Positions 1 to 64,000 of a DNA stretch of 64,000 nucleotides are shown piece after piece (position 1 is the first letter of the stretch; each line of letters begins with the position of its first letter). The notes beneath the pieces are model-generated. The model made no database searches and was not told the DNA's origin. It saw nothing but the letters and a program-made list of their open reading frames with translations. The position numbers and the translations under genes were made by a program. The DNA comes from an endosymbiont of Escarpia spicata. GTDB lineage: Bacteria > Pseudomonadota > Gammaproteobacteria > Chromatiales > Chromatiaceae. The stretch lies in NCBI GenBank assembly GCA_003349915.1, contig QFXE01000008.1:248001-312000 (forward strand), written 5' to 3'.

Positions 1-1
1 G

Positions 2-499
2 CCCCTGAATATTGCGGTGTTGACCGTCTCGGATTCGCGCACCGAAGAGACCGACAAATCGGGGGATACCCTGCGGGGTCGCGCCGTCGAGGCGGGACAC
101 AATGTGGTCGAGAAAGTCATCGTGCCCGATGATGTCTATCAGATGCGGGCCATCGTCTCGCGTTGGATCGCCGATCCCGATGTGCATATCATCATCAGCA
201 CCGGTGGCACCGGCATTACGGGCCGCGACAGCACCCCGGAGGCACTGATGCCCCTCTTCGACAAGTCGATCGAGGGGTTTGGTGAGCTTTTTCGTACAGT
301 CTCCCTGGAGGAGATCGGCGCGTCTGCCATCCAGTCCAGGGCTATTTCCGGGCTTGCCAACGGTACCCTGGTCTTCTGTCTGCCGGGCTCTACCGGGGCC
401 TGTCGTACAGGTTGGGACAAGATCCTGCTGGCGCAACTCGATCATCGTACGCGGCCCTGTAATTTTGCCCAGATGTTCCCCCGTCTTCTTGAAGTGTAA
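2..499 (+). CDS. moaB: Molybdenum cofactor biosynthesis protein B (5' truncated by window edge)
   Basis: MoaB/MogA-family protein of molybdopterin biosynthesis, which binds molybdopterin and (in MogA) adenylylates it before metal insertion. The frame is open to the window edge: codons upstream of the internal GTG at 17 read P-L-N-I-A, the usual lead into the first beta strand and the conserved VSDSR motif, so the real start lies outside. Further family motifs are STGGTGITGRD and a C-terminal segment ending in FAQMFPRL. The length of about 165 residues fits MoaB rather than longer eukaryotic fusions. The moeA gene starts 12 bases downstream, followed by moaD and moaE, so this is a molybdopterin cluster. 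MoaB and MogA are hard to separate by eye; MoaB is the more likely name. Confidence 0.9.
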   Translation, partial: PLNIAVLTVSDSRTEETDKSGDTLRGRAVEAGHNVVEKVIVPDDVYQMRAIVSRWIADPDVHIIISTGGTGITGRDSTPEALMPLFDKSIEGFGELFRTVSLEEIGASAIQSRAISGLANGTLVFCLPGSTGACRTGWDKILLAQLDHRTRPCNFAQMFPRLLEV

Positions 500-511
500 G
501 GAGTTTGAATC

Positions 512-1762
512 ATGAGTGGATGTGACTGCGGATCCCACCACAGCGGACCTGCGCTGAAACCCATTGAAGAGGCCCTCGACTTCCTGCTGGCGCGTGTCCA
601 TGCCGTGAGCGAAACAGAACAGGTTGCAACAGAGGATGCCTTGGGGCGGGTGTTGGCCGAGCCGGTGGCGAGTCTGGTGACGGTACCGCCCTGGGATAAT
701 AGTGCAATGGACGGGTATGCGGTTAATACTGCTGATCTGCAGGATGACTCCACCCGCCTGCCGGTCTCCCAGCGCATCCCGGCGGGGGTCACCGGGGAGT
801 CGCTGCAACGGGGTACTGCGGCGCGCATCTTTACCGGCGCGCCGGTGCCGTCAGGTGCCGATGCGGTGGTGATTCAGGAGGTTTGCGAGCAGGATGGCGA
901 TGACGTTGTCGTCAACGATGCTCCCAATGCCGGCGCCAACATCCGTCTTGCCGGAGAGGACATCAAAGAGGGTGAGGAGATCCTCTCCGTCGGTACTCGT
1001 CTGGGTCCACAGCATCTGGGCCTTGCGGCCGCCGTCGGAGTGGCGGATCTGACTGTCTTTCGCCGGCTCAAGGTTGCGGTCTTCTCCAGTGGTGATGAAC
1101 TTGTGATGCCCGGTAGTGAGTTGGGTCCCGGTCAGATCTACAACTCCAACCAGTATACCCTGGGTGGCATGCTGGCGGCGCTGGGCTGCGAGGTGATTCA
1201 ACTTGGTATCATCGAGGATACCTTCGAGGCAACCTGTGATGTCTTGGCGCGCGCTGCAGAACAGGCCGACCTGGTGGTCGCCTCAGGTGGTGTCTCCGTC
1301 GGTGAAGAGGATCACGTCAAACCTGCCGTGGAGAAACTCGGGTCGCTGGATCTGTGGAAGATCGCGATCCGTCCCGGCAAACCGCTGGCATTTGGACATA
1401 TTGGCAAGACGCCGTTCATCGGCACACCTGGTAACCCGGTCTCCCTGTTTGTGACCTTCAATGTGTTTGCGCGTCCCTACATCCTGCGCTCCCAGGGTGT
1501 GAAGGATGGTGCCATCCCCACGCCTATGACCGCCAAGGCGGGATTCGACTGGAACAAGCCTGACAAGCGTCGTGAATATGCCCGCGCACGGATGGAACTC
1601 AACGAATCCGGCGAAGCGGTGGTCACGCTCTACCCAAGCCGTTCATCAGGGGTTTTGAGCTCGGTGGCATGGGCCAACGGGCTGGCGATCATCCCGGAGC
1701 GGGAGTTGTTGAAAAAGGGTGATCCGGTGCAGTTTCTCTCTTTCCATGAGCTGATGTCATGA
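512..1762 (+). CDS. moeA: Molybdopterin molybdenumtransferase MoeA
   Basis: MoeA inserts molybdate into adenylylated molybdopterin to give active Moco in the cytoplasm. The 416-residue length is typical. Visible motifs are PPWDNSAMDGYA near residue 65, the GEDI segment around residue 148, the MoCF-binding domain with SSGDEL and YNSNQY, the SGGVSVGEED loop near residue 260, and GTPGNPVS near residue 308. The extreme N-terminus carries a Cys/His-rich stretch (SGCDCGSHH) ahead of the conserved domain, which is of unknown use. An AAGGAG Shine-Dalgarno precedes the ATG. The 3' end overlaps moaD by 4 bases (ATGA), which implies translational coupling. Confidence 0.96.
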   Translation: MSGCDCGSHHSGPALKPIEEALDFLLARVHAVSETEQVATEDALGRVLAEPVASLVTVPPWDNSAMDGYAVNTADLQDDSTRLPVSQRIPAGVTGESLQRGTAARIFTGAPVPSGADAVVIQEVCEQDGDDVVVNDAPNAGANIRLAGEDIKEGEEILSVGTRLGPQHLGLAAAVGVADLTVFRRLKVAVFSSGDELVMPGSELGPGQIYNSNQYTLGGMLAALGCEVIQLGIIEDTFEATCDVLARAAEQADLVVASGGVSVGEEDHVKPAVEKLGSLDLWKIAIRPGKPLAFGHIGKTPFIGTPGNPVSLFVTFNVFARPYILRSQGVKDGAIPTPMTAKAGFDWNKPDKRREYARARMELNESGEAVVTLYPSRSSGVLSSVAWANGLAIIPERELLKKGDPVQFLSFHELMS

Positions 1763-2010
1763 TCAAGGTGCTCTTTTTCGCCAGTTTGCGGGAGCGGCTC
1801 GATGAAGCGTCCCTGGAGATGGAGGCAGAGGGCCTTGCGGATCTGGGGGCGGTTTTGCTGCGCCTTCGAGAGCGGGGCGGTATCTGGGCCGATGTCTTTG
1901 CAGCCGATCAAACGGTGATGATGGCGCTCAATCAGGAGATGACGGGTACCGATACGCCAGTCCAGGATGGTGATGAAGTCGCCTTCTTTCCTCCCGTGAC
2001 TGGAGGATGA
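1759..2010 (+). CDS. moaD: Molybdopterin synthase small subunit MoaD
   Basis: Ubiquitin-fold sulfur carrier, 83 residues, ending in the diagnostic Gly-Gly (PPVTGG) that is adenylylated and thiocarboxylated to deliver sulfur to precursor Z. The start ATG overlaps the moeA stop (ATGA). The N-terminal strand IKVLFFASLRERL and the DGDEVAFFPPV tail are typical of the family. It acts with MoaE, encoded after a 156-base gap that contains a palindromic repeat. Confidence 0.94.
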   Translation: MIKVLFFASLRERLDEASLEMEAEGLADLGAVLLRLRERGGIWADVFAADQTVMMALNQEMTGTDTPVQDGDEVAFFPPVTGG

Positions 2011-2034
2011 GCTGTGATTCGCTATTAGCCAGTA

Positions 2035-2110
2035 TGTAGGTTGGGTTAGCGCAGCGTAACCCAACAAAATCAAAAGGTTGTCGGGTTACGCTGCGCTAGC
2101 CCGACCTACA
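2035..2110. repeat. GTAGG-bounded palindrome between moaD and moaE
   Basis: A 32-base left arm (2035-2066) and right arm (2079-2110) are inverted copies with 29 of 32 positions paired. Each arm is itself a hairpin (TTGGGTTA / GCGCAGCG / TAACCCAA). The outer ends are TGTAGG and CCTACA. It belongs to a dispersed family seen elsewhere in this window. It interrupts the moaD-moaE operon and could form or end transcript structure. Confidence 0.85.
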
Positions 2111-2166
2111 TAGAGGCTCTTATTTTCCATTCAAGAGCATGTGTTTCCGGAGTTTGCTGTCTGCCC

Positions 2167-2622
2167 ATGAACGAAATCCGAATCCAGTCCGAACCCTTCG
2201 ACCCCAATATCGAGACCGACATCCTGCGAGCCGGGAACCCGGCTATCGGCGGTGTTGTGAGCTTTATCGGCCTGATGCGCGATATCAACGAAGGCGAAAC
2301 GGTCTCCACCATGACCCTGGAACACTATCCGGGAATGACGGAGAAGTCGCTGCAAACGATTGTCGATGAGGCGAATCAGCGCTGGGATCTGCTGGGCAGT
2401 CGGGTGGTTCATCGGGTTGGAGAGATGAAACCCACAGATCCTATCGTGCTGGTGGCTGTGGCCAGTAAGCATCGGGGAGAGGCGTTTCAAGCCTGTGAGT
2501 TCATCATCGACTTCCTCAAGACCCGTGCCCCATTCTGGAAAAAAGAGTCAACGCCCGAAGGCAGTCGCTGGGTGGATGCCCGTCATAGCGATGATGAAGC
2601 CGAGGCGCGCTGGAAACTGTAG
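2167..2622 (+). CDS. moaE: Molybdopterin synthase catalytic subunit MoaE
   Basis: Large subunit of molybdopterin synthase, which converts cyclic pyranopterin monophosphate to molybdopterin using thiocarboxylated MoaD. The 151-residue length is normal. Motifs include the GVVSFIGLMRD strand near residue 34, the LEHYPGM loop, HRVGEMKPTDPIVLVAVAS, the EFIIDFLKTRAPFWKKE segment with the catalytic lysines, and a C-terminal SRWVDAR. The ATG at 2167 fits the family N-terminus. The stop codon lies inside the next palindromic repeat. Confidence 0.95.
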   Translation: MNEIRIQSEPFDPNIETDILRAGNPAIGGVVSFIGLMRDINEGETVSTMTLEHYPGMTEKSLQTIVDEANQRWDLLGSRVVHRVGEMKPTDPIVLVAVASKHRGEAFQACEFIIDFLKTRAPFWKKESTPEGSRWVDARHSDDEAEARWKL

Positions 2623-2648
2623 GCCCGATCAAGCGTAGCGGATCGGGC
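2619..2648. repeat. Short GTAGG hairpin at the moaE stop
   Basis: The stem GCCCGATC (2623-2630) pairs perfectly with GATCGGGC (2641-2648) around the loop AAGCGTAGCG, and GTAG precedes it. The moaE stop codon TAG is part of the element. The same loop with a different, still-paired stem occurs at 62921-62950. It may act as a transcription end, although no T-tract follows. Confidence 0.75.
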
Positions 2649-2712
2649 ATCCTCAAATTGACAGGCGGCATGGGATTTCCGCTTCCGCTGCCAATAATCA
2701 AGAGACATTTCC

Positions 2713-3909
2713 ATGGAAATCGCACCGCTGAAATTGAAGAAAGACCGTGAGCGCCGTCTGCACGCCGGTCACAGCTGGGTGTTCAGCAATGAAGTCGATA
2801 TCAGTGCAACGCCTTTAACCGCTTTCGAGCCGGGCCAGCCGGTGGAGATTATCAGTCACCGGGGGAAATGGTTGGGCACCGGGTATGTAAATGCTCACTC
2901 ACTTATTTGTGCAAGGCTCGTCAGCCGCGACCGCGAGCATCCATTGAGCCAGTCGTTATTGGTGCATCGCCTGAAAGTTGCATTGGGACTGCGTGAGCGG
3001 CTCTACCCCACTCCCTTCTATCGGCTCGTTTTTGGTGAGAGTGACGGTCTGCCCGGCCTGATCGTGGATAGATATGGCGATCAGGTTGTGATCCAGATCA
3101 CCACTGCGGGTATGGAGCGCATCAAGAATGAGATCGTCGCTGCCGTGGAGAAGGTACTGAGACCGGCAGGTGTGCTGTTTCGCAACGACACCTCGACCAG
3201 GGGAATGGAAGGTCTGGAAAGTACTATCGAAACAGCGGCTGGCGACGTGCCTGAATGGCTGACGCTGGAAGAGAACGGCACAGAGTTTCAGATTTCTTTG
3301 AAAAAAGGGCAAAAAACCGGCTGGTTTTACGATCAACGCGAGAATCGCCGCCGGATGCTTAAATATATTTCCGGCAAAAGAGTGCTCGACGTCTGTAGCT
3401 ATACAGGAAGCTGGGGGGTTGCTGCAGCCAGGAATGGCGCCAGGGAAGTGCATTGTGTCGATTTGTCGGCGCCTGCACTGGAGCAGGTTGGGCTAAATGC
3501 CGAACGCAATGGCGTAGCAGACCGGATTCAGGTTCATCAGGGGGAGGCGTTCGCAGTGTCGAAGGCGCTGCGACAGGCAAGGGAGCGTTTCGATGTTGTG
3601 TTGCTGGATCCGCCCGCATTCATCAAGCGTCGCAAGGATCAGAAAGAGGGGGAGCTGGCATACCGGCGCCTCAATCAAGCTGGCATGCAGGTGTTGGAGC
3701 GGGATGGCGTGCTCGTCAGCTCCTCCTGCTCGCATCATATGTCGGGAGAGAAGCTGTTGAGCAGAATACAGCAGGGCGCGCGCCACCTGGAACGCAGCTT
3801 GCAGTTGCTGGAAAGCGGCCAGCAGGGAATGGACCATCCCATCCATCCGGCGATTCCGGAGACGGCCTACCTGAAGAGTTACTTTCTGAGAGTGCTGCCG
3901 GTCTTTTGA
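2713..3909 (+). CDS. rlmI: 23S rRNA (cytosine-C5) methyltransferase, RlmI type
   Basis: SAM-dependent m5C methyltransferase expected to modify 23S rRNA C1962. The 398 residues comprise an N-terminal PUA domain (about 1-80), a linker domain, and a Rossmann methyltransferase domain from about 210. SAM motif I is VLDVCSYTGSWGVAAA, the target-binding motif is DPPAFIKRRKD, and SSSCSHHMS near residue 338 supplies the catalytic cysteine region typical of RlmI. It is convergent with the XRE regulator gene, with a GC-rich hairpin between them. Confidence 0.92.
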   Translation: MEIAPLKLKKDRERRLHAGHSWVFSNEVDISATPLTAFEPGQPVEIISHRGKWLGTGYVNAHSLICARLVSRDREHPLSQSLLVHRLKVALGLRERLYPTPFYRLVFGESDGLPGLIVDRYGDQVVIQITTAGMERIKNEIVAAVEKVLRPAGVLFRNDTSTRGMEGLESTIETAAGDVPEWLTLEENGTEFQISLKKGQKTGWFYDQRENRRRMLKYISGKRVLDVCSYTGSWGVAAARNGAREVHCVDLSAPALEQVGLNAERNGVADRIQVHQGEAFAVSKALRQARERFDVVLLDPPAFIKRRKDQKEGELAYRRLNQAGMQVLERDGVLVSSSCSHHMSGEKLLSRIQQGARHLERSLQLLESGQQGMDHPIHPAIPETAYLKSYFLRVLPVF

Positions 3910-3917
3910 ATACGGGC

Positions 3918-3937
3918 CGGGGCGCACAAGCGCCCCG
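3918..3937. terminator. GC-rich hairpin between convergent genes
   Basis: CGGGGCGC and GCGCCCCG form a perfect 8-bp stem with an ACAA loop, midway between the stops of rlmI and the convergent regulator. No run of T follows on either strand, so intrinsic termination is plausible rather than certain. Confidence 0.45.
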
Positions 3938-3948
3938 ATAACCTTGCC

Positions 3949-4323
3949 CTATTTCTTGGACGAGTGGAGCAGCGCCTGCTCAAAAATGTTACGCTTGATC
4001 CGCGTGCGGATGGGTTCAGGAAGCCGCTGCCAGGCTTTTGCGACTTCGACGGCATCGTCGTCGAGCGATGGGCCTGATTTCTCGCCGAACATCAGCCAGG
4101 CTGGATTGACGTCCAGTACCTGAGCAATTTCGTCGATCTTGCGGGGCCGCAGACTCTTGCCATTCTCAATCTTTTGGATCACGGCTTGATTCGTGCCTGC
4201 CCGTAAGGCGAGTTCTTCCTGGGTCCAGCCGCGCTCACGGCGCTTTCTTCTTAATCTTGAACCTAGTGTTTCCATATTTCTTGGTATATAAGTCTCAAAG
4301 TGTTGTGCATGTGCGTAAGTCAT
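3949..4323 (-). CDS. XRE-family transcriptional regulator
   Basis: A 124-residue DNA-binding protein. A Cro/C1-type helix-turn-helix occupies about residues 20-75: RLRRKRRERGWTQEELALRAG, then NQAVIQKIENGK as recognition helix. A short helical tail follows. The ATG at 4323 has a strong AGGAAGGG Shine-Dalgarno; the internal Met at 4275 matches the usual domain start but has a weaker site. It is divergent from lgt across a 238-base AT-rich spacer, where it might bind. The target is unknown. Confidence 0.85.
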   Translation of the reverse strand: MTYAHAQHFETYIPRNMETLGSRLRRKRRERGWTQEELALRAGTNQAVIQKIENGKSLRPRKIDEIAQVLDVNPAWLMFGEKSGPSLDDDAVEVAKAWQRLPEPIRTRIKRNIFEQALLHSSKK

Positions 4324-4561
4324 ATCCCTTCCTGGTCTCGGATGAAGTGGAGTACTGCATCGTCTGACTTACTTAACGGCCGGGGAATCAAAATCTTGAC
4401 ACTTTGCGAAAAGCAGTCACATTTTTTGTGAATCTTATTCCAGAAAACCTGAAAAATGGGAACCACGTCACATAATTTTACCATCATTATGGGTAGACGA
4501 TAGCTAAATCGATTAGTTCCGGCAAAGTTCATGAATTCTATTCCTGAGGTTATATCCACAA

Positions 4562-5425
4562 ATGTTGACATATCCTGATATCGATCCTGTTCTGATTGCA
4601 CTGGGACCGCTCAAAATTCACTGGTACGGTGTGATGTACCTGGTTGGATTCTGGTGCGGCTGGTGGCTTGGCCGCGTGCGCGCAAAAAAACCGGGCAGTG
4701 GCTGGACGGTCACGCAAATCGATGACCTAGTTTTCTATATAGTAGTAGGCGTGGTGCTGGGCGGTAGGCTCGGGTACACACTTTTCTATGGTTTCCCCCG
4801 TTTTATTGAAGATCCTGTGACCCTGTTAAAAGTTTGGGAAGGGGGAATGTCTTTTCATGGCGGTCTGTTAGGGGTGTTGATGGCCATGTGGCTCTTTGGT
4901 CGCAAGTATGGGCGAACCTTTTTTGAGGCCACGGACTTTATTGCCCCGCTGATACCGATTGGTCTTGGTGCAGGACGTGTGGGTAACTTTATCAACGGTG
5001 AGCTTTGGGGGGGAGTGACCCGTTTGCCTTGGGGCATGCAGGTGCCCTGCGTAGAGGCGGGTGATCTCTGCAGTCGGGCCGGGGTTGCCGTTGATGGCAT
5101 CCACTCACTGCCGGTACACCCGAATCAACTCTATGAGGTACTGTTGGAAGGGGTGGTGCTCTTTCTGGTGTTATGGATTTTTTCCGCCCGAGGCAGACCG
5201 CGTATGGCGGTTTCGGGACTCTTCCTTCTCTGTTACGGTGTCTTCCGCTTTGGGGTGGAGTTCGTGCGTATGCCTGATGCCCATTTCGGCTACCTGGCAT
5301 TCGACTGGGTGACAATGGGGCAGTTGCTGAGCCTGCCGATGATCCTGTTCGGTATTCTGCTGCTGATCCTGGCTTATAGAAACAGATCAGCAATGGATGA
5401 GGGGCGCCATGAAACAGTATCTTGA
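4562..5425 (+). CDS. lgt: Phosphatidylglycerol-prolipoprotein diacylglyceryl transferase
   Basis: Inner-membrane enzyme that adds diacylglycerol to the lipobox cysteine of prolipoproteins, the first step of lipoprotein maturation. The 287-residue polytopic protein has the N-terminal [12 protein letters not shown] helix, [19 protein letters not shown] and the family signature [13 protein letters not shown] near residue 140, then HPNQLYE. The 3' end overlaps thyA by 17 bases, and thyA overlaps folA, so the three form one operon. Membrane-protein and folate/thymidylate genes in this order are common in gammaproteobacteria. Confidence 0.96.
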
Positions 5426-6203
5426 CCTGATGAGGCATGTGCGGGATACCGGCACGGTCAAAGGGGACCGAACCGGCACCGGGACGCAGAGTGTCTTCGG
5501 TTACCAGATGCGTTTCGATCTGTCGGTGGGTTTCCCCGCGCTGACGACCAAAAAACTGCATTTGCGCTCGATCATCCACGAACTGCTCTGGTTTTTGCAG
5601 GGCGATACCAATATCCGCTATCTGAAAGAGAATGGGGTGCGCATTTGGGATGAATGGGCGGACGGGAATGGCGACCTGGGTCCTGTTTATGGCTACCAGT
5701 GGCGTTCATGGCCTGCACCGGGTGGGCGCAGTATCGACCAGATCAGCCAACTGGTGGAGCAGATTCGCAGCAATCCGGACTCCCGCCGTCTCATGGTGAC
5801 CGCCTGGAATCCAGCGGATGTGGACGAGATGGCGCTGCCCCCCTGCCACTGCCTGTTCCAGTTCTACGTGGCGGATGGCAGGCTCTCCTGCCAGCTCTAC
5901 CAGCGCAGTGCGGACATCTTTCTCGGCGTGCCGTTCAATATTGCCTCCTATGCCCTGCTGACCATGATGATGGCCCAGGTGACAGGGCTGCAGCCGGGGG
6001 ATTTTGTGCATACCTTCGGCGACGCCCATCTCTACTCCAACCATCTTGAACAGACCGATCTGCAGTTGAGCCGCGAGCCGCGCAATCTGCCACGCATGCG
6101 CATCAACCCGGAGGTGAAGGATATCTTCGGCTTTCGCTTCGAAGACTTCGAGCTTGTCGATTACGATCCGCACCCGCACATCAAGGCGCAGGTTGCCGTA
6201 TGA
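5409..6203 (+). CDS. thyA: Thymidylate synthase
   Basis: Methylates dUMP to dTMP with methylene-tetrahydrofolate, producing dihydrofolate. I chose the ATG at 5409 because [11 protein letters not shown] aligns with E. coli ThyA and gives the same 264-residue length; a GAGGGGC Shine-Dalgarno sits just upstream, and the in-frame ATG at 5397 would add a non-homologous tail. Motifs are [19 protein letters not shown], the catalytic cysteine in [14 protein letters not shown], and [20 protein letters not shown]. The following gene, folA, recycles the dihydrofolate it makes and overlaps it by 4 bases. Confidence 0.97.
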
Positions 6204-6709
6204 ATGGAGATGGCCCCATTATCTCCCTGATCTGGGCGATGGCAGAGAACCGGGTGATCGGGCGCAATAACCAGCTGCCCTGGCATCTCTCCGCAGATCT
6301 ACAGCATTTCAAACGGCTCACGCTGGGCAAGCCCATCGTGATGGGGCGTAAGACCTGGGAGTCCCTGCCGGGACTGTTGCCGAAGCGGCAACATATCGTG
6401 GTCACCGGCAATCGGGGCTATCGGGCGGAGGGCGCCCTGGTGGTTCACTCCATTGATGAGGCGGTCGCAGCTGCGGGGGATGCACAGGAGATCATGATTG
6501 TCGGCGGCGGTGCCTTTTATGCTCAGATGTTGCCGCGGGCGGGCCGGCTCTATCTCACCTTGGTGCATACGGAGGTGGAGGGTGATGCCTGGTTTCCCGA
6601 ATTTGATCTGTCGGCATGGCGGGAAGTCGGGCGGGAGGATTTTTCCGCTGACGAAAAAAACCGCTTTGCCTATAGTTTTATTACCCTCGAACGTAAAAAA
6701 GAGCTATAG
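6200..6709 (+). CDS. folA: Dihydrofolate reductase
   Basis: NADPH-dependent reduction of dihydrofolate to tetrahydrofolate. The 169-residue protein shows the Met20-loop region [16 protein letters not shown], the catalytic Asp in [11 protein letters not shown], the nucleotide-binding [16 protein letters not shown], and [13 protein letters not shown]. The start overlaps the thyA stop (ATGA). Bases 6548-6586 of this gene recur as an isolated 39-base copy at 10719-10757. Confidence 0.97.
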
Positions 6710-6771
6710 CCTGCTCAGGAAGATGCGGCTGGACCATTCTCAAAAATGCTACTCTCACCTGACTCAGGCGC

Positions 6772-9227
<2,456 letters not shown>

Positions 9228-9228
<1 letters not shown>

Positions 9229-10406
9229 CAGTTTGTTCCCCAAGGGGTACAGACCAGGGTGGCGTTATGGAACATCGGATAGTCCCACTCCCCGGTGCTG
9301 CCGATTTCGCCCAGGGAAAGTGCGCCTGCAAGATGTGCTGCACCTGTCTCCTTCAGGAGATTCGTGAGTTCCTGGAGCGATTTTTCGCCCAAGTGCATAC
9401 GGCGACCGGCACAGTAGAAGGTCAGTATACTGCGGCCCCGCATCGAACCGTTGTTTGACTGCAGGCCGGCAGCAAGATGGTTGATGCAGTCTCCTTCGCC
9501 GGCTTCTGGGGCTCGCAACAGAACCAGCATGGCGTTCTCCGGCACTTCGCCAACGCAGAACAGGGAGCCGTCTTCATTCAGGGCCACCGGAATCCGTACT
9601 ACCAGATCCTCGTTGGCTCGGGGTATGCCGAAGGGAAAATGCACCGCATAGTGATAGAAGTTCTCTTGGGTCAGGGCAATCCCGTACTCCTGTTTGATGA
9701 TCTCCTGATAAACTTCGAATGCCGGGCGCCAGTCGATGCTGAGAATCTGGTTTCCATTGGTGGAGGTTGCACTCATGGCATGCATGGGAGCCGTGTAACC
9801 GTGTTCGAGCACGGTTACATTGTGAGCCGGTATAAGCAGACACAGGACACCGTTGCCGACAACGCGGTTTTCGTCGAACAGGCAGGGCATGGGTTGAAAA
9901 GTCTCACTCCCCGCGTTGACGCCGGCATAACTCACCCGATCAGATAGCTGCAGGTAGAGTCCGTCAAGAATGCTGGCGATATTCGGCAGCAAACCATCGA
10001 AAATCATATATAGCGATGGTTTGGTCGCGTCGGGACCTTCAGTCTCGATTGTCGGAATGAGCGCTTGGGAGATTTTTTCCTCTGGCGGGGATTGGCCGTC
10101 ATTGATCTCGGGGATCAGAAAACTGGGCACCCACTCATCGAAGCGAAACAGTAATACCCCCTCCTGGAGAAATTCGTCACCGATTAACAGGGCAGGAAAA
10201 ATAGCGCCTGCAAGGGGGATGCCCTGATCACCGCAACAGCTCTGGAGTAGGTGCAGATTATCTTTTTCGCTCTCCGGCAATAGGGCGAGTACGCCTGATT
10301 GTGGATATTCAGCGCGCCACGTTTGCAGCAGGGCCTTGAGTGACGCCGTATTCAATGGAAGGTGTCGGATTGCGTTGTTGCTGGAATTCATGCCATCTGA
10401 TTTCAT
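9228..10406 (-). CDS. FIST domain sensor protein
   Basis: 392 residues with the FIST_N / FIST_C arrangement: an N-terminal half with repeated strands (GVLALLPESE, GIPLAGAIFPALLIGDEF, VSYAGVNAGSETF) and a C-terminal half with WRPAFEVYQEIIKQEYG, FPFGIPRANEDLVVRIPVAL and FYCAGRRMHLG. FIST domains are proposed to bind small ligands, possibly amino acids, and occur with kinases, cyclases and chemoreceptors. The gene is directly coupled to the hybrid kinase (TGATG), so it likely supplies the ligand input. Two nearby ATGs (10406 and 10391) are possible starts; neither has a strong Shine-Dalgarno. Confidence 0.85.
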
Positions 10407-10769
10407 CTGGACTAACGTTGCCTTTTATTGCTCTGTGTCGCTTATTGACTATATCGACAACAGCGTTAGACCCTTTAAGGGTATTATCGCAATTCCCGTA
10501 CCTGTGTAATCTTAGCAGATTCCTTAAAACCTCAAGCGGGCTTCCAGGGTGGGCTCTATATGTGCGACAGAATGCCGGGCTTGTTGTGCCTGAGGTATGG
10601 GTGAAGCTCATCATATGATGCCTATCCTGATCCCCCCTTGCCCATGCTGGTCGGATCACCGGTTCGGGTCATGGAGTCATTGATTGAATGCAAGGTGAGA
10701 TCACTGGTGAGAAGCTGTCTCCTCTATATCACCTTGGTGCATACGGACGCGGAGGGTGATATGAGTTAA
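10407..10769. other. 363-base intergenic region with folA-derived fragment
   Basis: Lies between the AIM24-type gene and the FIST gene, both on the minus strand. It must hold the FIST-kinase promoter on the minus strand. Apart from the folA-like fragment at 10719-10757 I see no gene, RNA or strong hairpin. Confidence 0.6.
10719..10757 (+). pseudogene. 39-base degenerate copy of an internal folA segment
   Basis: Aligns without gaps to 6548-6586 inside folA with 36 of 39 bases identical (differences at positions 7, 27 and 29 of the block). It corresponds to the residues around [13 protein letters not shown]. An in-frame TAA follows shortly after. No other part of folA was recognised around it, so this is a relic of duplication or rearrangement, not a gene. 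Confidence 0.8.
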
Positions 10770-11522
10770 TCAATCTTCCCCCTGGTCTTTACCACCACCT
10801 TGTGGGGCGTGTTCCAGGATCCGGTCTGCCATGCGGGAGAATGGCAGGCTTTGGATCCAGACAGTGCCAGTGCCGGTGAGGGTGGCAAGAAATATCCCTT
10901 CCCCGCCGAAGACCATCGACTTGAGTCCACCGGACATCTCAATGCTGTAGTCGATGTCATCAGTGAAGCCCACCAGGCAGCCAGTGTCGATACGCAGGGT
11001 TTCGCCGTTGAGCTGCTTTTCCACAACCGTGCCGCCGGCCTGGATGAAGGCAAGGCCGTCTCCCTCCAGTTTCTGCAGGATGAAACCTTCGCCGCCAAAC
11101 AGTCCGGTGCCCAGTTTCTTGTTGAAGGCGACCCCCAGTTTCGTGCCCAATGCGGCACAGAGAAAGGCATCTTTCTGACAGATAATGCGTCCCCCCAGTT
11201 GGGACAGATCAAGCGGCATGACGGTGCCTGGGTAGGGTGCTGCAAAAGCGACGCACTGTTTGCCCGAACTGCCGCTGTTGGTGAAGTGGGTGGTAAAGAC
11301 GGACTCGCCGGTAATCATGCGCTTGCCCGCACTGAACATCTTGCCGAATATGCCCTGATCCGGATCAGAGCCATCCCCCATCTTGGTTTCGAAGCTGATC
11401 TGCTGCTCCATGTAGGTCATGGAGCCGGCCTCTGCAATGACTGTCTCTTCGGGGTCGAGTTCAATCTCCACCAACTGCATGTCGTGGCCGATGATTTTGT
11501 AGTCGATTTCGTGGGCTTTCAT
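10770..11522 (-). CDS. AIM24 / TIGR00266 family protein
   Basis: A 250-residue soluble beta-rich protein of the TIGR00266/AIM24 family, related to the mitochondrial AIM24 fold; the bacterial biochemical role is unknown. Diagnostic segments are the N-terminal [20 protein letters not shown] with SMTYME, the FTNSG loop, [35 protein letters not shown], and IDTGCLVGF. There is no signal peptide or membrane helix. It is the last of a minus-strand run apaG - DUF2238 - apaH - this gene, separated from apaH by 62 bases. Confidence 0.88.
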
Positions 11523-11584
11523 GATGGTTTCTCCCGAGGTGTTTCAAACAGGGTGTCATGGATAGGCAGCCATTGCGGCACGGC

Positions 11585-12424
11585 TCAATTTTTGCCGGGT
11601 TTTAGTGTGCCTGGGCATGGCAGGTGGATAGGTTTGGGCTTTTTCTTTTTGCGCAGGCGCAGTGCGGTCAGTGCTCCGCCCCAGAGGCAACCGGTGTCCA
11701 GAGACCAGATCTGGTGCGCCTCATGGTAGCCCAGCGTCGACCAGTGGCCAAAAAGGATGCGGTCGTTTCGGCTTGCCCGCTTCGGCATCTCATACCAGGG
11801 CAAAAGCTTGCCATGCTGGGAGTCGGGAGAACCCTTCTCCTGCAGGGCGAGTCTGCCGCCGGGGGTGCAGAAGCGCAGACGGGTGAAGCTGTTGGTGATG
11901 AAACGGTGCCGCGCCATGCCGGTCAGCTTATTGGACCAGAGGTCTGGTTCATTGCCGTACATCTGCCGACAGAATTTGTGGAAATTCGGGCCACGTATTA
12001 CCGCTTCCAACTCCCTGGCCAGGGCCAGGGCCGTGGGGATGTCCCACTGTGGTGGCAGACCGGCGTGGACCATGCTGAAGTTCTGCTTGCGGCTATGGTG
12101 CATCACCGACCGGTGCCGCAGCCAGTGAAGCAGTTCATCGCGGTCGGGTGCCTGCAGAATCTTGTCGAGGGTGCCGTGCTTGGAGTGACGCCGATTACCC
12201 TGGGAGAGTGCCAGCAGGTGCAGGTCGTGGTTGCCCAGCACAGTGATGGCCCGTTTGCCGAGGGATTTGACGAACCGCATCACCTCCAGGGATTTTGGGC
12301 CGCGATTGACGATGTCTCCCGCCAGCCAGAGTTTGTCCTTGGATGGATCGAATTCGATGAACTCCAGCAGGCGCTGCAGCTCATCGTAACAACCCTGTAT
12401 GTCGCCAATGGCGTAGGTGGCCAA
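11585..12424 (-). CDS. apaH: Symmetrical bis(5'-nucleosyl)-tetraphosphatase
   Basis: Cleaves Ap4A to two ADP, controlling dinucleoside polyphosphate levels and removing Np4 caps from RNA. The 279-residue metallophosphoesterase has the metal-binding motifs GDIQGC (residue 7), GDIVNRGP (about 37) and GNHDLHL (about 64), plus GHWSTLGY near the C-terminus. ApaG lies two genes upstream, as in the classical apaG-apaH pair, but a DUF2238 gene sits between them. Confidence 0.95.
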   Translation of the reverse strand: MATYAIGDIQGCYDELQRLLEFIEFDPSKDKLWLAGDIVNRGPKSLEVMRFVKSLGKRAITVLGNHDLHLLALSQGNRRHSKHGTLDKILQAPDRDELLHWLRHRSVMHHSRKQNFSMVHAGLPPQWDIPTALALARELEAVIRGPNFHKFCRQMYGNEPDLWSNKLTGMARHRFITNSFTRLRFCTPGGRLALQEKGSPDSQHGKLLPWYEMPKRASRNDRILFGHWSTLGYHEAHQIWSLDTGCLWGGALTALRLRKKKKPKPIHLPCPGTLKPGKN

Positions 12425-12440
12425 TTAGGATACCTCCATT

Positions 12441-13073
12441 CTACTGCCTGTTAACGCTAAGAAGATTTGCCAGCGCCCGGTCGTGGACCCGCTGCAACAG
12501 CAGCAGCGCCATGATAGCGCCGATCAGCGCCAGAAACATATCTGTCTGGGTATCCCAGGGGTCGCCCTGGGTGCCGAGAAAGGCCTCCGCCGCCTCACCG
12601 CTTGCCAACGCAACCCACCATTCGATCAGTTCATAGAATGCACTGAAGGCGAGGCAGATACTGATCACTATGAAGGCGAGCCAGCGGCCTGCTTGTAGCG
12701 GCGAGCGGCGCAACAGGATCTCTCTGGCCAGGATGGCGGGAATAAAACCCTGTGCAAAGTGGCCGATGCGATCATAGTGGTTGCGGGAGAGATCGAGGCT
12801 GTCGCGCAGCGTGTTGAAAAGCGGAACCTCTGCGTAGGTGTAGTAACCACCGATCATGAGAATAACGGCGTGCAGTGCAAGCAGACGATAGAGCAGGGGC
12901 GTGAGGGGAAAACGTTGCCAGGTAATCGTCAGCAGCACCAGTCCGATCATTACCGGCACTGTTTCCAGCAGCCAGGTCAGACGGTCAGCAACGGGATCAA
13001 GGCCGCTGAGGAAAAGGATCAGCAGAATGCCTGCTCCCAACACCAATGGTTCGTGTTGGAAAGATGTTCTCAT
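12441..13073 (-). CDS. DUF2238 (YjdF-type) membrane protein
   Basis: 210 residues with about six hydrophobic helices. The diagnostic DUF2238 segments are LSRNHYDRIGHFAQGFIPA with REILLR, AFYELIEWW, and DPWDTQTDMFLALIGA. The function is unknown. It is inserted between apaG (9 bases upstream) and apaH (16 bases downstream) on the same strand, so all three are probably cotranscribed. Confidence 0.88.
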   Translation of the reverse strand: MRTSFQHEPLVLGAGILLILFLSGLDPVADRLTWLLETVPVMIGLVLLTITWQRFPLTPLLYRLLALHAVILMIGGYYTYAEVPLFNTLRDSLDLSRNHYDRIGHFAQGFIPAILAREILLRRSPLQAGRWLAFIVISICLAFSAFYELIEWWVALASGEAAEAFLGTQGDPWDTQTDMFLALIGAIMALLLLQRVHDRALANLLSVNRQ

Positions 13074-13082
13074 AAGCGGTTC

Positions 13083-13469
13083 CTAGTGCAGACTGCCAGG
13101 CCTGGCCAGAGAAAAGGGGGGGATGGTCGCATCGAAGTGGTTGCCCTGACTATCCACCATGTCGTAGCTGCCCTGCATGCTGCCTGCCGGAGTGTCGAGT
13201 ATGGTGCCGCTGGTGTAGCGGAAAGACTCGCCGGGACCGAGGCGGGGCTGTTCGCCAACCACTCCCTCGCCGCGTACCTCCTGCACCTTGCCGTTGGCAT
13301 CACTGATGACCCAGTGCCGGTTCAGCAGACGCGCCGTCTCGGTACCATCGTTACGGATGGTAATGGTATAGGAGAAGACGTAACGGTTTGTCCTGGGGGT
13401 GGATTGGGACTCGACATACTCTGTCTCTACCTGGATGCCAATCTGGTGTGGGTTCTTTTGGGTCATCAA
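13083..13469 (-). CDS. apaG: ApaG protein
   Basis: A 128-residue fibronectin-like protein (DUF525). Motifs are YTITIRNDGTETARLLNRHW, VRGEGVVGEQPRLGPGESF, YTSGT and GSMQGSYDMVD. ApaG is encoded with ApaH in most proteobacteria; its role is unsettled (cobalt/magnesium phenotypes, nucleotide binding). This gene starts the minus-strand run to apaH and is divergent from the ankyrin gene. Confidence 0.95.
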   Translation of the reverse strand: MMTQKNPHQIGIQVETEYVESQSTPRTNRYVFSYTITIRNDGTETARLLNRHWVISDANGKVQEVRGEGVVGEQPRLGPGESFRYTSGTILDTPAGSMQGSYDMVDSQGNHFDATIPPFSLARPGSLH

Positions 13470-13584
13470 TTCTGCCGGTTTCTTCTAGGGCACAAAGGCG
13501 GGTAATTCAGCCAGTGTGCAGTGGAATCAAGATTATTGGCGTCTGGCCGATTACCTATTATAAATGGATTACATGGTGTTTGTG

Positions 13585-14055
13585 ATGCGCAAAACGACTT
13601 TTTTTGCCCTGTTCTTTCTGCTGATCTCACCGGCGTTTGCGGCGGATCAGGCTCAGGAAGTGGTGGCAGCCGCAATGAGTGGCCGGGTGGAGACGCTGCG
13701 TGACCTGCTGGCGCAGGGCGCAGATGCCAACAGCAAAAATGCAGCTGGCCGGCCAGCCCTGCTGTTGGCAGCCTTCAACGGGAACCTGCACAGCGTCCGC
13801 GCACTCGTGAGCGCGGGGGCGGATGTCGATCTCGTTGACGTCAAGGGAGCCACAGCGCTGATGCAGGCGGCCTCCTTCAATCACCCCAAGGTGGTTACCC
13901 TGCTGATCCAGGCGGGATCGAATGTGAATGCCAAGGACCAGGGCGGAAATACGGCTTTGAGTCTTGCCGGCAGGGGAGGACATGGGGAGATGGTGAAGAT
14001 GCTCACAGCGGCTGGCGCCGTCGAGGTCGCTGAAGAGAAGGGTGAAGAGAAATAG
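13585..14055 (+). CDS. Exported ankyrin repeat protein
   Basis: About 156 residues. A signal peptide (MRKTTFFALFFLLISPAFAA) is followed by four ankyrin repeats recognisable by LLxxGAD and ALLLAAFNGN / ALMQAASFNH / ALSLAGRGGH consensus pieces, then a charged tail. It is predicted periplasmic and to bind a protein. I prefer the ATG at 13585 because it begins the signal peptide; an in-frame ATG at 13564 is also possible, and neither has a clear Shine-Dalgarno. Confidence 0.85.
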   Translation: MRKTTFFALFFLLISPAFAADQAQEVVAAAMSGRVETLRDLLAQGADANSKNAAGRPALLLAAFNGNLHSVRALVSAGADVDLVDVKGATALMQAASFNHPKVVTLLIQAGSNVNAKDQGGNTALSLAGRGGHGEMVKMLTAAGAVEVAEEKGEEK

Positions 14056-14230
14056 GCTGACCCCTTGTGACTTCCAGGAGTGTGAACTGGAACCATAACC
14101 GACTGTTTTTACTTCACACTTTAAACAAAGACTGCCGCCGTTCCATGGTGAATGTGACCGGTTTCAAAGCGGCTGTCTACAGACTGAACCATGCTTTGGT
14201 TAAGGCAAATGGTGTTTCAGGAATTTCGTC

Positions 14231-14395
14231 ATGCAAATACAACATCCTCATCGAAAACCCGATTTCTTCTTCGTGCTGGTCATGTTGGTCATGCTCGGAG
14301 TCACTTTGAGCGTCACCCACCAGATGCGTGCGGCGGATACGCCGGAGATCTCGGCTGCGCCGGTGGCGTCCGGGTTTAACCTGAATCGGGGATAA
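14231..14395 (+). CDS. Small membrane protein of 54 residues
   Basis: A short reading frame starting MQIQHPHRKPDFFF, then a hydrophobic helix of about 16 residues rich in Val, Leu and Met, then a polar Ala/Pro/Thr tail. The ATG is preceded by AGGA at 8 bases spacing. The stop codon lies in the loop of an intrinsic terminator (14387-14405). The start signal, a single membrane segment and the matched terminator make it likely real. No family is recognised; topology would be N-terminus in, tail out. Confidence 0.6.
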   Translation: MQIQHPHRKPDFFFVLVMLVMLGVTLSVTHQMRAADTPEISAAPVASGFNLNRG

Positions 14396-14405
14396 CCCCG
14401 TTTTC
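14387..14405 (+). terminator. Intrinsic terminator over the small-ORF stop
   Basis: CGGGG - ATAA - CCCCG followed directly by TTTT. The TAA stop of the 54-residue frame is in the loop. The position fits termination of that transcript ahead of the Gfo/Idh/MocA gene. Confidence 0.7.
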
Positions 14406-14466
14406 TGACAAGTTTTCTCTCTGATGTGGTAGATTGCCGCCTGTTTGAAAAACAGGGTTACAGACG

Positions 14467-15408
14467 ATGGCGGAAAAGAGACGTGTTGGCGTAGTAGGGG
14501 TGGGTTATCTTGGGCGTTTTCATGCCCTCATCTACTCCAGAATGAGTGACGTGGAACTGGTCGGCGTGGTGGATACCGATCAGGAGACGGCTGATCGGGT
14601 GGCGCAAGAAGCCGGATGTGCCGCCTATACCGATTTTCACGAGCTGCTGGACAAGGTCGATGCGGTCAGCATCGTGGTTCCCACCTCCCTGCACCTGGAC
14701 GTCGCCCGTCCCTTCCTTGAAAAAGGCATCCACATGCTGTTGGAGAAGCCGATAGCATCCACTGTCGAGGCGGGAGAAAAGATTGTGGCCTTGGCAAAGG
14801 CCTCTGGATCAGTGCTGCAGATCGGTCATCTGGAGCGTTTCAATGCAGGCGTCATGAAGCTTGCGGAGCGGATTAAGACGCCCCGTTTCATCGAGGCCCA
14901 CCGCATGGGTGAGTTCGTTGCCCGTGCAACCGATGTCGATGTGGTCTCCGATCTGATGATTCACGATATCGACATCATCCTCTCGCTGGTGGGATCGGAG
15001 ATCACCTCCATTGCAGCAGTCGGTACCCCGGTACTGACATCCCATGTGGATATAGCCAACGCCCGGCTTGAGTTTGCCAACGGTACTGTCGCCAACATCA
15101 TCGCCAGCCGGGTATCGGATAAGACGACGCGCCGTATCCGGGTGTTCGAGGAGAACCGTTACGAATCTCTCGATTTCATCGCGCAGACCATTGATACCGC
15201 CTATCCACAACCGCAGCCTGGTGAGGAGTGGCCTGAGATTGTCTCCGAGCGTTTGCAGGTGGAGCCGGTGAAACCGCTCGACACCGAGCTGCAGGCCTTT
15301 ATCGATTGCATCAACAGTGGCGAAGTCCCGCTGGTGGATGGGAAAGTCGGCCAAAAGGCGCTGGAAGTGGCGATGCAGGTGAAGGCGAAGATTCTGCAGC
15401 CGGGGTGA
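14467..15408 (+). CDS. Gfo/Idh/MocA family NAD(P)-dependent oxidoreductase
   Basis: 313 residues. An N-terminal Rossmann fold carries GVVGVGYLGRFHA, the catalytic EKP motif in LLEKPIAST near residue 93, and a C-terminal alpha/beta substrate domain with DLMIHDIDIILSLVG supplying the conserved His/Asp. Members close to this one often sit beside lpx genes and some (GnnA) oxidise UDP-GlcNAc at C3 for amide-linked lipid A; no aminotransferase partner (GnnB) is nearby, so that role is only an inference. It stands alone on the plus strand. Confidence 0.85.
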   Translation: MAEKRRVGVVGVGYLGRFHALIYSRMSDVELVGVVDTDQETADRVAQEAGCAAYTDFHELLDKVDAVSIVVPTSLHLDVARPFLEKGIHMLLEKPIASTVEAGEKIVALAKASGSVLQIGHLERFNAGVMKLAERIKTPRFIEAHRMGEFVARATDVDVVSDLMIHDIDIILSLVGSEITSIAAVGTPVLTSHVDIANARLEFANGTVANIIASRVSDKTTRRIRVFEENRYESLDFIAQTIDTAYPQPQPGEEWPEIVSERLQVEPVKPLDTELQAFIDCINSGEVPLVDGKVGQKALEVAMQVKAKILQPG

Positions 15409-15440
15409 TCTCTCTTTCCGGTCAAAATGACAATTAATCA

Positions 15441-15509
15441 GTAGGAGCGGCGCCTCGCCGCGAACGGACATGGAATCCGAACTTTCGTCGCGGGGGTGCG
15501 GCTCCTATA
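15441..15509. repeat. GTAGGAGCGG palindromic repeat
   Basis: An imperfect inverted repeat: GTAGGAGCGGC at the left and GCGGCTCCTA at the right, with internal GC-rich arms (CGCCTCGCCGCG against CGTCGCGGGG). It lies between the convergent Gfo/Idh/MocA gene and pdxA and overlaps the last codons of pdxA. Similar TAGGAGCGG elements are common in gammaproteobacterial genomes. Confidence 0.7.
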
Positions 15510-16482
15510 CCCTGTGTTTTGCCTCAACCATCTCCCCGGCCATGGCAACAGCCGCAAGCAGACTGCCGATCCCCGCCTGACCGCTTCCCGCCAGATCGAG
15601 AGCGGTGCCGTGATCCACGGAGGTGCGGATGATGGGCAGGCCAAGTGTGACGTTGACCGCCCTGCCGAAGCCCAGGTGTTTGAGCACCGGCAGGCCCTGG
15701 TCGTGATACATGGCGAGCACGGCATCTGCCTGTTGCAGATACTTGGGTGTGAAGAGGGTGTCGGCGGGCAGCGGGCCGGCGAGGTTTATGCCTCCCTGCC
15801 GCAGCCGCTCAAGGGTCGGCTCGATGATCTCTATCTCCTCCCGTCCAAGGTGGCCGCCCTCCCCGGCATGGGGGTTGAGGCCGCAGACCAGTATGCGGGG
15901 ATCTGTCAGGCCAAAGTGCCGGCGCAGGTCGCAATCCAGAATACGGATGACCCGTTCGAGCCGTTGGGGAGTGATCTGGTGGCTGACCTCGCTCAGTGGC
16001 AGGTGGGTGGTGACGAGAGCCACCCGCAGTCCTTTGGTTGCAAGCATCATCACCGGGTGTGCCTGGGTGAGTTCAGCGAGAAATTCAGTGTGCCCGGTGA
16101 ATGTGTGTCCGGCATCGTTGATGATGCCTTTATGCACCGGGCCGGTGACCAGCGCATCGAAGTCGCCGTTCAGGCACCCTTCGGTTGCCTGTCGCAGGGT
16201 GTCGAGAACATAGTCGGCGTTGGCGGGATTGAGTCTGCCGCACTGCGCTTCGGCAGTGAGTGGAACCGGCAGGATTCGGAGACTGCCTGGTTCCGCTTCA
16301 GCGGCATCAAAGGGGATCAACGTCAGCGGCAGCCCCAGTAGTTCGGCGCGTCGCTCCAGCAGTCCAGGGTCGGCGAAAACGACAACCGGGGCTGCCAGCG
16401 GCTCCTGGGCCAACATTACGCATAGATCCGGCCCGACCCCGGCGGGTTCGCCAGGGGTCAGGGCGATGCGTAACGCCTTCAC
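15505..16482 (-). CDS. pdxA: 4-hydroxythreonine-4-phosphate dehydrogenase
   Basis: NAD-dependent oxidation of 4-phosphohydroxy-L-threonine in pyridoxal phosphate synthesis. 325 residues with the N-terminal [21 protein letters not shown] near residue 112, [17 protein letters not shown], the metal-site region [11 protein letters not shown], and [11 protein letters not shown]. The GTG start at 16482 overlaps the surA stop by 4 bases. In most gammaproteobacteria rsmA follows; here the downstream gene is the unrelated convergent oxidoreductase. Confidence 0.95.
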
Positions 16483-17786
16483 CCCGGTTCCTGCTCCAGA
16501 TGTATCTCTACGTAGGCCTCGTCGCGAAGGCGGCGTAACCAGAGGTCGGTGGCCTCTTCCGCCTTCTGTTTGCGGATCGCCTTGCGTGCGTTGGTGCGCA
16601 CCACCTTTTCGGTATTATCGTGTTCGCGACGCTCCAACACCTGCACGATGTGCCAGCCGAATTGAGTCTGAAAAGGGTGGCTGATCCCGCCGGGTTCCAG
16701 GGTGTCCATCTGCTGTTCAAATTGCGGCACCATGTCACCGGGGCTGGTCCATCCCAGGTCGCCGCCCTTGATGGCGGATGCCTTGTCATCGGAATGAGAG
16801 CGTGCCAGCGTACCGAAGTCCTCCGCGTTCTCCAGGCGGGTTCGCAGGGTCTCAAGGCTGTGGCGCGCCTCGGAATCCGAGACGATTTCATTGGTGTTGA
16901 CCAGGATGTGGCGGGCGTGTGTCTGGGTGATCAGATGGCGTTTGGCACCTTTTGTTTCCAGCAGTTTGACGATGTGGAAACCGGAGGCGTTGCGTATCGG
17001 ATCGCTGATATCTCCCGTCTCCATATTATCCACCACCTGAGTGAAGATGGAGGGAACACGGGCCGCCTCGATCCAACCCAGGTCACCGCCTTCCAAAGCT
17101 TGACGACCATCGGATTCCCGCACAGCCGCCTCGCCGAAATCGGCGCCTTCCCGCAACTGAACGACCAGATCTTCCGACCGTTTTTTGGCCGACTGGACAT
17201 CTTCCGGTGCAGCGCCTTCCGGGGTGGCAATAAGGATATGCTGCAGAAGCAGGGCGGAGCGTTGCCGGTTTCCCCCGGCTTCGCGGGCGAGGAAGTTGCG
17301 GATGTCCTGGTCGGTGACCACGATACGATTGATCACCTCCTTCTGCTTCAGCCGGTTGATGATGATATCCCGGCGCAGTTTCTCGCGGAAAAGGGTGAAA
17401 TTGATGCCGTCCGACTCAAGGGTCTCTCTGAGTTCACCCAGGGTGATGTTGTTGCGTTTGGCAATGTTGGAAATGGTTTTTGACAGGGTGGCGTCATCCA
17501 CGCTGATGCCAAGTTGCTTTGCTGCCTGCATCTGCAGACGCTTGCCTATCATGCGCTCCAAGACCTGCCGCTCAAGGATATTCCGCGCCGGCAGGCCAGT
17601 GCCTTTCTCCAGTAGTTGGGTCGCGAGTTCGTGAGTGCTGCTGTCGAGTTCGCTGCGGGCGATAATGTCTTCGTTTACCACGGCTACGATTTGGTCGAGT
17701 TCCTCGACAGCGGCGCTGAGTGGCAGTGTGCTTAAGAGCAACAACAGGATGGCCAGTAGTTGCAGGGGTCTAAGGGGTGACTGCAT
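16479..17786 (-). CDS. surA: Periplasmic chaperone / peptidyl-prolyl isomerase SurA
   Basis: Escorts unfolded outer-membrane proteins through the periplasm to the BAM complex. 435 residues: signal peptide ([17 protein letters not shown]), a SurA N-terminal chaperone domain starting [17 protein letters not shown], and two parvulin domains (about residues 175-275 and 285-385) each with an HI(V/L) core and GGDLGW loop. It lies 5 bases after lptD, whose product depends on SurA for assembly. Confidence 0.95.
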
Positions 17787-17791
17787 GAAAT

Positions 17792-20059
17792 CTAATTTCC
17801 CGATTGATAACCATAAATGGATTCTTCCAGGGTGTCCTGAATGTTGTCACCCAGTGCGCCCAGTCCAGTGAGTTCCAGTTGTATCATGAAACTGGTGTCC
17901 GCTTCCGCATCGGCATCTGTGACAAAACGTTGTAACAGTGCCCGCAGCTTCCAGCAACAGTGTCCGGAATACTCCATTCCCAGGATCTGGTTCATGTCCC
18001 GTTCAAACAGCATCGAATGTTTCCAGACACCAAGCAGGGTGTATTTATGGCTGATGGGCCAATAGGCTGAGACGTTGATATCTTCAATGCTCTCGCGGGT
18101 GTAGTTGTAATCAAAATTGAGCAGTTGCCCGGCAGGCGTATTGTAGCGCAGTGCGAACTTGCCTTTGTCCATGCGGCCGCCTTCCAGATGCGGATCCCAA
18201 CGCAGGGTGGCGGAACTGCTCCAGTTGGAGTCCAGCCGGGAGGAGAGTTCCGCCACGACGGACGAGGTCGATGTTGCGGTAACGTCAGTGCCGCTGAGTT
18301 GCACCTTGCGATCTTCGAAATAGAGTATCTGACCAAGACTGGCGCGGAATCGTTCCCGGCCGCTGTCGCTCTCCAGCAAACGTGAGGTGAGTGCCAATGT
18401 GATCTGATTGGCATCGCCGATGCGGTCACGGCCACTGAACCGGTTATCCCGGAACAGGCTGGAGAAGGTAAAGTCGAGCTCCGATGAGTCGAAATTTGGT
18501 GTGTCGCTCTGATCCTCGTAAGGGGCGTAGAGGTAGTGGAGACGTGGCTCCAGCGTGTGGGTGGCGGCACTGCCGAACCAGTTGCTGTCCCGTTCCAGGA
18601 TCAGGCCGCTGTCCAGGCTTAGGGTCGGCGCCATCCGGCTTGGGGCGGAATTATCCCCCGCGTCCATATTACTGAGCTGATAATTGGCGTAGTTGAGACC
18701 GACTCTGGGCGTCAGATGGCCCCATGAGCGCCGCAGTGGCAGACTCAGGTAGGGCGAGATGGCGACCCGGTGTCCCCGTACCTGTTCGACGTGGTCGAAA
18801 TAGACATATTCGGCCTCCAGCGACAGATCGAGTCCCATCTCGTCCAGACTGTGCTGATAGCTGGCCAGTAGCTGCGGCAGTCGACTGTAGGGATAGTCGA
18901 TGCGGGCGATATCCTTGTCGACGGTCTGGAAATCCTGCAGGCGGCCCAACAGCGACCAGTCGCCGATGGTGTAGTTGATATCGCCCCGCTGTTCGATATG
19001 CCGACTGCTGGTGATGGCGAGCCCTTTGCCGAAGTCGGTCAGATACTCTTTGTCGCTCACATAACCTGCGTCGATGGTGGTGGTCAGTCCCGAGGCCAGC
19101 CAACTGTTGTGGCGGATATTGAACGCGCCGCGGGTGGAGGGGCGGTCGATGTCGGCGTCTCCATCGTTGGGCAGGATCTCACCGGTGAATATGCCTTTCT
19201 GGTTTTCGCTGAGAAAGCGGAACTCTCCCCCCAGCATCAGACCCCGTTTGCTCATCAGGCGGGGGGTGATGGTTGCGTCGTAATCCGGCGCCAGGTTCAG
19301 ATAGTAGGGGATGGAGAACTCACCGCCGCCGCGGCTGGATGAACCTATAGAGGGCAGCAGGAAGCCCGATTTGCGCCGGTCATCCACCGGGAAGCTGAAG
19401 TAGGGGGTATAGAAGACCGGGACGCCGCCGAATCGCAGCTTGGCATTGCGTGCCACGCCCCAGCCCTCGTCCATATTGATATCGAGAGTCTCGGCCTCGA
19501 TATTCCAGTCGCTGGCGCCAGGGCGGCAGGTGGTGTAGAAGACATCATCGTAATGGGAGAGTGTCTTCGACTCTATGTCCACCCGGCCGGCGCTGCCTCT
19601 GGCGTTACGTTCCGGCAGGCGGAACTCCGCTTCCGTGAGCCAACCCTGGTTCTTGTCCAGCTCCACCTGCCCCTCTTTGCCGCTGACCCTGAGTCCCGGT
19701 TTCTCGATATAAATGTTGCCGTCGAGTTCGATCTGTCGGGTGTCCCGCTGATAATAGGCGTGATCGGCCTCAAGATAGTGCTCGTCCTGTCTGACCTGCA
19801 CGCCGCCGAAAAAATGGGTGTGGTTGTTGATCTGATCCAACATCGCTGCATCCGCTTCGACTTGGGTGCTGCCGGGTTGGCCCGCTTCCAGTGGCAGGGC
19901 AGGGCGTTCGCGGGTGGTGGCAGGATCGCAGTATTCCCAGTTCAATCCCCGGTCGATACGCAGGTCTCCGCCGCCATTGTCGGCTGCCAGGGCCGGGGCG
20001 GTAATCAGCAGGAGGGGAACCGGCCAGATGTGAAGGTGTCGGAGACTCAGGCGATTCAT
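17792..20059 (-). CDS. lptD: LPS-assembly outer-membrane protein LptD
   Basis: The outer-membrane beta barrel that, with the lipoprotein LptE, inserts LPS in the outer leaflet. From the Met at 20059 the protein is 755 residues with a signal peptide (LSLRHLHIWPVPLLLITAPALA). An N-terminal OstA/jellyroll domain (DQINNHTHFFGGVQVRQDEHYLEAD region written here only in part: HTHFFGGVQVRQDEH) precedes the barrel. Four cysteines are visible in the canonical pattern: one near the mature N-terminus (WEYCDP), one after the jellyroll (TTCRPG), and the CC pair (GHCCWKLR) near the C-terminus, so disulfide-controlled maturation is expected. A longer start at 20113 would bury the signal peptide. Confidence 0.95.
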   Translation of the reverse strand: MNRLSLRHLHIWPVPLLLITAPALAADNGGGDLRIDRGLNWEYCDPATTRERPALPLEAGQPGSTQVEADAAMLDQINNHTHFFGGVQVRQDEHYLEADHAYYQRDTRQIELDGNIYIEKPGLRVSGKEGQVELDKNQGWLTEAEFRLPERNARGSAGRVDIESKTLSHYDDVFYTTCRPGASDWNIEAETLDINMDEGWGVARNAKLRFGGVPVFYTPYFSFPVDDRRKSGFLLPSIGSSSRGGGEFSIPYYLNLAPDYDATITPRLMSKRGLMLGGEFRFLSENQKGIFTGEILPNDGDADIDRPSTRGAFNIRHNSWLASGLTTTIDAGYVSDKEYLTDFGKGLAITSSRHIEQRGDINYTIGDWSLLGRLQDFQTVDKDIARIDYPYSRLPQLLASYQHSLDEMGLDLSLEAEYVYFDHVEQVRGHRVAISPYLSLPLRRSWGHLTPRVGLNYANYQLSNMDAGDNSAPSRMAPTLSLDSGLILERDSNWFGSAATHTLEPRLHYLYAPYEDQSDTPNFDSSELDFTFSSLFRDNRFSGRDRIGDANQITLALTSRLLESDSGRERFRASLGQILYFEDRKVQLSGTDVTATSTSSVVAELSSRLDSNWSSSATLRWDPHLEGGRMDKGKFALRYNTPAGQLLNFDYNYTRESIEDINVSAYWPISHKYTLLGVWKHSMLFERDMNQILGMEYSGHCCWKLRALLQRFVTDADAEADTSFMIQLELTGLGALGDNIQDTLEESIYGYQSGN

Positions 20060-20151
20060 GTCGTTTTGGGGTTGTGAGGCCTTCTGGTTAGTGACTGAGC
20101 TGTCGCGCGGCATAAAATCGCATAGAATCGTCTAATCTTCAATTCTTCTGC

Positions 20152-21348
20152 TTGCTGGAAACCATTGTGGCATCTCCTCTGCGCCGTACACTGCTGACCT
20201 TTTTGATACTGCTGCTGACTGTTTTTGTGGTGATGACACTGTGGCGCACCCGCCCACAGCCGGAAGTGGTTATGAAAAAGCCTCAGGTTACACGGGTGGA
20301 GGTGGTGCAGGCGGTGGCCAGGGATATCAACCCCCTGGTGCGGCAGACCGGCCTGCTGCGTCCCTGGCGTGTGGCCTCTCTGAGATTCGAGGTGAAAGGG
20401 GATCTGGTGGAGCGGCTGGTCGAGCCGGGGCAGAAGGTAAAACACGGCCAGTTGCTGCTGCGGCTGGACGATGCGGACTACCGGGATGCGGTCACCGAGA
20501 ACGAAGCCCGCCTCACCGAAACCCGTGCGGCTATCCGGCGTGACCGATCCCTGCTGGGATTGGCCAAGGAGAACCGCAAACTGGCGGAGCAGGAGTATCG
20601 GCGCCTGGTGAAACTGGGGGAGGGTTCTCTCTCCTCCGCCTCCACCCGCGACAGTGCTCGCCAGCAACTGCTCAAACTGTCGAGTGACGAGGCGCGGCTG
20701 GCCTTCAGTATCGAGAGCAGCCAGGCCCGGCTGGTGCGGGAGGCGGCGGCCCTGAAACGGGCGCAACGCAATCTGCAACGAACCCGGTTGTCCGCGCCCT
20801 TTGATGGCCTGGTCAACAAGGTCGAGGCGGAGGTGGGTGACTATCTGCAGACCAGTCCTCGTGTGGTGGAGCTGATTCAGGGTGAATTCCTCGAACTCTA
20901 TGTCGAGGTGAGTGGCGACGTGGCGGCGGCCCTGAGGATTGGTCAGAAGTTGATCATAAAGATTGATGGCGCCGAGCAGGAGGGTGAACTGACAGCACTG
21001 CAGCCGGATCCTGATGCCAAGACCCATACTCACCCATTACAGATCCGTCTCCCCGCAGATGGTCTGCTGCCAGGCATGCTGGGAGAGGTGTTGCTTCCGC
21101 TGGAACCCCGAAGCGGCGCACTGGTCATACCGCCGGCGGCACTGCTGCGCGAAGAGGGGCGAGTCTATGTTTTCGTGGTTGACGCTGGACGGCTGCAGCG
21201 GCGCGCGGTGGTGCCGGGCATTCGCTACGAGAGCCAGCAGCTGATCCTCTCCGGTCTGGCTGAGGGGGAACTGTTGGTGGCACGGGATGTCGAGGTGCTG
21301 AGTGACGGGATCAAGGTAACGGCCGAGGCAGTGGAGTCCGGTCGGTGA
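20152..21348 (+). CDS. RND efflux periplasmic adaptor (membrane fusion protein)
   Basis: 398 residues with an N-terminal membrane anchor (TLLTFLILLLTVFVVMTLW), lipoyl/hairpin architecture and long coiled-coil hairpin (about residues 110-200), then beta-barrel and membrane-proximal domains. The lipoyl halves read VKHGQLLLRLDDADY and LSAPFDGLVNKVEAEVGDYLQ. It bridges the pump encoded next to an outer-membrane channel that is not in the window. The TTG at 20152 is the longest start and the GTG at 20167 is an alternative; neither is decisive. The 3' end overlaps the pump gene by 4 bases. Confidence 0.9.
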   Translation: MLETIVASPLRRTLLTFLILLLTVFVVMTLWRTRPQPEVVMKKPQVTRVEVVQAVARDINPLVRQTGLLRPWRVASLRFEVKGDLVERLVEPGQKVKHGQLLLRLDDADYRDAVTENEARLTETRAAIRRDRSLLGLAKENRKLAEQEYRRLVKLGEGSLSSASTRDSARQQLLKLSSDEARLAFSIESSQARLVREAAALKRAQRNLQRTRLSAPFDGLVNKVEAEVGDYLQTSPRVVELIQGEFLELYVEVSGDVAAALRIGQKLIIKIDGAEQEGELTALQPDPDAKTHTHPLQIRLPADGLLPGMLGEVLLPLEPRSGALVIPPAALLREEGRVYVFVVDAGRLQRRAVVPGIRYESQQLILSGLAEGELLVARDVEVLSDGIKVTAEAVESGR

Positions 21349-24300
21349 TCGAGTTCTCCATTCGCAACCCACTGATCGTCAACCTGCTGTTGGCGATCAT
21401 TCTGCTGGCCGGAGTGCTCTCCTGGTATGCCATGCCCCAGGAGATGTTTCCCACGGTGGAGCAGGACAAGGTCAATATCCGCACCACTTTTGAAGGGGCG
21501 TCGCCGGAAGAGATTGAACGACAGATCACCCTGCCGATCGAACAGGAGCTGGATGGGCTGGCGGATATCGATGTCATCAGTTCCACCAGCAATGAAGGAT
21601 CGTCGAGCATCCTCATCGAACTCAAGAGCGGTGCCGATGTGGATGACTTTCTGCGCAAGGTAGACACGGCTCTGGACCAGGTGGATGACCTGCCGGACGA
21701 GGCGGAGGAGCCGGAGCTCTCCCGTCTGGAGACCCGCTTTCCGGTCATCTCGGTGAGTCTTTACGGCGATATCGCAAGGGGACGTCTCTACAGGATTGCC
21801 GAGGATCTGAAGGATGAGATGATCAAGCTGCCGGGGGTGGCGTCGGTGGGGGTGGCCGGTGACCGGGAGTGGGAGATCTGGGTGGTGGTCGATCCCCAGG
21901 TGCTGGCGGCGCGAGGGGTCTCCCTGAAGCAGGTGGGTAAGGCGTTACGGGAAAATCTCCGGGATCTGCCCGGCGGCACTCTGAAGTCGGCAGGGGGCGA
22001 TATCCGCCTGCGGGGTATGGGCGTCCCTCCCGATCCGGTGAGGATGGAGTCGATCGTACTGCGCAGCAACGCTGCGGGTGGTCGCCTGCGGCTGGGTGAT
22101 CTGGCAGAGGTGCAGTTGCGCCTGGAGGAGGCGCAGACCCTGGGGCGGTTCAACGGCAAGCCGTCGGTCAATCTCACCATCAACAAAACCAGTCAGGCAT
22201 CGACTATCACGGTGGCAAAACAGGTGCGGGCCTATGTGGATGAGTGTCAGGCCACCCTCCCGGCAGGGGTCGAGCTGGGACTCTTCAGTGACCTCTCGGT
22301 CTATGTGAAGACCCGTCTGGAGACGGTGAAGTCCTCAGGCATGGTGGGTCTGGCCCTTGTGCTGCTGGCACTCTATCTGATGCTCAACTTTCGCGTCGCC
22401 TTCATCACTGCGCTGGGTATCCCGGTCTCCTTCCTGGTGGCGGTGGTCATCCTCTATATGCTGGATTACAGCATCAACATGGTCTCGCTGTTCGCCTTTC
22501 TCATCGCCCTGGGTCTGATCGTGGATGATGCGATCATCGTCAATGAGAATATCTACCGCCACCTGGAGATGGGGGAGGATCCGGCAGGTGCTGCCCTTAT
22601 CGGCACCAAAGAGGTCTTCTGGCCGGTGGTGGCCTCGACTGCCACCACCATCGCAGCCTTCATGCCGATGTTCGCCATCGGCGGCACCATGGGGGCGTTT
22701 ATCGCGGTGATTCCGGTGGTGGTGAGCGCCTCTCTCTCTGGATCATTGTTGGAGGCGTTCGGCGTATTACCCTCCCATGCCAAGGAGTTTCTGACGGTGC
22801 CGCGACAGCGGCGTCAGGGACGCATCGACTGGACGGCGCTGAACCGGAACTACACGCGTCTGCTGCGCTGGTGTCTCGACTATCGCTATCCGGTGGCGAT
22901 GCTCTCTGTCGGTGTGCTGGTCATTACCATGACCTTTGCCGCCACCCGCGTCCCCTTCCTGCTCTTCGGACATGTTGATGTGGGGCAGTTCTTTATCAAT
23001 ATCGAGACCCCCAGCACGTACAGTATCGATGAGAGTGCCCACCTGGCGAAAAAGATCGAACAGGAGATTATCGGTTCCCTGGAAGAGGAGGAGCTCGACA
23101 CCCTGCTGACAAATGTCGGGGTGACGTTCATCGATTTCCATCGGGTGCGGTTCGGCAGTCGCTATATTCAGTTGATCGTCGATCTCAAGAAACAGCGGCC
23201 CCAGGGGTTTATCGAACGCTGGATCTCCCCGGTTGTAAGCCTCAAATTTGCCTGGGAAGGGAGCCGTGACCGCAGTTCAGCTCTGGTGATAGAGGCACTG
23301 AGGGAACAGTTGGCACCCATCTCCGGCATCCAGCGGCTGTCGATCCTGCGGCCCCAGGGCGGACCGGCGGGGGCGGATATCGAGATCGGCGTTATTGGCG
23401 ATTCTGTGGATCAACTGCGTTTACAGGCGGAAAGGGTACGGGGGTTCGTGCAGCGCCTGCCGGGTACGTCGGACGTGCGTCAGGATATGGATCCCGGCAA
23501 GCTGGAGTATCGCTATGAACTTAACGAAAGGGGGCGTCAGCTTGGTCTGACCCAGATGCAACTGTCGGACGTGGTGCGCACCGGTTTTCTGGGTCTTGAA
23601 GTGGTGCATGTCAGTTGGCAGGACAAACGTATCCCGGTGCGGCTGATCTTTCCTGACCGACTGCGACACGATGCAGGTGCTTTGGAACGCCTGCCGATTA
23701 CCCTGGAGGATGGCGGGACGGTCTATCTTGGGGATGTTGCCGATGTGCAGGAGGCGCGGGGTTACAACAGCATCAATCGGCGGGATCTGCAGCGGCTTGC
23801 CACCATCACAGCGGAGGTCGATTCGGACATCACCACACCGAATGATGTGATCGAAAAGGTAAAGCAGGCGTTTGATGATCTACCGCAGGGATATGAGTTG
23901 CTTTTTCTCGGCGAGAAAAAGAAGACTGAAGAGTCGATTGCCGGTATGAAGCGGGCGACAATAATTGCCTTGGCGATTATCTTCTTTATCCTTGCCGCCC
24001 TGTTCAAATCACTGCTTGATCCACTGGTGGTGATGTTCGCCATCCCGTTTGGTTTGATTGGTGTTGTCGTGGGACATCTACTGTTCGACTATCATCTGCA
24101 GTTCCTCTCCCTGATCGGCTTTCTGGCACTGACCGGTATCGTAGTCAATGATTCCCTTATTCTGGTCGACTTTACCAAACGCATGCGTCGGGAAGGCATG
24201 GAGCGCAAAGCGGCAATGGTGGAAGCGGGCCGTGTACGTATTCGTCCGATCCTGCTCACCAGTATCACTACCTTTTTAGGTATCTCGCCGTTGATCTTCT

Positions 24301-24479
24301 TCGCAACCGGGCAGACCGCCTTTCTTTCACCTATGGCGGTCAGTCTTGGGTTCGGATTGCTCTTTGCCACCGTTCTCATCCTGTTGGCGCTGCCTTGCTT
24401 CTATCTGATAGCGGACGATCTGCGTAGCGGTTTAGGCCGGATGTTGCATCGTGGCGACTCACCGGCAAATGCAAGATAA
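21345..24479 (+). CDS. RND family efflux permease
   Basis: A 1044-residue inner-membrane proton-driven transporter of the AcrB/MexB superfamily with twelve helices and two large periplasmic loops. Visible are the N-terminal helix after IRNPLIVNLLL, the porter start MPQEMFPTVEQDKVNI, the TM4 proton-relay motif VDDAIIVNENIYRH, and the matching C-terminal TM segment GIVVNDSLILVDF. The substrate cannot be read from sequence; the TM4 motif lacks the extra Met pattern of CusA metal pumps. The GTG start overlaps the adaptor stop. Confidence 0.93.
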   Translation: MIEFSIRNPLIVNLLLAIILLAGVLSWYAMPQEMFPTVEQDKVNIRTTFEGASPEEIERQITLPIEQELDGLADIDVISSTSNEGSSSILIELKSGADVDDFLRKVDTALDQVDDLPDEAEEPELSRLETRFPVISVSLYGDIARGRLYRIAEDLKDEMIKLPGVASVGVAGDREWEIWVVVDPQVLAARGVSLKQVGKALRENLRDLPGGTLKSAGGDIRLRGMGVPPDPVRMESIVLRSNAAGGRLRLGDLAEVQLRLEEAQTLGRFNGKPSVNLTINKTSQASTITVAKQVRAYVDECQATLPAGVELGLFSDLSVYVKTRLETVKSSGMVGLALVLLALYLMLNFRVAFITALGIPVSFLVAVVILYMLDYSINMVSLFAFLIALGLIVDDAIIVNENIYRHLEMGEDPAGAALIGTKEVFWPVVASTATTIAAFMPMFAIGGTMGAFIAVIPVVVSASLSGSLLEAFGVLPSHAKEFLTVPRQRRQGRIDWTALNRNYTRLLRWCLDYRYPVAMLSVGVLVITMTFAATRVPFLLFGHVDVGQFFINIETPSTYSIDESAHLAKKIEQEIIGSLEEEELDTLLTNVGVTFIDFHRVRFGSRYIQLIVDLKKQRPQGFIERWISPVVSLKFAWEGSRDRSSALVIEALREQLAPISGIQRLSILRPQGGPAGADIEIGVIGDSVDQLRLQAERVRGFVQRLPGTSDVRQDMDPGKLEYRYELNERGRQLGLTQMQLSDVVRTGFLGLEVVHVSWQDKRIPVRLIFPDRLRHDAGALERLPITLEDGGTVYLGDVADVQEARGYNSINRRDLQRLATITAEVDSDITTPNDVIEKVKQAFDDLPQGYELLFLGEKKKTEESIAGMKRATIIALAIIFFILAALFKSLLDPLVVMFAIPFGLIGVVVGHLLFDYHLQFLSLIGFLALTGIVVNDSLILVDFTKRMRREGMERKAAMVEAGRVRIRPILLTSITTFLGISPLIFFATGQTAFLSPMAVSLGFGLLFATVLILLALPCFYLIADDLRSGLGRMLHRGDSPANAR

Positions 24480-24550
24480 AGGGTCGGAGTCAAACCGTGC
24501 GGGTTGGATGGGCAAAACGATAAGGGAGGGCGGTTTGACTCCGACCCTTT
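24478..24550. repeat. Perfect 20-bp inverted repeat after the RND gene
   Basis: The left arm (24478-24497) and right arm (24531-24550) are exact reverse complements over 20 bases, with a 33-base spacer. It starts at the last bases of the RND stop codon. The arms contain GGGTCGGAGTC. No T-tract follows, so it resembles a mobile palindrome or folded repeat more than an intrinsic terminator. It marks the left edge of the three-gene ATPase operon. Confidence 0.85.
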
Positions 24551-24650
24551 CCATTAACGTGAGCTCCAAATGCCAGAGCATGACCATAGGCACCTTTCCA
24601 CACACGACACATGTGGAGGCCCTACTTTAGGCAGGAGTGAAGCAAAAGAC

Positions 24651-26444
24651 TCAGAGGTCGCGAGGTGGATCAATGAGTTTTTTCTCCCGGAGACGTCGGT
24701 CCAGTATGTGGCGGCCCACGGCCATGCGTTTCTCCGGATCCTGTGTCCTGAGGTGATCCTGGATGTCCTTAGGGCCTAGCCCCTCAAAATCGTTCCGAGG
24801 TGAATTTCCATTGGCCAGATCCGCTACTAGGCAGGCCATGCCACCATGGATCAGCGTCAGGGTACGGGGGTGAATGAAGGCCTGCATCCAGGGTTTTCGG
24901 TCCCCATTGGCTACCTCTCTGATTAGGGCTTCTGCGCTCCATAAGTTATTGACTTCTACCACTATGCCTGTGATTTTTTCAGGGTCCTGTTGGTTGATAG
25001 TTGAGTCCTGTTGGTAACCTTGCAGACGAGCGTACAGGCCGTTGCTGAATACCCAAGCCAAGGCTTCGTCCTGTTTCAGACTTGAACCCTTCTGGATTTT
25101 CTTTTCGTCCCTTTTACACCATTCTTGTACTGATGTGGGGGAGATCGGCCCCAAGTACACAGTCTCTTGAATCATACTTCCCAGGGGCTGCGGAAAAGAA
25201 GGTGCCAAGGCCTTCTCATAGGCGGCGGCCAGACCCTCCGCCCCCACCAGGAGGGTGATGAAGTCCCCTGAGAGGATCTGTCGCAGGCGTTGAATCGCCG
25301 TGAGGAAATCGTCCAGGTCATGGGTTTGCCTCTCCCCCGTGGTCAGCACCTTGGGTTCTAACTTATCCAACTCGTCGAACACCAGCACCGGCTCGATGCC
25401 CGTGCGGTGGAGCAGAAACAGGTAGCGGCGTAATTGGGTGATCATCCATACTGGGTTGTTCTGGCCGAAATGGCTGATCTGCGATTCTTTATGCAGTCCC
25501 AACCAGCTTGCAGCCAAGCCGCCAGTACCCAGCAATAACAGCCCAGCCCCGATAAGGCCAGCCCCTGTCTCTGTAGGGAAAGTAATTGGGAAGAGGTTGA
25601 TACCCAGGGCAGTGAAGATCATTCCGGCCCCCAAGCCGAGGGAGGCCGGCAGAGCCCAGCGATGATTGCCTTGGAGCTTCAGTTCCTTAGTCTGTTGGGT
25701 TGTTTGATCCATGTCCTGCGCGTGAACCAGGTCGTACAGGTGACTGCTGAAGCGGCTCAGGGCGCGCCAGTCTAGCCAGCGCAGGAAGGCCCAGGCAGGG
25801 GGCAGGGTGACCAGAGACGAGAGAAAGAAGATACCAAATGAGCCCCAATCGCCACCAGTGACTAGGGTCAGAAGGAGTGCAAGGACTATAAAAAAGATCC
25901 CGATGAGGTAAGCGTGGAAGGGTTTATTCATAGACAGGCAGAGGCTGGTAGGATCGAACCAGTAACGCCAGAAGCCCAAGCGGGCGCGCAGGGTGCGGCC
26001 GTAACGGCGTTGGCTGGGCCTGGGATCCAGGAGGCTGGTGAGGGCAAAGACCAAGTTGCGCAGGAGTTGGAAGGCCAGTGCATTGGGATCCTTCCTTGGA
26101 CTTGGATCAGAGCACCCTTTCCTATTGTCATGGTCTTTGTTCGTGCCGGGGAGGGGAAAGAAAGGGTCTACCTCCACCTTGAACAGGATGCGCTCCAACT
26201 CTCGTGGGGGACGACAGGCTCGCGGTTGGCAGCGTTTGTGGTTGTCCCCCAAGAGGCGCCTTAGGTGGCCATTCCACCAGTGCTTGGAATGATCCTCGGC
26301 CAGGGCCTCGTCCACTAGGCGGGTTTTGCCGCTGCCGCGGGGACCGCAGACCATGAGCATGCCTCCGTCGGCGTCCCGCTCGCGGCAGAAGGTCTTAATC
26401 CGTTCCAGGTCCTCTTTCCGTTCGGCCTCAATGAAGGGGATCAT
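24651..26444 (-). CDS. KAP-like membrane P-loop NTPase
   Basis: 597 residues from the ATG at 26444. Walker A is GPRGSGKT near residue 35, and the Walker B-like LVFDELDKLEP is near residue 358. Between them lie four predicted membrane helices (about 175-197, 200-225, 260-282, 292-315). Insertion of membrane helices within the P-loop domain is the hallmark of KAP NTPases, several of which act in phage defence or membrane-associated signalling; the Walker B here (DELDK) differs from the usual DDLDR. A helical C-terminal region of about 200 residues has no recognised family. The start overlaps the upstream gene stop (ATGA). I infer a membrane-bound partner of the giant NTPase encoded two genes upstream. 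Confidence 0.7.
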   Translation of the reverse strand: MIPFIEAERKEDLERIKTFCRERDADGGMLMVCGPRGSGKTRLVDEALAEDHSKHWWNGHLRRLLGDNHKRCQPRACRPPRELERILFKVEVDPFFPLPGTNKDHDNRKGCSDPSPRKDPNALAFQLLRNLVFALTSLLDPRPSQRRYGRTLRARLGFWRYWFDPTSLCLSMNKPFHAYLIGIFFIVLALLLTLVTGGDWGSFGIFFLSSLVTLPPAWAFLRWLDWRALSRFSSHLYDLVHAQDMDQTTQQTKELKLQGNHRWALPASLGLGAGMIFTALGINLFPITFPTETGAGLIGAGLLLLGTGGLAASWLGLHKESQISHFGQNNPVWMITQLRRYLFLLHRTGIEPVLVFDELDKLEPKVLTTGERQTHDLDDFLTAIQRLRQILSGDFITLLVGAEGLAAAYEKALAPSFPQPLGSMIQETVYLGPISPTSVQEWCKRDEKKIQKGSSLKQDEALAWVFSNGLYARLQGYQQDSTINQQDPEKITGIVVEVNNLWSAEALIREVANGDRKPWMQAFIHPRTLTLIHGGMACLVADLANGNSPRNDFEGLGPKDIQDHLRTQDPEKRMAVGRHILDRRLREKKLIDPPRDL

Positions 26445-27454
26445 GACTGCTCCAGGTTCAGGTGGCCGCCAAACCAAGCCTCGGCCGACCAATCGTAGTG
26501 GCTAATGAAGGCCTCCGGGCTGCCGGAGTGGGCGTAGTCCATGCGGCGCGCTGCCCAGTAAAGTAGGGCCAGGGAACCGGGTTGGATATGCCATCCCTCC
26601 TTATGTCGCCAAGGGGTGAGCCAGCCGTCCAGGAGGAGCATTAGCTCAAAGCGATCCAGGGCGACCAGGCCGGTGAAGGGCTTGGGTGCCCCAGGATCAA
26701 GGTAGGGGTCGTTGGGGTAGGGGGTGCGATTGCGTTCGCCGTCCGGCTTCACCTTGGGCAGGTAGCCACAGAGGATGCGCAGGAGCTGGCGATGGAGCTG
26801 TTCTGGATCATTGTTGGGTTCCTGGGCGACTAGGGCGTCCAGGCTGTGGTCCAGTTGTTCCTCCAGCCCAGTGAAGGGATAGGTGTCGCCAGTGGCTATT
26901 CGGTTTGCCAACCAGCCACTGCCCCGCCAGGCGGCATCCAATCGTTCGTCCTGGCCCACAGGCCACTTTTCCTGTTCCCAGAGACCGCCGTCGTCCCAGA
27001 GGAGATAGGTCCGGAGATGGTCACCGATTCGGAGGAAGGGGCTCCCGATATCGGGCTTGAAGCCCAGCTCCCAGAGGTCGGCCCGGGCAAGGATGAAACA
27101 GGGTTGCTCGTCGAAAGCCTGCTCTTCCATGCAGCTTTGGCGCAGCCGTCCCATATAGGTCTGGAGATCCTGGGGGAAGTCCTTTGGGGGGCTTTCCAGG
27201 GGAGCCACGAGGTGGGCACAGCTGGCTTGAGCCGGATCTAGGATGGAGGTATCCGTGCTGGGCATGGGTCGAGGGATGATGCCCCCGGGTGGGAAGAGTT
27301 CATTGCGGATCGGTTTGCCCAGCAGGATGTCGCGCAGATAGGGCGCGTGGGTGAGGAAGCAGTGGATGTTTTTGGTGGCATTTTCTCGGACGGTATTCCA
27401 GGGTTTCGCTTCTGCTGGCAGGTCGAGTCTCAGAGTGCGGAAGTGTCTGGGCAT
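26441..27454 (-). CDS. Unrecognised 337-residue protein in ATPase operon
   Basis: No family recognised. The protein is soluble, rich in Trp, Pro, Leu and Arg, with no signal peptide or membrane helix. Notable segments are LLWDDGGLWEQEKWP and a C-terminal LDRFELMLLLDGWLTPW with YWAARRMDYAHSG. The start overlaps the stop of the giant NTPase gene by one base (TGATG), and its own stop overlaps the KAP-like gene (ATGA), so all three products are probably made in fixed ratio and could form a complex. It might be an adaptor or the effector of the system; nothing in the sequence decides this. Confidence 0.6.
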   Translation of the reverse strand: MPRHFRTLRLDLPAEAKPWNTVRENATKNIHCFLTHAPYLRDILLGKPIRNELFPPGGIIPRPMPSTDTSILDPAQASCAHLVAPLESPPKDFPQDLQTYMGRLRQSCMEEQAFDEQPCFILARADLWELGFKPDIGSPFLRIGDHLRTYLLWDDGGLWEQEKWPVGQDERLDAAWRGSGWLANRIATGDTYPFTGLEEQLDHSLDALVAQEPNNDPEQLHRQLLRILCGYLPKVKPDGERNRTPYPNDPYLDPGAPKPFTGLVALDRFELMLLLDGWLTPWRHKEGWHIQPGSLALLYWAARRMDYAHSGSPEAFISHYDWSAEAWFGGHLNLEQS

Positions 27455-30400
27455 CAGGGTCCCTCCAGAGGGTTGGCCAGGGCGGGGATGAAGTCATTGG
27501 CGAAGAAGAATCTGTCGGCGTCCGACTTGTCCCCCTCCAAGACATGGGTGCTGGTGAGGCCCTCCAAGAGGGGTTGCAGACGGGTCTCGGGCACCGCCCC
27601 GCTGAACTGGGCGGCCAGGTCCGCCACCCGGAAAGCTGCGGGCTGCGGCCATTCTTCGGCCCCAGGGTCCGGGATCCCGGGGGCGTGGCGCCCCCCAAGA
27701 TCCAGGAGGGCATTCCACAGGCGTCCGCCGTCGAGACAGGCCTCGGGCCTCTCATGGGGAGTTACCTTTGCCTCCTTATCGTTCTTCCCCGCAGCCTTCG
27801 CCACTGAGGCTGTTAGCTCCATTTCCACAAAGGCACGTGTCTGCTGGGTGATCTTCCGCCAGAGGGTGGGGGTCACCAAGTGGCGGCGACCGGTGCCCAC
27901 TTCTTTGCAGGTCACCTTGCCTAGGTGGTGGACGATGGAGGGCACCCCACGGGTGAGGGTCAGAACCGGGTTGCGCAGGGAGAGAGGCAGAATAATGCCG
28001 AAACCGGAGAGTTTGTCCCGCAGATGACCCCAAGCTTCGTCGGGCTGCCAGGCCCCTACAGATATTTCAGTAAGGAAGTTGAAAGCCGGGGTTCCGCTCT
28101 CCCTGAGCTGGATATTGAGAGCCCCCGGATTGCTCTTGCCATGGGGATAACTGGTGATCACCAGCAGCAGATCACCTTTACCACAGAGCCGGCGTAGATA
28201 GCGCAGGATGGGGTAGTCCAGGGCGGCGTCCCGGCGAATCAGACACTCGGTCTCATCCAAGACCAAGAGGGGACTACGGCCTTCTGCCCTCTTCTTGATA
28301 TTGCGGAAGTGATCCTCCAGGTTGTCCAGGGCGGTCTGGGCACCGTCGGGATTGGCCATGAGCCGCTTGGGCCAACGTTTCTCCCGAGGTACCTCGGCAT
28401 CCAACCCCATAAGGGCTCGGTATATACGGGTAACAAATTCGTACTGGAGTTCCACGGCACTGTCACGCCGCTGGGGGAATAGCAGATTCTGGAAATCCTC
28501 TACTACACAGAGGCGCCCGTCCCCCTCATATCGCAACTCGTGGACCAGGCGCTGGCGCAGAGAGGTCTTGCCCATGCGTCGGCCGCCCACCAGCAGGGCA
28601 GCCCCCATGCTGGCATCGCCTACTTCCCCTCCAGGGTCTCCGTGTCTAGTTTTCTGCTGGCCATCACTCTTCTTCTTCAGGGCGTGGAGTTTTCGCAGTT
28701 CTTCTTTTCGTCCGGCAAAATGGTGGCGCACAGCCTCCGCTGACAATCCACCCTCGGTCTGGAATACCAGTTCTGGGGCGATTTCCCATTGTTCGGCTGC
28801 CACGCGGTCGAGGAAGGTGCGGGCGGGCCCCTTTTTACCTGCATGGAGAAGGCGCAGGGCTTCGTCCCGAGTCAGGCCCAAAGTCCGGCCCGGAAGGTCC
28901 GGAGTCCCCGTCGTGTCTATGCGTGGATAGAGCCAGAGTCCTTCCGGTGCCTTTACTGTACCCATCTGGGTGAGGCCTCCAGGCAGGACCAGGTGGAGAC
29001 GCTCGAAGTATTCGTGGAGGACGCTCAGGCCATCTTTATCAAATCGGGTAGTTCGGAGGGCGCCTTCTCCCTGCGGTGGGCCGCCCCCCAGGCACCTAAA
29101 GAGAACCTTTGCAGTCTCTGTTAAGATGACATCGTCTGAGGCGTTCCCCCATAGGGTTGACAAGAGTGCTCTGGCCTCCCGCTGGCGAGTGGCTTCATCG
29201 GAGGGGATGTCCAGGAGTTTGGATAGGTCATCGGTTGAGACTCCAGCCTGGTCCAGCCGCTCCCACACCTCGGGGGGCAAACCCATGGCTGCGGGGGCGT
29301 AGGCCTCGTCTTTCCGCACCCCGGCCGGCATCTGGCCATAGATCGGTTCGCCTCGGCACCAAGCCCCTAGGGCACGCTGGGGCAGACCGCCTAAGGTCTC
29401 TAGAATATTATTCAGATGTTCTGGGAGCAGAGCCTCAAGGATGCCCCGCAGGTGTTTTGGATCCGGGAGGAGATCATCAAGGGCGGCGATCACGCTACTA
29501 GACAGGGGCCGGGCCAAGTGCCATAGCCCTAAAGCTGGGGGTTGAAAGCGACCTTCGCCCCCGCAGTGGATGAGGGCGTGGAGCTGCTCTAAGAGTTCCC
29601 CCGGTTCTGCTCCCAAAGCCAAGTCTGGGGAGAACGTGGCCAGTCCTGGGCGCCAGCCCGCCAAGGCCGGGGCAAAAGACTTGTGGACTTCGAAGGCCTC
29701 ATCGGGACCGGCACCGAATAGGTCCTTCAAAGTATCCCGCAGACGCCGGTAGTCTTCACGACCGATGCGGTCGCCGTTGATCCAGAGAGGCTTCGCCTTC
29801 TTTGTCAAAAGATCCTTCTCCAAGGCTTCCAGCCGTTGCCAGGTGGGCTGCCAACGGGAATCCTGCTGGAAGCGGCTCAGGCTACGTTCAGGGTGCAGCT
29901 CTGTATGGATCTCGATCTGGGCGCCGGTGTGGCGGTCCCTGCAGACCAGGGTCAGGCTCCCGGGTTGGCCCTGGCTGACCTCAAGGCGCGGGGTTTTCCA
30001 AAGGGTCCACTCCTGGCCCGCAGGCAGAGAGACCGGGTCTGACAGTGGGATGTGATATTCCCCTCCATTGCCGTTCCAGATCAGGGAGTCCAGGCGCAGG
30101 TCGTTCGGCAGGCGATTGCGCAGGCCAAGGTGCAGGCGCAGGTGGCTATCGTCATCCCAGACCTCCCGTTTCTTTTCCAGATCCAGATACTGACCGGGAT
30201 CGTTATCGGCGCGTTCTTGCAGTGCCCGGTGGTGTTGTTCCACCAAGGCTTCCCAAGCCTCACGCACTTGGGGCCACCAAAGAGCCAGGAGGGGATGGCG
30301 ATGGGCAGGGGAGAAGCGGTCCTCTCCCAGTTCGATGAGGTGTTGGATGTCCTGGAGGCACTCCCATTCCCGCCATAGGCGCGGGGGTGCAGCATCTCGG

Positions 30401-33400
30401 GCCTGTTTCAGCTTGCCGAGAGCTCCTTCCAATTCACCGAGCCAACCCTCCCATGCATCTTCAGGAAAGGCCTCACGGGCAGCCTGGAAGGGTGTGTCTC
30501 CTGGTTTAGGAAAACCTCCGTAGAGTGCGGGAAGCAAGGGAATGAGAGGGTCAGGGGTCATGGTAGCCTTGGTCCCCTTCTCCGTCAGGTTCCGGAACCA
30601 GCTGCACCAAGGGCGGTCCTGCTCCGGCAGCAAGGGGGGCAGGTCCGTTAGTATCAGGGCCAGACGGCGGCGGATCTCCTCTACCTCGGGGCGCCCCCAG
30701 ACGTTGACCAGATCCTCCAGCCAAAGGTGGAGGCGGACCATGGGCTGAGTTTTCGGCGTCTCTGGCCTTTCCAGCCGGGTCCAGAGGCGTAGGGTCTGGG
30801 CGGCCCTCAGGCCCTCAAGGCGGCGGCCCTGGGAGAGGTTCGAGGGGCAGTCACCGGCCGCCCAGATGCAGCTCTGGATCTGATGGGCCAGACTTTGGAA
30901 GTCCTGGTTGGGGTCCTTGTGGTCCAAGTCCAGCTCTTCCAGCCAGGCGAGCAGGTGGTTGAGAGGCTGGCAGAGATTGGAGCTGTCCTTCAGGTCGGGA
31001 ATGGCTTGCCAGTAGGCCTCAGTCAGGTCCAGGAGGTGATTTTTGATCCAGGGTTTCTCTTGATTTTTTAGTCGGCAAATCGCCCACACAAGGCGGGGGG
31101 CCGGGGCCTGCACCATGTGGTCGCGCAGGGCATCCCACAGGCCGTCATCTAGATTCGTTCCAAGGCGATCCAGGGCTGCGCCGTAGAGTGCAAGGACCGG
31201 CAGAGCCTCCTGTGTCTCCAGGGTCTCATCTTGAAATATCTGCGCTAGTTCCCTGGTCTTCAGCGCTTCTATGTAGTGACCAGTCCGCAAGGGGTATAGA
31301 GCGGGTTCGATCCAACGCTCATCCTTCGCGGTCACCTTCTCATCGGGTGGAACGAGGGTCAGACGTGAGAGGCGCCCATCCAGCCCCCCCACCAAGGCCT
31401 CGGCGGATCTGTCTCTAACGATAGTGGTGACCGGGCCGAACCCCTCGGCGGCCCCCTGAGGAGCACCGGTGGCGTCCACCAGGAGGACGTGGCGGTGGTC
31501 ACCCCCTAGGAGCCATAGAGTGCGGCCTTTGTATTCCAATCCCAGGCTACGTTTGAGGGTATTGCCGCAGCCGGCTACCCAGGCGGGTGCACCATCGGCC
31601 GTACGGAAGGCGTGGGCGATGCCGTCAGCCCCACCGGTGACCACCAATTCTCGATGGTGCCCCAGGGTGTACAAGGGGCCGGGAGTCTGGTGCCAACACT
31701 TGGGCTGTAAGTCCCGTTTGATGTAGCCTGGGCGGAGCCAGTCTGCTCGGAGATGCCAGTGGAGCAAGCGTCCCGCTTCTCGTTCTATCGCCCAGATCCG
31801 AATCGGGTCATCCTCCCCCCCGGTCCAGTCTGTCACCAGCTTGCGCAGGCGCCCACGGGAGTCGCCGCACCAGAGGATGCGTAGGTGAGCACGGGAAGTA
31901 GATCGAGAGAGTGGCAGCCAAGCCAGGGCAGGAAACCCCTCGGCTGTGCGCCCCCCCAAGAGGATGCCGCCGGCAGCGCTAAGGACTCTGGCGCAGCGCA
32001 CTTCAAGATTGATCAGCCAGGTGTGGTAGTAGTTCAGGTGTTCGCCCTGGTAGCCGAACCACAAGAGTTCACCCTGATCGGTGGTTAGGAGGAGGCTTCG
32101 GTCCTCATCCAGGAGTAGGCAGAGTTCCCGGCAGGCCACCAGAGTGGTAGGCATGCCGTTCCAGCGGTCCGGTGAGGCGAGCGCCGTCTCCCTCCATCCA
32201 GCACCTGGCTCACGGGGAGCTGCCATGGTTGTCAGGTTGCGTCCTTGGGCAATAAACGCCAATGTGTCGCTGTGACCATCTCGGTCCTCAACCCGGCGTA
32301 GGTGGCGAACATGACCTAGGGTACGGGCACCGCCAGTGACTCGGAAGGGGCGGAACTCGTACATGGCTGGTGCGAGCTGCAGGCGCTGCTCGCTGACCCG
32401 CTGACGGATCTTGGTGATTCGTTCTTTCAGAGGACCTTCGTCAGTTTTCGCCGAGTGAGGTAGATGATCCAGCCAATCCAGGTTGCGGAAGAATTGCAGC
32501 CAAAGCCAATCCGGGGCCGCCTCGGGGAGATCAATCAGCTCTAGGAGGGGGGTGAGCCAAGCAGCGTAGGTGATGGGTCGGTTGCCTCTACCCCGGACGA
32601 CCTTGATCCAGCGCCACACCCGAGTGAGTAGTTCATGGTGGATGCGGGCATATTTTTCTGCAGTCTCACTCTCCTGATAACCCGTCTTGAATTCCATGAT
32701 CAGTTTGGAGAAAGTTGTTGGTTCCTGAATGTTTCCAGCGGAGATGTCATACAGGTATTGCTCCAGCACGAGGCGGATGGTCGCCCCAAGAAGCTGGCCA
32801 GGTTTCTCCAGGAGATCCTTCATGGCAGCATCTGGGTCCCGCCAGAGGTGGGCTCGGCAATTATCCAGTCCCAGGCCGCGCCAGAGTCCCTCGGTCAGCT
32901 CCCCGCGCAGATCGGTGATTTCCTCAGGGTTTTGGAGACGCAAGGGGATAAGCTGGAAATGGCGGTCGCGGGCGAGGATGCGGTTCCCAGCGAAGCCGAG
33001 CAGACGCACCATACCCTGGCCGGTGAATTGATGATGGAGGGCTTTGAGCTGATCTTTTCCGTCCCTATCGTCCAAAAGATGGATATGTCCATCGGAGGCT
33101 GCCGCCAAGATCCCATATCCGTCTTCCCGTTCCGGGTGGGATACCATCAGCACGTCTTCCACTACTCCGCCCAGATAGAGACTTTCCTGAGGTGTTGTTT
33201 CGCCACGGTGGAAGCGGTGGATCATCCCCTTATCACTAGCTACATAGGCCAGGTCAGGATGCCTTACTGGACCGTCGGCGCCGAGGATGTGACCCAGATG
33301 GAGGGGTGCCCCCCGGACGAGGAAACCATCCCCTTCGAAATGCAGGTCGTCGTGGCGCCAGTCGTCCTTAGCATCGAACCGCGCCAGCAGGGGTGCCATA

Positions 33401-34029
33401 TCCCCTACCGAGCGTCGCTCTACCCATGTTCGTTCGCCACCCGGAGGGGTATCGCCCACCTCCCAGTTGTGGGTGTGGATCCCCTGATCCTTTGAGGCGA
33501 AGAGCTGGAGCCAACCACAGAGGAATTTCAAGCGGATCACCACCAGCCCTGGGGCGATGGTGGGCAGATCCATCTCGAGGGCGCGCTCGTCCAGGGTGTA
33601 TTTCTTCGTCGGGGTTCCCGCCTCACATGGGATGGCCTTCACCGGATGGCCGCCCTTCGACCAATCTTGCAGGGGCTCGATGCGGTCCCCCTCATCCCCC
33701 CAAGACCAGCGCAGAAGACCCAGACGGGCAGGCTCGGTGCCGGTGGGGAGAGCTTGGCAGAGTACCCAGCGTTCTTCTTGCTGGCCCTGCAACGGAGGCA
33801 GGAGATAGAGATGAACGGGGTCCGTATCCAGCAGCAGGGGAGCGCCGGAGCGGAGCAGGAGGGGGAAGGGGCCGTCCGTCAAGCCAGCGAGGGCATGATA
33901 GGCCTCGCGGTCGTTAGAAGTGGGCCGGTAGTTGGAATCCTTCAGTCGTTCCTTCAGTTGCCGTGCTTCGTCCAGGGTCTCCTGGGCCTCTTTGTAATCG
34001 AGAAACAATTCCGTATCCCTGTTAGGCAT
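27454..34029 (-). CDS. Giant protein with propeller-like repeats and C-terminal STAND/AAA-like NTPase
   Basis: 2191 residues. The N-terminal 40 residues look coiled-coil. Two stretches of short beta repeats (about residues 60-370 and 585-885; for example VASDKGMIHRF, AAASDGHIHLLDD, VTGGADGIAHAF, LVGGLDGRLSRL) resemble PQQ/WD40-type beta-propellers. A long mostly helical region follows (about 890-1750). The C-terminus starts HHFAGRKEELRKL (about 1773), Walker A GGRRMGKTS (about 1815) and Walker B LLVLDETECL (about 1925), an NTPase module like STAND or ORC-type AAA proteins, with a winged-helix-like tail. A GGGAGG Shine-Dalgarno precedes the ATG. STAND proteins couple ligand sensing by repeats to oligomerisation; here propellers would sense. 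The order (repeats first, NTPase last) is opposite to most bacterial STAND proteins. Confidence 0.75.
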   Translation of the reverse strand: MPNRDTELFLDYKEAQETLDEARQLKERLKDSNYRPTSNDREAYHALAGLTDGPFPLLLRSGAPLLLDTDPVHLYLLPPLQGQQEERWVLCQALPTGTEPARLGLLRWSWGDEGDRIEPLQDWSKGGHPVKAIPCEAGTPTKKYTLDERALEMDLPTIAPGLVVIRLKFLCGWLQLFASKDQGIHTHNWEVGDTPPGGERTWVERRSVGDMAPLLARFDAKDDWRHDDLHFEGDGFLVRGAPLHLGHILGADGPVRHPDLAYVASDKGMIHRFHRGETTPQESLYLGGVVEDVLMVSHPEREDGYGILAAASDGHIHLLDDRDGKDQLKALHHQFTGQGMVRLLGFAGNRILARDRHFQLIPLRLQNPEEITDLRGELTEGLWRGLGLDNCRAHLWRDPDAAMKDLLEKPGQLLGATIRLVLEQYLYDISAGNIQEPTTFSKLIMEFKTGYQESETAEKYARIHHELLTRVWRWIKVVRGRGNRPITYAAWLTPLLELIDLPEAAPDWLWLQFFRNLDWLDHLPHSAKTDEGPLKERITKIRQRVSEQRLQLAPAMYEFRPFRVTGGARTLGHVRHLRRVEDRDGHSDTLAFIAQGRNLTTMAAPREPGAGWRETALASPDRWNGMPTTLVACRELCLLLDEDRSLLLTTDQGELLWFGYQGEHLNYYHTWLINLEVRCARVLSAAGGILLGGRTAEGFPALAWLPLSRSTSRAHLRILWCGDSRGRLRKLVTDWTGGEDDPIRIWAIEREAGRLLHWHLRADWLRPGYIKRDLQPKCWHQTPGPLYTLGHHRELVVTGGADGIAHAFRTADGAPAWVAGCGNTLKRSLGLEYKGRTLWLLGGDHRHVLLVDATGAPQGAAEGFGPVTTIVRDRSAEALVGGLDGRLSRLTLVPPDEKVTAKDERWIEPALYPLRTGHYIEALKTRELAQIFQDETLETQEALPVLALYGAALDRLGTNLDDGLWDALRDHMVQAPAPRLVWAICRLKNQEKPWIKNHLLDLTEAYWQAIPDLKDSSNLCQPLNHLLAWLEELDLDHKDPNQDFQSLAHQIQSCIWAAGDCPSNLSQGRRLEGLRAAQTLRLWTRLERPETPKTQPMVRLHLWLEDLVNVWGRPEVEEIRRRLALILTDLPPLLPEQDRPWCSWFRNLTEKGTKATMTPDPLIPLLPALYGGFPKPGDTPFQAAREAFPEDAWEGWLGELEGALGKLKQARDAAPPRLWREWECLQDIQHLIELGEDRFSPAHRHPLLALWWPQVREAWEALVEQHHRALQERADNDPGQYLDLEKKREVWDDDSHLRLHLGLRNRLPNDLRLDSLIWNGNGGEYHIPLSDPVSLPAGQEWTLWKTPRLEVSQGQPGSLTLVCRDRHTGAQIEIHTELHPERSLSRFQQDSRWQPTWQRLEALEKDLLTKKAKPLWINGDRIGREDYRRLRDTLKDLFGAGPDEAFEVHKSFAPALAGWRPGLATFSPDLALGAEPGELLEQLHALIHCGGEGRFQPPALGLWHLARPLSSSVIAALDDLLPDPKHLRGILEALLPEHLNNILETLGGLPQRALGAWCRGEPIYGQMPAGVRKDEAYAPAAMGLPPEVWERLDQAGVSTDDLSKLLDIPSDEATRQREARALLSTLWGNASDDVILTETAKVLFRCLGGGPPQGEGALRTTRFDKDGLSVLHEYFERLHLVLPGGLTQMGTVKAPEGLWLYPRIDTTGTPDLPGRTLGLTRDEALRLLHAGKKGPARTFLDRVAAEQWEIAPELVFQTEGGLSAEAVRHHFAGRKEELRKLHALKKKSDGQQKTRHGDPGGEVGDASMGAALLVGGRRMGKTSLRQRLVHELRYEGDGRLCVVEDFQNLLFPQRRDSAVELQYEFVTRIYRALMGLDAEVPREKRWPKRLMANPDGAQTALDNLEDHFRNIKKRAEGRSPLLVLDETECLIRRDAALDYPILRYLRRLCGKGDLLLVITSYPHGKSNPGALNIQLRESGTPAFNFLTEISVGAWQPDEAWGHLRDKLSGFGIILPLSLRNPVLTLTRGVPSIVHHLGKVTCKEVGTGRRHLVTPTLWRKITQQTRAFVEMELTASVAKAAGKNDKEAKVTPHERPEACLDGGRLWNALLDLGGRHAPGIPDPGAEEWPQPAAFRVADLAAQFSGAVPETRLQPLLEGLTSTHVLEGDKSDADRFFFANDFIPALANPLEGP

Positions 34030-34333
34030 GAGGCGTTTCCTCCCTGACTATATGACCGACCGTACCGGGAATTTACATCTGATTCATGCAGGATTGCAAA
34101 TCCTGGCCGCTGGTGAGGTTTTTTCAAATTCTTGCTTTGAACAGAAATATTGGTTGTCGTCTTTGTGTTACCCATGGTTTCTCTATCGAGAGTGAGCAAA
34201 AAGTGTCACTTCGTGGAGAGGAATTAACCAACTACGGTGTCAAAGCGCATCAGCAGCTAAAAACAAATATACGAAAAAGAAATAATTAATTGAGTGAAGA
34301 TCTTAGTTTTGTAGTTTCAGAGGATGAAGTGGT
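34030..34333. other. AT-rich spacer upstream of the giant NTPase gene
   Basis: 304 bases between the giant gene start and the vapC-like stop, both minus strand. It must contain the promoter of the three-gene operon. I see AT-rich sequence and no convincing gene, RNA or strong hairpin; short frames here have no family resemblance. Confidence 0.5.
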
Positions 34334-34723
34334 CTACCAAATGGCCTCAAGAATTGTTGCATTTCTTAGGTTTTGGTCAGCAGTAACGATAGGAGCATTA
34401 TTAAGAATTGAGGTGGCAGCAATAATTCGATCAGCGGGGTCATTATTTATCTCCGCTCCAAAATTAACAGATAGCTCAGTAATTTCAGGGGTTATTGGCT
34501 GAATCTGGTAATTTTGAGATTGAAGTATTAAGTTTATAAATCCTGAAGCAGTCTCATCAACAATAACGCGCTTTCTTTTTATAAGCATGGAAATTTCCCA
34601 AATGGAAATATCACAAATAATTAATTCACTTCCAGAGTTTTTTATTACCTTTTTTGCTTTAGGAGTGAGTTTACTTGGTTCTAAGGCATTCCAAATAATG
34701 GCGCAAGTATCTAGCAATATCAT
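34334..34723 (-). CDS. VapC-type PIN domain toxin
   Basis: 129 residues. PIN-domain acidic residues are in place: Asp in MILLDTCAIIW, Glu in DISIWEIS, the Asp pair in NDPADRIIAATS, and Asp in VTADQNLRN. PIN toxins are Mg-dependent ribonucleases, often cutting tRNA or rRNA. The start overlaps the antitoxin stop by 4 bases (ATGA), the usual antitoxin-first arrangement. The gene is AT-rich relative to the operon beside it, which suggests separate acquisition. Confidence 0.9.
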   Translation of the reverse strand: MILLDTCAIIWNALEPSKLTPKAKKVIKNSGSELIICDISIWEISMLIKRKRVIVDETASGFINLILQSQNYQIQPITPEITELSVNFGAEINNDPADRIIAATSILNNAPIVTADQNLRNATILEAIW

Positions 34724-34950
34724 TTCATTGCATCCCAGCTATCATCTATTGGAGAAAGGACATCGTGAATAATCGCCGTATTGGCCAGTTTCCTCAGTTT
34801 GGCCCTGGAAGTTTTGTGCTGGCTAACCGGGGGAGTTAAGGTGGCTAATGGAGTGCCTTTTGAAGTTACATTAAGCTGCTCCCCATTCTGAACAACCCTT
34901 AGATACTTCAAGAGGTTAGCTCTAAATTCACTTATGCTTACATTTTTCAT
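34720..34950 (-). CDS. Phd/YefM-type antitoxin
   Basis: 76 residues beginning KNVSISEFRANLLKYLRVV and containing QLNVTSKGTPLATL, the Phd/YefM DNA-binding N-terminal fold; the C-terminal tail is charged and would wrap the PIN toxin. It precedes and overlaps the toxin gene. Autoregulation is expected; an inverted repeat lies 37 bases upstream of the start. Confidence 0.88.
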   Translation of the reverse strand: MKNVSISEFRANLLKYLRVVQNGEQLNVTSKGTPLATLTPPVSQHKTSRAKLRKLANTAIIHDVLSPIDDSWDAMK

Positions 34951-34986
34951 AAGGGCTTACTCTTTGATAAATGGTACAATAATAAA

Positions 34987-35031
34987 GTACAAGTATAGAG
35001 GGAGTGGAATTACAAGGCAATTCACTTGTAC
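34987..35031. promoter_or_regulatory. Inverted repeat upstream of antitoxin gene, possible operator
   Basis: The outer arms GTACAAG (34987) and CTTGTAC (35025) are exact inverses, and the inner arms AGTGGAATT and AATTCACT pair with one bulge. A second GTAC motif lies just before. Placement upstream of the toxin-antitoxin start is right for Phd-type autoregulation, but a hairpin of other origin is possible. Confidence 0.4.
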
Positions 35032-35151
35032 ATCAAAATGTGGCACTCCTCGCTCCTCATGGTGTAGCTTCTACAAAGACGGTTCCAGGCGCCGATGGTC
35101 TTGACGTATGCCGAAGGCAGCGCCTTTGTTTTATGTTTGAGCAACAAATCT

Positions 35152-35637
35152 ATGAACAATAAAATTGTACCAACGGATTATCTGTTATGGGCCGTCTCTT
35201 GTATTTCTCTGATCGCTGGGATGATCTTGCCGATGTTCTCTTTTCAGAAATTCTATATATTGAATGATACCTTCTCTCTATTATCAGGAGTCATGTATTT
35301 GTTCAGAGAAGGTGAGTTATTCCTGTTTTTAATAATAACACTATTTAGTATTGTCACTCCTATTTACAAATTAAGCCTTACTCATAAGCTTGTAAAAAAC
35401 AAAATCCCTACAACCAAGGAAAAATTGTTAGTAGTAAAACGTCTTTCAATTATTGGAAAATGGTCAATGGCAGATGTATTTGTAATTTCTGTCATGGCAG
35501 CTACTGTAAAACTTGGGGCTTTTGCCAGCGTGCAAATCCACACGGGTCTTTTTGTATTTTGTTTTGGAGTAATCATGAGTATGGTTTTAGTCCATAGGCA
35601 GTTGTCAGGATATGAGTTATTGCCAAAGAAAGAATAA
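35152..35637 (+). CDS. PqiA-like (paraquat-inducible protein A domain) membrane protein
   Basis: About 161 residues with four membrane helices. The PqiA half-domain pattern is clear: WAVSCISLIAGMILPMFSF, FSLLSGVMYLFREGELFLFLII, IIGKWSMADVFVISVMAA and VKLGAFASVQIHTG. Full-length PqiA has two such units plus zinc ribbons; this is a single unit without the CxxC motifs. PqiA proteins work with MCE proteins in lipid transport; no pqiB is nearby. The start is uncertain: ATG at 35152 removes a non-homologous tail that would begin at 35095. Confidence 0.8.
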   Translation: MNNKIVPTDYLLWAVSCISLIAGMILPMFSFQKFYILNDTFSLLSGVMYLFREGELFLFLIITLFSIVTPIYKLSLTHKLVKNKIPTTKEKLLVVKRLSIIGKWSMADVFVISVMAATVKLGAFASVQIHTGLFVFCFGVIMSMVLVHRQLSGYELLPKKE

Positions 35638-35750
35638 TTTAACGTGTAGCTCAGGCGTGCCTTATAAATCATGCGCTAATTGTCGCCCTATTTATTCTGT
35701 CTTGTGCATGATGTTAGCGTAAACATGAGAAATGCTGGTACTCAAACTTA

Positions 35751-36068
35751 ATGGATTTCCTTACCTTTAAAAGCTTTATCAGCACAACGGCTCTTATTGT
35801 GTTTTATTACATTGGGGCGGTTATATTGCCTGTCGGAATATGGTTCTTTTCAATTTGGATAATAAAAAAATATAAGTTTATTGATGATGCGTACAACAAA
35901 GGGAAGGAAGAAATCTGGGGTTTGTTAAATAAAAAGCAACAAGTGAAATTGGTTCTGTTGGCCATGACGTTCTTTCTGTTCATGGAGTTGTTTTGGAGAA
36001 TGCTCTTTGAGTTCTTGATTGCCTATATGCAAATACGTGATGCACTATTGCAGCCACACTCTTTCTGA
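35751..36068 (+). CDS. DUF4282-like small membrane protein
   Basis: 105 residues, two membrane helices. It opens FLTFKSFIS and ends with WRMLFEFLIAYMQIRDAL, matching the DUF4282 pattern (F-L-T-F-D-x-F-I start and R-x-x-x-E-x-x-I-x-x-x-x-I-x-x-x-L end) but with a longer charged loop (KGKEEIWGLLNKKQQ). The function is unknown. It follows the PqiA-like gene after 113 bases on the same strand, in the same AT-rich patch. Confidence 0.65.
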   Translation: MDFLTFKSFISTTALIVFYYIGAVILPVGIWFFSIWIIKKYKFIDDAYNKGKEEIWGLLNKKQQVKLVLLAMTFFLFMELFWRMLFEFLIAYMQIRDALLQPHSF

Positions 36069-36172
36069 GTGTTTATTGTTGAAGTCGGTTAAGCTTTCTG
36101 GTGAGAAGGTAAGTTATTAAGTGTCGAACACATAGCAAACGTGGTTTCGAGTAATAACTGAAATTCAATTAC

Positions 36173-36196
36173 GCAGCAAGTTGATCCTCTTGCTGC
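36173..36196 (+). terminator. Hairpin after the DUF4282-like gene
   Basis: GCAGCAAG and CTTGCTGC form a perfect 8-bp stem around TTGATCCT. AT-rich sequence follows but no clean T-tract. It may end the upstream transcript. Confidence 0.4.
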
Positions 36197-36364
36197 CACA
36201 TAAATAATTTAGCTTGCTAATTCTTACGAAAAATAGTTCAAATGTGAGAAATATTACACAAGTTAAGAATGCTGCAGAATACTAATGAATAAGGCATGCA
36301 CCTAGAGATCTGTATAAAATACGGCAAGATTATATACCATTGGCTCCAAAGCTTGAGAGAATCC

Positions 36365-37027
36365 ATGAAGAACATCATCCACTCCGTGGTGCTATTGTCC
36401 CTCCTTGCAGTGTGCATCCCTGAAGTATCAGCCAGCCCCCCACCAGCTTATGAGGGGAGAGGACTCTATGTATCCTACTGCCAGTTGTGTCATGGGACGG
36501 GTGGCAAGGGAGATGGTCCTCTCGCAAAGGCGATGAAGATCAGTCCGGCGGACCTGACCACAACGGTACGCTCAAGGAGCGATACCATCCTCATGAAGAT
36601 CATCACCGGGGAAGGTCGGCAGACTATAACAGGCCGGGACCGTCACAATCTGCTTAGTGATGCCATGCCGGAATGGAAGGATGTATTCAGCGAGTCTCAG
36701 GTCAAGTCATTGATCGCATACCTTCGCTTTCTGGGCAACACCAAGCATGATCTGATGGGAGATCCCAAGGTGGGTGTGCAACTCTATCAGGAGTATTGCC
36801 AGGTTTGTCACGGCGTGGAGGGGGATGGTGATGGCATCATGACGAAACTCATGGGAATTATGCCGATGGATCATACCAATCCCAACGTGACCAACCCTCT
36901 CGATAATAAAGAACTGGTCAGTAGCATCCTTGATGGCAAAGGGAGGTTTATGCCGGCTTGGCGCGGTATCCTCAGTCAGAGTGATGTCGAGGCACTGGTC
37001 AGTTATATTCGACTGCTCTCTCACTGA
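36365..37027 (+). CDS. Diheme cytochrome c
   Basis: 220 residues from the ATG at 36365, which begins a signal peptide (MKNIIHSVVLLSLLAVC then SASPPP) and has a GAGAG Shine-Dalgarno. Two c-type heme sites: CQLCH with GTGGKGDGPLA, and CQVCH with GVEGDGDG. Each is followed by a distal Met-bearing region (DAMPEWKDV; FMPAWRGI). Predicted periplasmic electron carrier of the cytochrome c553/c4-like class. No oxidase or reductase partner adjoins. An upstream ATG at 36296 would precede the signal peptide and is unlikely. Confidence 0.88.
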   Translation: MKNIIHSVVLLSLLAVCIPEVSASPPPAYEGRGLYVSYCQLCHGTGGKGDGPLAKAMKISPADLTTTVRSRSDTILMKIITGEGRQTITGRDRHNLLSDAMPEWKDVFSESQVKSLIAYLRFLGNTKHDLMGDPKVGVQLYQEYCQVCHGVEGDGDGIMTKLMGIMPMDHTNPNVTNPLDNKELVSSILDGKGRFMPAWRGILSQSDVEALVSYIRLLSH

Positions 37028-37307
37028 TAGCACTGCGATCAGATCTCGTGTTTTGATTTAAGTGCTAAGAGACGATCAAAGGTTAGGTGATATTGCCTGT
37101 AAGAGACGTGCACCACGGCAGTGCTTCTACAGGGACCAAGTCCACTCCTATTTCGCCTGTCCTGCGTGCTTTATAGAGATCAGCGCACACTTGCCATACA
37201 TTTTGTGCAGTATTTTATTGGGCGATTTATTCCCGCCATCGCCAGTATTCCTCCATTTGGGCTAAGCTTCAATTGAAAGGTAACAGCCTTGAGTGGAGGT
37301 TCGCACC

Positions 37308-37838
37308 ATGACGACACCCATCACTTCCACTGGTGTGAAGATCTCAGATTCACACCAGCCACAGTCGCTGAACGTCCAGGCGCAGCGTATGCAGCTGAAC
37401 GCGCAGATCGTCTCCGCGTCGGCTGAGTTCAAGTCTGACACAGCGGGCCAGCCGCAGGCGCTCTTGTTTCGTTCTGCTATCGAAAAGCTCAACGAATTGC
37501 TGCTTCCTGAATTGGGGGAAAATGCGGTTCAACAGGCTGCAGACTCCGGTATCGATTTTTCGCCGGAGGCCACGGCGGAACGCATTGTCGGTTTTGCCAC
37601 AGGTTTCCTCCCTGTCTTTCTCGAAAGTCACGCAAATGAGGACCCTCAGGCGGCATTGGATGAGTTCATGCAAATCATCCGTGATGCAATCGAGCAGGGC
37701 TTTTCCGAGGCGCGGGAGATTCTTGATGGCCTGAGTGTGTTGGAAGGGGATATCGCCGCCAATATCGATACCACTTTTGAGCTTGTGCTCGAAGGGTTGG
37801 AGCGATTTGAGATCGAGATGGCACCAGAGGATCTCTGA
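37308..37838 (+). CDS. DUF5610 domain protein
   Basis: 176 residues. The C-terminal two thirds matches DUF5610: ERIVGFATGFLPVFLESH, ALDEFMQIIRDAIEQGFSEA, LDGLSVLEGDIAANI and a final amphipathic helix. The N-terminus is low-complexity Ser/Thr/Gln. There is no signal peptide. The function is unknown. The ATG at 37308 has a GTGGAGG Shine-Dalgarno at 8 bases, so it is preferred to the ATG at 37293. Confidence 0.8.
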   Translation: MTTPITSTGVKISDSHQPQSLNVQAQRMQLNAQIVSASAEFKSDTAGQPQALLFRSAIEKLNELLLPELGENAVQQAADSGIDFSPEATAERIVGFATGFLPVFLESHANEDPQAALDEFMQIIRDAIEQGFSEAREILDGLSVLEGDIAANIDTTFELVLEGLERFEIEMAPEDL

Positions 37839-37859
37839 CCACCTTCTTGATAGAAGTGG

Positions 37860-37950
37860 TGTAGGCGGGTTCAGGCGTGGTTGAACCGAAATCCTCTGGT
37901 GGCATGTCAATTTCAGCACGCTCGATCCGCTGTGCTTGATCGGGCCTACA
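37860..37950. repeat. Compound GTAGG palindrome
   Basis: It opens TGTAGG followed by CGGGTTCA...TTGAACCG and closes with GGCCTACA. The closing unit read on the minus strand is GTAGGCCCGATCAAGC followed by a GCGGATC arm, nearly the same unit as at 2619-2648. It lies between the DUF5610 and AmgK-like genes. Confidence 0.7.
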
Positions 37951-38030
37951 CCTTCCTTGCAAATCAAAATATACTCTGCGGACTTTGCGCTTTTCAGCCT
38001 GTCCCGCCACTCAACCACTGTGCCTAAAAT

Positions 38031-38999
38031 ATGCCCCAACGAATCGAACAATTGAAAAACTGGCTCTCTTCCTTGCCGGAAATTGAAAGTTATACTTTCG
38101 AGCCAGCCTCTGGCGATGCAAGTTTTCGCCGCTACTTTCGTATCGAAACCGGTGACAAGAGCTATATTGCTATGGATGCCCCACCGGAGAAAGAGGATAC
38201 CAAACCGTTTATCCGGATGGCGGAGGTCCTTGAGTCGATTGGGCTCAAGGTGCCTCATATTTTTGCCCGCAATCAGGCGGAGGGTTTCCTGCTGTTAAGT
38301 GATTTGGGTAAGACCCTCTATCTTGACCGGCTTGATGAGACGAATGTGGATCGGCTCTATGGAGATGCCCTGGGGGCGTTGGTGGTGATTCAGGCCTGTG
38401 GCCCCGTCGAGGGGCTTCCGGACTATGACCGACTGCTGTTGCTGCAGGAGATGGAGCTGTTTCGTGAATGGTTGTTGGAGCGGCATCACGGTCTTTGCCT
38501 CACTGACGATGATCAGTCCATGCTGGATGCCACCTTTGACTTCCTGGCCGGCAATGCGCTGGATCAGCCACAAGTCTGTGTACACCGTGATTACCACTCC
38601 CGCAATCTGATGGTGACGGATCAGTCGAACCCAGGCATTATCGATTTTCAGGACGCAGTGGTTGGGCCGGTGACCTATGATCTGGTTTCACTGCTGCGGG
38701 ACTGTTATATCCATTGGCCCAAGGCCCGCATCGAGGCTTGGGTGATGGGTTACTATGAGCTGGCGGTGCAGTCAGGCGTTTTGCGCAGTGAACATGAGGA
38801 TCAATTCCTGTGCTGGTTTGATCTGATGGGGGTGCAACGTCATCTGAAGGCCAGCGGAATCTTTGCGCGTCTCAACATTCGTGACGGCAAACCCGGCTAT
38901 CTGCAGGATGTTCCGCGCACGCTCAACTATATTCTTGAAGTGGCACCTGACTATCCTGAGTTGGAGGGGCTGGAAAAGCTGATCCACAGGATTCTCTGA
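38031..38999 (+). CDS. amgK: AmgK-like sugar kinase (APH family)
   Basis: 322 residues of the aminoglycoside phosphotransferase fold. Motifs: GDASFRRYFRI glycine-loop region, the Brenner catalytic loop CVHRDYHSRNLMV near residue 184, and the metal-site IIDFQDAVVGPVTYDLVSLL. The family member AmgK phosphorylates N-acetylmuramate/GlcNAc at C1 in a cell-wall recycling path that bypasses de novo UDP-MurNAc synthesis. Its usual partner murU (nucleotidyltransferase) is not adjacent; a sugar dehydrogenase gene follows instead. The substrate is therefore inferred from the family. Confidence 0.8.
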   Translation: MPQRIEQLKNWLSSLPEIESYTFEPASGDASFRRYFRIETGDKSYIAMDAPPEKEDTKPFIRMAEVLESIGLKVPHIFARNQAEGFLLLSDLGKTLYLDRLDETNVDRLYGDALGALVVIQACGPVEGLPDYDRLLLLQEMELFREWLLERHHGLCLTDDDQSMLDATFDFLAGNALDQPQVCVHRDYHSRNLMVTDQSNPGIIDFQDAVVGPVTYDLVSLLRDCYIHWPKARIEAWVMGYYELAVQSGVLRSEHEDQFLCWFDLMGVQRHLKASGIFARLNIRDGKPGYLQDVPRTLNYILEVAPDYPELEGLEKLIHRIL

Positions 39000-39105
39000 T
39001 TACCCGGTGGTCGGTCCGTGCGGGAGTGGGCTTCACGCATTCTGTTGCTCCCCTGGCGGGTTACAATGAACTGACTCTGTACTGGCGTTCCAACCGGAAT
39101 CGATT

Positions 39106-40326
39106 ATGAATCTGCGCAGGTTTCTCTCTCTTCTGGCCGCACTCTTGTGGTGTGGCGATGCACTGTCGGATGTACTGGGCCTTGCCTCATTATTTGGCGG
39201 CAAACCTGTTTGTGCCGCCAATGAAACCAAGGGTATGCGGCTTGCTGCTCCCTTTCCCTCACTTCCTGAGCTGAACCGGCCCGTAGCCATGCTGATGGCG
39301 CCCGGGGACGATTCCAATTGGTATCTGGTGCAGCAGCCGGGACAGGTTGTCCGCTTTGATAACAGTTCCCAGGCCAGCCATGTGACAGAGTTTGTCGATA
39401 TCAGTGAGCGGGTGGCTGGCGGCAGAAATGGCGGTGATGAACGGGGGCTGCTGGGTATGGCCTTTCACCCCGATTATTCCCGCAATGGTTATCTCTACCT
39501 CTCCTATACCGGCAGGGACAAGCAGAATGGGCTGGTTTCCCGGATCTCCCGCTTTCAGTCGAGACCTGGCGCAGGAATGGTTGATTCTGCGTCTGAGCGG
39601 ATTCTGCTCTCAGTTTCCCAACCCTACAGCAATCACAACGGCGGGCAGATTGCCTTTGGGCCGGATGGTTATCTCTATTTCGGTCTGGGTGATGGCGGGG
39701 CAGGTGGCGACCCGCATGGCCATGGTCAGAATGTCGGGACACTGCTGGGTGCGATGCTGCGGATCGATGTGGGTGACGGCAGTTCAGGGCGTTACACCAT
39801 TCCAACGGACAACCCCTTTGCGGCAGGCGGCGGCCAGGGAGAGATCTTTGCTTGGGGTCTGCGCAACCCATGGCGCTGGAGTTTCGACCGGGAGAGCGGT
39901 GATCTGTGGATCGGGGATGTGGGACAGAACCGATACGAGGAGATCAACCTGCTGGTCAAGGGCGGCAACTATGGCTGGAACAGAATGGAAGGCGGTCATT
40001 GCTTTGAACCTGCCACGGGTTGCCGGACACAAGATCTGGAGATGCCGGTAGAGGCGTATGGCCGAAACGAGGGGATTGCGGTTACCGGAGGGTATGTCTA
40101 TCGGGGCTGGGGGATAATGGGACTGCAGGGAAAGTATCTCTATGCCGACTACGGTTCCGGCAGGATCTGGCAACTTTCAGCCAGCGATGAAACAGGTTAT
40201 GTGAGTTCGGAGTTATTCAAGACTGATTTGAATATCAGCAGCTTTGCCGAGGCACACGACGGCGAGCTTTTTGTCCTGGGATTGGGTGGAGAGATCTGCA
40301 AGATTGTCAATGCACGGGCAAAGTGA
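39106..40326 (+). CDS. PQQ-dependent sugar (GSDH-type) dehydrogenase
   Basis: 406 residues: signal peptide (LSLLAALLWCGDALS), then a six-bladed propeller of the glucose/sorbosone dehydrogenase family. Typical pieces are ERGLLGMAFHPDYSRNGYLYLSY, SNHNGGQIAFGPDGYLYFGLGDGG, GLRNPWRWSFDRESGDLWIGDVGQN and GGNYGWNRMEG, including the catalytic His in NHNGG. It is periplasmic; PQQ as cofactor is a family inference. The gene is convergent with the patatin gene. Confidence 0.88.
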   Translation: MNLRRFLSLLAALLWCGDALSDVLGLASLFGGKPVCAANETKGMRLAAPFPSLPELNRPVAMLMAPGDDSNWYLVQQPGQVVRFDNSSQASHVTEFVDISERVAGGRNGGDERGLLGMAFHPDYSRNGYLYLSYTGRDKQNGLVSRISRFQSRPGAGMVDSASERILLSVSQPYSNHNGGQIAFGPDGYLYFGLGDGGAGGDPHGHGQNVGTLLGAMLRIDVGDGSSGRYTIPTDNPFAAGGGQGEIFAWGLRNPWRWSFDRESGDLWIGDVGQNRYEEINLLVKGGNYGWNRMEGGHCFEPATGCRTQDLEMPVEAYGRNEGIAVTGGYVYRGWGIMGLQGKYLYADYGSGRIWQLSASDETGYVSSELFKTDLNISSFAEAHDGELFVLGLGGEICKIVNARAK

Positions 40327-40363
40327 CTGCCGTTACCCTGGATGAGCGACAATCGACCCTCTC

Positions 40364-41266
40364 CTATCTCTTCAGCCTGTACTCAATCTCAGGGAGCATG
40401 CGTTTGACACAGTTTTCACCCTCCTTGATCGCCTCTTTTCCCCGGTGAAATTCCAGCAGTTCGATGTGGGACAGCCTGGGTGAGAGCATGATGTCCGGCG
40501 GGTCACCGGCCATGCGGCTGCGGGTGATTCGATCCTGGGTGATATTGATGGAGCCGGCAATGGCATCAAACAGGCTGGGCGCCGGGTCTTTGTTGGGAAA
40601 GAGGGTGTCCGAGTAGGCGCGGATGCTGCGGGAGACACTGTCGAGTAGACCTTCATCCTCTGGTGGCTCCTCAGTGGTTTTTTTTCTCTGATGCTTGCCC
40701 AGGATGTCGCCATTCAGATTGACTGCAATCACGATATCTGCGCCGAGGGCGCGGCAGATAGAGACCGGCACAGGGTTCACCAGACCCCCATCCACCAGCC
40801 AGCTGCCCTGATGCCGCACCGGCGGGAACAGGCCTGGCAGTGAAATCGATGCACGGACTGCATCAAGGGTGGGACCTTCAGTGAACCAGACTTCGCGCCC
40901 GCTCTTCAGATCGGTGGAGACAGAGGCGAAGGTCTTGGGTAGCTGTCTGATCTGAATCGCTTCATCGCAGACGCACTCGTCGAGAAAAGCGTGAAACCGC
41001 TCGGCATTGACAAAGCCATTGAGAGAGAGATTCAGTTCAAAGAAGCGGGTGACCGTTCGCTTGGAGAGTGACCTGACCCAGGTTTCGAGTGCCTCCAGAT
41101 TGCCGGCGGCGCGGGATGCCCCGACAATAGAACCGATGGAACAGCCACAGATGATGTCAGGCTCAATGCCTGTCTTTGCCAGTTCTTTGATGATGCCGAT
41201 ATGTGCCCAGCCCCGTGAGGAGCCGCTACCCAAGGCCAGACCAATAGTCTCTTTTGCCTTATCCAT
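40364..41266 (-). CDS. rssA: Patatin-like phospholipase, RssA type
   Basis: 300 residues. Catalytic dyad: nucleophile Ser in CGCSIGS (GxSxG) and Asp in the DGG motif (WLVDGGLVNPVPV). The oxyanion loop is GLALGSGSSRGWAHIG. RssA-like proteins hydrolyse phospholipids or lysolipids; E. coli rssA sits beside rssB, but that partner is not here. No signal peptide. It is transcribed towards the convergent sugar dehydrogenase. Confidence 0.88.
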   Translation of the reverse strand: MDKAKETIGLALGSGSSRGWAHIGIIKELAKTGIEPDIICGCSIGSIVGASRAAGNLEALETWVRSLSKRTVTRFFELNLSLNGFVNAERFHAFLDECVCDEAIQIRQLPKTFASVSTDLKSGREVWFTEGPTLDAVRASISLPGLFPPVRHQGSWLVDGGLVNPVPVSICRALGADIVIAVNLNGDILGKHQRKKTTEEPPEDEGLLDSVSRSIRAYSDTLFPNKDPAPSLFDAIAGSINITQDRITRSRMAGDPPDIMLSPRLSHIELLEFHRGKEAIKEGENCVKRMLPEIEYRLKR

Positions 41267-41291
41267 CTTTTTCCAGGATCAGTTGCGTCAT

Positions 41292-41379
41292 TGTCATCTT
41301 GACAGGTGGAAGAGATCTCAATCCACAGCGCTATCAATGCGTTACAGTCACGAGATCTCTCCCTGCAGTCGGGATGACA
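41292..41379. repeat. Imperfect 28-bp inverted repeat between glgP and rssA
   Basis: Left arm 41292-41319 and right arm 41352-41379 pair at 22 of 28 positions, two of the mismatches being G-T type. The ends are TGTCATC and GATGACA, and GAGATCTC borders the inner loop. The structure and 88-base size look like a MITE-like dispersed element. It sits between two genes on the minus strand. Confidence 0.75.
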
Positions 41380-41400
41380 GTAACTCAATTAATCAGGGGT

Positions 41401-43782
41401 TCAACGGGACACCGGTTCGACCCCCCAGATTTTTTCGGCATACTCCTTGATTGTCCTGTCACTGGAGAAGTGCCCCATCATGGCAGTATTCATCACCGCC
41501 ATGCGGTTCCATATCTCCGGGTTCCGATAGCAGGCATCCGCATTGTCGCTGGTTTCTATATAGTCCTGAAAATCGGCCAACACCAGGAACGGGTCGCTGT
41601 TGAGCAGAGTCTCCGAGATGACCTTATAGCGGTTTGGATTGGTCGGTGAAAAGAAGCCATTGCCGATCATATCCACCACCCGTTTCAGCTCCGGGTTGGT
41701 CTCATAGTAGTGGCGGGGATGATAGACTTTCCGCTTTAGCTGTTCGATGCCATCGGTCGTCAGGCCAAAGATGAAGATATTCTCATCGCCGACCTTCTCG
41801 CGCATCTCCACATTGGCGCCATCCATGGTGCCTATAGTCAGTGCGCCGTTCAGGGCCAGCTTCATATTGCCTGTGCCAGAGGCCTCCATGCCCGCTGTGG
41901 ATATCTGCTGGGAGAGTTCAGCTGCCGGGATAATGTCGGAGGCGGTGGTGACATCGTAGTTCGGGATGAACACCACTTTCAGTCGATCATTGACCGCAGG
42001 ATCGTTATCGATGACGTCCGCAACATCGTTGATCAGGCGGATGATCAGTTTCGCCATGAAATAGCCGGGCGCCGCCTTGCCGCCGAAGATGACGGTCCGC
42101 GGCACGAAGTCGGCATGCGGGTCGTCCAGCAGCCGGTTGTAGAGAGCGATCACCCGCATCACATTGAGCAGTTGGCGTTTGTATTCGTGGATGCGTTTCA
42201 CCTGCACATCAAACAGCGTATGGGGATCGATCTCCTGATTGAGGTAGTGCTTCACCAGCCCGGCAAGCCGCGTTTTATTGGCCTGTTTGGCGGCACGAAA
42301 ACGTTCCTGAAATGTCGTGTCGTCCGCCAGTGGAACGAGATCCTCGAGTCTGTCCAGATCCCGCACCCAGTCATGGCCGATCGCATCACAGATCAATTTT
42401 GAGAGCGGCCGATTGGACAGCAGCAGCCAGCGACGGGGGGTGATGCCGTTGGTGATATTGATGAGTTTGTCGGGATAGAATTCGTGAAAGTCCTTGCAGG
42501 TTCCGCTTCGCAGCAGCTCGGAGTGCAGTGCCGAAACGCCATTGACCTTGTGGCTGCCGATAACCGCCAGGTGTGCCATGCGTATTCGCCGTTCCCCCTT
42601 TTCGTCGAAGATGGAGAGGCGTCGTTGGATCTCGCGGTCGTCAGGATGCAGATTTCCCACCATCAGCAGAAAGCGCCGGTTGATTTCGTAGATGATCTGC
42701 AGATGCCGCGGCAGCAGTTGTTCAAACAGCTGTATCGGCCAGGTCTCCAGTGCTTCCGGCAACAGGGTGTGGTTGGTATAGGAGAAGACCCGGGTGGTGA
42801 TGTTCCAGGCCAACTGCCACTGCAACTTCTCCTTGTCGAGCAGGATGCGCATCAGTTCGGGAATGGCGATGGACGGGTGGGTGTCGTTGAGTTGGATGGC
42901 GACCTTATCCGGCAGCTCCTGCAGGTCATCGTGATCGATAGAGAAACGGCGCAGGATATCCTTCAGGGAGGCGCTGACGAAGAAATACTGCTGCTTCAGA
43001 CGCAGTGCCTGGTTTCTGGTGCTGCTGTCGTCCGGATAGAGCACTTTGGAGATGTTTTCCGATTGGGTCTTCTCCTCCACCGCATGGGTGTACTCCCCCA
43101 TGTTAAAACAGGCCAGGTCAAAATCCTCGTAGGCCTTGGCGCTCCATAGACGCAGATTATTGACGGTGTCGTTGTGGTAGCCGGGGATTGGGGTGTCATA
43201 GGCTTGGGCGACGACTACATCCCCGTCGATCCAGTCGAAATGACGGCGGCCGTCCGGGCCAAGGTACTCCATGACCCGGCCGCCAAAGCGGATCCTGTAG
43301 GAGACTTCGGGACGGGGAAACTCCCAGGGATTACCGTGGGCAAGCCAGTTTTCCGGTAGCTCCACCTGCCGTCCATCCTCCAGTTTCTGCCGGAACATGC
43401 CGTACTCGAAACGGATGCCGTAACCGTAACCGGGAATGTTGAGCGTCGCCATGGAGTCCAGGAAACAGGCGGCCAGCCGTCCCAGTCCGCCATTGCCGAG
43501 GGCGGCGTCGTGTTCCAGGCTGCGACCGATGAGGAACTCCATCGAAAGATAGTAGATCCGTTTGGCATCGTGACGGTAGTAGTTGCGCTGGGTCTCCATC
43601 CAGCGCTCGATGAGTCGGTCCCGGACCACATGGCTGAAGGCCATCATCCAGTCGTGATCGGTGGCGGTGAAAGGATCTTTGCCAATGGTGTAGACGAGAT
43701 GATTTGAGACCGAGCGCTGGATCGCCTTGGGATCGGAGCCGAGATAGTCGTATTTGAAAGCGCTTTTTTTTCCGTCGCTCAT
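41401..43782 (-). CDS. glgP: Glycogen/maltodextrin phosphorylase
   Basis: 793 residues, normal for the family. It releases glucose-1-phosphate from glycogen ends. Motifs are YLSMEFLIGRSL (about 54), ALGNGGLGRLAACFLDS, the glucan/phosphate site HNDTVNN, NDTHPSIAIPELMRIL, KRIHEYKRQLLN, and the pyridoxal phosphate lysine in EASGTGNMKLALNGALTIGT. No other glg gene is adjacent. The upstream VanZ-like gene ends 35 bases away on the same strand. Confidence 0.96.
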   Translation of the reverse strand: MSDGKKSAFKYDYLGSDPKAIQRSVSNHLVYTIGKDPFTATDHDWMMAFSHVVRDRLIERWMETQRNYYRHDAKRIYYLSMEFLIGRSLEHDAALGNGGLGRLAACFLDSMATLNIPGYGYGIRFEYGMFRQKLEDGRQVELPENWLAHGNPWEFPRPEVSYRIRFGGRVMEYLGPDGRRHFDWIDGDVVVAQAYDTPIPGYHNDTVNNLRLWSAKAYEDFDLACFNMGEYTHAVEEKTQSENISKVLYPDDSSTRNQALRLKQQYFFVSASLKDILRRFSIDHDDLQELPDKVAIQLNDTHPSIAIPELMRILLDKEKLQWQLAWNITTRVFSYTNHTLLPEALETWPIQLFEQLLPRHLQIIYEINRRFLLMVGNLHPDDREIQRRLSIFDEKGERRIRMAHLAVIGSHKVNGVSALHSELLRSGTCKDFHEFYPDKLINITNGITPRRWLLLSNRPLSKLICDAIGHDWVRDLDRLEDLVPLADDTTFQERFRAAKQANKTRLAGLVKHYLNQEIDPHTLFDVQVKRIHEYKRQLLNVMRVIALYNRLLDDPHADFVPRTVIFGGKAAPGYFMAKLIIRLINDVADVIDNDPAVNDRLKVVFIPNYDVTTASDIIPAAELSQQISTAGMEASGTGNMKLALNGALTIGTMDGANVEMREKVGDENIFIFGLTTDGIEQLKRKVYHPRHYYETNPELKRVVDMIGNGFFSPTNPNRYKVISETLLNSDPFLVLADFQDYIETSDNADACYRNPEIWNRMAVMNTAMMGHFSSDRTIKEYAEKIWGVEPVSR

Positions 43783-43816
43783 GGCGGATACCTTTATCGT
43801 TCTCCGGCGGAAGCAG

Positions 43817-44230
43817 TTACTCAGTATGCCAGCGTGGCGCCAGCAGGGGTATCTGTTTCAACATCGGCAGGAGCAGTGGATAGCAGATCAGGCCCAGGGA
43901 GTCCGCACCCAGATCCCAAAGGGAGAATAACCGATGGGGCAGGAAGTACTGAATAATCTCAATGGCCAGGCCGTAACCCAGCAGGGGCAGGAATTTTTTC
44001 CAGCCCCAGGCGGTGTTGGGAAAAGCGAAGTCGGCAAGAAAGGCGAGCACCAGAAAGGCAGTGAAATGTTCCCATTTGTCGTTTATGTCAGACACCACCG
44101 GGTAATCCAGCGTCGTGGTGGCCAGATGAGTGATGATCACCAGGGTGACCGCAAGGGCGAGGCGAAAGACTGTTGCCAGCGGCAGAGTGGTCGCTGATAA
44201 CAGTCTTTGGCTGTTGTCAGGCTTCTTCAC
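43817..44230 (-). CDS. VanZ-like membrane protein
   Basis: About 137 residues with four helices and the VanZ family features: DKWEHFTAFLVLAFLADFAF, GYGLAIEIIQYFLPHR, and SLWDLGADSLGLI. The function in Gram-negatives is unknown. I chose the GTG at 44230 (reading VKKPDNSQRL) because upstream codons lie fully within purD in another frame; the resulting 14-base overlap with the purD 3' end suggests coupling. Confidence 0.8.
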   Translation of the reverse strand: MKKPDNSQRLLSATTLPLATVFRLALAVTLVIITHLATTTLDYPVVSDINDKWEHFTAFLVLAFLADFAFPNTAWGWKKFLPLLGYGLAIEIIQYFLPHRLFSLWDLGADSLGLICYPLLLPMLKQIPLLAPRWHTE

Positions 44231-45503
44231 GAGCCACTGCGCGGTAGCCGATGTCGGTGCGGTAGTAGAGCCTGTCCCAGTGGATGCGCCTGGCCAATTC
44301 GTAGGCGTTCTGCTGGGCCTGCGCGACCGTATCCCCAAGCGCAGTGGCGCAGAGCACCCGTCCGCCTGCAGTCACCACCTGGCCCGCTTTTTCGGCTGTT
44401 CCTGCGTGGAAGACCTTTTCACCTTCGGTCTCTGTTTCAGGCAGGCCGGATATGGCATCACCGCCGGTATAACTGCCGGGATAACCGCCGGCGGCCAGTA
44501 CCACCCCCAGTGAGACGCGGGGATCCCAGGTGGTGGTTTCGGTGTCCAGTCTGCTCTCGATGGCGGCAAGGCAGTGGGCAACCAGATCCGACTGCATGCG
44601 CATCATGATGGGCTGGGTTTCAGGGTCTCCGAAACGGCAATTGTACTCGATCACCTTTGGTGTGTCGTCAGCTGCGATCATCAGGCCGGCGTAGAGAAAA
44701 CCGGTGTAGGGCAGGCCTTCCTTCGCCATACCGGACACGGTGGGTTTGATTACCTCGTCCATGATGCGCTGATAAATCCGCTCGTCGACAACCGGGGCTG
44801 GAGAGTAAGCCCCCATGCCGCCGGTATTCAGACCGGTATCGCCATCCCCAACGCGTTTGTGGTCCTGGCTGGTGGCCATCGGCAGGACGTGTTCCCCATC
44901 CGCCATGACGATAAAACTGGCCTCTTCACCCTCCAGGAACTCTTCGATCACTACCCTATGGCCAGCCTCTCCGAAGGCGTTGCCGGCGAGCATGTCGGAC
45001 ACGGCGGCTTTGGCTTCCGCTTCAGTCATGGCTACGATCACCCCCTTGCCGGCGGCCAGGCCATCGGCCTTGACTACGATCGGCGCGCCTTTCTCTGCAA
45101 GATAGGCGAGGGCCGGTTCCACCTCGGTGAAGGTTTGGTACGCTCCGGTGGGTATATTGTGACGGGCGAGGAAGTCCTTGGTGAAGGTCTTGGAACCCTC
45201 AAGTTGGGCTGCACCCCGGGTTGGGCCGAAACAGTTGAGTCCGGCAGCGGTAAAGGCATCCACCACTCCGATCACCAGCGGGGCCTCGGGGCCCACGATG
45301 GTGAGTCCGATATCATTCTCTTGTGCGAATGCGATCAACTCATCAATGGCATTAACCCCAATCGGAATATTCTCCAGTTTGGGCTCCAGCGCAGTGCCTG
45401 CGTTGCCGGGGGCGACGAAGATACGTTCTGCCAGGGGAGATTGGGCGGCTTTCCAGGCCAGCGCATGTTCGCGGCCGCCGGAGCCGATGATAAGAATGTT
45501 CAT
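44217..45503 (-). CDS. purD: Phosphoribosylamine-glycine ligase
   Basis: Second step of purine synthesis: phosphoribosylamine + glycine + ATP to GAR. 428 residues with the N-terminal ILIIGSGGREHALAWK, PGNAGT, VGPEAPLV, the ATP-grasp core (VVKADGLAAGKGVIV) and EYNCRFGDPETQ. purH is about 1.9 kb upstream on the same strand, separated by an LpxA-like gene and an opposite-strand DUF4332 gene, although purH and purD are adjacent in many relatives. Confidence 0.97.
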   Translation of the reverse strand: MNILIIGSGGREHALAWKAAQSPLAERIFVAPGNAGTALEPKLENIPIGVNAIDELIAFAQENDIGLTIVGPEAPLVIGVVDAFTAAGLNCFGPTRGAAQLEGSKTFTKDFLARHNIPTGAYQTFTEVEPALAYLAEKGAPIVVKADGLAAGKGVIVAMTEAEAKAAVSDMLAGNAFGEAGHRVVIEEFLEGEEASFIVMADGEHVLPMATSQDHKRVGDGDTGLNTGGMGAYSPAPVVDERIYQRIMDEVIKPTVSGMAKEGLPYTGFLYAGLMIAADDTPKVIEYNCRFGDPETQPIMMRMQSDLVAHCLAAIESRLDTETTTWDPRVSLGVVLAAGGYPGSYTGGDAISGLPETETEGEKVFHAGTAEKAGQVVTAGGRVLCATALGDTVAQAQQNAYELARRIHWDRLYYRTDIGYRAVAREEA

Positions 45504-45778
45504 GCTGATATGTCTGTGATCCTGTTGGGGTGGGAGGTTGCTGCTTATAAATATGTTGATGAATCGAATTGTAAATTTTCACCCGCAAGATGCAAAGGTG
45601 AATCCTGGGCTGTGGTTACCGTTTTAATTGTTAAATATTGTAAACAGCTATTTCCCGGACATAAGTTACGCGATCTAATCAGAAGACAAACAGGCTCCAG
45701 GTAAGCGTTTATCGTGTTTCCCGTGGTCTGTTGAGTTGTTTAAATAAATTTGAATACAAATTATCCGGAGGATGCGCC

Positions 45779-46186
45779 ATGGTGACATCAGTAAAAGATC
45801 TACAGGGCAGTACGGCAGAAATGGTCGCCAAGCTGAAAGAGAAGGGAATCGGGGACAATGAGGCGTTGCTTGCAGCGGCCGCTGCCCCTGCGCAACGAAA
45901 AGAGTTGGCGGCCCACTGTAGCTGTGATACCCGGGATATCCTGGAGTTGGCCAATCGTGCGGATCTGGCGCGCGTTAAGGGTGTGTCCGGCGTCTACAGT
46001 GATCTGCTCGAAAAGGCGGGTGTTGATACGGTGAAGGAACTCGCGACTCGCCGCCCGGACAATCTGCACGCGAAAATTGTCGAGACCAATGACAAAGAGG
46101 GATTGACCAAACAGCCACCGGCGCTGAGCAAGGTCCAAGACTGGGTCGGCCAGGCCAAGGATCTGCCGAAACTTCTGACCTACTGA
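45779..46186 (+). CDS. DUF4332 helix-hairpin-helix protein
   Basis: 135 residues from the ATG at 45779, chosen for its CCGGAGG Shine-Dalgarno. DUF4332 consists of tandem helix-hairpin-helix units; visible are LKEKGIGDNEALLAAAA, ADLARVKGVSGVYSDLLEKAGVDTVKELATRRPDNLHAKI. Such units bind DNA or pack on partner proteins. The function is unknown. The gene runs opposite to purD and the LpxA-like gene that flank it. Confidence 0.85.
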   Translation: MVTSVKDLQGSTAEMVAKLKEKGIGDNEALLAAAAAPAQRKELAAHCSCDTRDILELANRADLARVKGVSGVYSDLLEKAGVDTVKELATRRPDNLHAKIVETNDKEGLTKQPPALSKVQDWVGQAKDLPKLLTY

Positions 46187-46228
46187 TTGGCTTTAACTTC
46201 CCGCTGTTTGTTGCAGCTGGGATGATTT

Positions 46229-46308
46229 GTAGGGTGCGCTGTGCGCACCAAAATAAGCCAAAATCAAGGCGTGTACGCTAATCATGGTGCGCGCGGCGCA
46301 CCCTGTAC
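46229..46308. repeat. GTAGGGTGCGC palindrome downstream of the LpxA-like gene
   Basis: Left arm 46229-46250 and right arm 46285-46308 are near-perfect inverse copies built on GTAGGGTGCGC and GCGCACC. It is the sister of the element at 47296-47361; the two bracket the LpxA-like gene. Confidence 0.85.
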
Positions 46309-46353
46309 CTGGCTGAATCCGCTTAATCTCCCGTCCACTTGCAGCGGGGTGGT

Positions 46354-47133
46354 CTATTTATGTCCGGTCACACCCCGGTCGCTTTTTTCAATGAAGCGGA
46401 CGAGTTTTTCCACTTCTTCTGTCAATCCCTCTCCCTTCAGCTGTTCCAGTGCTTGTGAGATGTTCAGGCCGGAGAGAAACAGCGTTTTGTAGGCCTGTTT
46501 GATTGCCGCTCGTTTCTTGGGATCGAAACCACTGCGTTTTAGGCCGATTGCGTTGAGACCGACCAGTCGCGCTGGATTGCCGTCGCAGGTGGCGTAGGGC
46601 GGTACATCCTTTACAACCTTTGAGCAGCCGCCGATCATGGCATGGTCGCCGATGAAGGTGAACTGGTGGATCCCCACCAGGCCGGAGACGAATACCTTGT
46701 CACCGATGCCGACATGACCTGCGATGGTGCTGTTGGGGCCGAAGATATTGTTGTTGCCGAAGCGGCAGTCGTGTCCGGCATGGAATCCGCACATGAAGTA
46801 GTTGCCGTTGCCGATGAGGGTTCCCTCCTTGGTCTTCACGCCGCGGCTGATGTTCACCCCCTCCTTGATGTGATTGTTTTCTCCAATGACGAGTGGCTTG
46901 CTGTTGGCGGGATCGAAGGTGAGATCCTGGGGTTCGCAGCCCAGCATGGCGCCGCTACAGACCCGGTTGTTTCTGCCCAGACTTGTGCCGCGAAAGATGC
47001 GCACACTGCTGTCGATGACACAGCCCTCGCCGATTATTACATCGGATTCGATGATGGAGAAGGGGCCGACAGTGACCGATTCATGCAGTTCTGCGCCATC
47101 CTCGATGATAGCGGTGGGGTGGATTTGTTTCAT
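46354..47133 (-). CDS. LpxA-like UDP-N-acetylglucosamine acyltransferase
   Basis: 259 residues from the ATG at 47133 (MKQIHPTAII), the length and start of LpxA; a longer start at 47187 is non-homologous. Left-handed beta-helix hexapeptides are followed by a helical C-terminus. Histidines equivalent to E. coli H122/H125 (FHAGHDC), H144 (AGHVGI) and H160 (IHQF) are present, so acyl transfer from ACP is plausible. Divergence shows in NISRG where LpxA has TINRG and in GNPARLVGLN where E. coli has GNHAT. It lies outside any lpxD-fabZ-lpxB cluster, between purH and purD, and could be a second LpxA paralogue with altered acyl or sugar preference. Confidence 0.75.
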   Translation of the reverse strand: MKQIHPTAIIEDGAELHESVTVGPFSIIESDVIIGEGCVIDSSVRIFRGTSLGRNNRVCSGAMLGCEPQDLTFDPANSKPLVIGENNHIKEGVNISRGVKTKEGTLIGNGNYFMCGFHAGHDCRFGNNNIFGPNSTIAGHVGIGDKVFVSGLVGIHQFTFIGDHAMIGGCSKVVKDVPPYATCDGNPARLVGLNAIGLKRSGFDPKKRAAIKQAYKTLFLSGLNISQALEQLKGEGLTEEVEKLVRFIEKSDRGVTGHK

Positions 47134-47295
47134 GGCGTCTATGTTTAACCACAAAGGGGACGAAGAACGCAAAACGCTGACGTTCATGGTCTGAAAATGT
47201 TTTTGCCATCTCGGCCGTAGGGAGAAATGACAGCTTTTTGAGCATCATCTCAAACGAACGACTCCACGGTTTCAGGCCCGCTCTTCTAACAGAAC

Positions 47296-47361
47296 GTAGG
47301 GTGCGCCGTGCGCACCAGAATAAGTGGTTACAGCAATCATGGTGCGCACGGCGCACCCTAC
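47296..47361. repeat. Perfect 22-bp GTAGGGTGCGC palindrome upstream of the LpxA-like gene
   Basis: Arms 47296-47317 and 47340-47361 are exact reverse complements over 22 bases with a 22-base spacer. Each arm has an internal GTGCGC/GCGCAC symmetry. It sits between purH and the LpxA-like gene. Confidence 0.9.
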
Positions 47362-47401
47362 CAGGGCCTAGTGTCCTTTATGTTATTCGCGGTAAAGCTG
47401 A

Positions 47402-48961
47402 TCAGTGCCGGAAGTGGCGCATGCCGGTAAAGACCATGGCCATGCCGTGTTCGTTCGCGGCAGCGATTGCCTCGTCATCGCGCATGGAGCCACCGGGTTG
47501 GATCACTGCGGCGATACCTGCCTCTGCAGCGCTGTCGATGCCGTCCCGGAAGGGGAAGAAGGCGTCGGATGCCATCACGGAACCCTTCACTTCCAGGCCG
47601 GCATGTTCCGCTTTAATGCCGGCGATGCGGGCGGAGTTGATGCGGCTCATCTGACCAGCGCCGACACCGATGGTCATGCCGTCCCTGCCGTAGACGATGG
47701 CGTTGGACTTGACGAACTTGGCGACGCGCCAGGTAAAGAGCAGATCACGCATCTCCTCATCGGTGGGCTGGCGTTCGGTGACGACCTTGATCTCGTTGGT
47801 GAGTTGCAGGTCGGCGTCCTGTACCAGCAGACCGCCGTTGACGCGCTTGAACTCGGTGCGGTGCAGTGCTTCGACATTCCACTCGCCACACTCCAGCAGG
47901 CGCACATTTTTCTTGCTGCTGACCGCTTCGATGGCTGCGGCGGAGAGTTTGGGCGCGATGATCACCTCGACGAACTGCCGGTCGACGATGGCCTGGGCAG
48001 TCTCGCCATCCAGTTCGCCGTTGAAGGCGATGATGCCGCCGAAGGCGGATTCCGGATCGGTGCTGTAGGCGCGATCATAGGCTTCGAGCAGATTGTCGCC
48101 GAAGGCCACGCCGCAGGGGTTGGCGTGCTTGACGATGACGCAGGCTGGACCCTCATCAAAATTCTTTACGCACTCCAGGGCCGCGTCGGTATCACCGATG
48201 TTGTTGTAGGAGAGCTCCTTGCCCTGGATCTGTTTAGCGGTGGCGATGCACGCCTCTTCGACCTTGTGTTCAACGAAGAAGGCCGCCTTTTGGTGCGGAT
48301 TCTCGCCGTAGCGCATGGTCTGCACCTGCTTGAACTGCATGGAAAAGGTGCGGGGGAAATCCGCTACCTCTTCGCCGGTGCGAGCGCCCAGGTAGTTGGC
48401 GATGGCTGCATCGTAGCGGGCGGTGTGTTCGAAAGTCTTTACCGCCAGGTCAAAACGGGTGGCAGCCGAGATATCCCCGTCGTTGCCGTCCATCTCCTCC
48501 AGAACCCGCGCATAGTCTGCGGCGTCCACCACCACGGTGACGTCCTTGTGGTTCTTGGCGGCGGCGCGAAGCATGGTGGGACCGCCGATGTCGATATTCT
48601 CGATGGCGGTCGGCAGATCGCAGTCGGGATTGGCCACGGTTTGCTCAAAGGGGTAGAGGTTGACCACGATCAGATCGATATTGCCGATACCGTTTTCTTT
48701 CATTACCAGGTCGTCGGTGCCCCGCCGGCCGAGAATGCCGCCGTGAATCTTGGGGTGCAGGGTCTTGACCCGCCCATCCATCATCTCCGGGAAGCCGGTG
48801 TATTCGGAGACCTCGATGACAGGGACATTGTTGTCGGTAAGCAGCTTGGCAGTGCCGCCGGTGGAGAGGATTTCAACGTTTTTTTCGGCCAGGCTGCGGG
48901 CGAATTCCACGATGCCGGTCTTATCGGAAACGCTGATCAGGGCGCGGGTAATCGAAGACAT
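47402..48961 (-). CDS. purH: Bifunctional AICAR transformylase / IMP cyclohydrolase
   Basis: Last two steps of IMP synthesis. 519 residues: an N-terminal MGS-like cyclohydrolase domain ([43 protein letters not shown]) and a C-terminal AICAR transformylase domain with [28 protein letters not shown], and [14 protein letters not shown]. It follows fis on the same strand after a 180-base spacer containing a GTAGG palindrome. The order dusB-fis-purH is conserved in gammaproteobacteria. Confidence 0.97.
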
Positions 48962-49036
48962 GATAGGTCTATCCGTTTGTTTGGAAGGTTAATGAAAGGG
49001 TAACTATTTATTCACCAGGGCGTCTTGAAGATAATG

Positions 49037-49110
49037 TGTAGGATGCGGTGAGTGAAACGAACCGCATCGATTGCGCCAGATGCGCATCGCTACGCTCAGC
49101 ACATCCTACA
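49037..49110. repeat. TGTAGGATGCGGT palindrome between fis and purH
   Basis: It opens TGTAGGATGCGGT, has an inner arm ACCGCATC, and closes GATGCGCATCGC...CATCCTACA. It is another member of the GTAGG family with a different stem. It separates the dusB-fis transcript from purH. Confidence 0.75.
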
Positions 49111-49141
49111 TTTCGTTGTTTACGGGACAATATCGGCGGGT

Positions 49142-49438
49142 TCAATCCAGGTCGTAGAGCGAGAGTTTTTTGCGTAACGTGCTGCGGCTGATACCGAGAA
49201 TAGCGGCTGCGCGGGTCTGGTTTCCACCGGCATATTCCATGACGCTCTTCAACAGAGGCGCCTCAACTTCATTCATCACCATGCGGTAGAGGTTGCTTGT
49301 ACCGTGCCCGTCGAGATGGCTGAAATAGCGTTGCATCGCGTCTTGCACGCAGTGACGTAGAGGCTCGCTTTTTTTGCTGTGCGTGACTGTCAGTGTGGAA
49401 TCACTGTCACTCCGGAACATACCTGCTTCCATATTCAT
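49142..49438 (-). CDS. fis: DNA-binding protein Fis
   Basis: 98-residue nucleoid-associated protein, same length as E. coli Fis. The C-terminal helix-turn-helix GGNQTRAAAILGISRSTLRKKLSLY is highly conserved (quoted here in part: NQTRAAAILGISRSTLRKK). The N-terminal beta-hairpin is shorter on recognisable motifs. Its ATG overlaps the dusB stop by 4 bases (ATGA), the classical dusB-fis operon, so fis translation is coupled to dusB. Confidence 0.97.
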   Translation of the reverse strand: MNMEAGMFRSDSDSTLTVTHSKKSEPLRHCVQDAMQRYFSHLDGHGTSNLYRMVMNEVEAPLLKSVMEYAGGNQTRAAAILGISRSTLRKKLSLYDLD

Positions 49439-50421
49439 GCCGCCAAGCTCCCCGTGCTTGTCTTACTATCGAAAAAACCGTGGATAAGCTGCAGTTGCTC
49501 GTCCGCTGATTCCGAGTCATTTATCGTTTTTCTAAACTCAGCGCTGCCTCTATGGGCTTTGCTGTACCACGCAATATGCTTGCGGGCAATGCGAACACCC
49601 TGATGTTCCCCATAGAAATCATAGAGTGTCTGCAGGTGTTCCAACAGTAATGCCTTCACCCAAGAGGGGGAGGGCTCGGCCAGCTTTTCGCCGGTCTTCA
49701 AATAGTGATCGATCTCGCGAAAGATCCAGGGTCTTCCCTGGGCCGCCCGGCCGATCATGATTCCGTCAGCACCGGTTGCCTCAAGCACTTTATGTGCTTT
49801 CTCCGGTGTTCTAATATCCCCATTCGCAATCACCGGGATGGTGACTGACTCTTTGATGGCGCGGATGGTGTCGTATTCCGCGTCACCCGAAAATTTGCAG
49901 GCTCTGGTACGGCCATGGGCCGCCAGCGCCTGTATGCCCGCCGCTTCAGCGATCTGAGCAATGCGCACCCCATTTCGGTTCTGCTGATCCCATCCGGTGC
50001 GGATCTTCAGCGTTACCGGCACCTCGACGGCAGCAACCGTTGCCTGCAGTATGTCATCGACCAGGGCTTCATCCTGCAGCAGAGCCGAGCCCGCCGACGC
50101 CTTACAAACCTTTTTTGCCGGGCAACCCATATTGATATCGATGATCTGGGCGCCATTGGCGACGTTTGCCCGTGCCGCCTTCGCCATCGTTTGTGGATCA
50201 GATCCGAGGATCTGCACCGCAATGGGGCCGGTCTCCCCCTCGTGATCGAGTCGCCGCAGCGTTTTACGGCTGCCCCAGAGCGATGAGTCGGCTGAAACCA
50301 TCTCGGAAACAGCAAGCCCTGCGCCATGCCGCCGGCAAAGCTGGCGGAAGGGTCGATCAGTCACTCCGGCCATCGGCGCCAACAGGAGATTGTTTTCCAG
50401 CCTGTAGGGTCCGATGCGCAT
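49435..50421 (-). CDS. dusB: tRNA-dihydrouridine synthase B
   Basis: FMN-dependent reduction of uridine in the tRNA D-loop. 328 residues in a TIM barrel: LLAPMAGVTDRPFRQL, INMGCPAKKVCKASAGSAL with the catalytic Cys, TLKIRTGWD, AAHGRTRACKFSG, IANGDI, and GIMIGRAAQGRPWIF. First gene of dusB-fis. In many relatives the gene upstream is the DUF3426 protein of the accC-prmA operon; here those are about 10 kb away across an inserted island. Confidence 0.97.
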   Translation of the reverse strand: MRIGPYRLENNLLLAPMAGVTDRPFRQLCRRHGAGLAVSEMVSADSSLWGSRKTLRRLDHEGETGPIAVQILGSDPQTMAKAARANVANGAQIIDINMGCPAKKVCKASAGSALLQDEALVDDILQATVAAVEVPVTLKIRTGWDQQNRNGVRIAQIAEAAGIQALAAHGRTRACKFSGDAEYDTIRAIKESVTIPVIANGDIRTPEKAHKVLEATGADGIMIGRAAQGRPWIFREIDHYLKTGEKLAEPSPSWVKALLLEHLQTLYDFYGEHQGVRIARKHIAWYSKAHRGSAEFRKTINDSESADEQLQLIHGFFDSKTSTGSLAA

Positions 50422-50754
50422 ATCGACGACGAGATCGAGTCCGAAAATCGAGGGGAAAGGCGATAGATAATAGCGCCATTTTCAGGGTGAATCAAAGGTT
50501 CATGGATATTTTTTTGATTATTGCTACAGTGGTAAAAATGCAACAAAGTTGGCAGTGATCGATTTTCTGCGTCATAATTTACCAGGCCTGTTAACACTAT
50601 GCGGATGCCTAGCAGTTCATTAGTCCGATAGCTCTGCTCTTTGTCCGTAACGGGTTGACATCTAGGGGTTAAATTCATACTCTGAACTGCGTCATGTAAT
50701 ACACACTTGGGAAGCATTCTTCCCTCAATTGATATGGATGAAGCGCTTCGTCAG

Positions 50755-51073
50755 CGGGCGCGCAAGGAGCATAAATTACTCATCGAGTTGCGCTGCAATC
50801 CCCCCCCAAACCAGTTAAGTGGAACAAGATCGAACATCGTTTGTTCTGCCACATCACGCGCAGCTGGCAAGGCGCTTCGCTGAAAAGTCACGAGACCGTA
50901 GTTAATTTTTTTGGCCCTATGAAAACCAAAAAAGGCGAGGAAATTCACGCCGGGTTTGGCGAAAGCCAGTTACGAAAAATCGAAGAGGACCAGTGATGGC
51001 TGATATACAGAAGCACGAATTAAACGCGGCACATTTCATGACGAATGGGATTGCCAAATCGTGTCTATAAGAA
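50755..51073 (+). pseudogene. ISAzo13-type transposase remnant (C-terminal part, frameshifted)
   Basis: Translating pieces in different frames gives RARKEHKLLIELRCNPPP, then (from 50820) WNKIEHRLFCHITRSW and continuing GASLKSHETVVN, then (from 51034) FHDEWDCQI. These match the C-terminal blocks of ISAzo13-family transposases, where the consensus is close to HFPPGTSKWNKIEHRLF and ends FHxEWNY. At least two frame changes separate them and no N-terminal part is present, so it is a dead fragment. It lies at the dusB side of the 51-61 kb island. Confidence 0.75.
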
Positions 51074-51112
51074 AAACTAACAATCAGTAACTTCACTTTT
51101 TGCAGGTTCTTC

Positions 51113-52552
51113 ATGGTTAATTTCCGCATCTCCCAGCACCCGGTAAAAGCGTTGTTGTGTCTCTTGGTACTGATGGCCGGGACTCTCCCGAGCATGTCAT
51201 CCTGGGGAGCCTTGACCGTCGAAGCACCGAAACCGGGGCAGTTTCGCGCGCCGTTCGACAAGCGTCGCGGAATTCACAGCTATGCCGATCTTGTGGACGC
51301 AACGGTTGGCGCCATTGTCCGTATCAATAATTGGCAGAAGGTTGAACACAAAGATAAAAAGACAAAGAAGAAAGAGTATCGTCTAGAACCGGCGAGTCTT
51401 GGCTCCGGCGCATTCTTCGATGCAACGCGGCGTCTGGCGGTCACCAACCACCATGTGGTCGAAGGCGCCGAAAAGCTGACCGTGCTTCTATCCGACGGGC
51501 GCGAGGTTCCGGCACGCCTGGTCGGTGCTGACAAGATGACGGATATCGCCGTCGTGCAACTCAATGAGTCCCCCGCGCAGGCGCTGAATTTCGTCGATTC
51601 CTCGACCGTCAGGACAGGCGACGTGGTGTTCGCGGCCGGCTCGCCTGTCGGACTCGATTTCTCGTACTCCATGGGAATCGTCAGTGCGACCCAGAGAAGC
51701 CTGGGGAAAGGCGGAGTCGAGGCGTTCATCCAAACGGACGCGGCAATCAACGGGGGAAACAGCGGGGGTCCGTTGCTGGACACTGCCGGCCGCATTGTTG
51801 GGATCAACACACTGGAACTCGCGAAAAAAGGGAAACGCACTATCGATGGCATCGGTTTCGCAGTGCCCTCCGATATCGTGGTCCGGGTGATTGAGCGTTT
51901 GATCGAGAACGGGCGTCTGCGCCGGGCCTACCATGGGTTGGAGAAAGGCGCCTCCCTCGCCAAATTGATGGCTGATAAATCTGTTCGCAAAATACTGCTT
52001 AAAGAGTTGAAGGTGTCCGTCGACAGTGGTGTTTTTGTCATGGAGATCAAGCCCGGCTCGCCGTTCTTCAATGCGGGAATCCGAAAAGGCGATATCATCA
52101 CGGGAGCCGGGGAAGAGCGCATCGATAATCTCCATGATATTGTGAATTTCGTGTCTATGGTCGAGGTCGACAACCGCTATCCGCTGGTCTTCATGCGCGA
52201 TGGCGCTCCCCACCGTGCATACCTCTCGTTTTCAGCCAGGCACGAGTTGAAACCGAAAGGGAAGACGAAGCAGTACCTCCAGTTCACCCACCACTTTCAT
52301 GCAGTGTTCACCGAGCAACCGAAACGCTTTGACCGAAGTGATACCTGCAGGGGCGTCTCGGTCGCCTACGTCGACGAAAAGAAGGCGGTCGGGAAGAACC
52401 GGCTTCGGGTTGGGGATATCGTCACGGCCGTGGACAGTAAAGGAATCCACGATCTTCAGACCCTGGACAAGAGCTTGAACGGCCGGCGCCTCGAGGTTCC
52501 GGTCGTCCTTTGCCGCAAAGATCGAAAGATGACACTTTCCCTCGTCCCGTGA
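51113..52552 (+). CDS. Deg/HtrA-type periplasmic serine protease with two PDZ-like domains
   Basis: 479 residues. Signal peptide (ALLCLLVLMAGTLPSMSSWG), then a trypsin-like domain with catalytic His in VTNHHVVEG (about 115), Asp in TDIAVVQL (about 145) and Ser in NGGNSGGPLL (about 221), then a PDZ domain near 315-375 (FVMEIKPGSPFFNAGIRKGD) and a second, weaker PDZ-like region at the C-terminus (LRVGDIVTAVDSKGIHDL). Unlike DegP there is a long lysine-rich insert (KDKKTKKK) before the His motif. It is the first gene of the island, 96 bases before the vWA gene and on the same strand, so it may process or guard envelope partners. Confidence 0.85.
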   Translation: MVNFRISQHPVKALLCLLVLMAGTLPSMSSWGALTVEAPKPGQFRAPFDKRRGIHSYADLVDATVGAIVRINNWQKVEHKDKKTKKKEYRLEPASLGSGAFFDATRRLAVTNHHVVEGAEKLTVLLSDGREVPARLVGADKMTDIAVVQLNESPAQALNFVDSSTVRTGDVVFAAGSPVGLDFSYSMGIVSATQRSLGKGGVEAFIQTDAAINGGNSGGPLLDTAGRIVGINTLELAKKGKRTIDGIGFAVPSDIVVRVIERLIENGRLRRAYHGLEKGASLAKLMADKSVRKILLKELKVSVDSGVFVMEIKPGSPFFNAGIRKGDIITGAGEERIDNLHDIVNFVSMVEVDNRYPLVFMRDGAPHRAYLSFSARHELKPKGKTKQYLQFTHHFHAVFTEQPKRFDRSDTCRGVSVAYVDEKKAVGKNRLRVGDIVTAVDSKGIHDLQTLDKSLNGRRLEVPVVLCRKDRKMTLSLVP

Positions 52553-52648
52553 AACCCGTTTGGATGGGGCAGGGCGATCCAGGTGTCTGGAATCAGGCGG
52601 CCAGAGGTTTAGACGCGTTATAAAATTATTTCAAATCGGGGAGATACA

Positions 52649-55060
52649 ATGCGAAGGAAATCGAAAGCAGAGGGGAAGGGTGTGGCCTGGCTGAGGTCCG
52701 TTGCCGTCGCGGCCGTCCTGGTGTTTTTCGTTGGTGGGGCGAGTCTTGCTGCGGAAAAGGAGGGCGACGCGGGCGCGCAGACTGCACCGTCGACCCCGCA
52801 ATCAGGGGAAACTTTGAAGGAGCCGGCGCTACCGGGCGAAACAGCCCCGAAGAACGGCGCCTTGGTACCTGAGCAGCTCCCGCCGAAGGAGCCTGTCCCC
52901 CCGGCTGGCGGTACCGCCAACTCCGGACAGGACGGGGCGGAAGCGGCGCCTGGAGATACGGATGTGCAACGGAAAACCGAAACCGGTGGTGGTGCGGCTG
53001 AGAGCCAGAAGCGCGTGGCCGGCGACGATCCGACTTTCGTGCCGTCCGGCATTACCTGCGCGGGTGGGCGCACACCCTGCATCGTCGATCAGACGGCGCA
53101 GGCGTTGAGAATCATTACGCGAACCGCAACGCCTCTTTATGCTGATGCGGACGAGAAGGGGACGATCCGCTCCGACGCCGTCGCGGCCTTCCAGCCGACG
53201 TTCGTCTTTGAGCGCAAGGATCTTGATTTCTCCGATCCGGTCGCGCCGAAGGGATGGTATCGGGTCGGCTACACTGCGACGACCCCGATCGGCTGGATGA
53301 AAGCGGCCGATGTTATGGAGTGGCGTCAAGCTCTGCTTGTTGCCTTTCTGCATCCGGGCACGGGGACCGATCGCCGCATGCCGGTCCTGCAATTCGAAAC
53401 CAGAGAGGCTCTCAAGGAAGGGGTGGTGCGGGCGAATGACCGCGTGGGCCGGGCCAAAGCGCTCTACGACACTCTGTCGGCGTCGAAGAAACCAGCCGGC
53501 GTGATCGCCACGGAGCCCCCTGAGTTCATCGATATCGATGACAGGTTCTATCTCATGCCCATCCTGGAATGGGAGGCGGAACCCCGCTATGAGGATTCCC
53601 ACTATCTTCGTATCATGAACGCTGTACCGGGCAGCCGCGCAGAGCCGGGTGAAGGGACCCTTGAAGATTCCGAGGTCTTGAAAGAACCTCTTCGCCGGGA
53701 TGGCCGCGACATCAAGGACCTGCGGGTCGATATCAAGTTTGTGATCGATATGACCGGCAGTATGCAACCTTATATTGATCAGGTTGCCGAAGCAGCGGGC
53801 AAATTGGCGAGTAGGATCGAGAATGGCAGTCCCGGTGACTTCGCCAAGTTCGGTCTGATCGGGTTCCGGGACAGTGTGGAGATAAGCCCTGGTTTGAAGT
53901 GGACGACCAAGAACTTTACCCCGGAACTGGTCGACGCGGGCGGGCTGAGCGACTTGCTGAAAAACGGCGGCCAACCGTTGGCGGCCGATGTGACGAGCGA
54001 CGAATGGCGCGAAGATGTTTTTGCGGGCGTACGGCTGGCCTTGCAAAGCCCCTGGTCGACCGAGTCCAATGAGGACGGCAATGTGCGCCGGGTGATCGTG
54101 TTGATCGGCGACGCGAGCGGCCATGAAGCCGACTCCACGAAGAGTTCCACAGGCATGACGCCCGAACACCTTCGGCAAATTGCCAACCAGTCGAACACGC
54201 TGATCTCGACTTACTACCTCAAGGATGGTGTAGCCGCTGCCGATTGGCCGGTGGGAATCGAGCAGTTCTCCATCCTGGGCCGCAATCAGTCAAGCGAGGC
54301 TGACGGGAAGCTAGGCTCGCACGAGATCGAGGTCACCCGGATAGGGGAACTTTCCTTTCAGTTCGACAGCATTGCAAAAGTCGTCGAGGAGCTGGGCAAA
54401 CTCGTCGCCGCCGGCAACAACAAAGGCGCCAAGGGGTTCGCCAAGGATGGCCAGGCGCTGCCCCGCAGCGAGGTTCCCAAAGGCGTCGACAAGGACTCAG
54501 CCGAGGCCGGCGCCGCGGTGATTGAGAATGTCTTCCGGGCCGCCGTGATTGAGTATCTTGGGTCCGATGGCGCTCCCGGCAAGGATTTCATGGCCTGGGT
54601 TCATGACTTTGATCTTCAGGACTCGTTCACGCAACGCCTTGAAATCCGCGTTCTGGTATCCCGGCAGGTCATGGATAACATCATCCGGCAGACACAAACC
54701 ATCTACGATGCGATGGTCACCGCGAAACAAGCCCGGATGGATTTCTACACCGCGCTGCAATCTGTGTCGGCACAAACCGCGCTCGGGCAGGATGTCACTG
54801 CGGATGCCACGCTCGGCGAACAGGGTTTTCTGCCTAAATGGGTGTCGGCTCTTCCCTATCGAAGCGAGGTTCTTGGCTTGAAGCCCAGGGCATTGGCTGA
54901 AATGTCGGAGACCGACAAACACCTGTTCGAAGCGCGTCTAAAATCCAAGTTGAAGAGTTACCAGGACATTTTCAATAACTCAGGACGTTGGATCGAACTG
55001 GACGAAGGCGGAGATGACCTTCAGAAGGTGACTGCCCTGCCCTTGACATTACTGCCGTGA
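52649..55060 (+). CDS. Exported vWA protein resembling the periplasmic part of PpkA
   Basis: 803 residues with a GGGGAG Shine-Dalgarno. A signal peptide or anchor (VAVAAVLVFFVGGASLAA) is followed by a Pro/Ala/Gly-rich linker to about 125, an SH3-like segment (GWYRVGYTATTPIGWMKAADV, about 190-225; only part quoted: WYRVGYTATTPIGWMK), and a von Willebrand A domain whose MIDAS reads VIDMTGSMQPYI near residue 366. The T6SS kinase PpkA has an N-terminal cytoplasmic kinase, a membrane helix and a periplasmic vWA part of this kind. Here no kinase motifs exist, so only the sensor half is made. Downstream TagT-, TagS- and TagR-like genes support the comparison, since TagQRST act with PpkA in Pseudomonas aeruginosa. 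Confidence 0.75.
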   Translation: MRRKSKAEGKGVAWLRSVAVAAVLVFFVGGASLAAEKEGDAGAQTAPSTPQSGETLKEPALPGETAPKNGALVPEQLPPKEPVPPAGGTANSGQDGAEAAPGDTDVQRKTETGGGAAESQKRVAGDDPTFVPSGITCAGGRTPCIVDQTAQALRIITRTATPLYADADEKGTIRSDAVAAFQPTFVFERKDLDFSDPVAPKGWYRVGYTATTPIGWMKAADVMEWRQALLVAFLHPGTGTDRRMPVLQFETREALKEGVVRANDRVGRAKALYDTLSASKKPAGVIATEPPEFIDIDDRFYLMPILEWEAEPRYEDSHYLRIMNAVPGSRAEPGEGTLEDSEVLKEPLRRDGRDIKDLRVDIKFVIDMTGSMQPYIDQVAEAAGKLASRIENGSPGDFAKFGLIGFRDSVEISPGLKWTTKNFTPELVDAGGLSDLLKNGGQPLAADVTSDEWREDVFAGVRLALQSPWSTESNEDGNVRRVIVLIGDASGHEADSTKSSTGMTPEHLRQIANQSNTLISTYYLKDGVAAADWPVGIEQFSILGRNQSSEADGKLGSHEIEVTRIGELSFQFDSIAKVVEELGKLVAAGNNKGAKGFAKDGQALPRSEVPKGVDKDSAEAGAAVIENVFRAAVIEYLGSDGAPGKDFMAWVHDFDLQDSFTQRLEIRVLVSRQVMDNIIRQTQTIYDAMVTAKQARMDFYTALQSVSAQTALGQDVTADATLGEQGFLPKWVSALPYRSEVLGLKPRALAEMSETDKHLFEARLKSKLKSYQDIFNNSGRWIELDEGGDDLQKVTALPLTLLP

Positions 55061-55070
55061 TTACGGGGCC

Positions 55071-55832
55071 ATGACTTCGGACATCGTCAGGCTTCGCGAT
55101 GTAAAACGGTACCGGGGAGGCGGCGAGCGGACCTTCGAGCTGGTCGTCCCAGAACTGCGTATCGAACGCGGCCGCTTCGTGGCCTTGGTCGGAGCGAGCG
55201 GTTCGGGCAAGAGTACGCTCCTGGATCTGTTGGGTCTCGTCCTAAGGCCCAGTGCGGGCGGGACGTTCCTGTTCTCGCCGGATGGAGAAGGTGTCGGCAC
55301 TGTTGATATCGTCGAAACCTGGCGGCAGGGTAACGACGATCCGCTGGCCGCCTTGCGTCGACGCTCGATCGGCTACGTTTTGCAAACCGGGGGTCTGATC
55401 CCGTTCCTGGATGTGTCCCACAATATCGGGCTGCCGCTGCGCCTGCTTGGGCGGAAGCCCGAGGGCCGGACGATCTCCGCAGCCCTTGAGCGTTTAGGCC
55501 TTGGGGGGTACGAAGAAAAGATGCCGTCAACGCTTTCCGGCGGTGAGCGCCAACGGGTGGCGATCCTGCGTGCCTTGGCTCATGGTCCCGCGATGGTGCT
55601 GGCCGATGAGCCGACGGCCGCCCTCGACCGGGAACGGGCCCGGCATGTGGTCGAGCATTTTCGTGAACTGGCGCAAGCTCAAGGGACCGCGATCGTGATG
55701 GTGACCCATGACGAGCAATTGGTGTCGGGCCTCGCTGATATGGTGGTGCGTTTCAATCGTGTCTCGACGCCCGATCACGCGGGCACTATTCGTTATATCA
55801 GCGATGTGACGGCAGGAGATTTCGTGCAGTGA
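55071..55832 (+). CDS. TagT-like ABC transporter ATPase (LolD/MacB class)
   Basis: 253 residues. Walker A GASGSGKST (about 43), Q-loop in YVLQTGGLIPF, ABC signature LSGGERQR (about 157), Walker B MVLADEPTAALD, and H-loop VTHDE. The class is that of LolD/MacB ATPases paired with FtsX-like permeases. It starts 10 bases after the vWA gene and its stop overlaps the permease start (GTGA). By order and partners it corresponds to TagT of the T6SS threonine phosphorylation pathway; a lipoprotein exporter is the alternative. Confidence 0.8.
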   Translation: MTSDIVRLRDVKRYRGGGERTFELVVPELRIERGRFVALVGASGSGKSTLLDLLGLVLRPSAGGTFLFSPDGEGVGTVDIVETWRQGNDDPLAALRRRSIGYVLQTGGLIPFLDVSHNIGLPLRLLGRKPEGRTISAALERLGLGGYEEKMPSTLSGGERQRVAILRALAHGPAMVLADEPTAALDRERARHVVEHFRELAQAQGTAIVMVTHDEQLVSGLADMVVRFNRVSTPDHAGTIRYISDVTAGDFVQ

Positions 55833-57682
55833 CCGGGCCCACTTCACCTGTTTCCAGGATGGAGATCCTGAGATTGGCGATCGCCGATCTCCGAGCCGAG
55901 ACATTATTGACTTTCTGCCTGATCGGGTCGCTCGCGGCAATCGGCGCACCGCTACTCATCCTGGACGGGTTGCGGACAGGAATCGTGGAATCGTTACGCC
56001 AGGACTTGGTCGGTGATCCCGTCTTCCGCGAGGTGCGCCCGGCCGAGACACGACCATACGATGAAGCCTTCTTCGCTGCCCTAAGGGCGCGATCCGACGT
56101 TGATTTCGTCATGGAGGGAATCACCCGTGGAGCGAGTTCGATCATTGTTTCCGCCAGCGACGCAGCAAGTTCGGAAGCGGGCCCAAGGGTGGAGAGCGAG
56201 ACCATACTGGATATGCTGCCGACCGCACCCGGCGATCCACTGCTGACTTCTTACGCTGCGCAGGTCCCGGATGCGGGGGGAGCGGTTTTGTCGGCCGAGG
56301 CGGCGGTGCAACTGAAGGTGAAGCTGGATGACCGATTGACGTTGGAAATCGGGCGTCAGCGCGCCAGTGCCCGCGAGGTCGAGACCGTCGAGGCGTGGGT
56401 GAAAGGCGTTTTGCCGGCAAGGGCCGATCCGCTGCCCAGGATCTACCTCCCCTTCGCTTTGGTGCGTGACATCGAAACCTACCGCGAGGGATATGCGGTG
56501 TCGGAACGGGACTGGCCGGGGTCGCCACCCGACGTCGCTCCCGGCTTCGACGGGCTCTATATCCTGTCCGAGCGGCCGCTGAAAGCCACCGTGCAAAGCC
56601 GCCTGCAAACCTTGACAGGCTTTTTTATCGGCGAACCCGGGGAGCCGGATGGTTTCGTGAAACGTCTCGGCATGACTTTTCCCGAAGAGCAATCGGTGTT
56701 CCGGTTGTCGGCGATCGAACGCCTGGCGGGTCCGGAAGTGTTGCGCCGGGTGATCAGCGTCCTCCGCGGGCAGAATTACGACGTGTTTCCCTATGTCGAC
56801 CATCTGGTCGTTACGATCGAAGGCCCCGGTGGGGAGATGAACCCGGCGTTGCCTGTCCGAACCTCCGACAATCTACGTCACCTGTTTGAGGCGCCTGTCG
56901 CCGAGATAAACCGGATCCAGGTTCCGGCCGACCTCGGATACCGGGTCGGAGAGACGGTCACGCTGATAGCGGCGACCGACGGGGATCCGGTCAGGGTGCC
57001 AGCGGTGATTGCGGGTCTGTCTGAAAATCCGCCGGTGCAATTCGTCGAGCTTTCGGCGGCACTCGGCGGCATGCTGCGGCGCGGCCAGAAGCAACGGGTG
57101 CGGTATGATTCGCTGACAGATCGGTTGCGGGTCGAACGAACCAGTTTCCGGGGCTTTCGTCTCTATACCGAGACCATCGATCAAGTGCCGGCACTCGTGC
57201 GTCATATGCAAGGGCTTGGGATTGATGTGGTGGCCCAAGTCGGTACGATCGAGCGGATCCTGCTCCTCGATCAGGGGCTGATGCGCCTTTTTCTGATCAT
57301 CGCGATCATTGGTGGTGCAGGGGCTTCGGTGGTGCTCTTGACCAGTCTCTATGCAGCGGTCGAGCGCAAGCAGGCCAGCCTCGGCCATCTCCGCATTCTC
57401 GGTATCAGCAGAGGCGATATTTTCGTGTTTCCTGTTTACCAGGCCTTGATCATGGCCTTGGTTGCCGTCGCCGCCGCGGCCCTTTCGGCTCATATCATCG
57501 CGGCACTGATCAATACGTTCCAGGCCGAACAACTCGGATTAAAGGGGGATATCTGCCGCATCACGTTGGACGCACACGTCTATGCTTGCCTGATTGCGCT
57601 GGGACTCTCCTTCACCTCGTCATTCTTTGCGGCTTTGCGCGCGACCCGAATCGATCCCGCCGATGCGATGCGTCAGGAGTGA
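55829..57682 (+). CDS. TagS-like FtsX-type permease
   Basis: 617 residues. One N-terminal helix (about 20-45, TLLTFCLIGSLAAIGAPLLIL), a large periplasmic region of about 430 residues, and three C-terminal helices (LFLIIAIIGGAGASVVLL, FPVYQALIMALVAVAAAAL, ACLIALGLSFTSSFFAAL) ending with ATRIDPADAMR, the typical tail of FtsX/MacB permeases. The GTG start overlaps the ATPase stop. TagS in Pseudomonas works with TagT and positions TagR and PpkA in the inner membrane; this protein has the same layout. Confidence 0.78.
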   Translation: MTGPTSPVSRMEILRLAIADLRAETLLTFCLIGSLAAIGAPLLILDGLRTGIVESLRQDLVGDPVFREVRPAETRPYDEAFFAALRARSDVDFVMEGITRGASSIIVSASDAASSEAGPRVESETILDMLPTAPGDPLLTSYAAQVPDAGGAVLSAEAAVQLKVKLDDRLTLEIGRQRASAREVETVEAWVKGVLPARADPLPRIYLPFALVRDIETYREGYAVSERDWPGSPPDVAPGFDGLYILSERPLKATVQSRLQTLTGFFIGEPGEPDGFVKRLGMTFPEEQSVFRLSAIERLAGPEVLRRVISVLRGQNYDVFPYVDHLVVTIEGPGGEMNPALPVRTSDNLRHLFEAPVAEINRIQVPADLGYRVGETVTLIAATDGDPVRVPAVIAGLSENPPVQFVELSAALGGMLRRGQKQRVRYDSLTDRLRVERTSFRGFRLYTETIDQVPALVRHMQGLGIDVVAQVGTIERILLLDQGLMRLFLIIAIIGGAGASVVLLTSLYAAVERKQASLGHLRILGISRGDIFVFPVYQALIMALVAVAAAALSAHIIAALINTFQAEQLGLKGDICRITLDAHVYACLIALGLSFTSSFFAALRATRIDPADAMRQE

Positions 57683-57687
57683 CCAGA

Positions 57688-59409
57688 ATGAAGACCTCTG
57701 CCAAAGTGACTTTCTTGCGACCCCAGGCCGGGTGGCGCGTGCTGTTATTGTGTCTCGGTCTCTGCTTCGGTTGGGCGCTGGATATGTCCGAGGCTATCGC
57801 GCAGTATCGCTGCCACGGCAAGTTGGCCGAAGGGGCCACGCCGAATGCCCTCGATAATCCATGTCCCGATCCTGCGGGGGATCTGGTCATGCCGATGCCG
57901 GGTGGACTGTCGATGGTATTTCGAACGGTGGCGGTACCGGGCAAGAATTATTGGGGGGCTGCCGATCGCAACATCGTCCTGGGTCATCCAGAGGCACCGA
58001 TTTTCGAAGCTCAGCAAGGGGTCACTGTCGCCGGCTCGTTCAAGGCAGAAGACGGAACCTGGCGCATCGTCCTGGGTAAATATGAGGTGACGACCGCTCA
58101 GTTTGCCGCAGTCCTCGGTCAAGGGGATATCGCGGTCGGGATCGCCCATCTCGTGCGATCCAGTGGCGAACTCGAAGAATATACCGCCCTTCAGAAGCCG
58201 GGGCTTGATCCGTTCGATCGCGAACGGTTACTCGCAAAGCCGGTCTCCGGCATTCCGTTGCGGGACTACCAGGCGTTTATCGAAGCCTATACCGCCTGGT
58301 GTTATGACGATGCCGCCTGCCGGGCCGCGATGCCGACATTTGGCTCGATGCCGGGTTTTTTTCGATTGCCGACTGAGATCGAATGGGAATACGCGGCCCG
58401 GAACAACGATGATCAGTATTCCGACAGGTTGCCGTTTCCCCTGGAAAAAACCACGGAATTCGGGCGTATTTCGTCAGGGCGGCGGATCCATTCGGAAACC
58501 ACTCTCATCGGCCGGCAATGGGCGATCAACGGTTTCTACGACCTGTTCGGCAATGTCGAGGAGTTGTCCGATGACCGTTTCGTGACGGAACTAGCCGGAG
58601 GAAAGTCGGGTTCCCGGGTCGGACGTGGAGGTAACTTCACCGACACTGCAAAAGACTTGCGGTTGTCCATGCGCCGGGAAATTCCGGTTTGGCGGGCCGA
58701 TGGGGATCGATTGGTCGAAACGCGCAGTCCGCGCGTCGGGATTCGCCTTGCCATCGGCAGTCCTAACATCCCGGACCGAGTGGTTTTCGATCAGATCGAA
58801 AAGGAGTACGAGACATGGCGTGGTTCGCTGGCGAAAATGCAGAGTGCATCGGGCCGCAGCACCCAGGCGAGCCTGCTTGGTGCTGATGAACCACTGCGCC
58901 GTATCGAGGAGCTTCTGCCAGATCTCGTCCGCCGCAATCCCGGTTTGGCGGAGGATGTTCGGAGGATCAACGCGCAGGTGATTGAAGCACGTGTCCAGCT
59001 GGTCCGCACGACCGAGGACCTCGTTAAGCAACTGACGGAGAATACGGTCAAGGCTGCCGCCGAAGTTGGCCGGACCTTGTCCGAGTTGGGGCGGGCTAAG
59101 CGCTCCCTCAAGCTTATCAAAAAATCGAAAGAGTCACTGGCCAGTGCCGGACGGCTTGAACGGCGCCTCTCCTATTTACAGGAACAGTACAGCGCGTTGT
59201 TCAAGGCCTATTCTGACCAGATCCAGACGCTGGCCAGCTATCGCGACTTTGCCGATGAACGCCTTGCCATTATGGCGAAAGCACGGAACACGCGCTACGT
59301 CGTGCTTGGTCTCGAGCTATCGACACGCCACGTCGGGGATGTCCTCAACGGGACGGTCGATCTGGATCGCTGGCAGGATGACATACGCACCGGATTTGGT
59401 GCAAAATAA
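57688..59409 (+). CDS. TagR-like FGE/SUMF1-domain periplasmic protein
   Basis: 573 residues from the ATG at 57688, chosen for the AGGAG Shine-Dalgarno and because it starts a signal peptide (VLLLCLGLCFGWALDMSEAIA). An FGE-sulfatase domain spans about 60-390: LGKYEVTTAQFAAVLG, FFRLPTEIEWEYAAR, GFYDLFGNVEELSDD, GRGGNFTDTAKDLRLSMR. A C-terminal coiled-coil of about 170 residues follows (LGRAKRSLKLIKKSKESL). The catalytic cysteines of formylglycine-generating enzymes are not evident at the usual positions, so a binding role is likelier, as for TagR, which activates PpkA from the periplasm. Confidence 0.78.
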   Translation: MKTSAKVTFLRPQAGWRVLLLCLGLCFGWALDMSEAIAQYRCHGKLAEGATPNALDNPCPDPAGDLVMPMPGGLSMVFRTVAVPGKNYWGAADRNIVLGHPEAPIFEAQQGVTVAGSFKAEDGTWRIVLGKYEVTTAQFAAVLGQGDIAVGIAHLVRSSGELEEYTALQKPGLDPFDRERLLAKPVSGIPLRDYQAFIEAYTAWCYDDAACRAAMPTFGSMPGFFRLPTEIEWEYAARNNDDQYSDRLPFPLEKTTEFGRISSGRRIHSETTLIGRQWAINGFYDLFGNVEELSDDRFVTELAGGKSGSRVGRGGNFTDTAKDLRLSMRREIPVWRADGDRLVETRSPRVGIRLAIGSPNIPDRVVFDQIEKEYETWRGSLAKMQSASGRSTQASLLGADEPLRRIEELLPDLVRRNPGLAEDVRRINAQVIEARVQLVRTTEDLVKQLTENTVKAAAEVGRTLSELGRAKRSLKLIKKSKESLASAGRLERRLSYLQEQYSALFKAYSDQIQTLASYRDFADERLAIMAKARNTRYVVLGLELSTRHVGDVLNGTVDLDRWQDDIRTGFGAK

Positions 59410-59444
59410 TCGCTATCCAACAAAAATGAAGAAGGAGTTGAGAG

Positions 59445-60236
59445 ATGACGATACAAAAGACGCGGCTCACGGGCGGCATATTGAAAACCATGGCAGTCTT
59501 GATTGCGACGTCCTTCCTTTTGGGGCCGACGGCGGTGACCGCAGCTTGGTCCTTTGACGACCTCACAAAAGGTGCTGGCGATATGTTCGATTCAGCGAAG
59601 GGCGCTTTCGATGGTGGGAATGACGGAAACGTGGAGAGTGGCGAGCCGACCCTGTCGCGGACCACGCTTCAGGGTTGCGCGGCTGGAGGGGTCACAGCCG
59701 CTATCCTGGATAAATTTGACCTTCTCGGCGACGGCAATCCGCTGCTGAAAGTTGGTGTGGGAACCTTGGTCGGTTGCACTGCCGGTTACTTGCTCAACCA
59801 GCGTCGCGAGGAGTATGCGAATAAGGCCGATTTCTACGATGCACAGATTGAACAGAGCGAGAAAAACAACGAATCCCTTGCGAAGTTCAACGACGAGGTC
59901 GAGAAGGAGATCGTGCGCAACAAGGGGATCATCAAAGGTTTGAAGAGCCAGAAGACGCGTTCCAGCGAGGCGAAGAAGAAGGCGAAGGAGAGCCACGCGC
60001 GAAGCAAGGCGAACGCCGAAATTGCCGAGAAGGAGCTCGCCTTAGCCCGCAAGGAGGCTGAAACCCAGAATGAAGTGTTGAAGGAGATGCGTGCCGTTCC
60101 TGCTCCCAAGGCCGATGCCGGGAGAATTCGGGATCTTCAGGTAGAAGTCGATACCCTCAACAGCCATGTCTCCGATCTCGAGGCTATGGTTGCCGAAATC
60201 GCCGACCAAAGGGACGTTATCGGGACCTATGGTTGA
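59445..60236 (+). CDS. Exported glycine-zipper, coiled-coil protein
   Basis: 263 residues with an AAGGAG Shine-Dalgarno. Signal peptide (AVLIATSFLLGPTAVTAAW), then two glycine-rich helical segments (GCAAGGVTAAILDKF; KVGVGTLVGCTAGYLLNQ) like a glycine zipper, then a long charged coiled coil (about 125-255) rich in Lys, Glu and Ala. Likely periplasmic and associated with the membrane. No family name is certain; TagQ-region proteins and the OmpA-linked glycine zippers are possible relatives. It follows the TagR-like gene by 35 bases. Confidence 0.65.
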   Translation: MTIQKTRLTGGILKTMAVLIATSFLLGPTAVTAAWSFDDLTKGAGDMFDSAKGAFDGGNDGNVESGEPTLSRTTLQGCAAGGVTAAILDKFDLLGDGNPLLKVGVGTLVGCTAGYLLNQRREEYANKADFYDAQIEQSEKNNESLAKFNDEVEKEIVRNKGIIKGLKSQKTRSSEAKKKAKESHARSKANAEIAEKELALARKEAETQNEVLKEMRAVPAPKADAGRIRDLQVEVDTLNSHVSDLEAMVAEIADQRDVIGTYG

Positions 60237-60265
60237 ATTACCTGTTTTAGGACGAGGAGGTCCAT

Positions 60266-60811
60266 ATGTGTGATTGCATCAGGATGGCGATACCCAATGG
60301 TAAGAGCGCCAGGTTGTTATTGCCGGTCGGATTCGTCGTCGCGTTCCTTGCCGGTTGCGCAACAACCGACCCCCGGGAGGACAATATAGTATCGGCGATA
60401 GCCGGCGCGGGTGGTGGACACGAAAAGTATATCGACAATCAGAAAACCCACCTTGGTCAATCCAAACTGCAGGTCGAACAGCAGGAGAGTCAGAAACAGG
60501 GGAATGTGGCGCTTCTGACGGCGACGGAGGCCGAAATCGCCGAGTTGCGCCAGGATATTGGCAACCTGGAAAAAGACATCGCGTCCTATCAGGCGCGGGT
60601 GGAATTGACGCGCAGAAAAGGCACGGTTGATCGAAAGAAACTGGCCGGTCTCGAGCAGAAGTTCCGCCAACTGCAGGATGACACGAAACGCCTCGATCGG
60701 GACGTCGAGATGATGCACAAGAGCGAAGCGATCCTGCGGGAACGACTCGGTTCGTTGGAGGTAAAAAGGAAAGAACTGCTGGCAGTTCTGGATATGCTAT
60801 CGGGCGGGTAG
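60266..60811 (+). CDS. Coiled-coil lipoprotein, TagQ-like by position
   Basis: 181 residues with a GAGGAGG Shine-Dalgarno before the ATG. A lipoprotein signal peptide ends in a lipobox (VAFLAGC, Cys at about 31), and residues after the Cys (ATTD) lack Asp at +2, favouring outer-membrane sorting. The rest is heptad-rich coiled coil. In the Pseudomonas tagQRST operon TagQ is an outer-membrane lipoprotein; this gene sits at the end of the corresponding run, but homology to TagQ cannot be shown by eye. It is the last gene of the island, 52 bases before the convergent DUF3426 stop. Confidence 0.65.
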   Translation: MCDCIRMAIPNGKSARLLLPVGFVVAFLAGCATTDPREDNIVSAIAGAGGGHEKYIDNQKTHLGQSKLQVEQQESQKQGNVALLTATEAEIAELRQDIGNLEKDIASYQARVELTRRKGTVDRKKLAGLEQKFRQLQDDTKRLDRDVEMMHKSEAILRERLGSLEVKRKELLAVLDMLSGG

Positions 60812-60863
60812 TCCGGTTCGCAGCAGCAGCGCCCCACCGCTCCCGGATTATGGCTGAGTATCG

Positions 60864-61886
60864 CTATAGGAAATCAAACTTGAAACCGGTGACTTCTTCA
60901 CCTGGATCAACCAACTCCATCATGACCTCGATGAGACGAAAGCGTGGCATGGGTGATTTGGCGGAGATCCCGCCAGGCAGGTATTCCGATGGTTCGAAGA
61001 GACGGGTTGCAAGCAGCTTTCCTGCGTCATTGAAAAGGCTGAGTTGAAGTTGGGGAAAGGGTTGTTTGAAAGAGGCATTGTTTATCATATTGAGCTGCAA
61101 TGACAGTGCCTGAGGATGCTCGGGGTGGAGGCGCAGGTCCCGATGTTCTATCTCTATTCGGGAGAGATCACGGCGTTGCGGTGGTATGCAGTTGAGTGCC
61201 TGGCACATCACCGAGAGAAGTTGCCTGCCACTTTCGTAGTGAATGGCCTCGCTGCGGAACTGCCAGATTAATTGCAGTCCCAGGATCAGAAGAAGTCCGA
61301 TGACGCCTAACCCCCAGAGCATGCCTGCAAGGGGCTTGCGGGGTTCGACAAATTGCACCCCTGGGTAGATGGTGGCCGTTTGTTGTTCCGTTGCCGTTAT
61401 TTCAGCCGGATCGTTTGTGATCAATAGCTCATCGGGATCAGAGATGAGTACGGACTCGAGCTCATCCAGTGGTTCGTCAGCGATATCCTCCAGCACAAAA
61501 TTGTTTTTATGTTCGACATTGTCGACGAGAGGCGCCTCCTTTTTCTCGGGGATCATAAAGTGCTCGGACGGCAGTTCGCCTTCGAGCAGATCGATCATTT
61601 GTGACTCACCGCCCGATGCATAGTAGTCGGGTTCGACCTCCAATCCGTCGGTCTGTTCTTCGATCTCTGTTTCGGTGGGTGGTGGAGCGTGGCTGCTTTC
61701 AGCCAAAGTGGTTTCTTTGGTCTCTGTAGAGGTGGGTTCTTCAGAGGCGGAGGGCAGCTCCCGCAGATTTTCTTCTGCATTGAAGACTGATTTGCACTGG
61801 CAGCAACGGGCCATGCCGGCGGCAACGGTCAACTGTTCGGCGCTGATACGGAACAGTGTCTGGCAATGGGGGCATTGGGTATACAT
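60864..61886 (-). CDS. Zinc-ribbon DUF3426 membrane protein
   Basis: 340 residues. The N-terminus MYTQCPHCQTLFRIS with CCQC forms the MJ0042-type zinc ribbon, followed by an acidic low-complexity region (about 50-180), one membrane helix (MLWGLGVIGLLLILGLQLIW), and the DUF3426 domain (HPEHPQALSLQLNMINNASFKQPFPQLQLSLFNDAGK region; only short part is cited: PFPQLQLSLFNDAGK). Genes of this type commonly lie between prmA and dusB. The function is unknown. Here dusB is not next but about 10 kb away. Confidence 0.88.
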   Translation of the reverse strand: MYTQCPHCQTLFRISAEQLTVAAGMARCCQCKSVFNAEENLRELPSASEEPTSTETKETTLAESSHAPPPTETEIEEQTDGLEVEPDYYASGGESQMIDLLEGELPSEHFMIPEKKEAPLVDNVEHKNNFVLEDIADEPLDELESVLISDPDELLITNDPAEITATEQQTATIYPGVQFVEPRKPLAGMLWGLGVIGLLLILGLQLIWQFRSEAIHYESGRQLLSVMCQALNCIPPQRRDLSRIEIEHRDLRLHPEHPQALSLQLNMINNASFKQPFPQLQLSLFNDAGKLLATRLFEPSEYLPGGISAKSPMPRFRLIEVMMELVDPGEEVTGFKFDFL

Positions 61887-61941
61887 GGATTACGGCAGTC
61901 AATGGACTCAGATAGGAATAACGTTAGCCCCAAGCGGCGTT

Positions 61942-62829
61942 TCAGGCAATAGTTTTTCTACCCCTAAGCAGCATCCACTCCTCTTTCTGTTGAGGGGAGT
62001 CCATTGTTGCGAATGATGCGTAGGCTTGGCTCACCATTGCGGCCTGCTCCTGCAGAATGCCGGAGAGGGCAAAAGGTGTGTTTGGCTTCATCAATGTGCC
62101 GAGTTGGGGGGCGAGTTCAATAAGAGGTCCGGCCAGGATGTTGGCGATAAGCAGATCCGCCTGTGCCTCAGGGGTATCTTCAGGCAGGTGGATCGATAAT
62201 CTGTCTGCGACACTGTTTTTTTGTGCGTTATCTTTTGTCGCCTGCAGTGCCTGTGGATCGTAATCTATTGCGATGGCCGCCGCAGCCCCCAGACGAAGGG
62301 CGGCAATGGCAAGAATGCCCGAGCCGCAGCCGTAGTCGATGATGGTTTTGCCCTTGAGGTTCTGTCCATCAAGCCAGGCCAGGCAGAGCGCTGTAGTGGG
62401 ATGGGTGCCGGTACCGAAGGCAAGCCCAGGGTCCAGTTCCACCACGACAGCTTCGGGGTCGTCCGGCAGTTGTCCATCGGGGCATACCCAGAGCCTGCGA
62501 CCGAATTTCATCGGCCGAAACTGATCGAGCCAGGCCCGTTCCCAGGCCCTGTCCTCCAATCGTTCCACCTGCAGATTGCGGGTGATCTCTTCCTTCAGCG
62601 TTCGATTGATTTCAGCGCGCAGCTGATCGGTATCGTGAGTTCCCTCGAAAAGTGCAGTGACTCTGGTGTTTTGCCACAATTTTTCTTCGCCGGGTTTGGG
62701 TTCCAGCAACGGCTGATCACCTGCGTCACCCAGGGTAACGGAGAGTGCGCCAAGCGCCTCGAAGAGAATTTCCAGCAGAGGCGCTTTGGATGCGTCGGTT
62801 TCGATGGAGAGTTGGAGCCAGGAGGGCAT
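61942..62829 (-). CDS. prmA: Ribosomal protein L11 methyltransferase
   Basis: Methylates L11 at several amino groups. 295 residues from the ATG at 62829 (MPSWLQLSIET), which matches the E. coli start; an ATG at 62844 adds five residues. Motifs are WERAWLDQFRPMKFG, DPGLAFGTGTHPTTALCL and the SAM site IIDYGCGSGILAIAALRLGA, then LLIANILAGPL. It lies downstream of accC on the same strand, the usual accBC-prmA order. Confidence 0.95.
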   Translation of the reverse strand: MPSWLQLSIETDASKAPLLEILFEALGALSVTLGDAGDQPLLEPKPGEEKLWQNTRVTALFEGTHDTDQLRAEINRTLKEEITRNLQVERLEDRAWERAWLDQFRPMKFGRRLWVCPDGQLPDDPEAVVVELDPGLAFGTGTHPTTALCLAWLDGQNLKGKTIIDYGCGSGILAIAALRLGAAAAIAIDYDPQALQATKDNAQKNSVADRLSIHLPEDTPEAQADLLIANILAGPLIELAPQLGTLMKPNTPFALSGILQEQAAMVSQAYASFATMDSPQQKEEWMLLRGRKTIA

Positions 62830-62920
62830 GAGGTTGATGGTCAAAGGTCAAAGGTTAAAGGCAAAAGGTGGGCGTGCCGACGGATAGGCCGCACTTTGTC
62901 GTTACTGCGGTGAAAGCTTG

Positions 62921-62950
62921 GTAGGCCGGTTCAAGCGTAGCGGAACCGGC
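62921..62950. repeat. GTAGG hairpin between accC and prmA
   Basis: The stem GCCGGTTC (62925-62932) pairs with GAACCGGC (62943-62950) around the loop AAGCGTAGCG, and GTAG precedes it. It has the same loop as the element at 2619-2648 but a different stem. Neighbouring tracts of AGGTTAAAGG and CCTTTAACC flank it as a second inverted repeat. Confidence 0.75.
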
Positions 62951-63031
62951 AGCCCAAACTTCCAGGTTAAAGAGAAAAGGTTAAAGGTCTCAAGAAGTCT
63001 GTTCCTTTAACCTTTCGCCTTTAACCTTGGT

Positions 63032-64000
63032 TCATAACCCAAGCTTCTTTTCCAAGTAGTGGATGTTGGCGCCACCGGCCTGGAATGCGGCGTCCTTCAT
63101 GATCTCCTGCTGTAACGGTATGTTGCACTTGATGCCGCCGATTACCATCTCGCTCAGGGCAATGCGCATGCGGGCGATAGCCGAGTCACGGGTATCACCG
63201 TGAGTGATCAATTTGCCGATCATCGAATCGTAGTGGGGCGGCACCCGGTAACCGTTATAGATGTGGCTTTCGAAGCGTACGCCCATGCCGCCGGGGATAT
63301 GCAGTTGGGTGATGGTACCGGGGCTCGGCATGAAGTTGACCGGGTCTTCTGCGTTGAGCCGGCACTCTACTGCATGCCCTCTGATGGTGACGTCATCCTG
63401 GGTAAAACTGAGGGGTTCGCCGGCGGCGATCTTGATCTGTTCGCGCAGGATGTCGATACCAGTGATCATCTCGGTGACCGGGTGCTCAACCTGCACGCGG
63501 GTGTTCATTTCGATGAAATAGAACTCACCGTCCTCGAAAAGGAATTCGAAGGTGCCGGCACCGCGATAACCGATCTGGCGGCAGGCCTCGGCGCAGCGCT
63601 CCCCCACTTCTGCGCGCTGTTCAGGGGTGATGCCGGGGGCGGGAGCCTCTTCCACCACCTTCTGATGGCGGCGTTGCATGGAGCAGTCGCGCTCCCCCAG
63701 ATGCACTGCGTTGCCGTGAGTGTCTGCCAGTACCTGGAACTCCACATGACGTGGGTTTTCCAGGAACTTCTCCATGTAGAGCGTGCCGTTGCCGAAGGCC
63801 GCCGCAGCCTCTGCCTTGGTCATGGCTACCGAGTTGAGCAGGCTTGCTTCGGAGTGAACCACCCGCATGCCACGCCCACCACCGCCACCTGAGGCTTTGA
63901 TGATCACCGGGTAGCCGATCTCTTTGGCAAGTCGTTTGGTGCGGGCGGCATCGCCATCCAGCGGGCCGTCGGAACCTGGTACGGTCGGTACCCCTGCCTT
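63032..64000 (-). CDS. accC: Biotin carboxylase subunit of acetyl-CoA carboxylase (5' truncated by window edge)
   Basis: First committed step of fatty acid synthesis: carboxylation of biotin on AccB. The frame is open from 63032 to the window edge; codons above the internal GTG at 63907 read [12 protein letters not shown] and [10 protein letters not shown], as in AccC. Motifs are the ATP-grasp glycine loop [68 protein letters not shown] (partly cited: [16 protein letters not shown]), and [14 protein letters not shown]. The N-terminal third lies outside the window. Confidence 0.96.

Follow-up and report, generated by a model that had tools for sequence, protein, structure and literature searches.

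What would a gene set that Pseudomonas uses to tell its T6SS when to fire be doing where neither kinase, phosphatase nor T6SS genes are found in the region around it? The question is raised by an operon of six same-strand (+) open reading frames at 52649-60811 of the window, by which we mean the whole 64,000-nucleotide stretch analyzed here, from an endosymbiont of Escarpia spicata. The initial annotation had listed in it a vWA protein, TagT-, TagS- and TagR-like proteins and coiled-coil proteins including a lipoprotein, in one direction with overlaps, and had remarked on the local absence of a kinase, a phosphatase and T6SS genes; every one of these features is where it was placed, and the overlaps are of 4 bases, between the ATPase and permease genes and between the permease and FGE genes. 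Pfam cut-offs are exceeded by the ATPase, FtsX/LolC permease and FGE-sulfatase domains. Rfam and tRNA searches gave no matches, and promoter and terminator scans scored no better than shuffles.

Homology to the TagQRST-PpkA module

The first gene (52649-55060) encodes a periplasmic vWA protein of 803 aa, composed of a strand-rich N-terminal region (possibly SH3-like), a vWA domain with a MIDAS and a C-terminal domain. The vWA domain is real though divergent: the window protein alone falls below the Pfam cut-off (VWA_2, E 0.0019), but residues D367/T369/S371 of the MIDAS are invariant across a 24-member family alignment (A1), and the predicted vWA core matches integrin I domains, the only structural match we use because the AF2 model is weak overall (pLDDT 59, pTM 0.41). 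By profile comparison the protein aligns to PpkA residues ~418-1024, the whole periplasmic half (hhalign E 3.4e-69), as the initial annotation had supposed, and the family profile matches ~53 kinase-vWA fusions, mostly of ~1000-1150 aa, in Pseudomonadaceae. Hydropathy indicates a Sec-type hydrophobic N-terminus and no further TM segment; with a signal peptide of the cleaved type and no other TM segment, the protein cannot itself reach the cytoplasm.

The next gene (55071-55832) encodes a TagT-like ABC ATPase of the LolD/MacB class (253 aa; PF00005, E 2e-24) with Walker A GASGSGKST, signature LSGGERQRV and Walker B VLADEP motifs and 46-52% identity to Pseudomonas TagT (hhalign E 1.2e-68). It is followed by a TagS-like permease of the MacB/LolC class with four TM segments (55829-57682; 617 aa; PF02687, E 3e-8), which aligns to Pseudomonas TagS over 394 columns (hhalign E 3e-62) with a gap at an insert. 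The insert is a ~200-aa additional periplasmic region of window-type TagS proteins, as we call those of this locus and of the clade described below (here residues ~241-440). Profile comparison gives no support for the insert being a duplicate of the first periplasmic domain; in predicted secondary structure, residues 361-419 resemble 151-219. The AF2 model of the permease has the type VII fold, with Foldseek matches to LolCDE, MacB and FtsEX, of which LolCDE and MacB are closest.

Could the operon then be a transporter of that kind, a LolCDE/MacB-like machine that with its periplasmic factors moves or inserts specific surface lipoproteins and senses nothing? The modeled structure of TagS points that way, and the operon does encode a coiled-coil lipoprotein, of which a homologous locus (L055) has two. 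However, there is one permease only, with no LolA or MacA adaptor gene in the operon, and the ATPase and permease match TagT and TagS, which act in signaling (PMC6657622); we regard such a transporter as quite unlikely. Like MacB, LolCDE and FtsEX, the operon is predicted to combine a four-TM permease, stalk helices and a periplasmic domain with a separate ATPase; unlike them, it adds vWA and pseudo-FGE partners and has a larger periplasmic domain.

The pseudo-FGE partner is the TagR-like protein (57679-59409; 576 aa), exported, with a C-terminal coiled coil and an FGE domain (PF03781, E 4e-13), which aligns to Pseudomonas TagR over 497 columns (hhalign E 1.1e-43). An active formylglycine-generating enzyme was rejected because the catalytic cysteine pair is missing: the C-terminal part of the window protein's FGE domain has no cysteine, and none is conserved across the window, Srf and T6SS members. 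Two coiled-coil proteins complete the operon. The first (CC1, 59445-60236; 263 aa) is an exported glycine-zipper protein matching the TagQ profile (hhalign probability 97.9, E 3e-13, between low-complexity sequences), with a signal peptide and no lipobox here, its L055 homolog being a lipoprotein. The second (CC2, 60266-60811; 181 aa) is, from its lipobox LAGC, a lipoprotein with homologs at the same position in most complete window-type operons.

The references for these comparisons were genuine Pseudomonas T6SS loci with the order tssM-tagF-pppA-ppkA-tagT-tagS-tagR-tagQ, a 16S search having served to find a Pseudomonadaceae genome. The TagT, TagS and TagR assignments made at the outset hold, and judged from these profiles the homology of all three and of the vWA protein to the Pseudomonas T6SS proteins is near certain. 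The operon accordingly shares with the H1-T6SS TagQRST-PpkA system of Pseudomonas aeruginosa its TagT, TagS and TagR, the vWA half of PpkA and the gene order vWA-TagT-TagS-TagR-TagQ, with CC1 as the candidate TagQ. It differs in having no kinase domain, PppA, TagF or T6SS, in a vWA protein that is soluble and exported, in the ~200-aa TagS insert, and in an additional lipoprotein and an HtrA protease.

An inserted island with an HtrA-like gene

Where does the unit begin? The six genes stand as first described, but the unit starts before 52649, since an HtrA-like gene (51113-52552, +) lies in the same inserted island. The island, of ~10.3 kb between dusB and a DUF3426 gene (50546-60854), holds HtrA and the six operon genes and is found in two of six congeners. 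In four congeners (G667, G668, G669 and G670) it is cleanly missing, and alignment to their empty site stops at 50545 and restarts at 60851-60855; in another (G671) the whole island is intact at 96.3% nucleotide identity. A remnant of an ISAzo13-family transposase (50820-50993, +; 58 codons; PF07592, E 4.3e-14) sits at the island edge. All seven island genes are intact and under purifying selection (dN/dS 0.03-0.21).

The HtrA/DegP-like periplasmic serine protease, overlooked in the initial annotation, has a signal peptide, a trypsin domain (PF13365, E 7e-29) with intact His/Asp/Ser motifs (NHHVV, DIAVV, GGNSGGP) and PDZ domains (PDZ_2, E 2e-16); it matches TIGR02037 at E 4e-90, under that model's curated cut-off. 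Its gene was co-inserted with the operon (dN/dS 0.14), although its membership of the island could reflect mere co-travel. A defense system was also considered and rejected: PADLOC gave only generic-looking matches for the ABC ATPase, HtrA and the coiled coils, and none for the vWA, TagS or CC1 proteins.

A kinase-less clade and the rest of the genome

Is the operon a displaced or decayed part of something else? The initial annotation had taken it for a sensing half kept as a stand-alone system, with the vWA protein either split from its kinase or serving another output. Descent from a larger T6SS or SrfABC locus, of which this would be a leftover part, would agree with the homology to TagQRST and the periplasmic half of PpkA, with the transposase remnant at the island edge, and with the split kinase and vWA pair that exists on Tistrella pTM1. 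Yet the seven genes are intact and selected, and the genome, which is scored 100% complete, contains neither TssC (PF05943) nor TagF (PF09867), nor does it contain SrfB (PF07520), which was detected in positive controls (G162 and G136). It does have four Hanks-type Ser/Thr kinases, all on contigs other than the operon's, in none of which is a PpkA-like architecture present; the searches for a T6SS and for a separate PpkA that had been proposed as checks were both negative. A displaced part of a T6SS was rejected, as was, from the missing SrfB, a displaced part of an SrfABC locus.

The survey of gene order suggested at the outset found another fourteen window-type loci, most of which have this operon, among sulfur bacteria, Azospirillum, Syntrophobacteraceae and other groups; the kinase-less arrangement recurs in two phyla. 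A tree of 51 rows places 16 window-type systems, all kinase-less, in a single deep clade (support 100/100), separate from the TPR-linked, SrfABC-linked and T6SS-linked groups. Members of the window-type, type A and SrfABC groups are as a rule kinase-less, and fusion of a kinase to the vWA protein is seen in the T6SS group only, leaving the split-from-kinase reading unsupported. We consider a remnant largely contradicted and very improbable; what stands of the earlier description is a kinase-less system with no T6SS marker. Nor does the module accompany T6SS in general, since twenty TagF/T6SS loci across Gammaproteobacteria have no TagRST/vWA homologs.

The type A module, consisting of a TM+TPR-like protein, vWA, ATPase and permease (~405 aa), has a copy elsewhere in this genome (L041); it too joins a kinase-less vWA protein to a TagT/TagS-like pair, but belongs to a different clade and has the TM/TPR-like protein instead of FGE and coiled-coil genes. 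SrfABC-linked operons, known from Klebsiella/Leclercia plasmids, Pseudomonadaceae and host-associated Deltaproteobacteria (PMC3608642), likewise have a kinase-less vWA protein, then ATPase, permease, pseudo-FGE and, in most, coiled-coil proteins; they differ from our operon, which has no SrfA or SrfC (nor the genome SrfB), and their vWA proteins fall in a different clade. Since T6SS-less TagQRST genes beside SrfABC were published in 2013 (PMC3608642), the window type is a new variant and no new category.

Might a kinase nevertheless act in trans, with TagQRST-like envelope sensing relayed to an unlinked Ser/Thr kinase or other cytoplasmic partner? In Pseudomonas this chassis does activate a kinase (PMC6657622, PMC3224232), and a hydropathy scan gave three of the four kinases a strongly hydrophobic stretch after the kinase domain, although in the L001 kinase the stretch overlaps the HDOD domain and is probably no TM segment. 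In Azospirillum, window-type operons adjoin a divergent cluster of kinase-like, PP2C and TerY-like vWA genes, which makes a trans-acting kinase possible in some hosts. Against this, all four kinases are encoded away from the operon, their contexts being HDOD, PP2C, TPR (a TPR/caspase-neighbor type) and a yicC-linked kinase/PP2C pair, and the exported vWA protein does not extend to the cytoplasm. We think a trans-acting kinase unlikely here.

A candidate envelope sensor and its possible output

If not a kinase, what might the output be? Of 17 window-type loci, 11 have an exported peptidase in the neighborhood, against 1 of 57 control loci (Fisher 3e-8), an exploratory contrast biased upward because the peptidase queries were picked after inspection of window-type loci; by lineage, it is 7 of 11 (3e-6). 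The families vary, HtrA here and S41 or M23 in relatives. In five loci an S41 peptidase gene follows the lipoprotein gene, directly or one gene later, in L090/L091 opposite-strand genes lie between the M23 gene and the operon, and in four lineages (L035/L094, L092/L101, L095 and the truncated L097) no peptidase was detected. A periplasmic protease neighbor this frequent suggests a sensor that can be reused, with different outputs connected to it.

Our best explanation, to which we give a probability of roughly 0.45, is that the operon is a stand-alone, kinase-less, MacB/FtsEX-like mechanotransmitting trans-envelope sensor with periplasmic proteolysis as its output, sharing the chassis of the Pseudomonas T6SS TagQRST/PpkA-vWA module but evolved as a separate kinase-less clade. 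The signal sensed, the direction of coupling and the peptidase as output are what we infer. Disturbance of the envelope would be sensed by two outer-membrane subunits, the TagQ-like protein and the lipoprotein, and by the TagR-like pseudo-FGE protein; these may engage the soluble vWA protein by metal-dependent MIDAS binding, and also the enlarged periplasmic domain of TagS. ATP turnover by TagT would be coupled through mechanotransmission of the MacB/FtsEX type, a class whose members are known for mechanotransmission and for control of peptidoglycan hydrolases (PMC5985334, PMC11627006), and the output, control of an envelope peptidase, would not leave the periplasm.

A broader proposition, plausible though we would not yet bet on it, is that vWA-TagT-TagS(-TagR-TagQ) is an old, general envelope-signaling chassis with exchangeable outputs: a kinase for the T6SS, SrfABC, a TM/TPR-like protein or a periplasmic peptidase. 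Within it, the peptidase of the window clade may, just as tentatively, act downstream of the enlarged TagS without phosphorylation, and were the proposition true, the T6SS use in Pseudomonas would be a derived special case. The window clade bears on how TagQRST senses attack in Pseudomonas and on what TagST actually does there. That vWA, TagT, TagS and TagR have stayed together in it with no kinase shows that selection maintains them as a unit even where PpkA is missing, and makes the clade a simpler setting for testing their biochemistry. If the peptidase link holds, this would be a new family of envelope-stress responses, and triggering a T6SS would be one use of a general module.

Gene content and boundaries of the island

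The initial annotation described six same-strand genes at 52649-60811, and all six are present: Pfam matches identify one product as an ABC ATPase (PF00005), another as a permease of the FtsX/LolC type (PF02687) and a third as having an FGE-sulfatase domain (PF03781). The vWA domain is divergent, and the vWA, FGE and two coiled-coil proteins (CC1 and CC2, the latter with a lipobox) carry an export-type signal at the N-terminus. Four TM segments are predicted in the permease, the first and second lying ~430 residues apart. The unit extends further than had been annotated, however. In four congeners (G667-G670) dusB and a DUF3426 gene are directly adjacent, whereas a 10.3 kb island separates them in the window genome (~50546-60854) and in congener G671; it comprises an ISAzo13-family transposase remnant at its left edge (50820-50993), an HtrA-like protease gene and the six operon genes. 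Because the seven island proteins are 94-99% identical between the window and G671, with dN/dS of 0.03-0.21, we conclude that all seven genes are under purifying selection and none is decaying. Outside the island, a 532-codon open frame antisense to purH (47405-49003) has no Pfam match and is probably a coding-strand shadow.

Homology to PpkA and TagQRST

Was the vWA protein related to the periplasmic half of PpkA, as had been proposed? A vWA profile built from 24 family members matched ~53 ORFs in 299 Pseudomonadaceae genomes, nearly all of ~1000-1190 aa, with E values between 1e-203 and 1e-194 and alignments spanning profile positions ~24-670. The kinase-fused proteins end in a vWA stretch of ~600 residues, downstream of the kinase, and the one protein scanned has one predicted TM segment (331-349); the vWA domain of PpkA is extracellular (PMC3224232). 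Of ten kinase-fused loci retrieved, nine have the genes tssM-(tagF)-pppA-ppkA-tagT-tagS-tagR, although tagF, pppA or the ATPase is not separately reported in a few, since pruning removed overlapping frames; the tenth, L190, is without Tag genes. In the four loci read beyond tagR, the next gene encodes a glycine-zipper lipoprotein resembling TagQ. We call these Pseudomonas-type T6SS loci on the basis of gene content and of relatedness to a genome that is 94% identical over a 16S stretch. Profile-profile comparison of window-type with T6SS families gave E values of 3.4e-69 for the vWA protein (against PpkA 418-1024), 1.2e-68 for TagT, 3e-62 for TagS and 1.1e-43 for TagR. Profile searches, T6SS gene context and these values together confirm the homology of the operon proteins to the PpkA vWA half and TagT, TagS and TagR.

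The window-type TagS differs from that of T6SS loci in an additional periplasmic stretch of ~200 aa (window residues ~241-440) with no T6SS counterpart. Its AF2 model (pLDDT 72, pTM 0.59) retains the MacB-class layout, with structural matches to LolCDE, MacB and FtsEX. The TagR-like domain, like its T6SS and Srf versions, lacks a conserved FGE cysteine pair and is therefore best interpreted as a binding or scaffold domain.

The initial annotation noted no T6SS structural gene in the window, and searches of the whole window genome (4.06 Mb, completeness score 100) found no TssC, TagF or SrfB. This genome encodes four Hanks-type kinases: a kinase-HDOD protein, a PP2C-kinase, one that has a TPR match and lies beside a caspase-like gene, and one whose gene neighbours encode PP2C and YicC-like proteins; Pfam finds a vWA half in none, and none is among the genome's vWA-profile matches. 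On contig C6, genes for a caspase-like protein, a Ser/Thr kinase and a CsgG-domain protein lie side by side (L003).

A separate clade of window-type operons

Of 369 gammaproteobacterial genomes sampled, 26 carry the vWA family, either almost complete or as unambiguous fragments. The contexts of the family are type A (with a TM+TPR-like protein), SrfABC-linked (L036, L037, many enterobacterial plasmids, Pseudomonadaceae), T6SS-linked and window-type. The window genome has a second kinase-less module, of type A (L041, contig C9, 8187-13097), encoding a TM+TPR-like protein, vWA protein, ATPase and permease, a set widespread in gammaproteobacteria. Type A relatives in L048 and L049 sit between conserved housekeeping-type genes. 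In Klebsiella and Leclercia plasmids (L056, L057, L058 and others) SrfABC is followed by a vWA-ABC-permease-SUMF1 operon, and some records label the vWA protein a serine/threonine kinase though it is the vWA half only; 114 Klebsiella records matched in PLSDB.

The genome-collection scan found 14 window-type vWA loci, in Thiotrichaceae, Chromatiaceae, Sedimenticola, Contendobacter, Azospirillum, Syntrophobacteraceae and others. The gene order vWA-ATPase-permease (600-630 aa)-FGE-CC1-CC2 recurs in most, and most have no SrfABC or T6SS genes nearby; some loci are interrupted by contig ends. In a Thiotrichaceae pair (L090/L091) the FGE gene lies downstream of the coiled-coil genes, and in L092 and L101 the vWA gene is alone. 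Two loci (L035, 4507-8892; L094, 3285-7637) encode an exported protein of 1450-1460 aa between the vWA and ATPase genes, that of L035 with NHL repeats and a HELFH motif. In Azospirillum (L055, 5967-9302) the operon is divergent from genes that encode a PP2C phosphatase, a TerY-like vWA protein and a kinase-like protein in which Pfam finds no kinase domain.

In a careful tree of 51 rows, which excludes the long-branched L089 and L190, all 16 window-type rows form one clade (support 100/100) and the type A rows, without exception, another (100/99); the window row sits on a long branch (2.0). In a quick tree the Pseudomonas kinase-vWA fusions cluster with L054, whose frame extends past its contig end (upstream context of L040 and L054 is lost at contig ends); outside that group falls the form from Tistrella mobilis pTM1, a T6SS locus with kinase and vWA as separate neighbouring genes. 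The initial annotation had suggested that the window vWA protein was split from its kinase or served another output; the drawn tree is midpoint-rooted for display only, and kinase fusion is derived wherever the root lies outside the T6SS clade.

Peptidase neighbours and a possible output

TagQRST without a T6SS is known in outline, since T6SS-less tagQRST/ppkA genes next to srfABC were reported in 2013 from host-associated Deltaproteobacteria (PMC3608642). The separate window-type clade, the enlarged TagS and the peptidase association are undescribed in the open-access literature searched.

An S41 peptidase gene lies shortly downstream of CC2 in L055, L093, L096, L098 and L103, an M23 peptidase gene lies upstream in L090, L091, L099, L100 and L102, and HtrA is the exported-type peptidase of the window locus. 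Such a peptidase is nearby in 11 of 17 window-type loci versus 1 of 57 loci of other types, and in 7 of 11 window-type lineages when near relatives are collapsed by eye (Fisher 2.6e-6); because the queries were picked after the window-type neighbourhoods had been viewed, the comparison is exploratory, with an upward bias, and its p-values are non-confirmatory. FtsEX, of the same ABC class as the window TagS/TagT-like pair, governs hydrolases of peptidoglycan (PMC11627006). Proteins of the MacB class do work in the periplasm instead of acting as transporters (PMC5985334). On the basis of these precedents and the recurring peptidase neighbours, we infer that the window system may sense the envelope and act on it in the periplasm.
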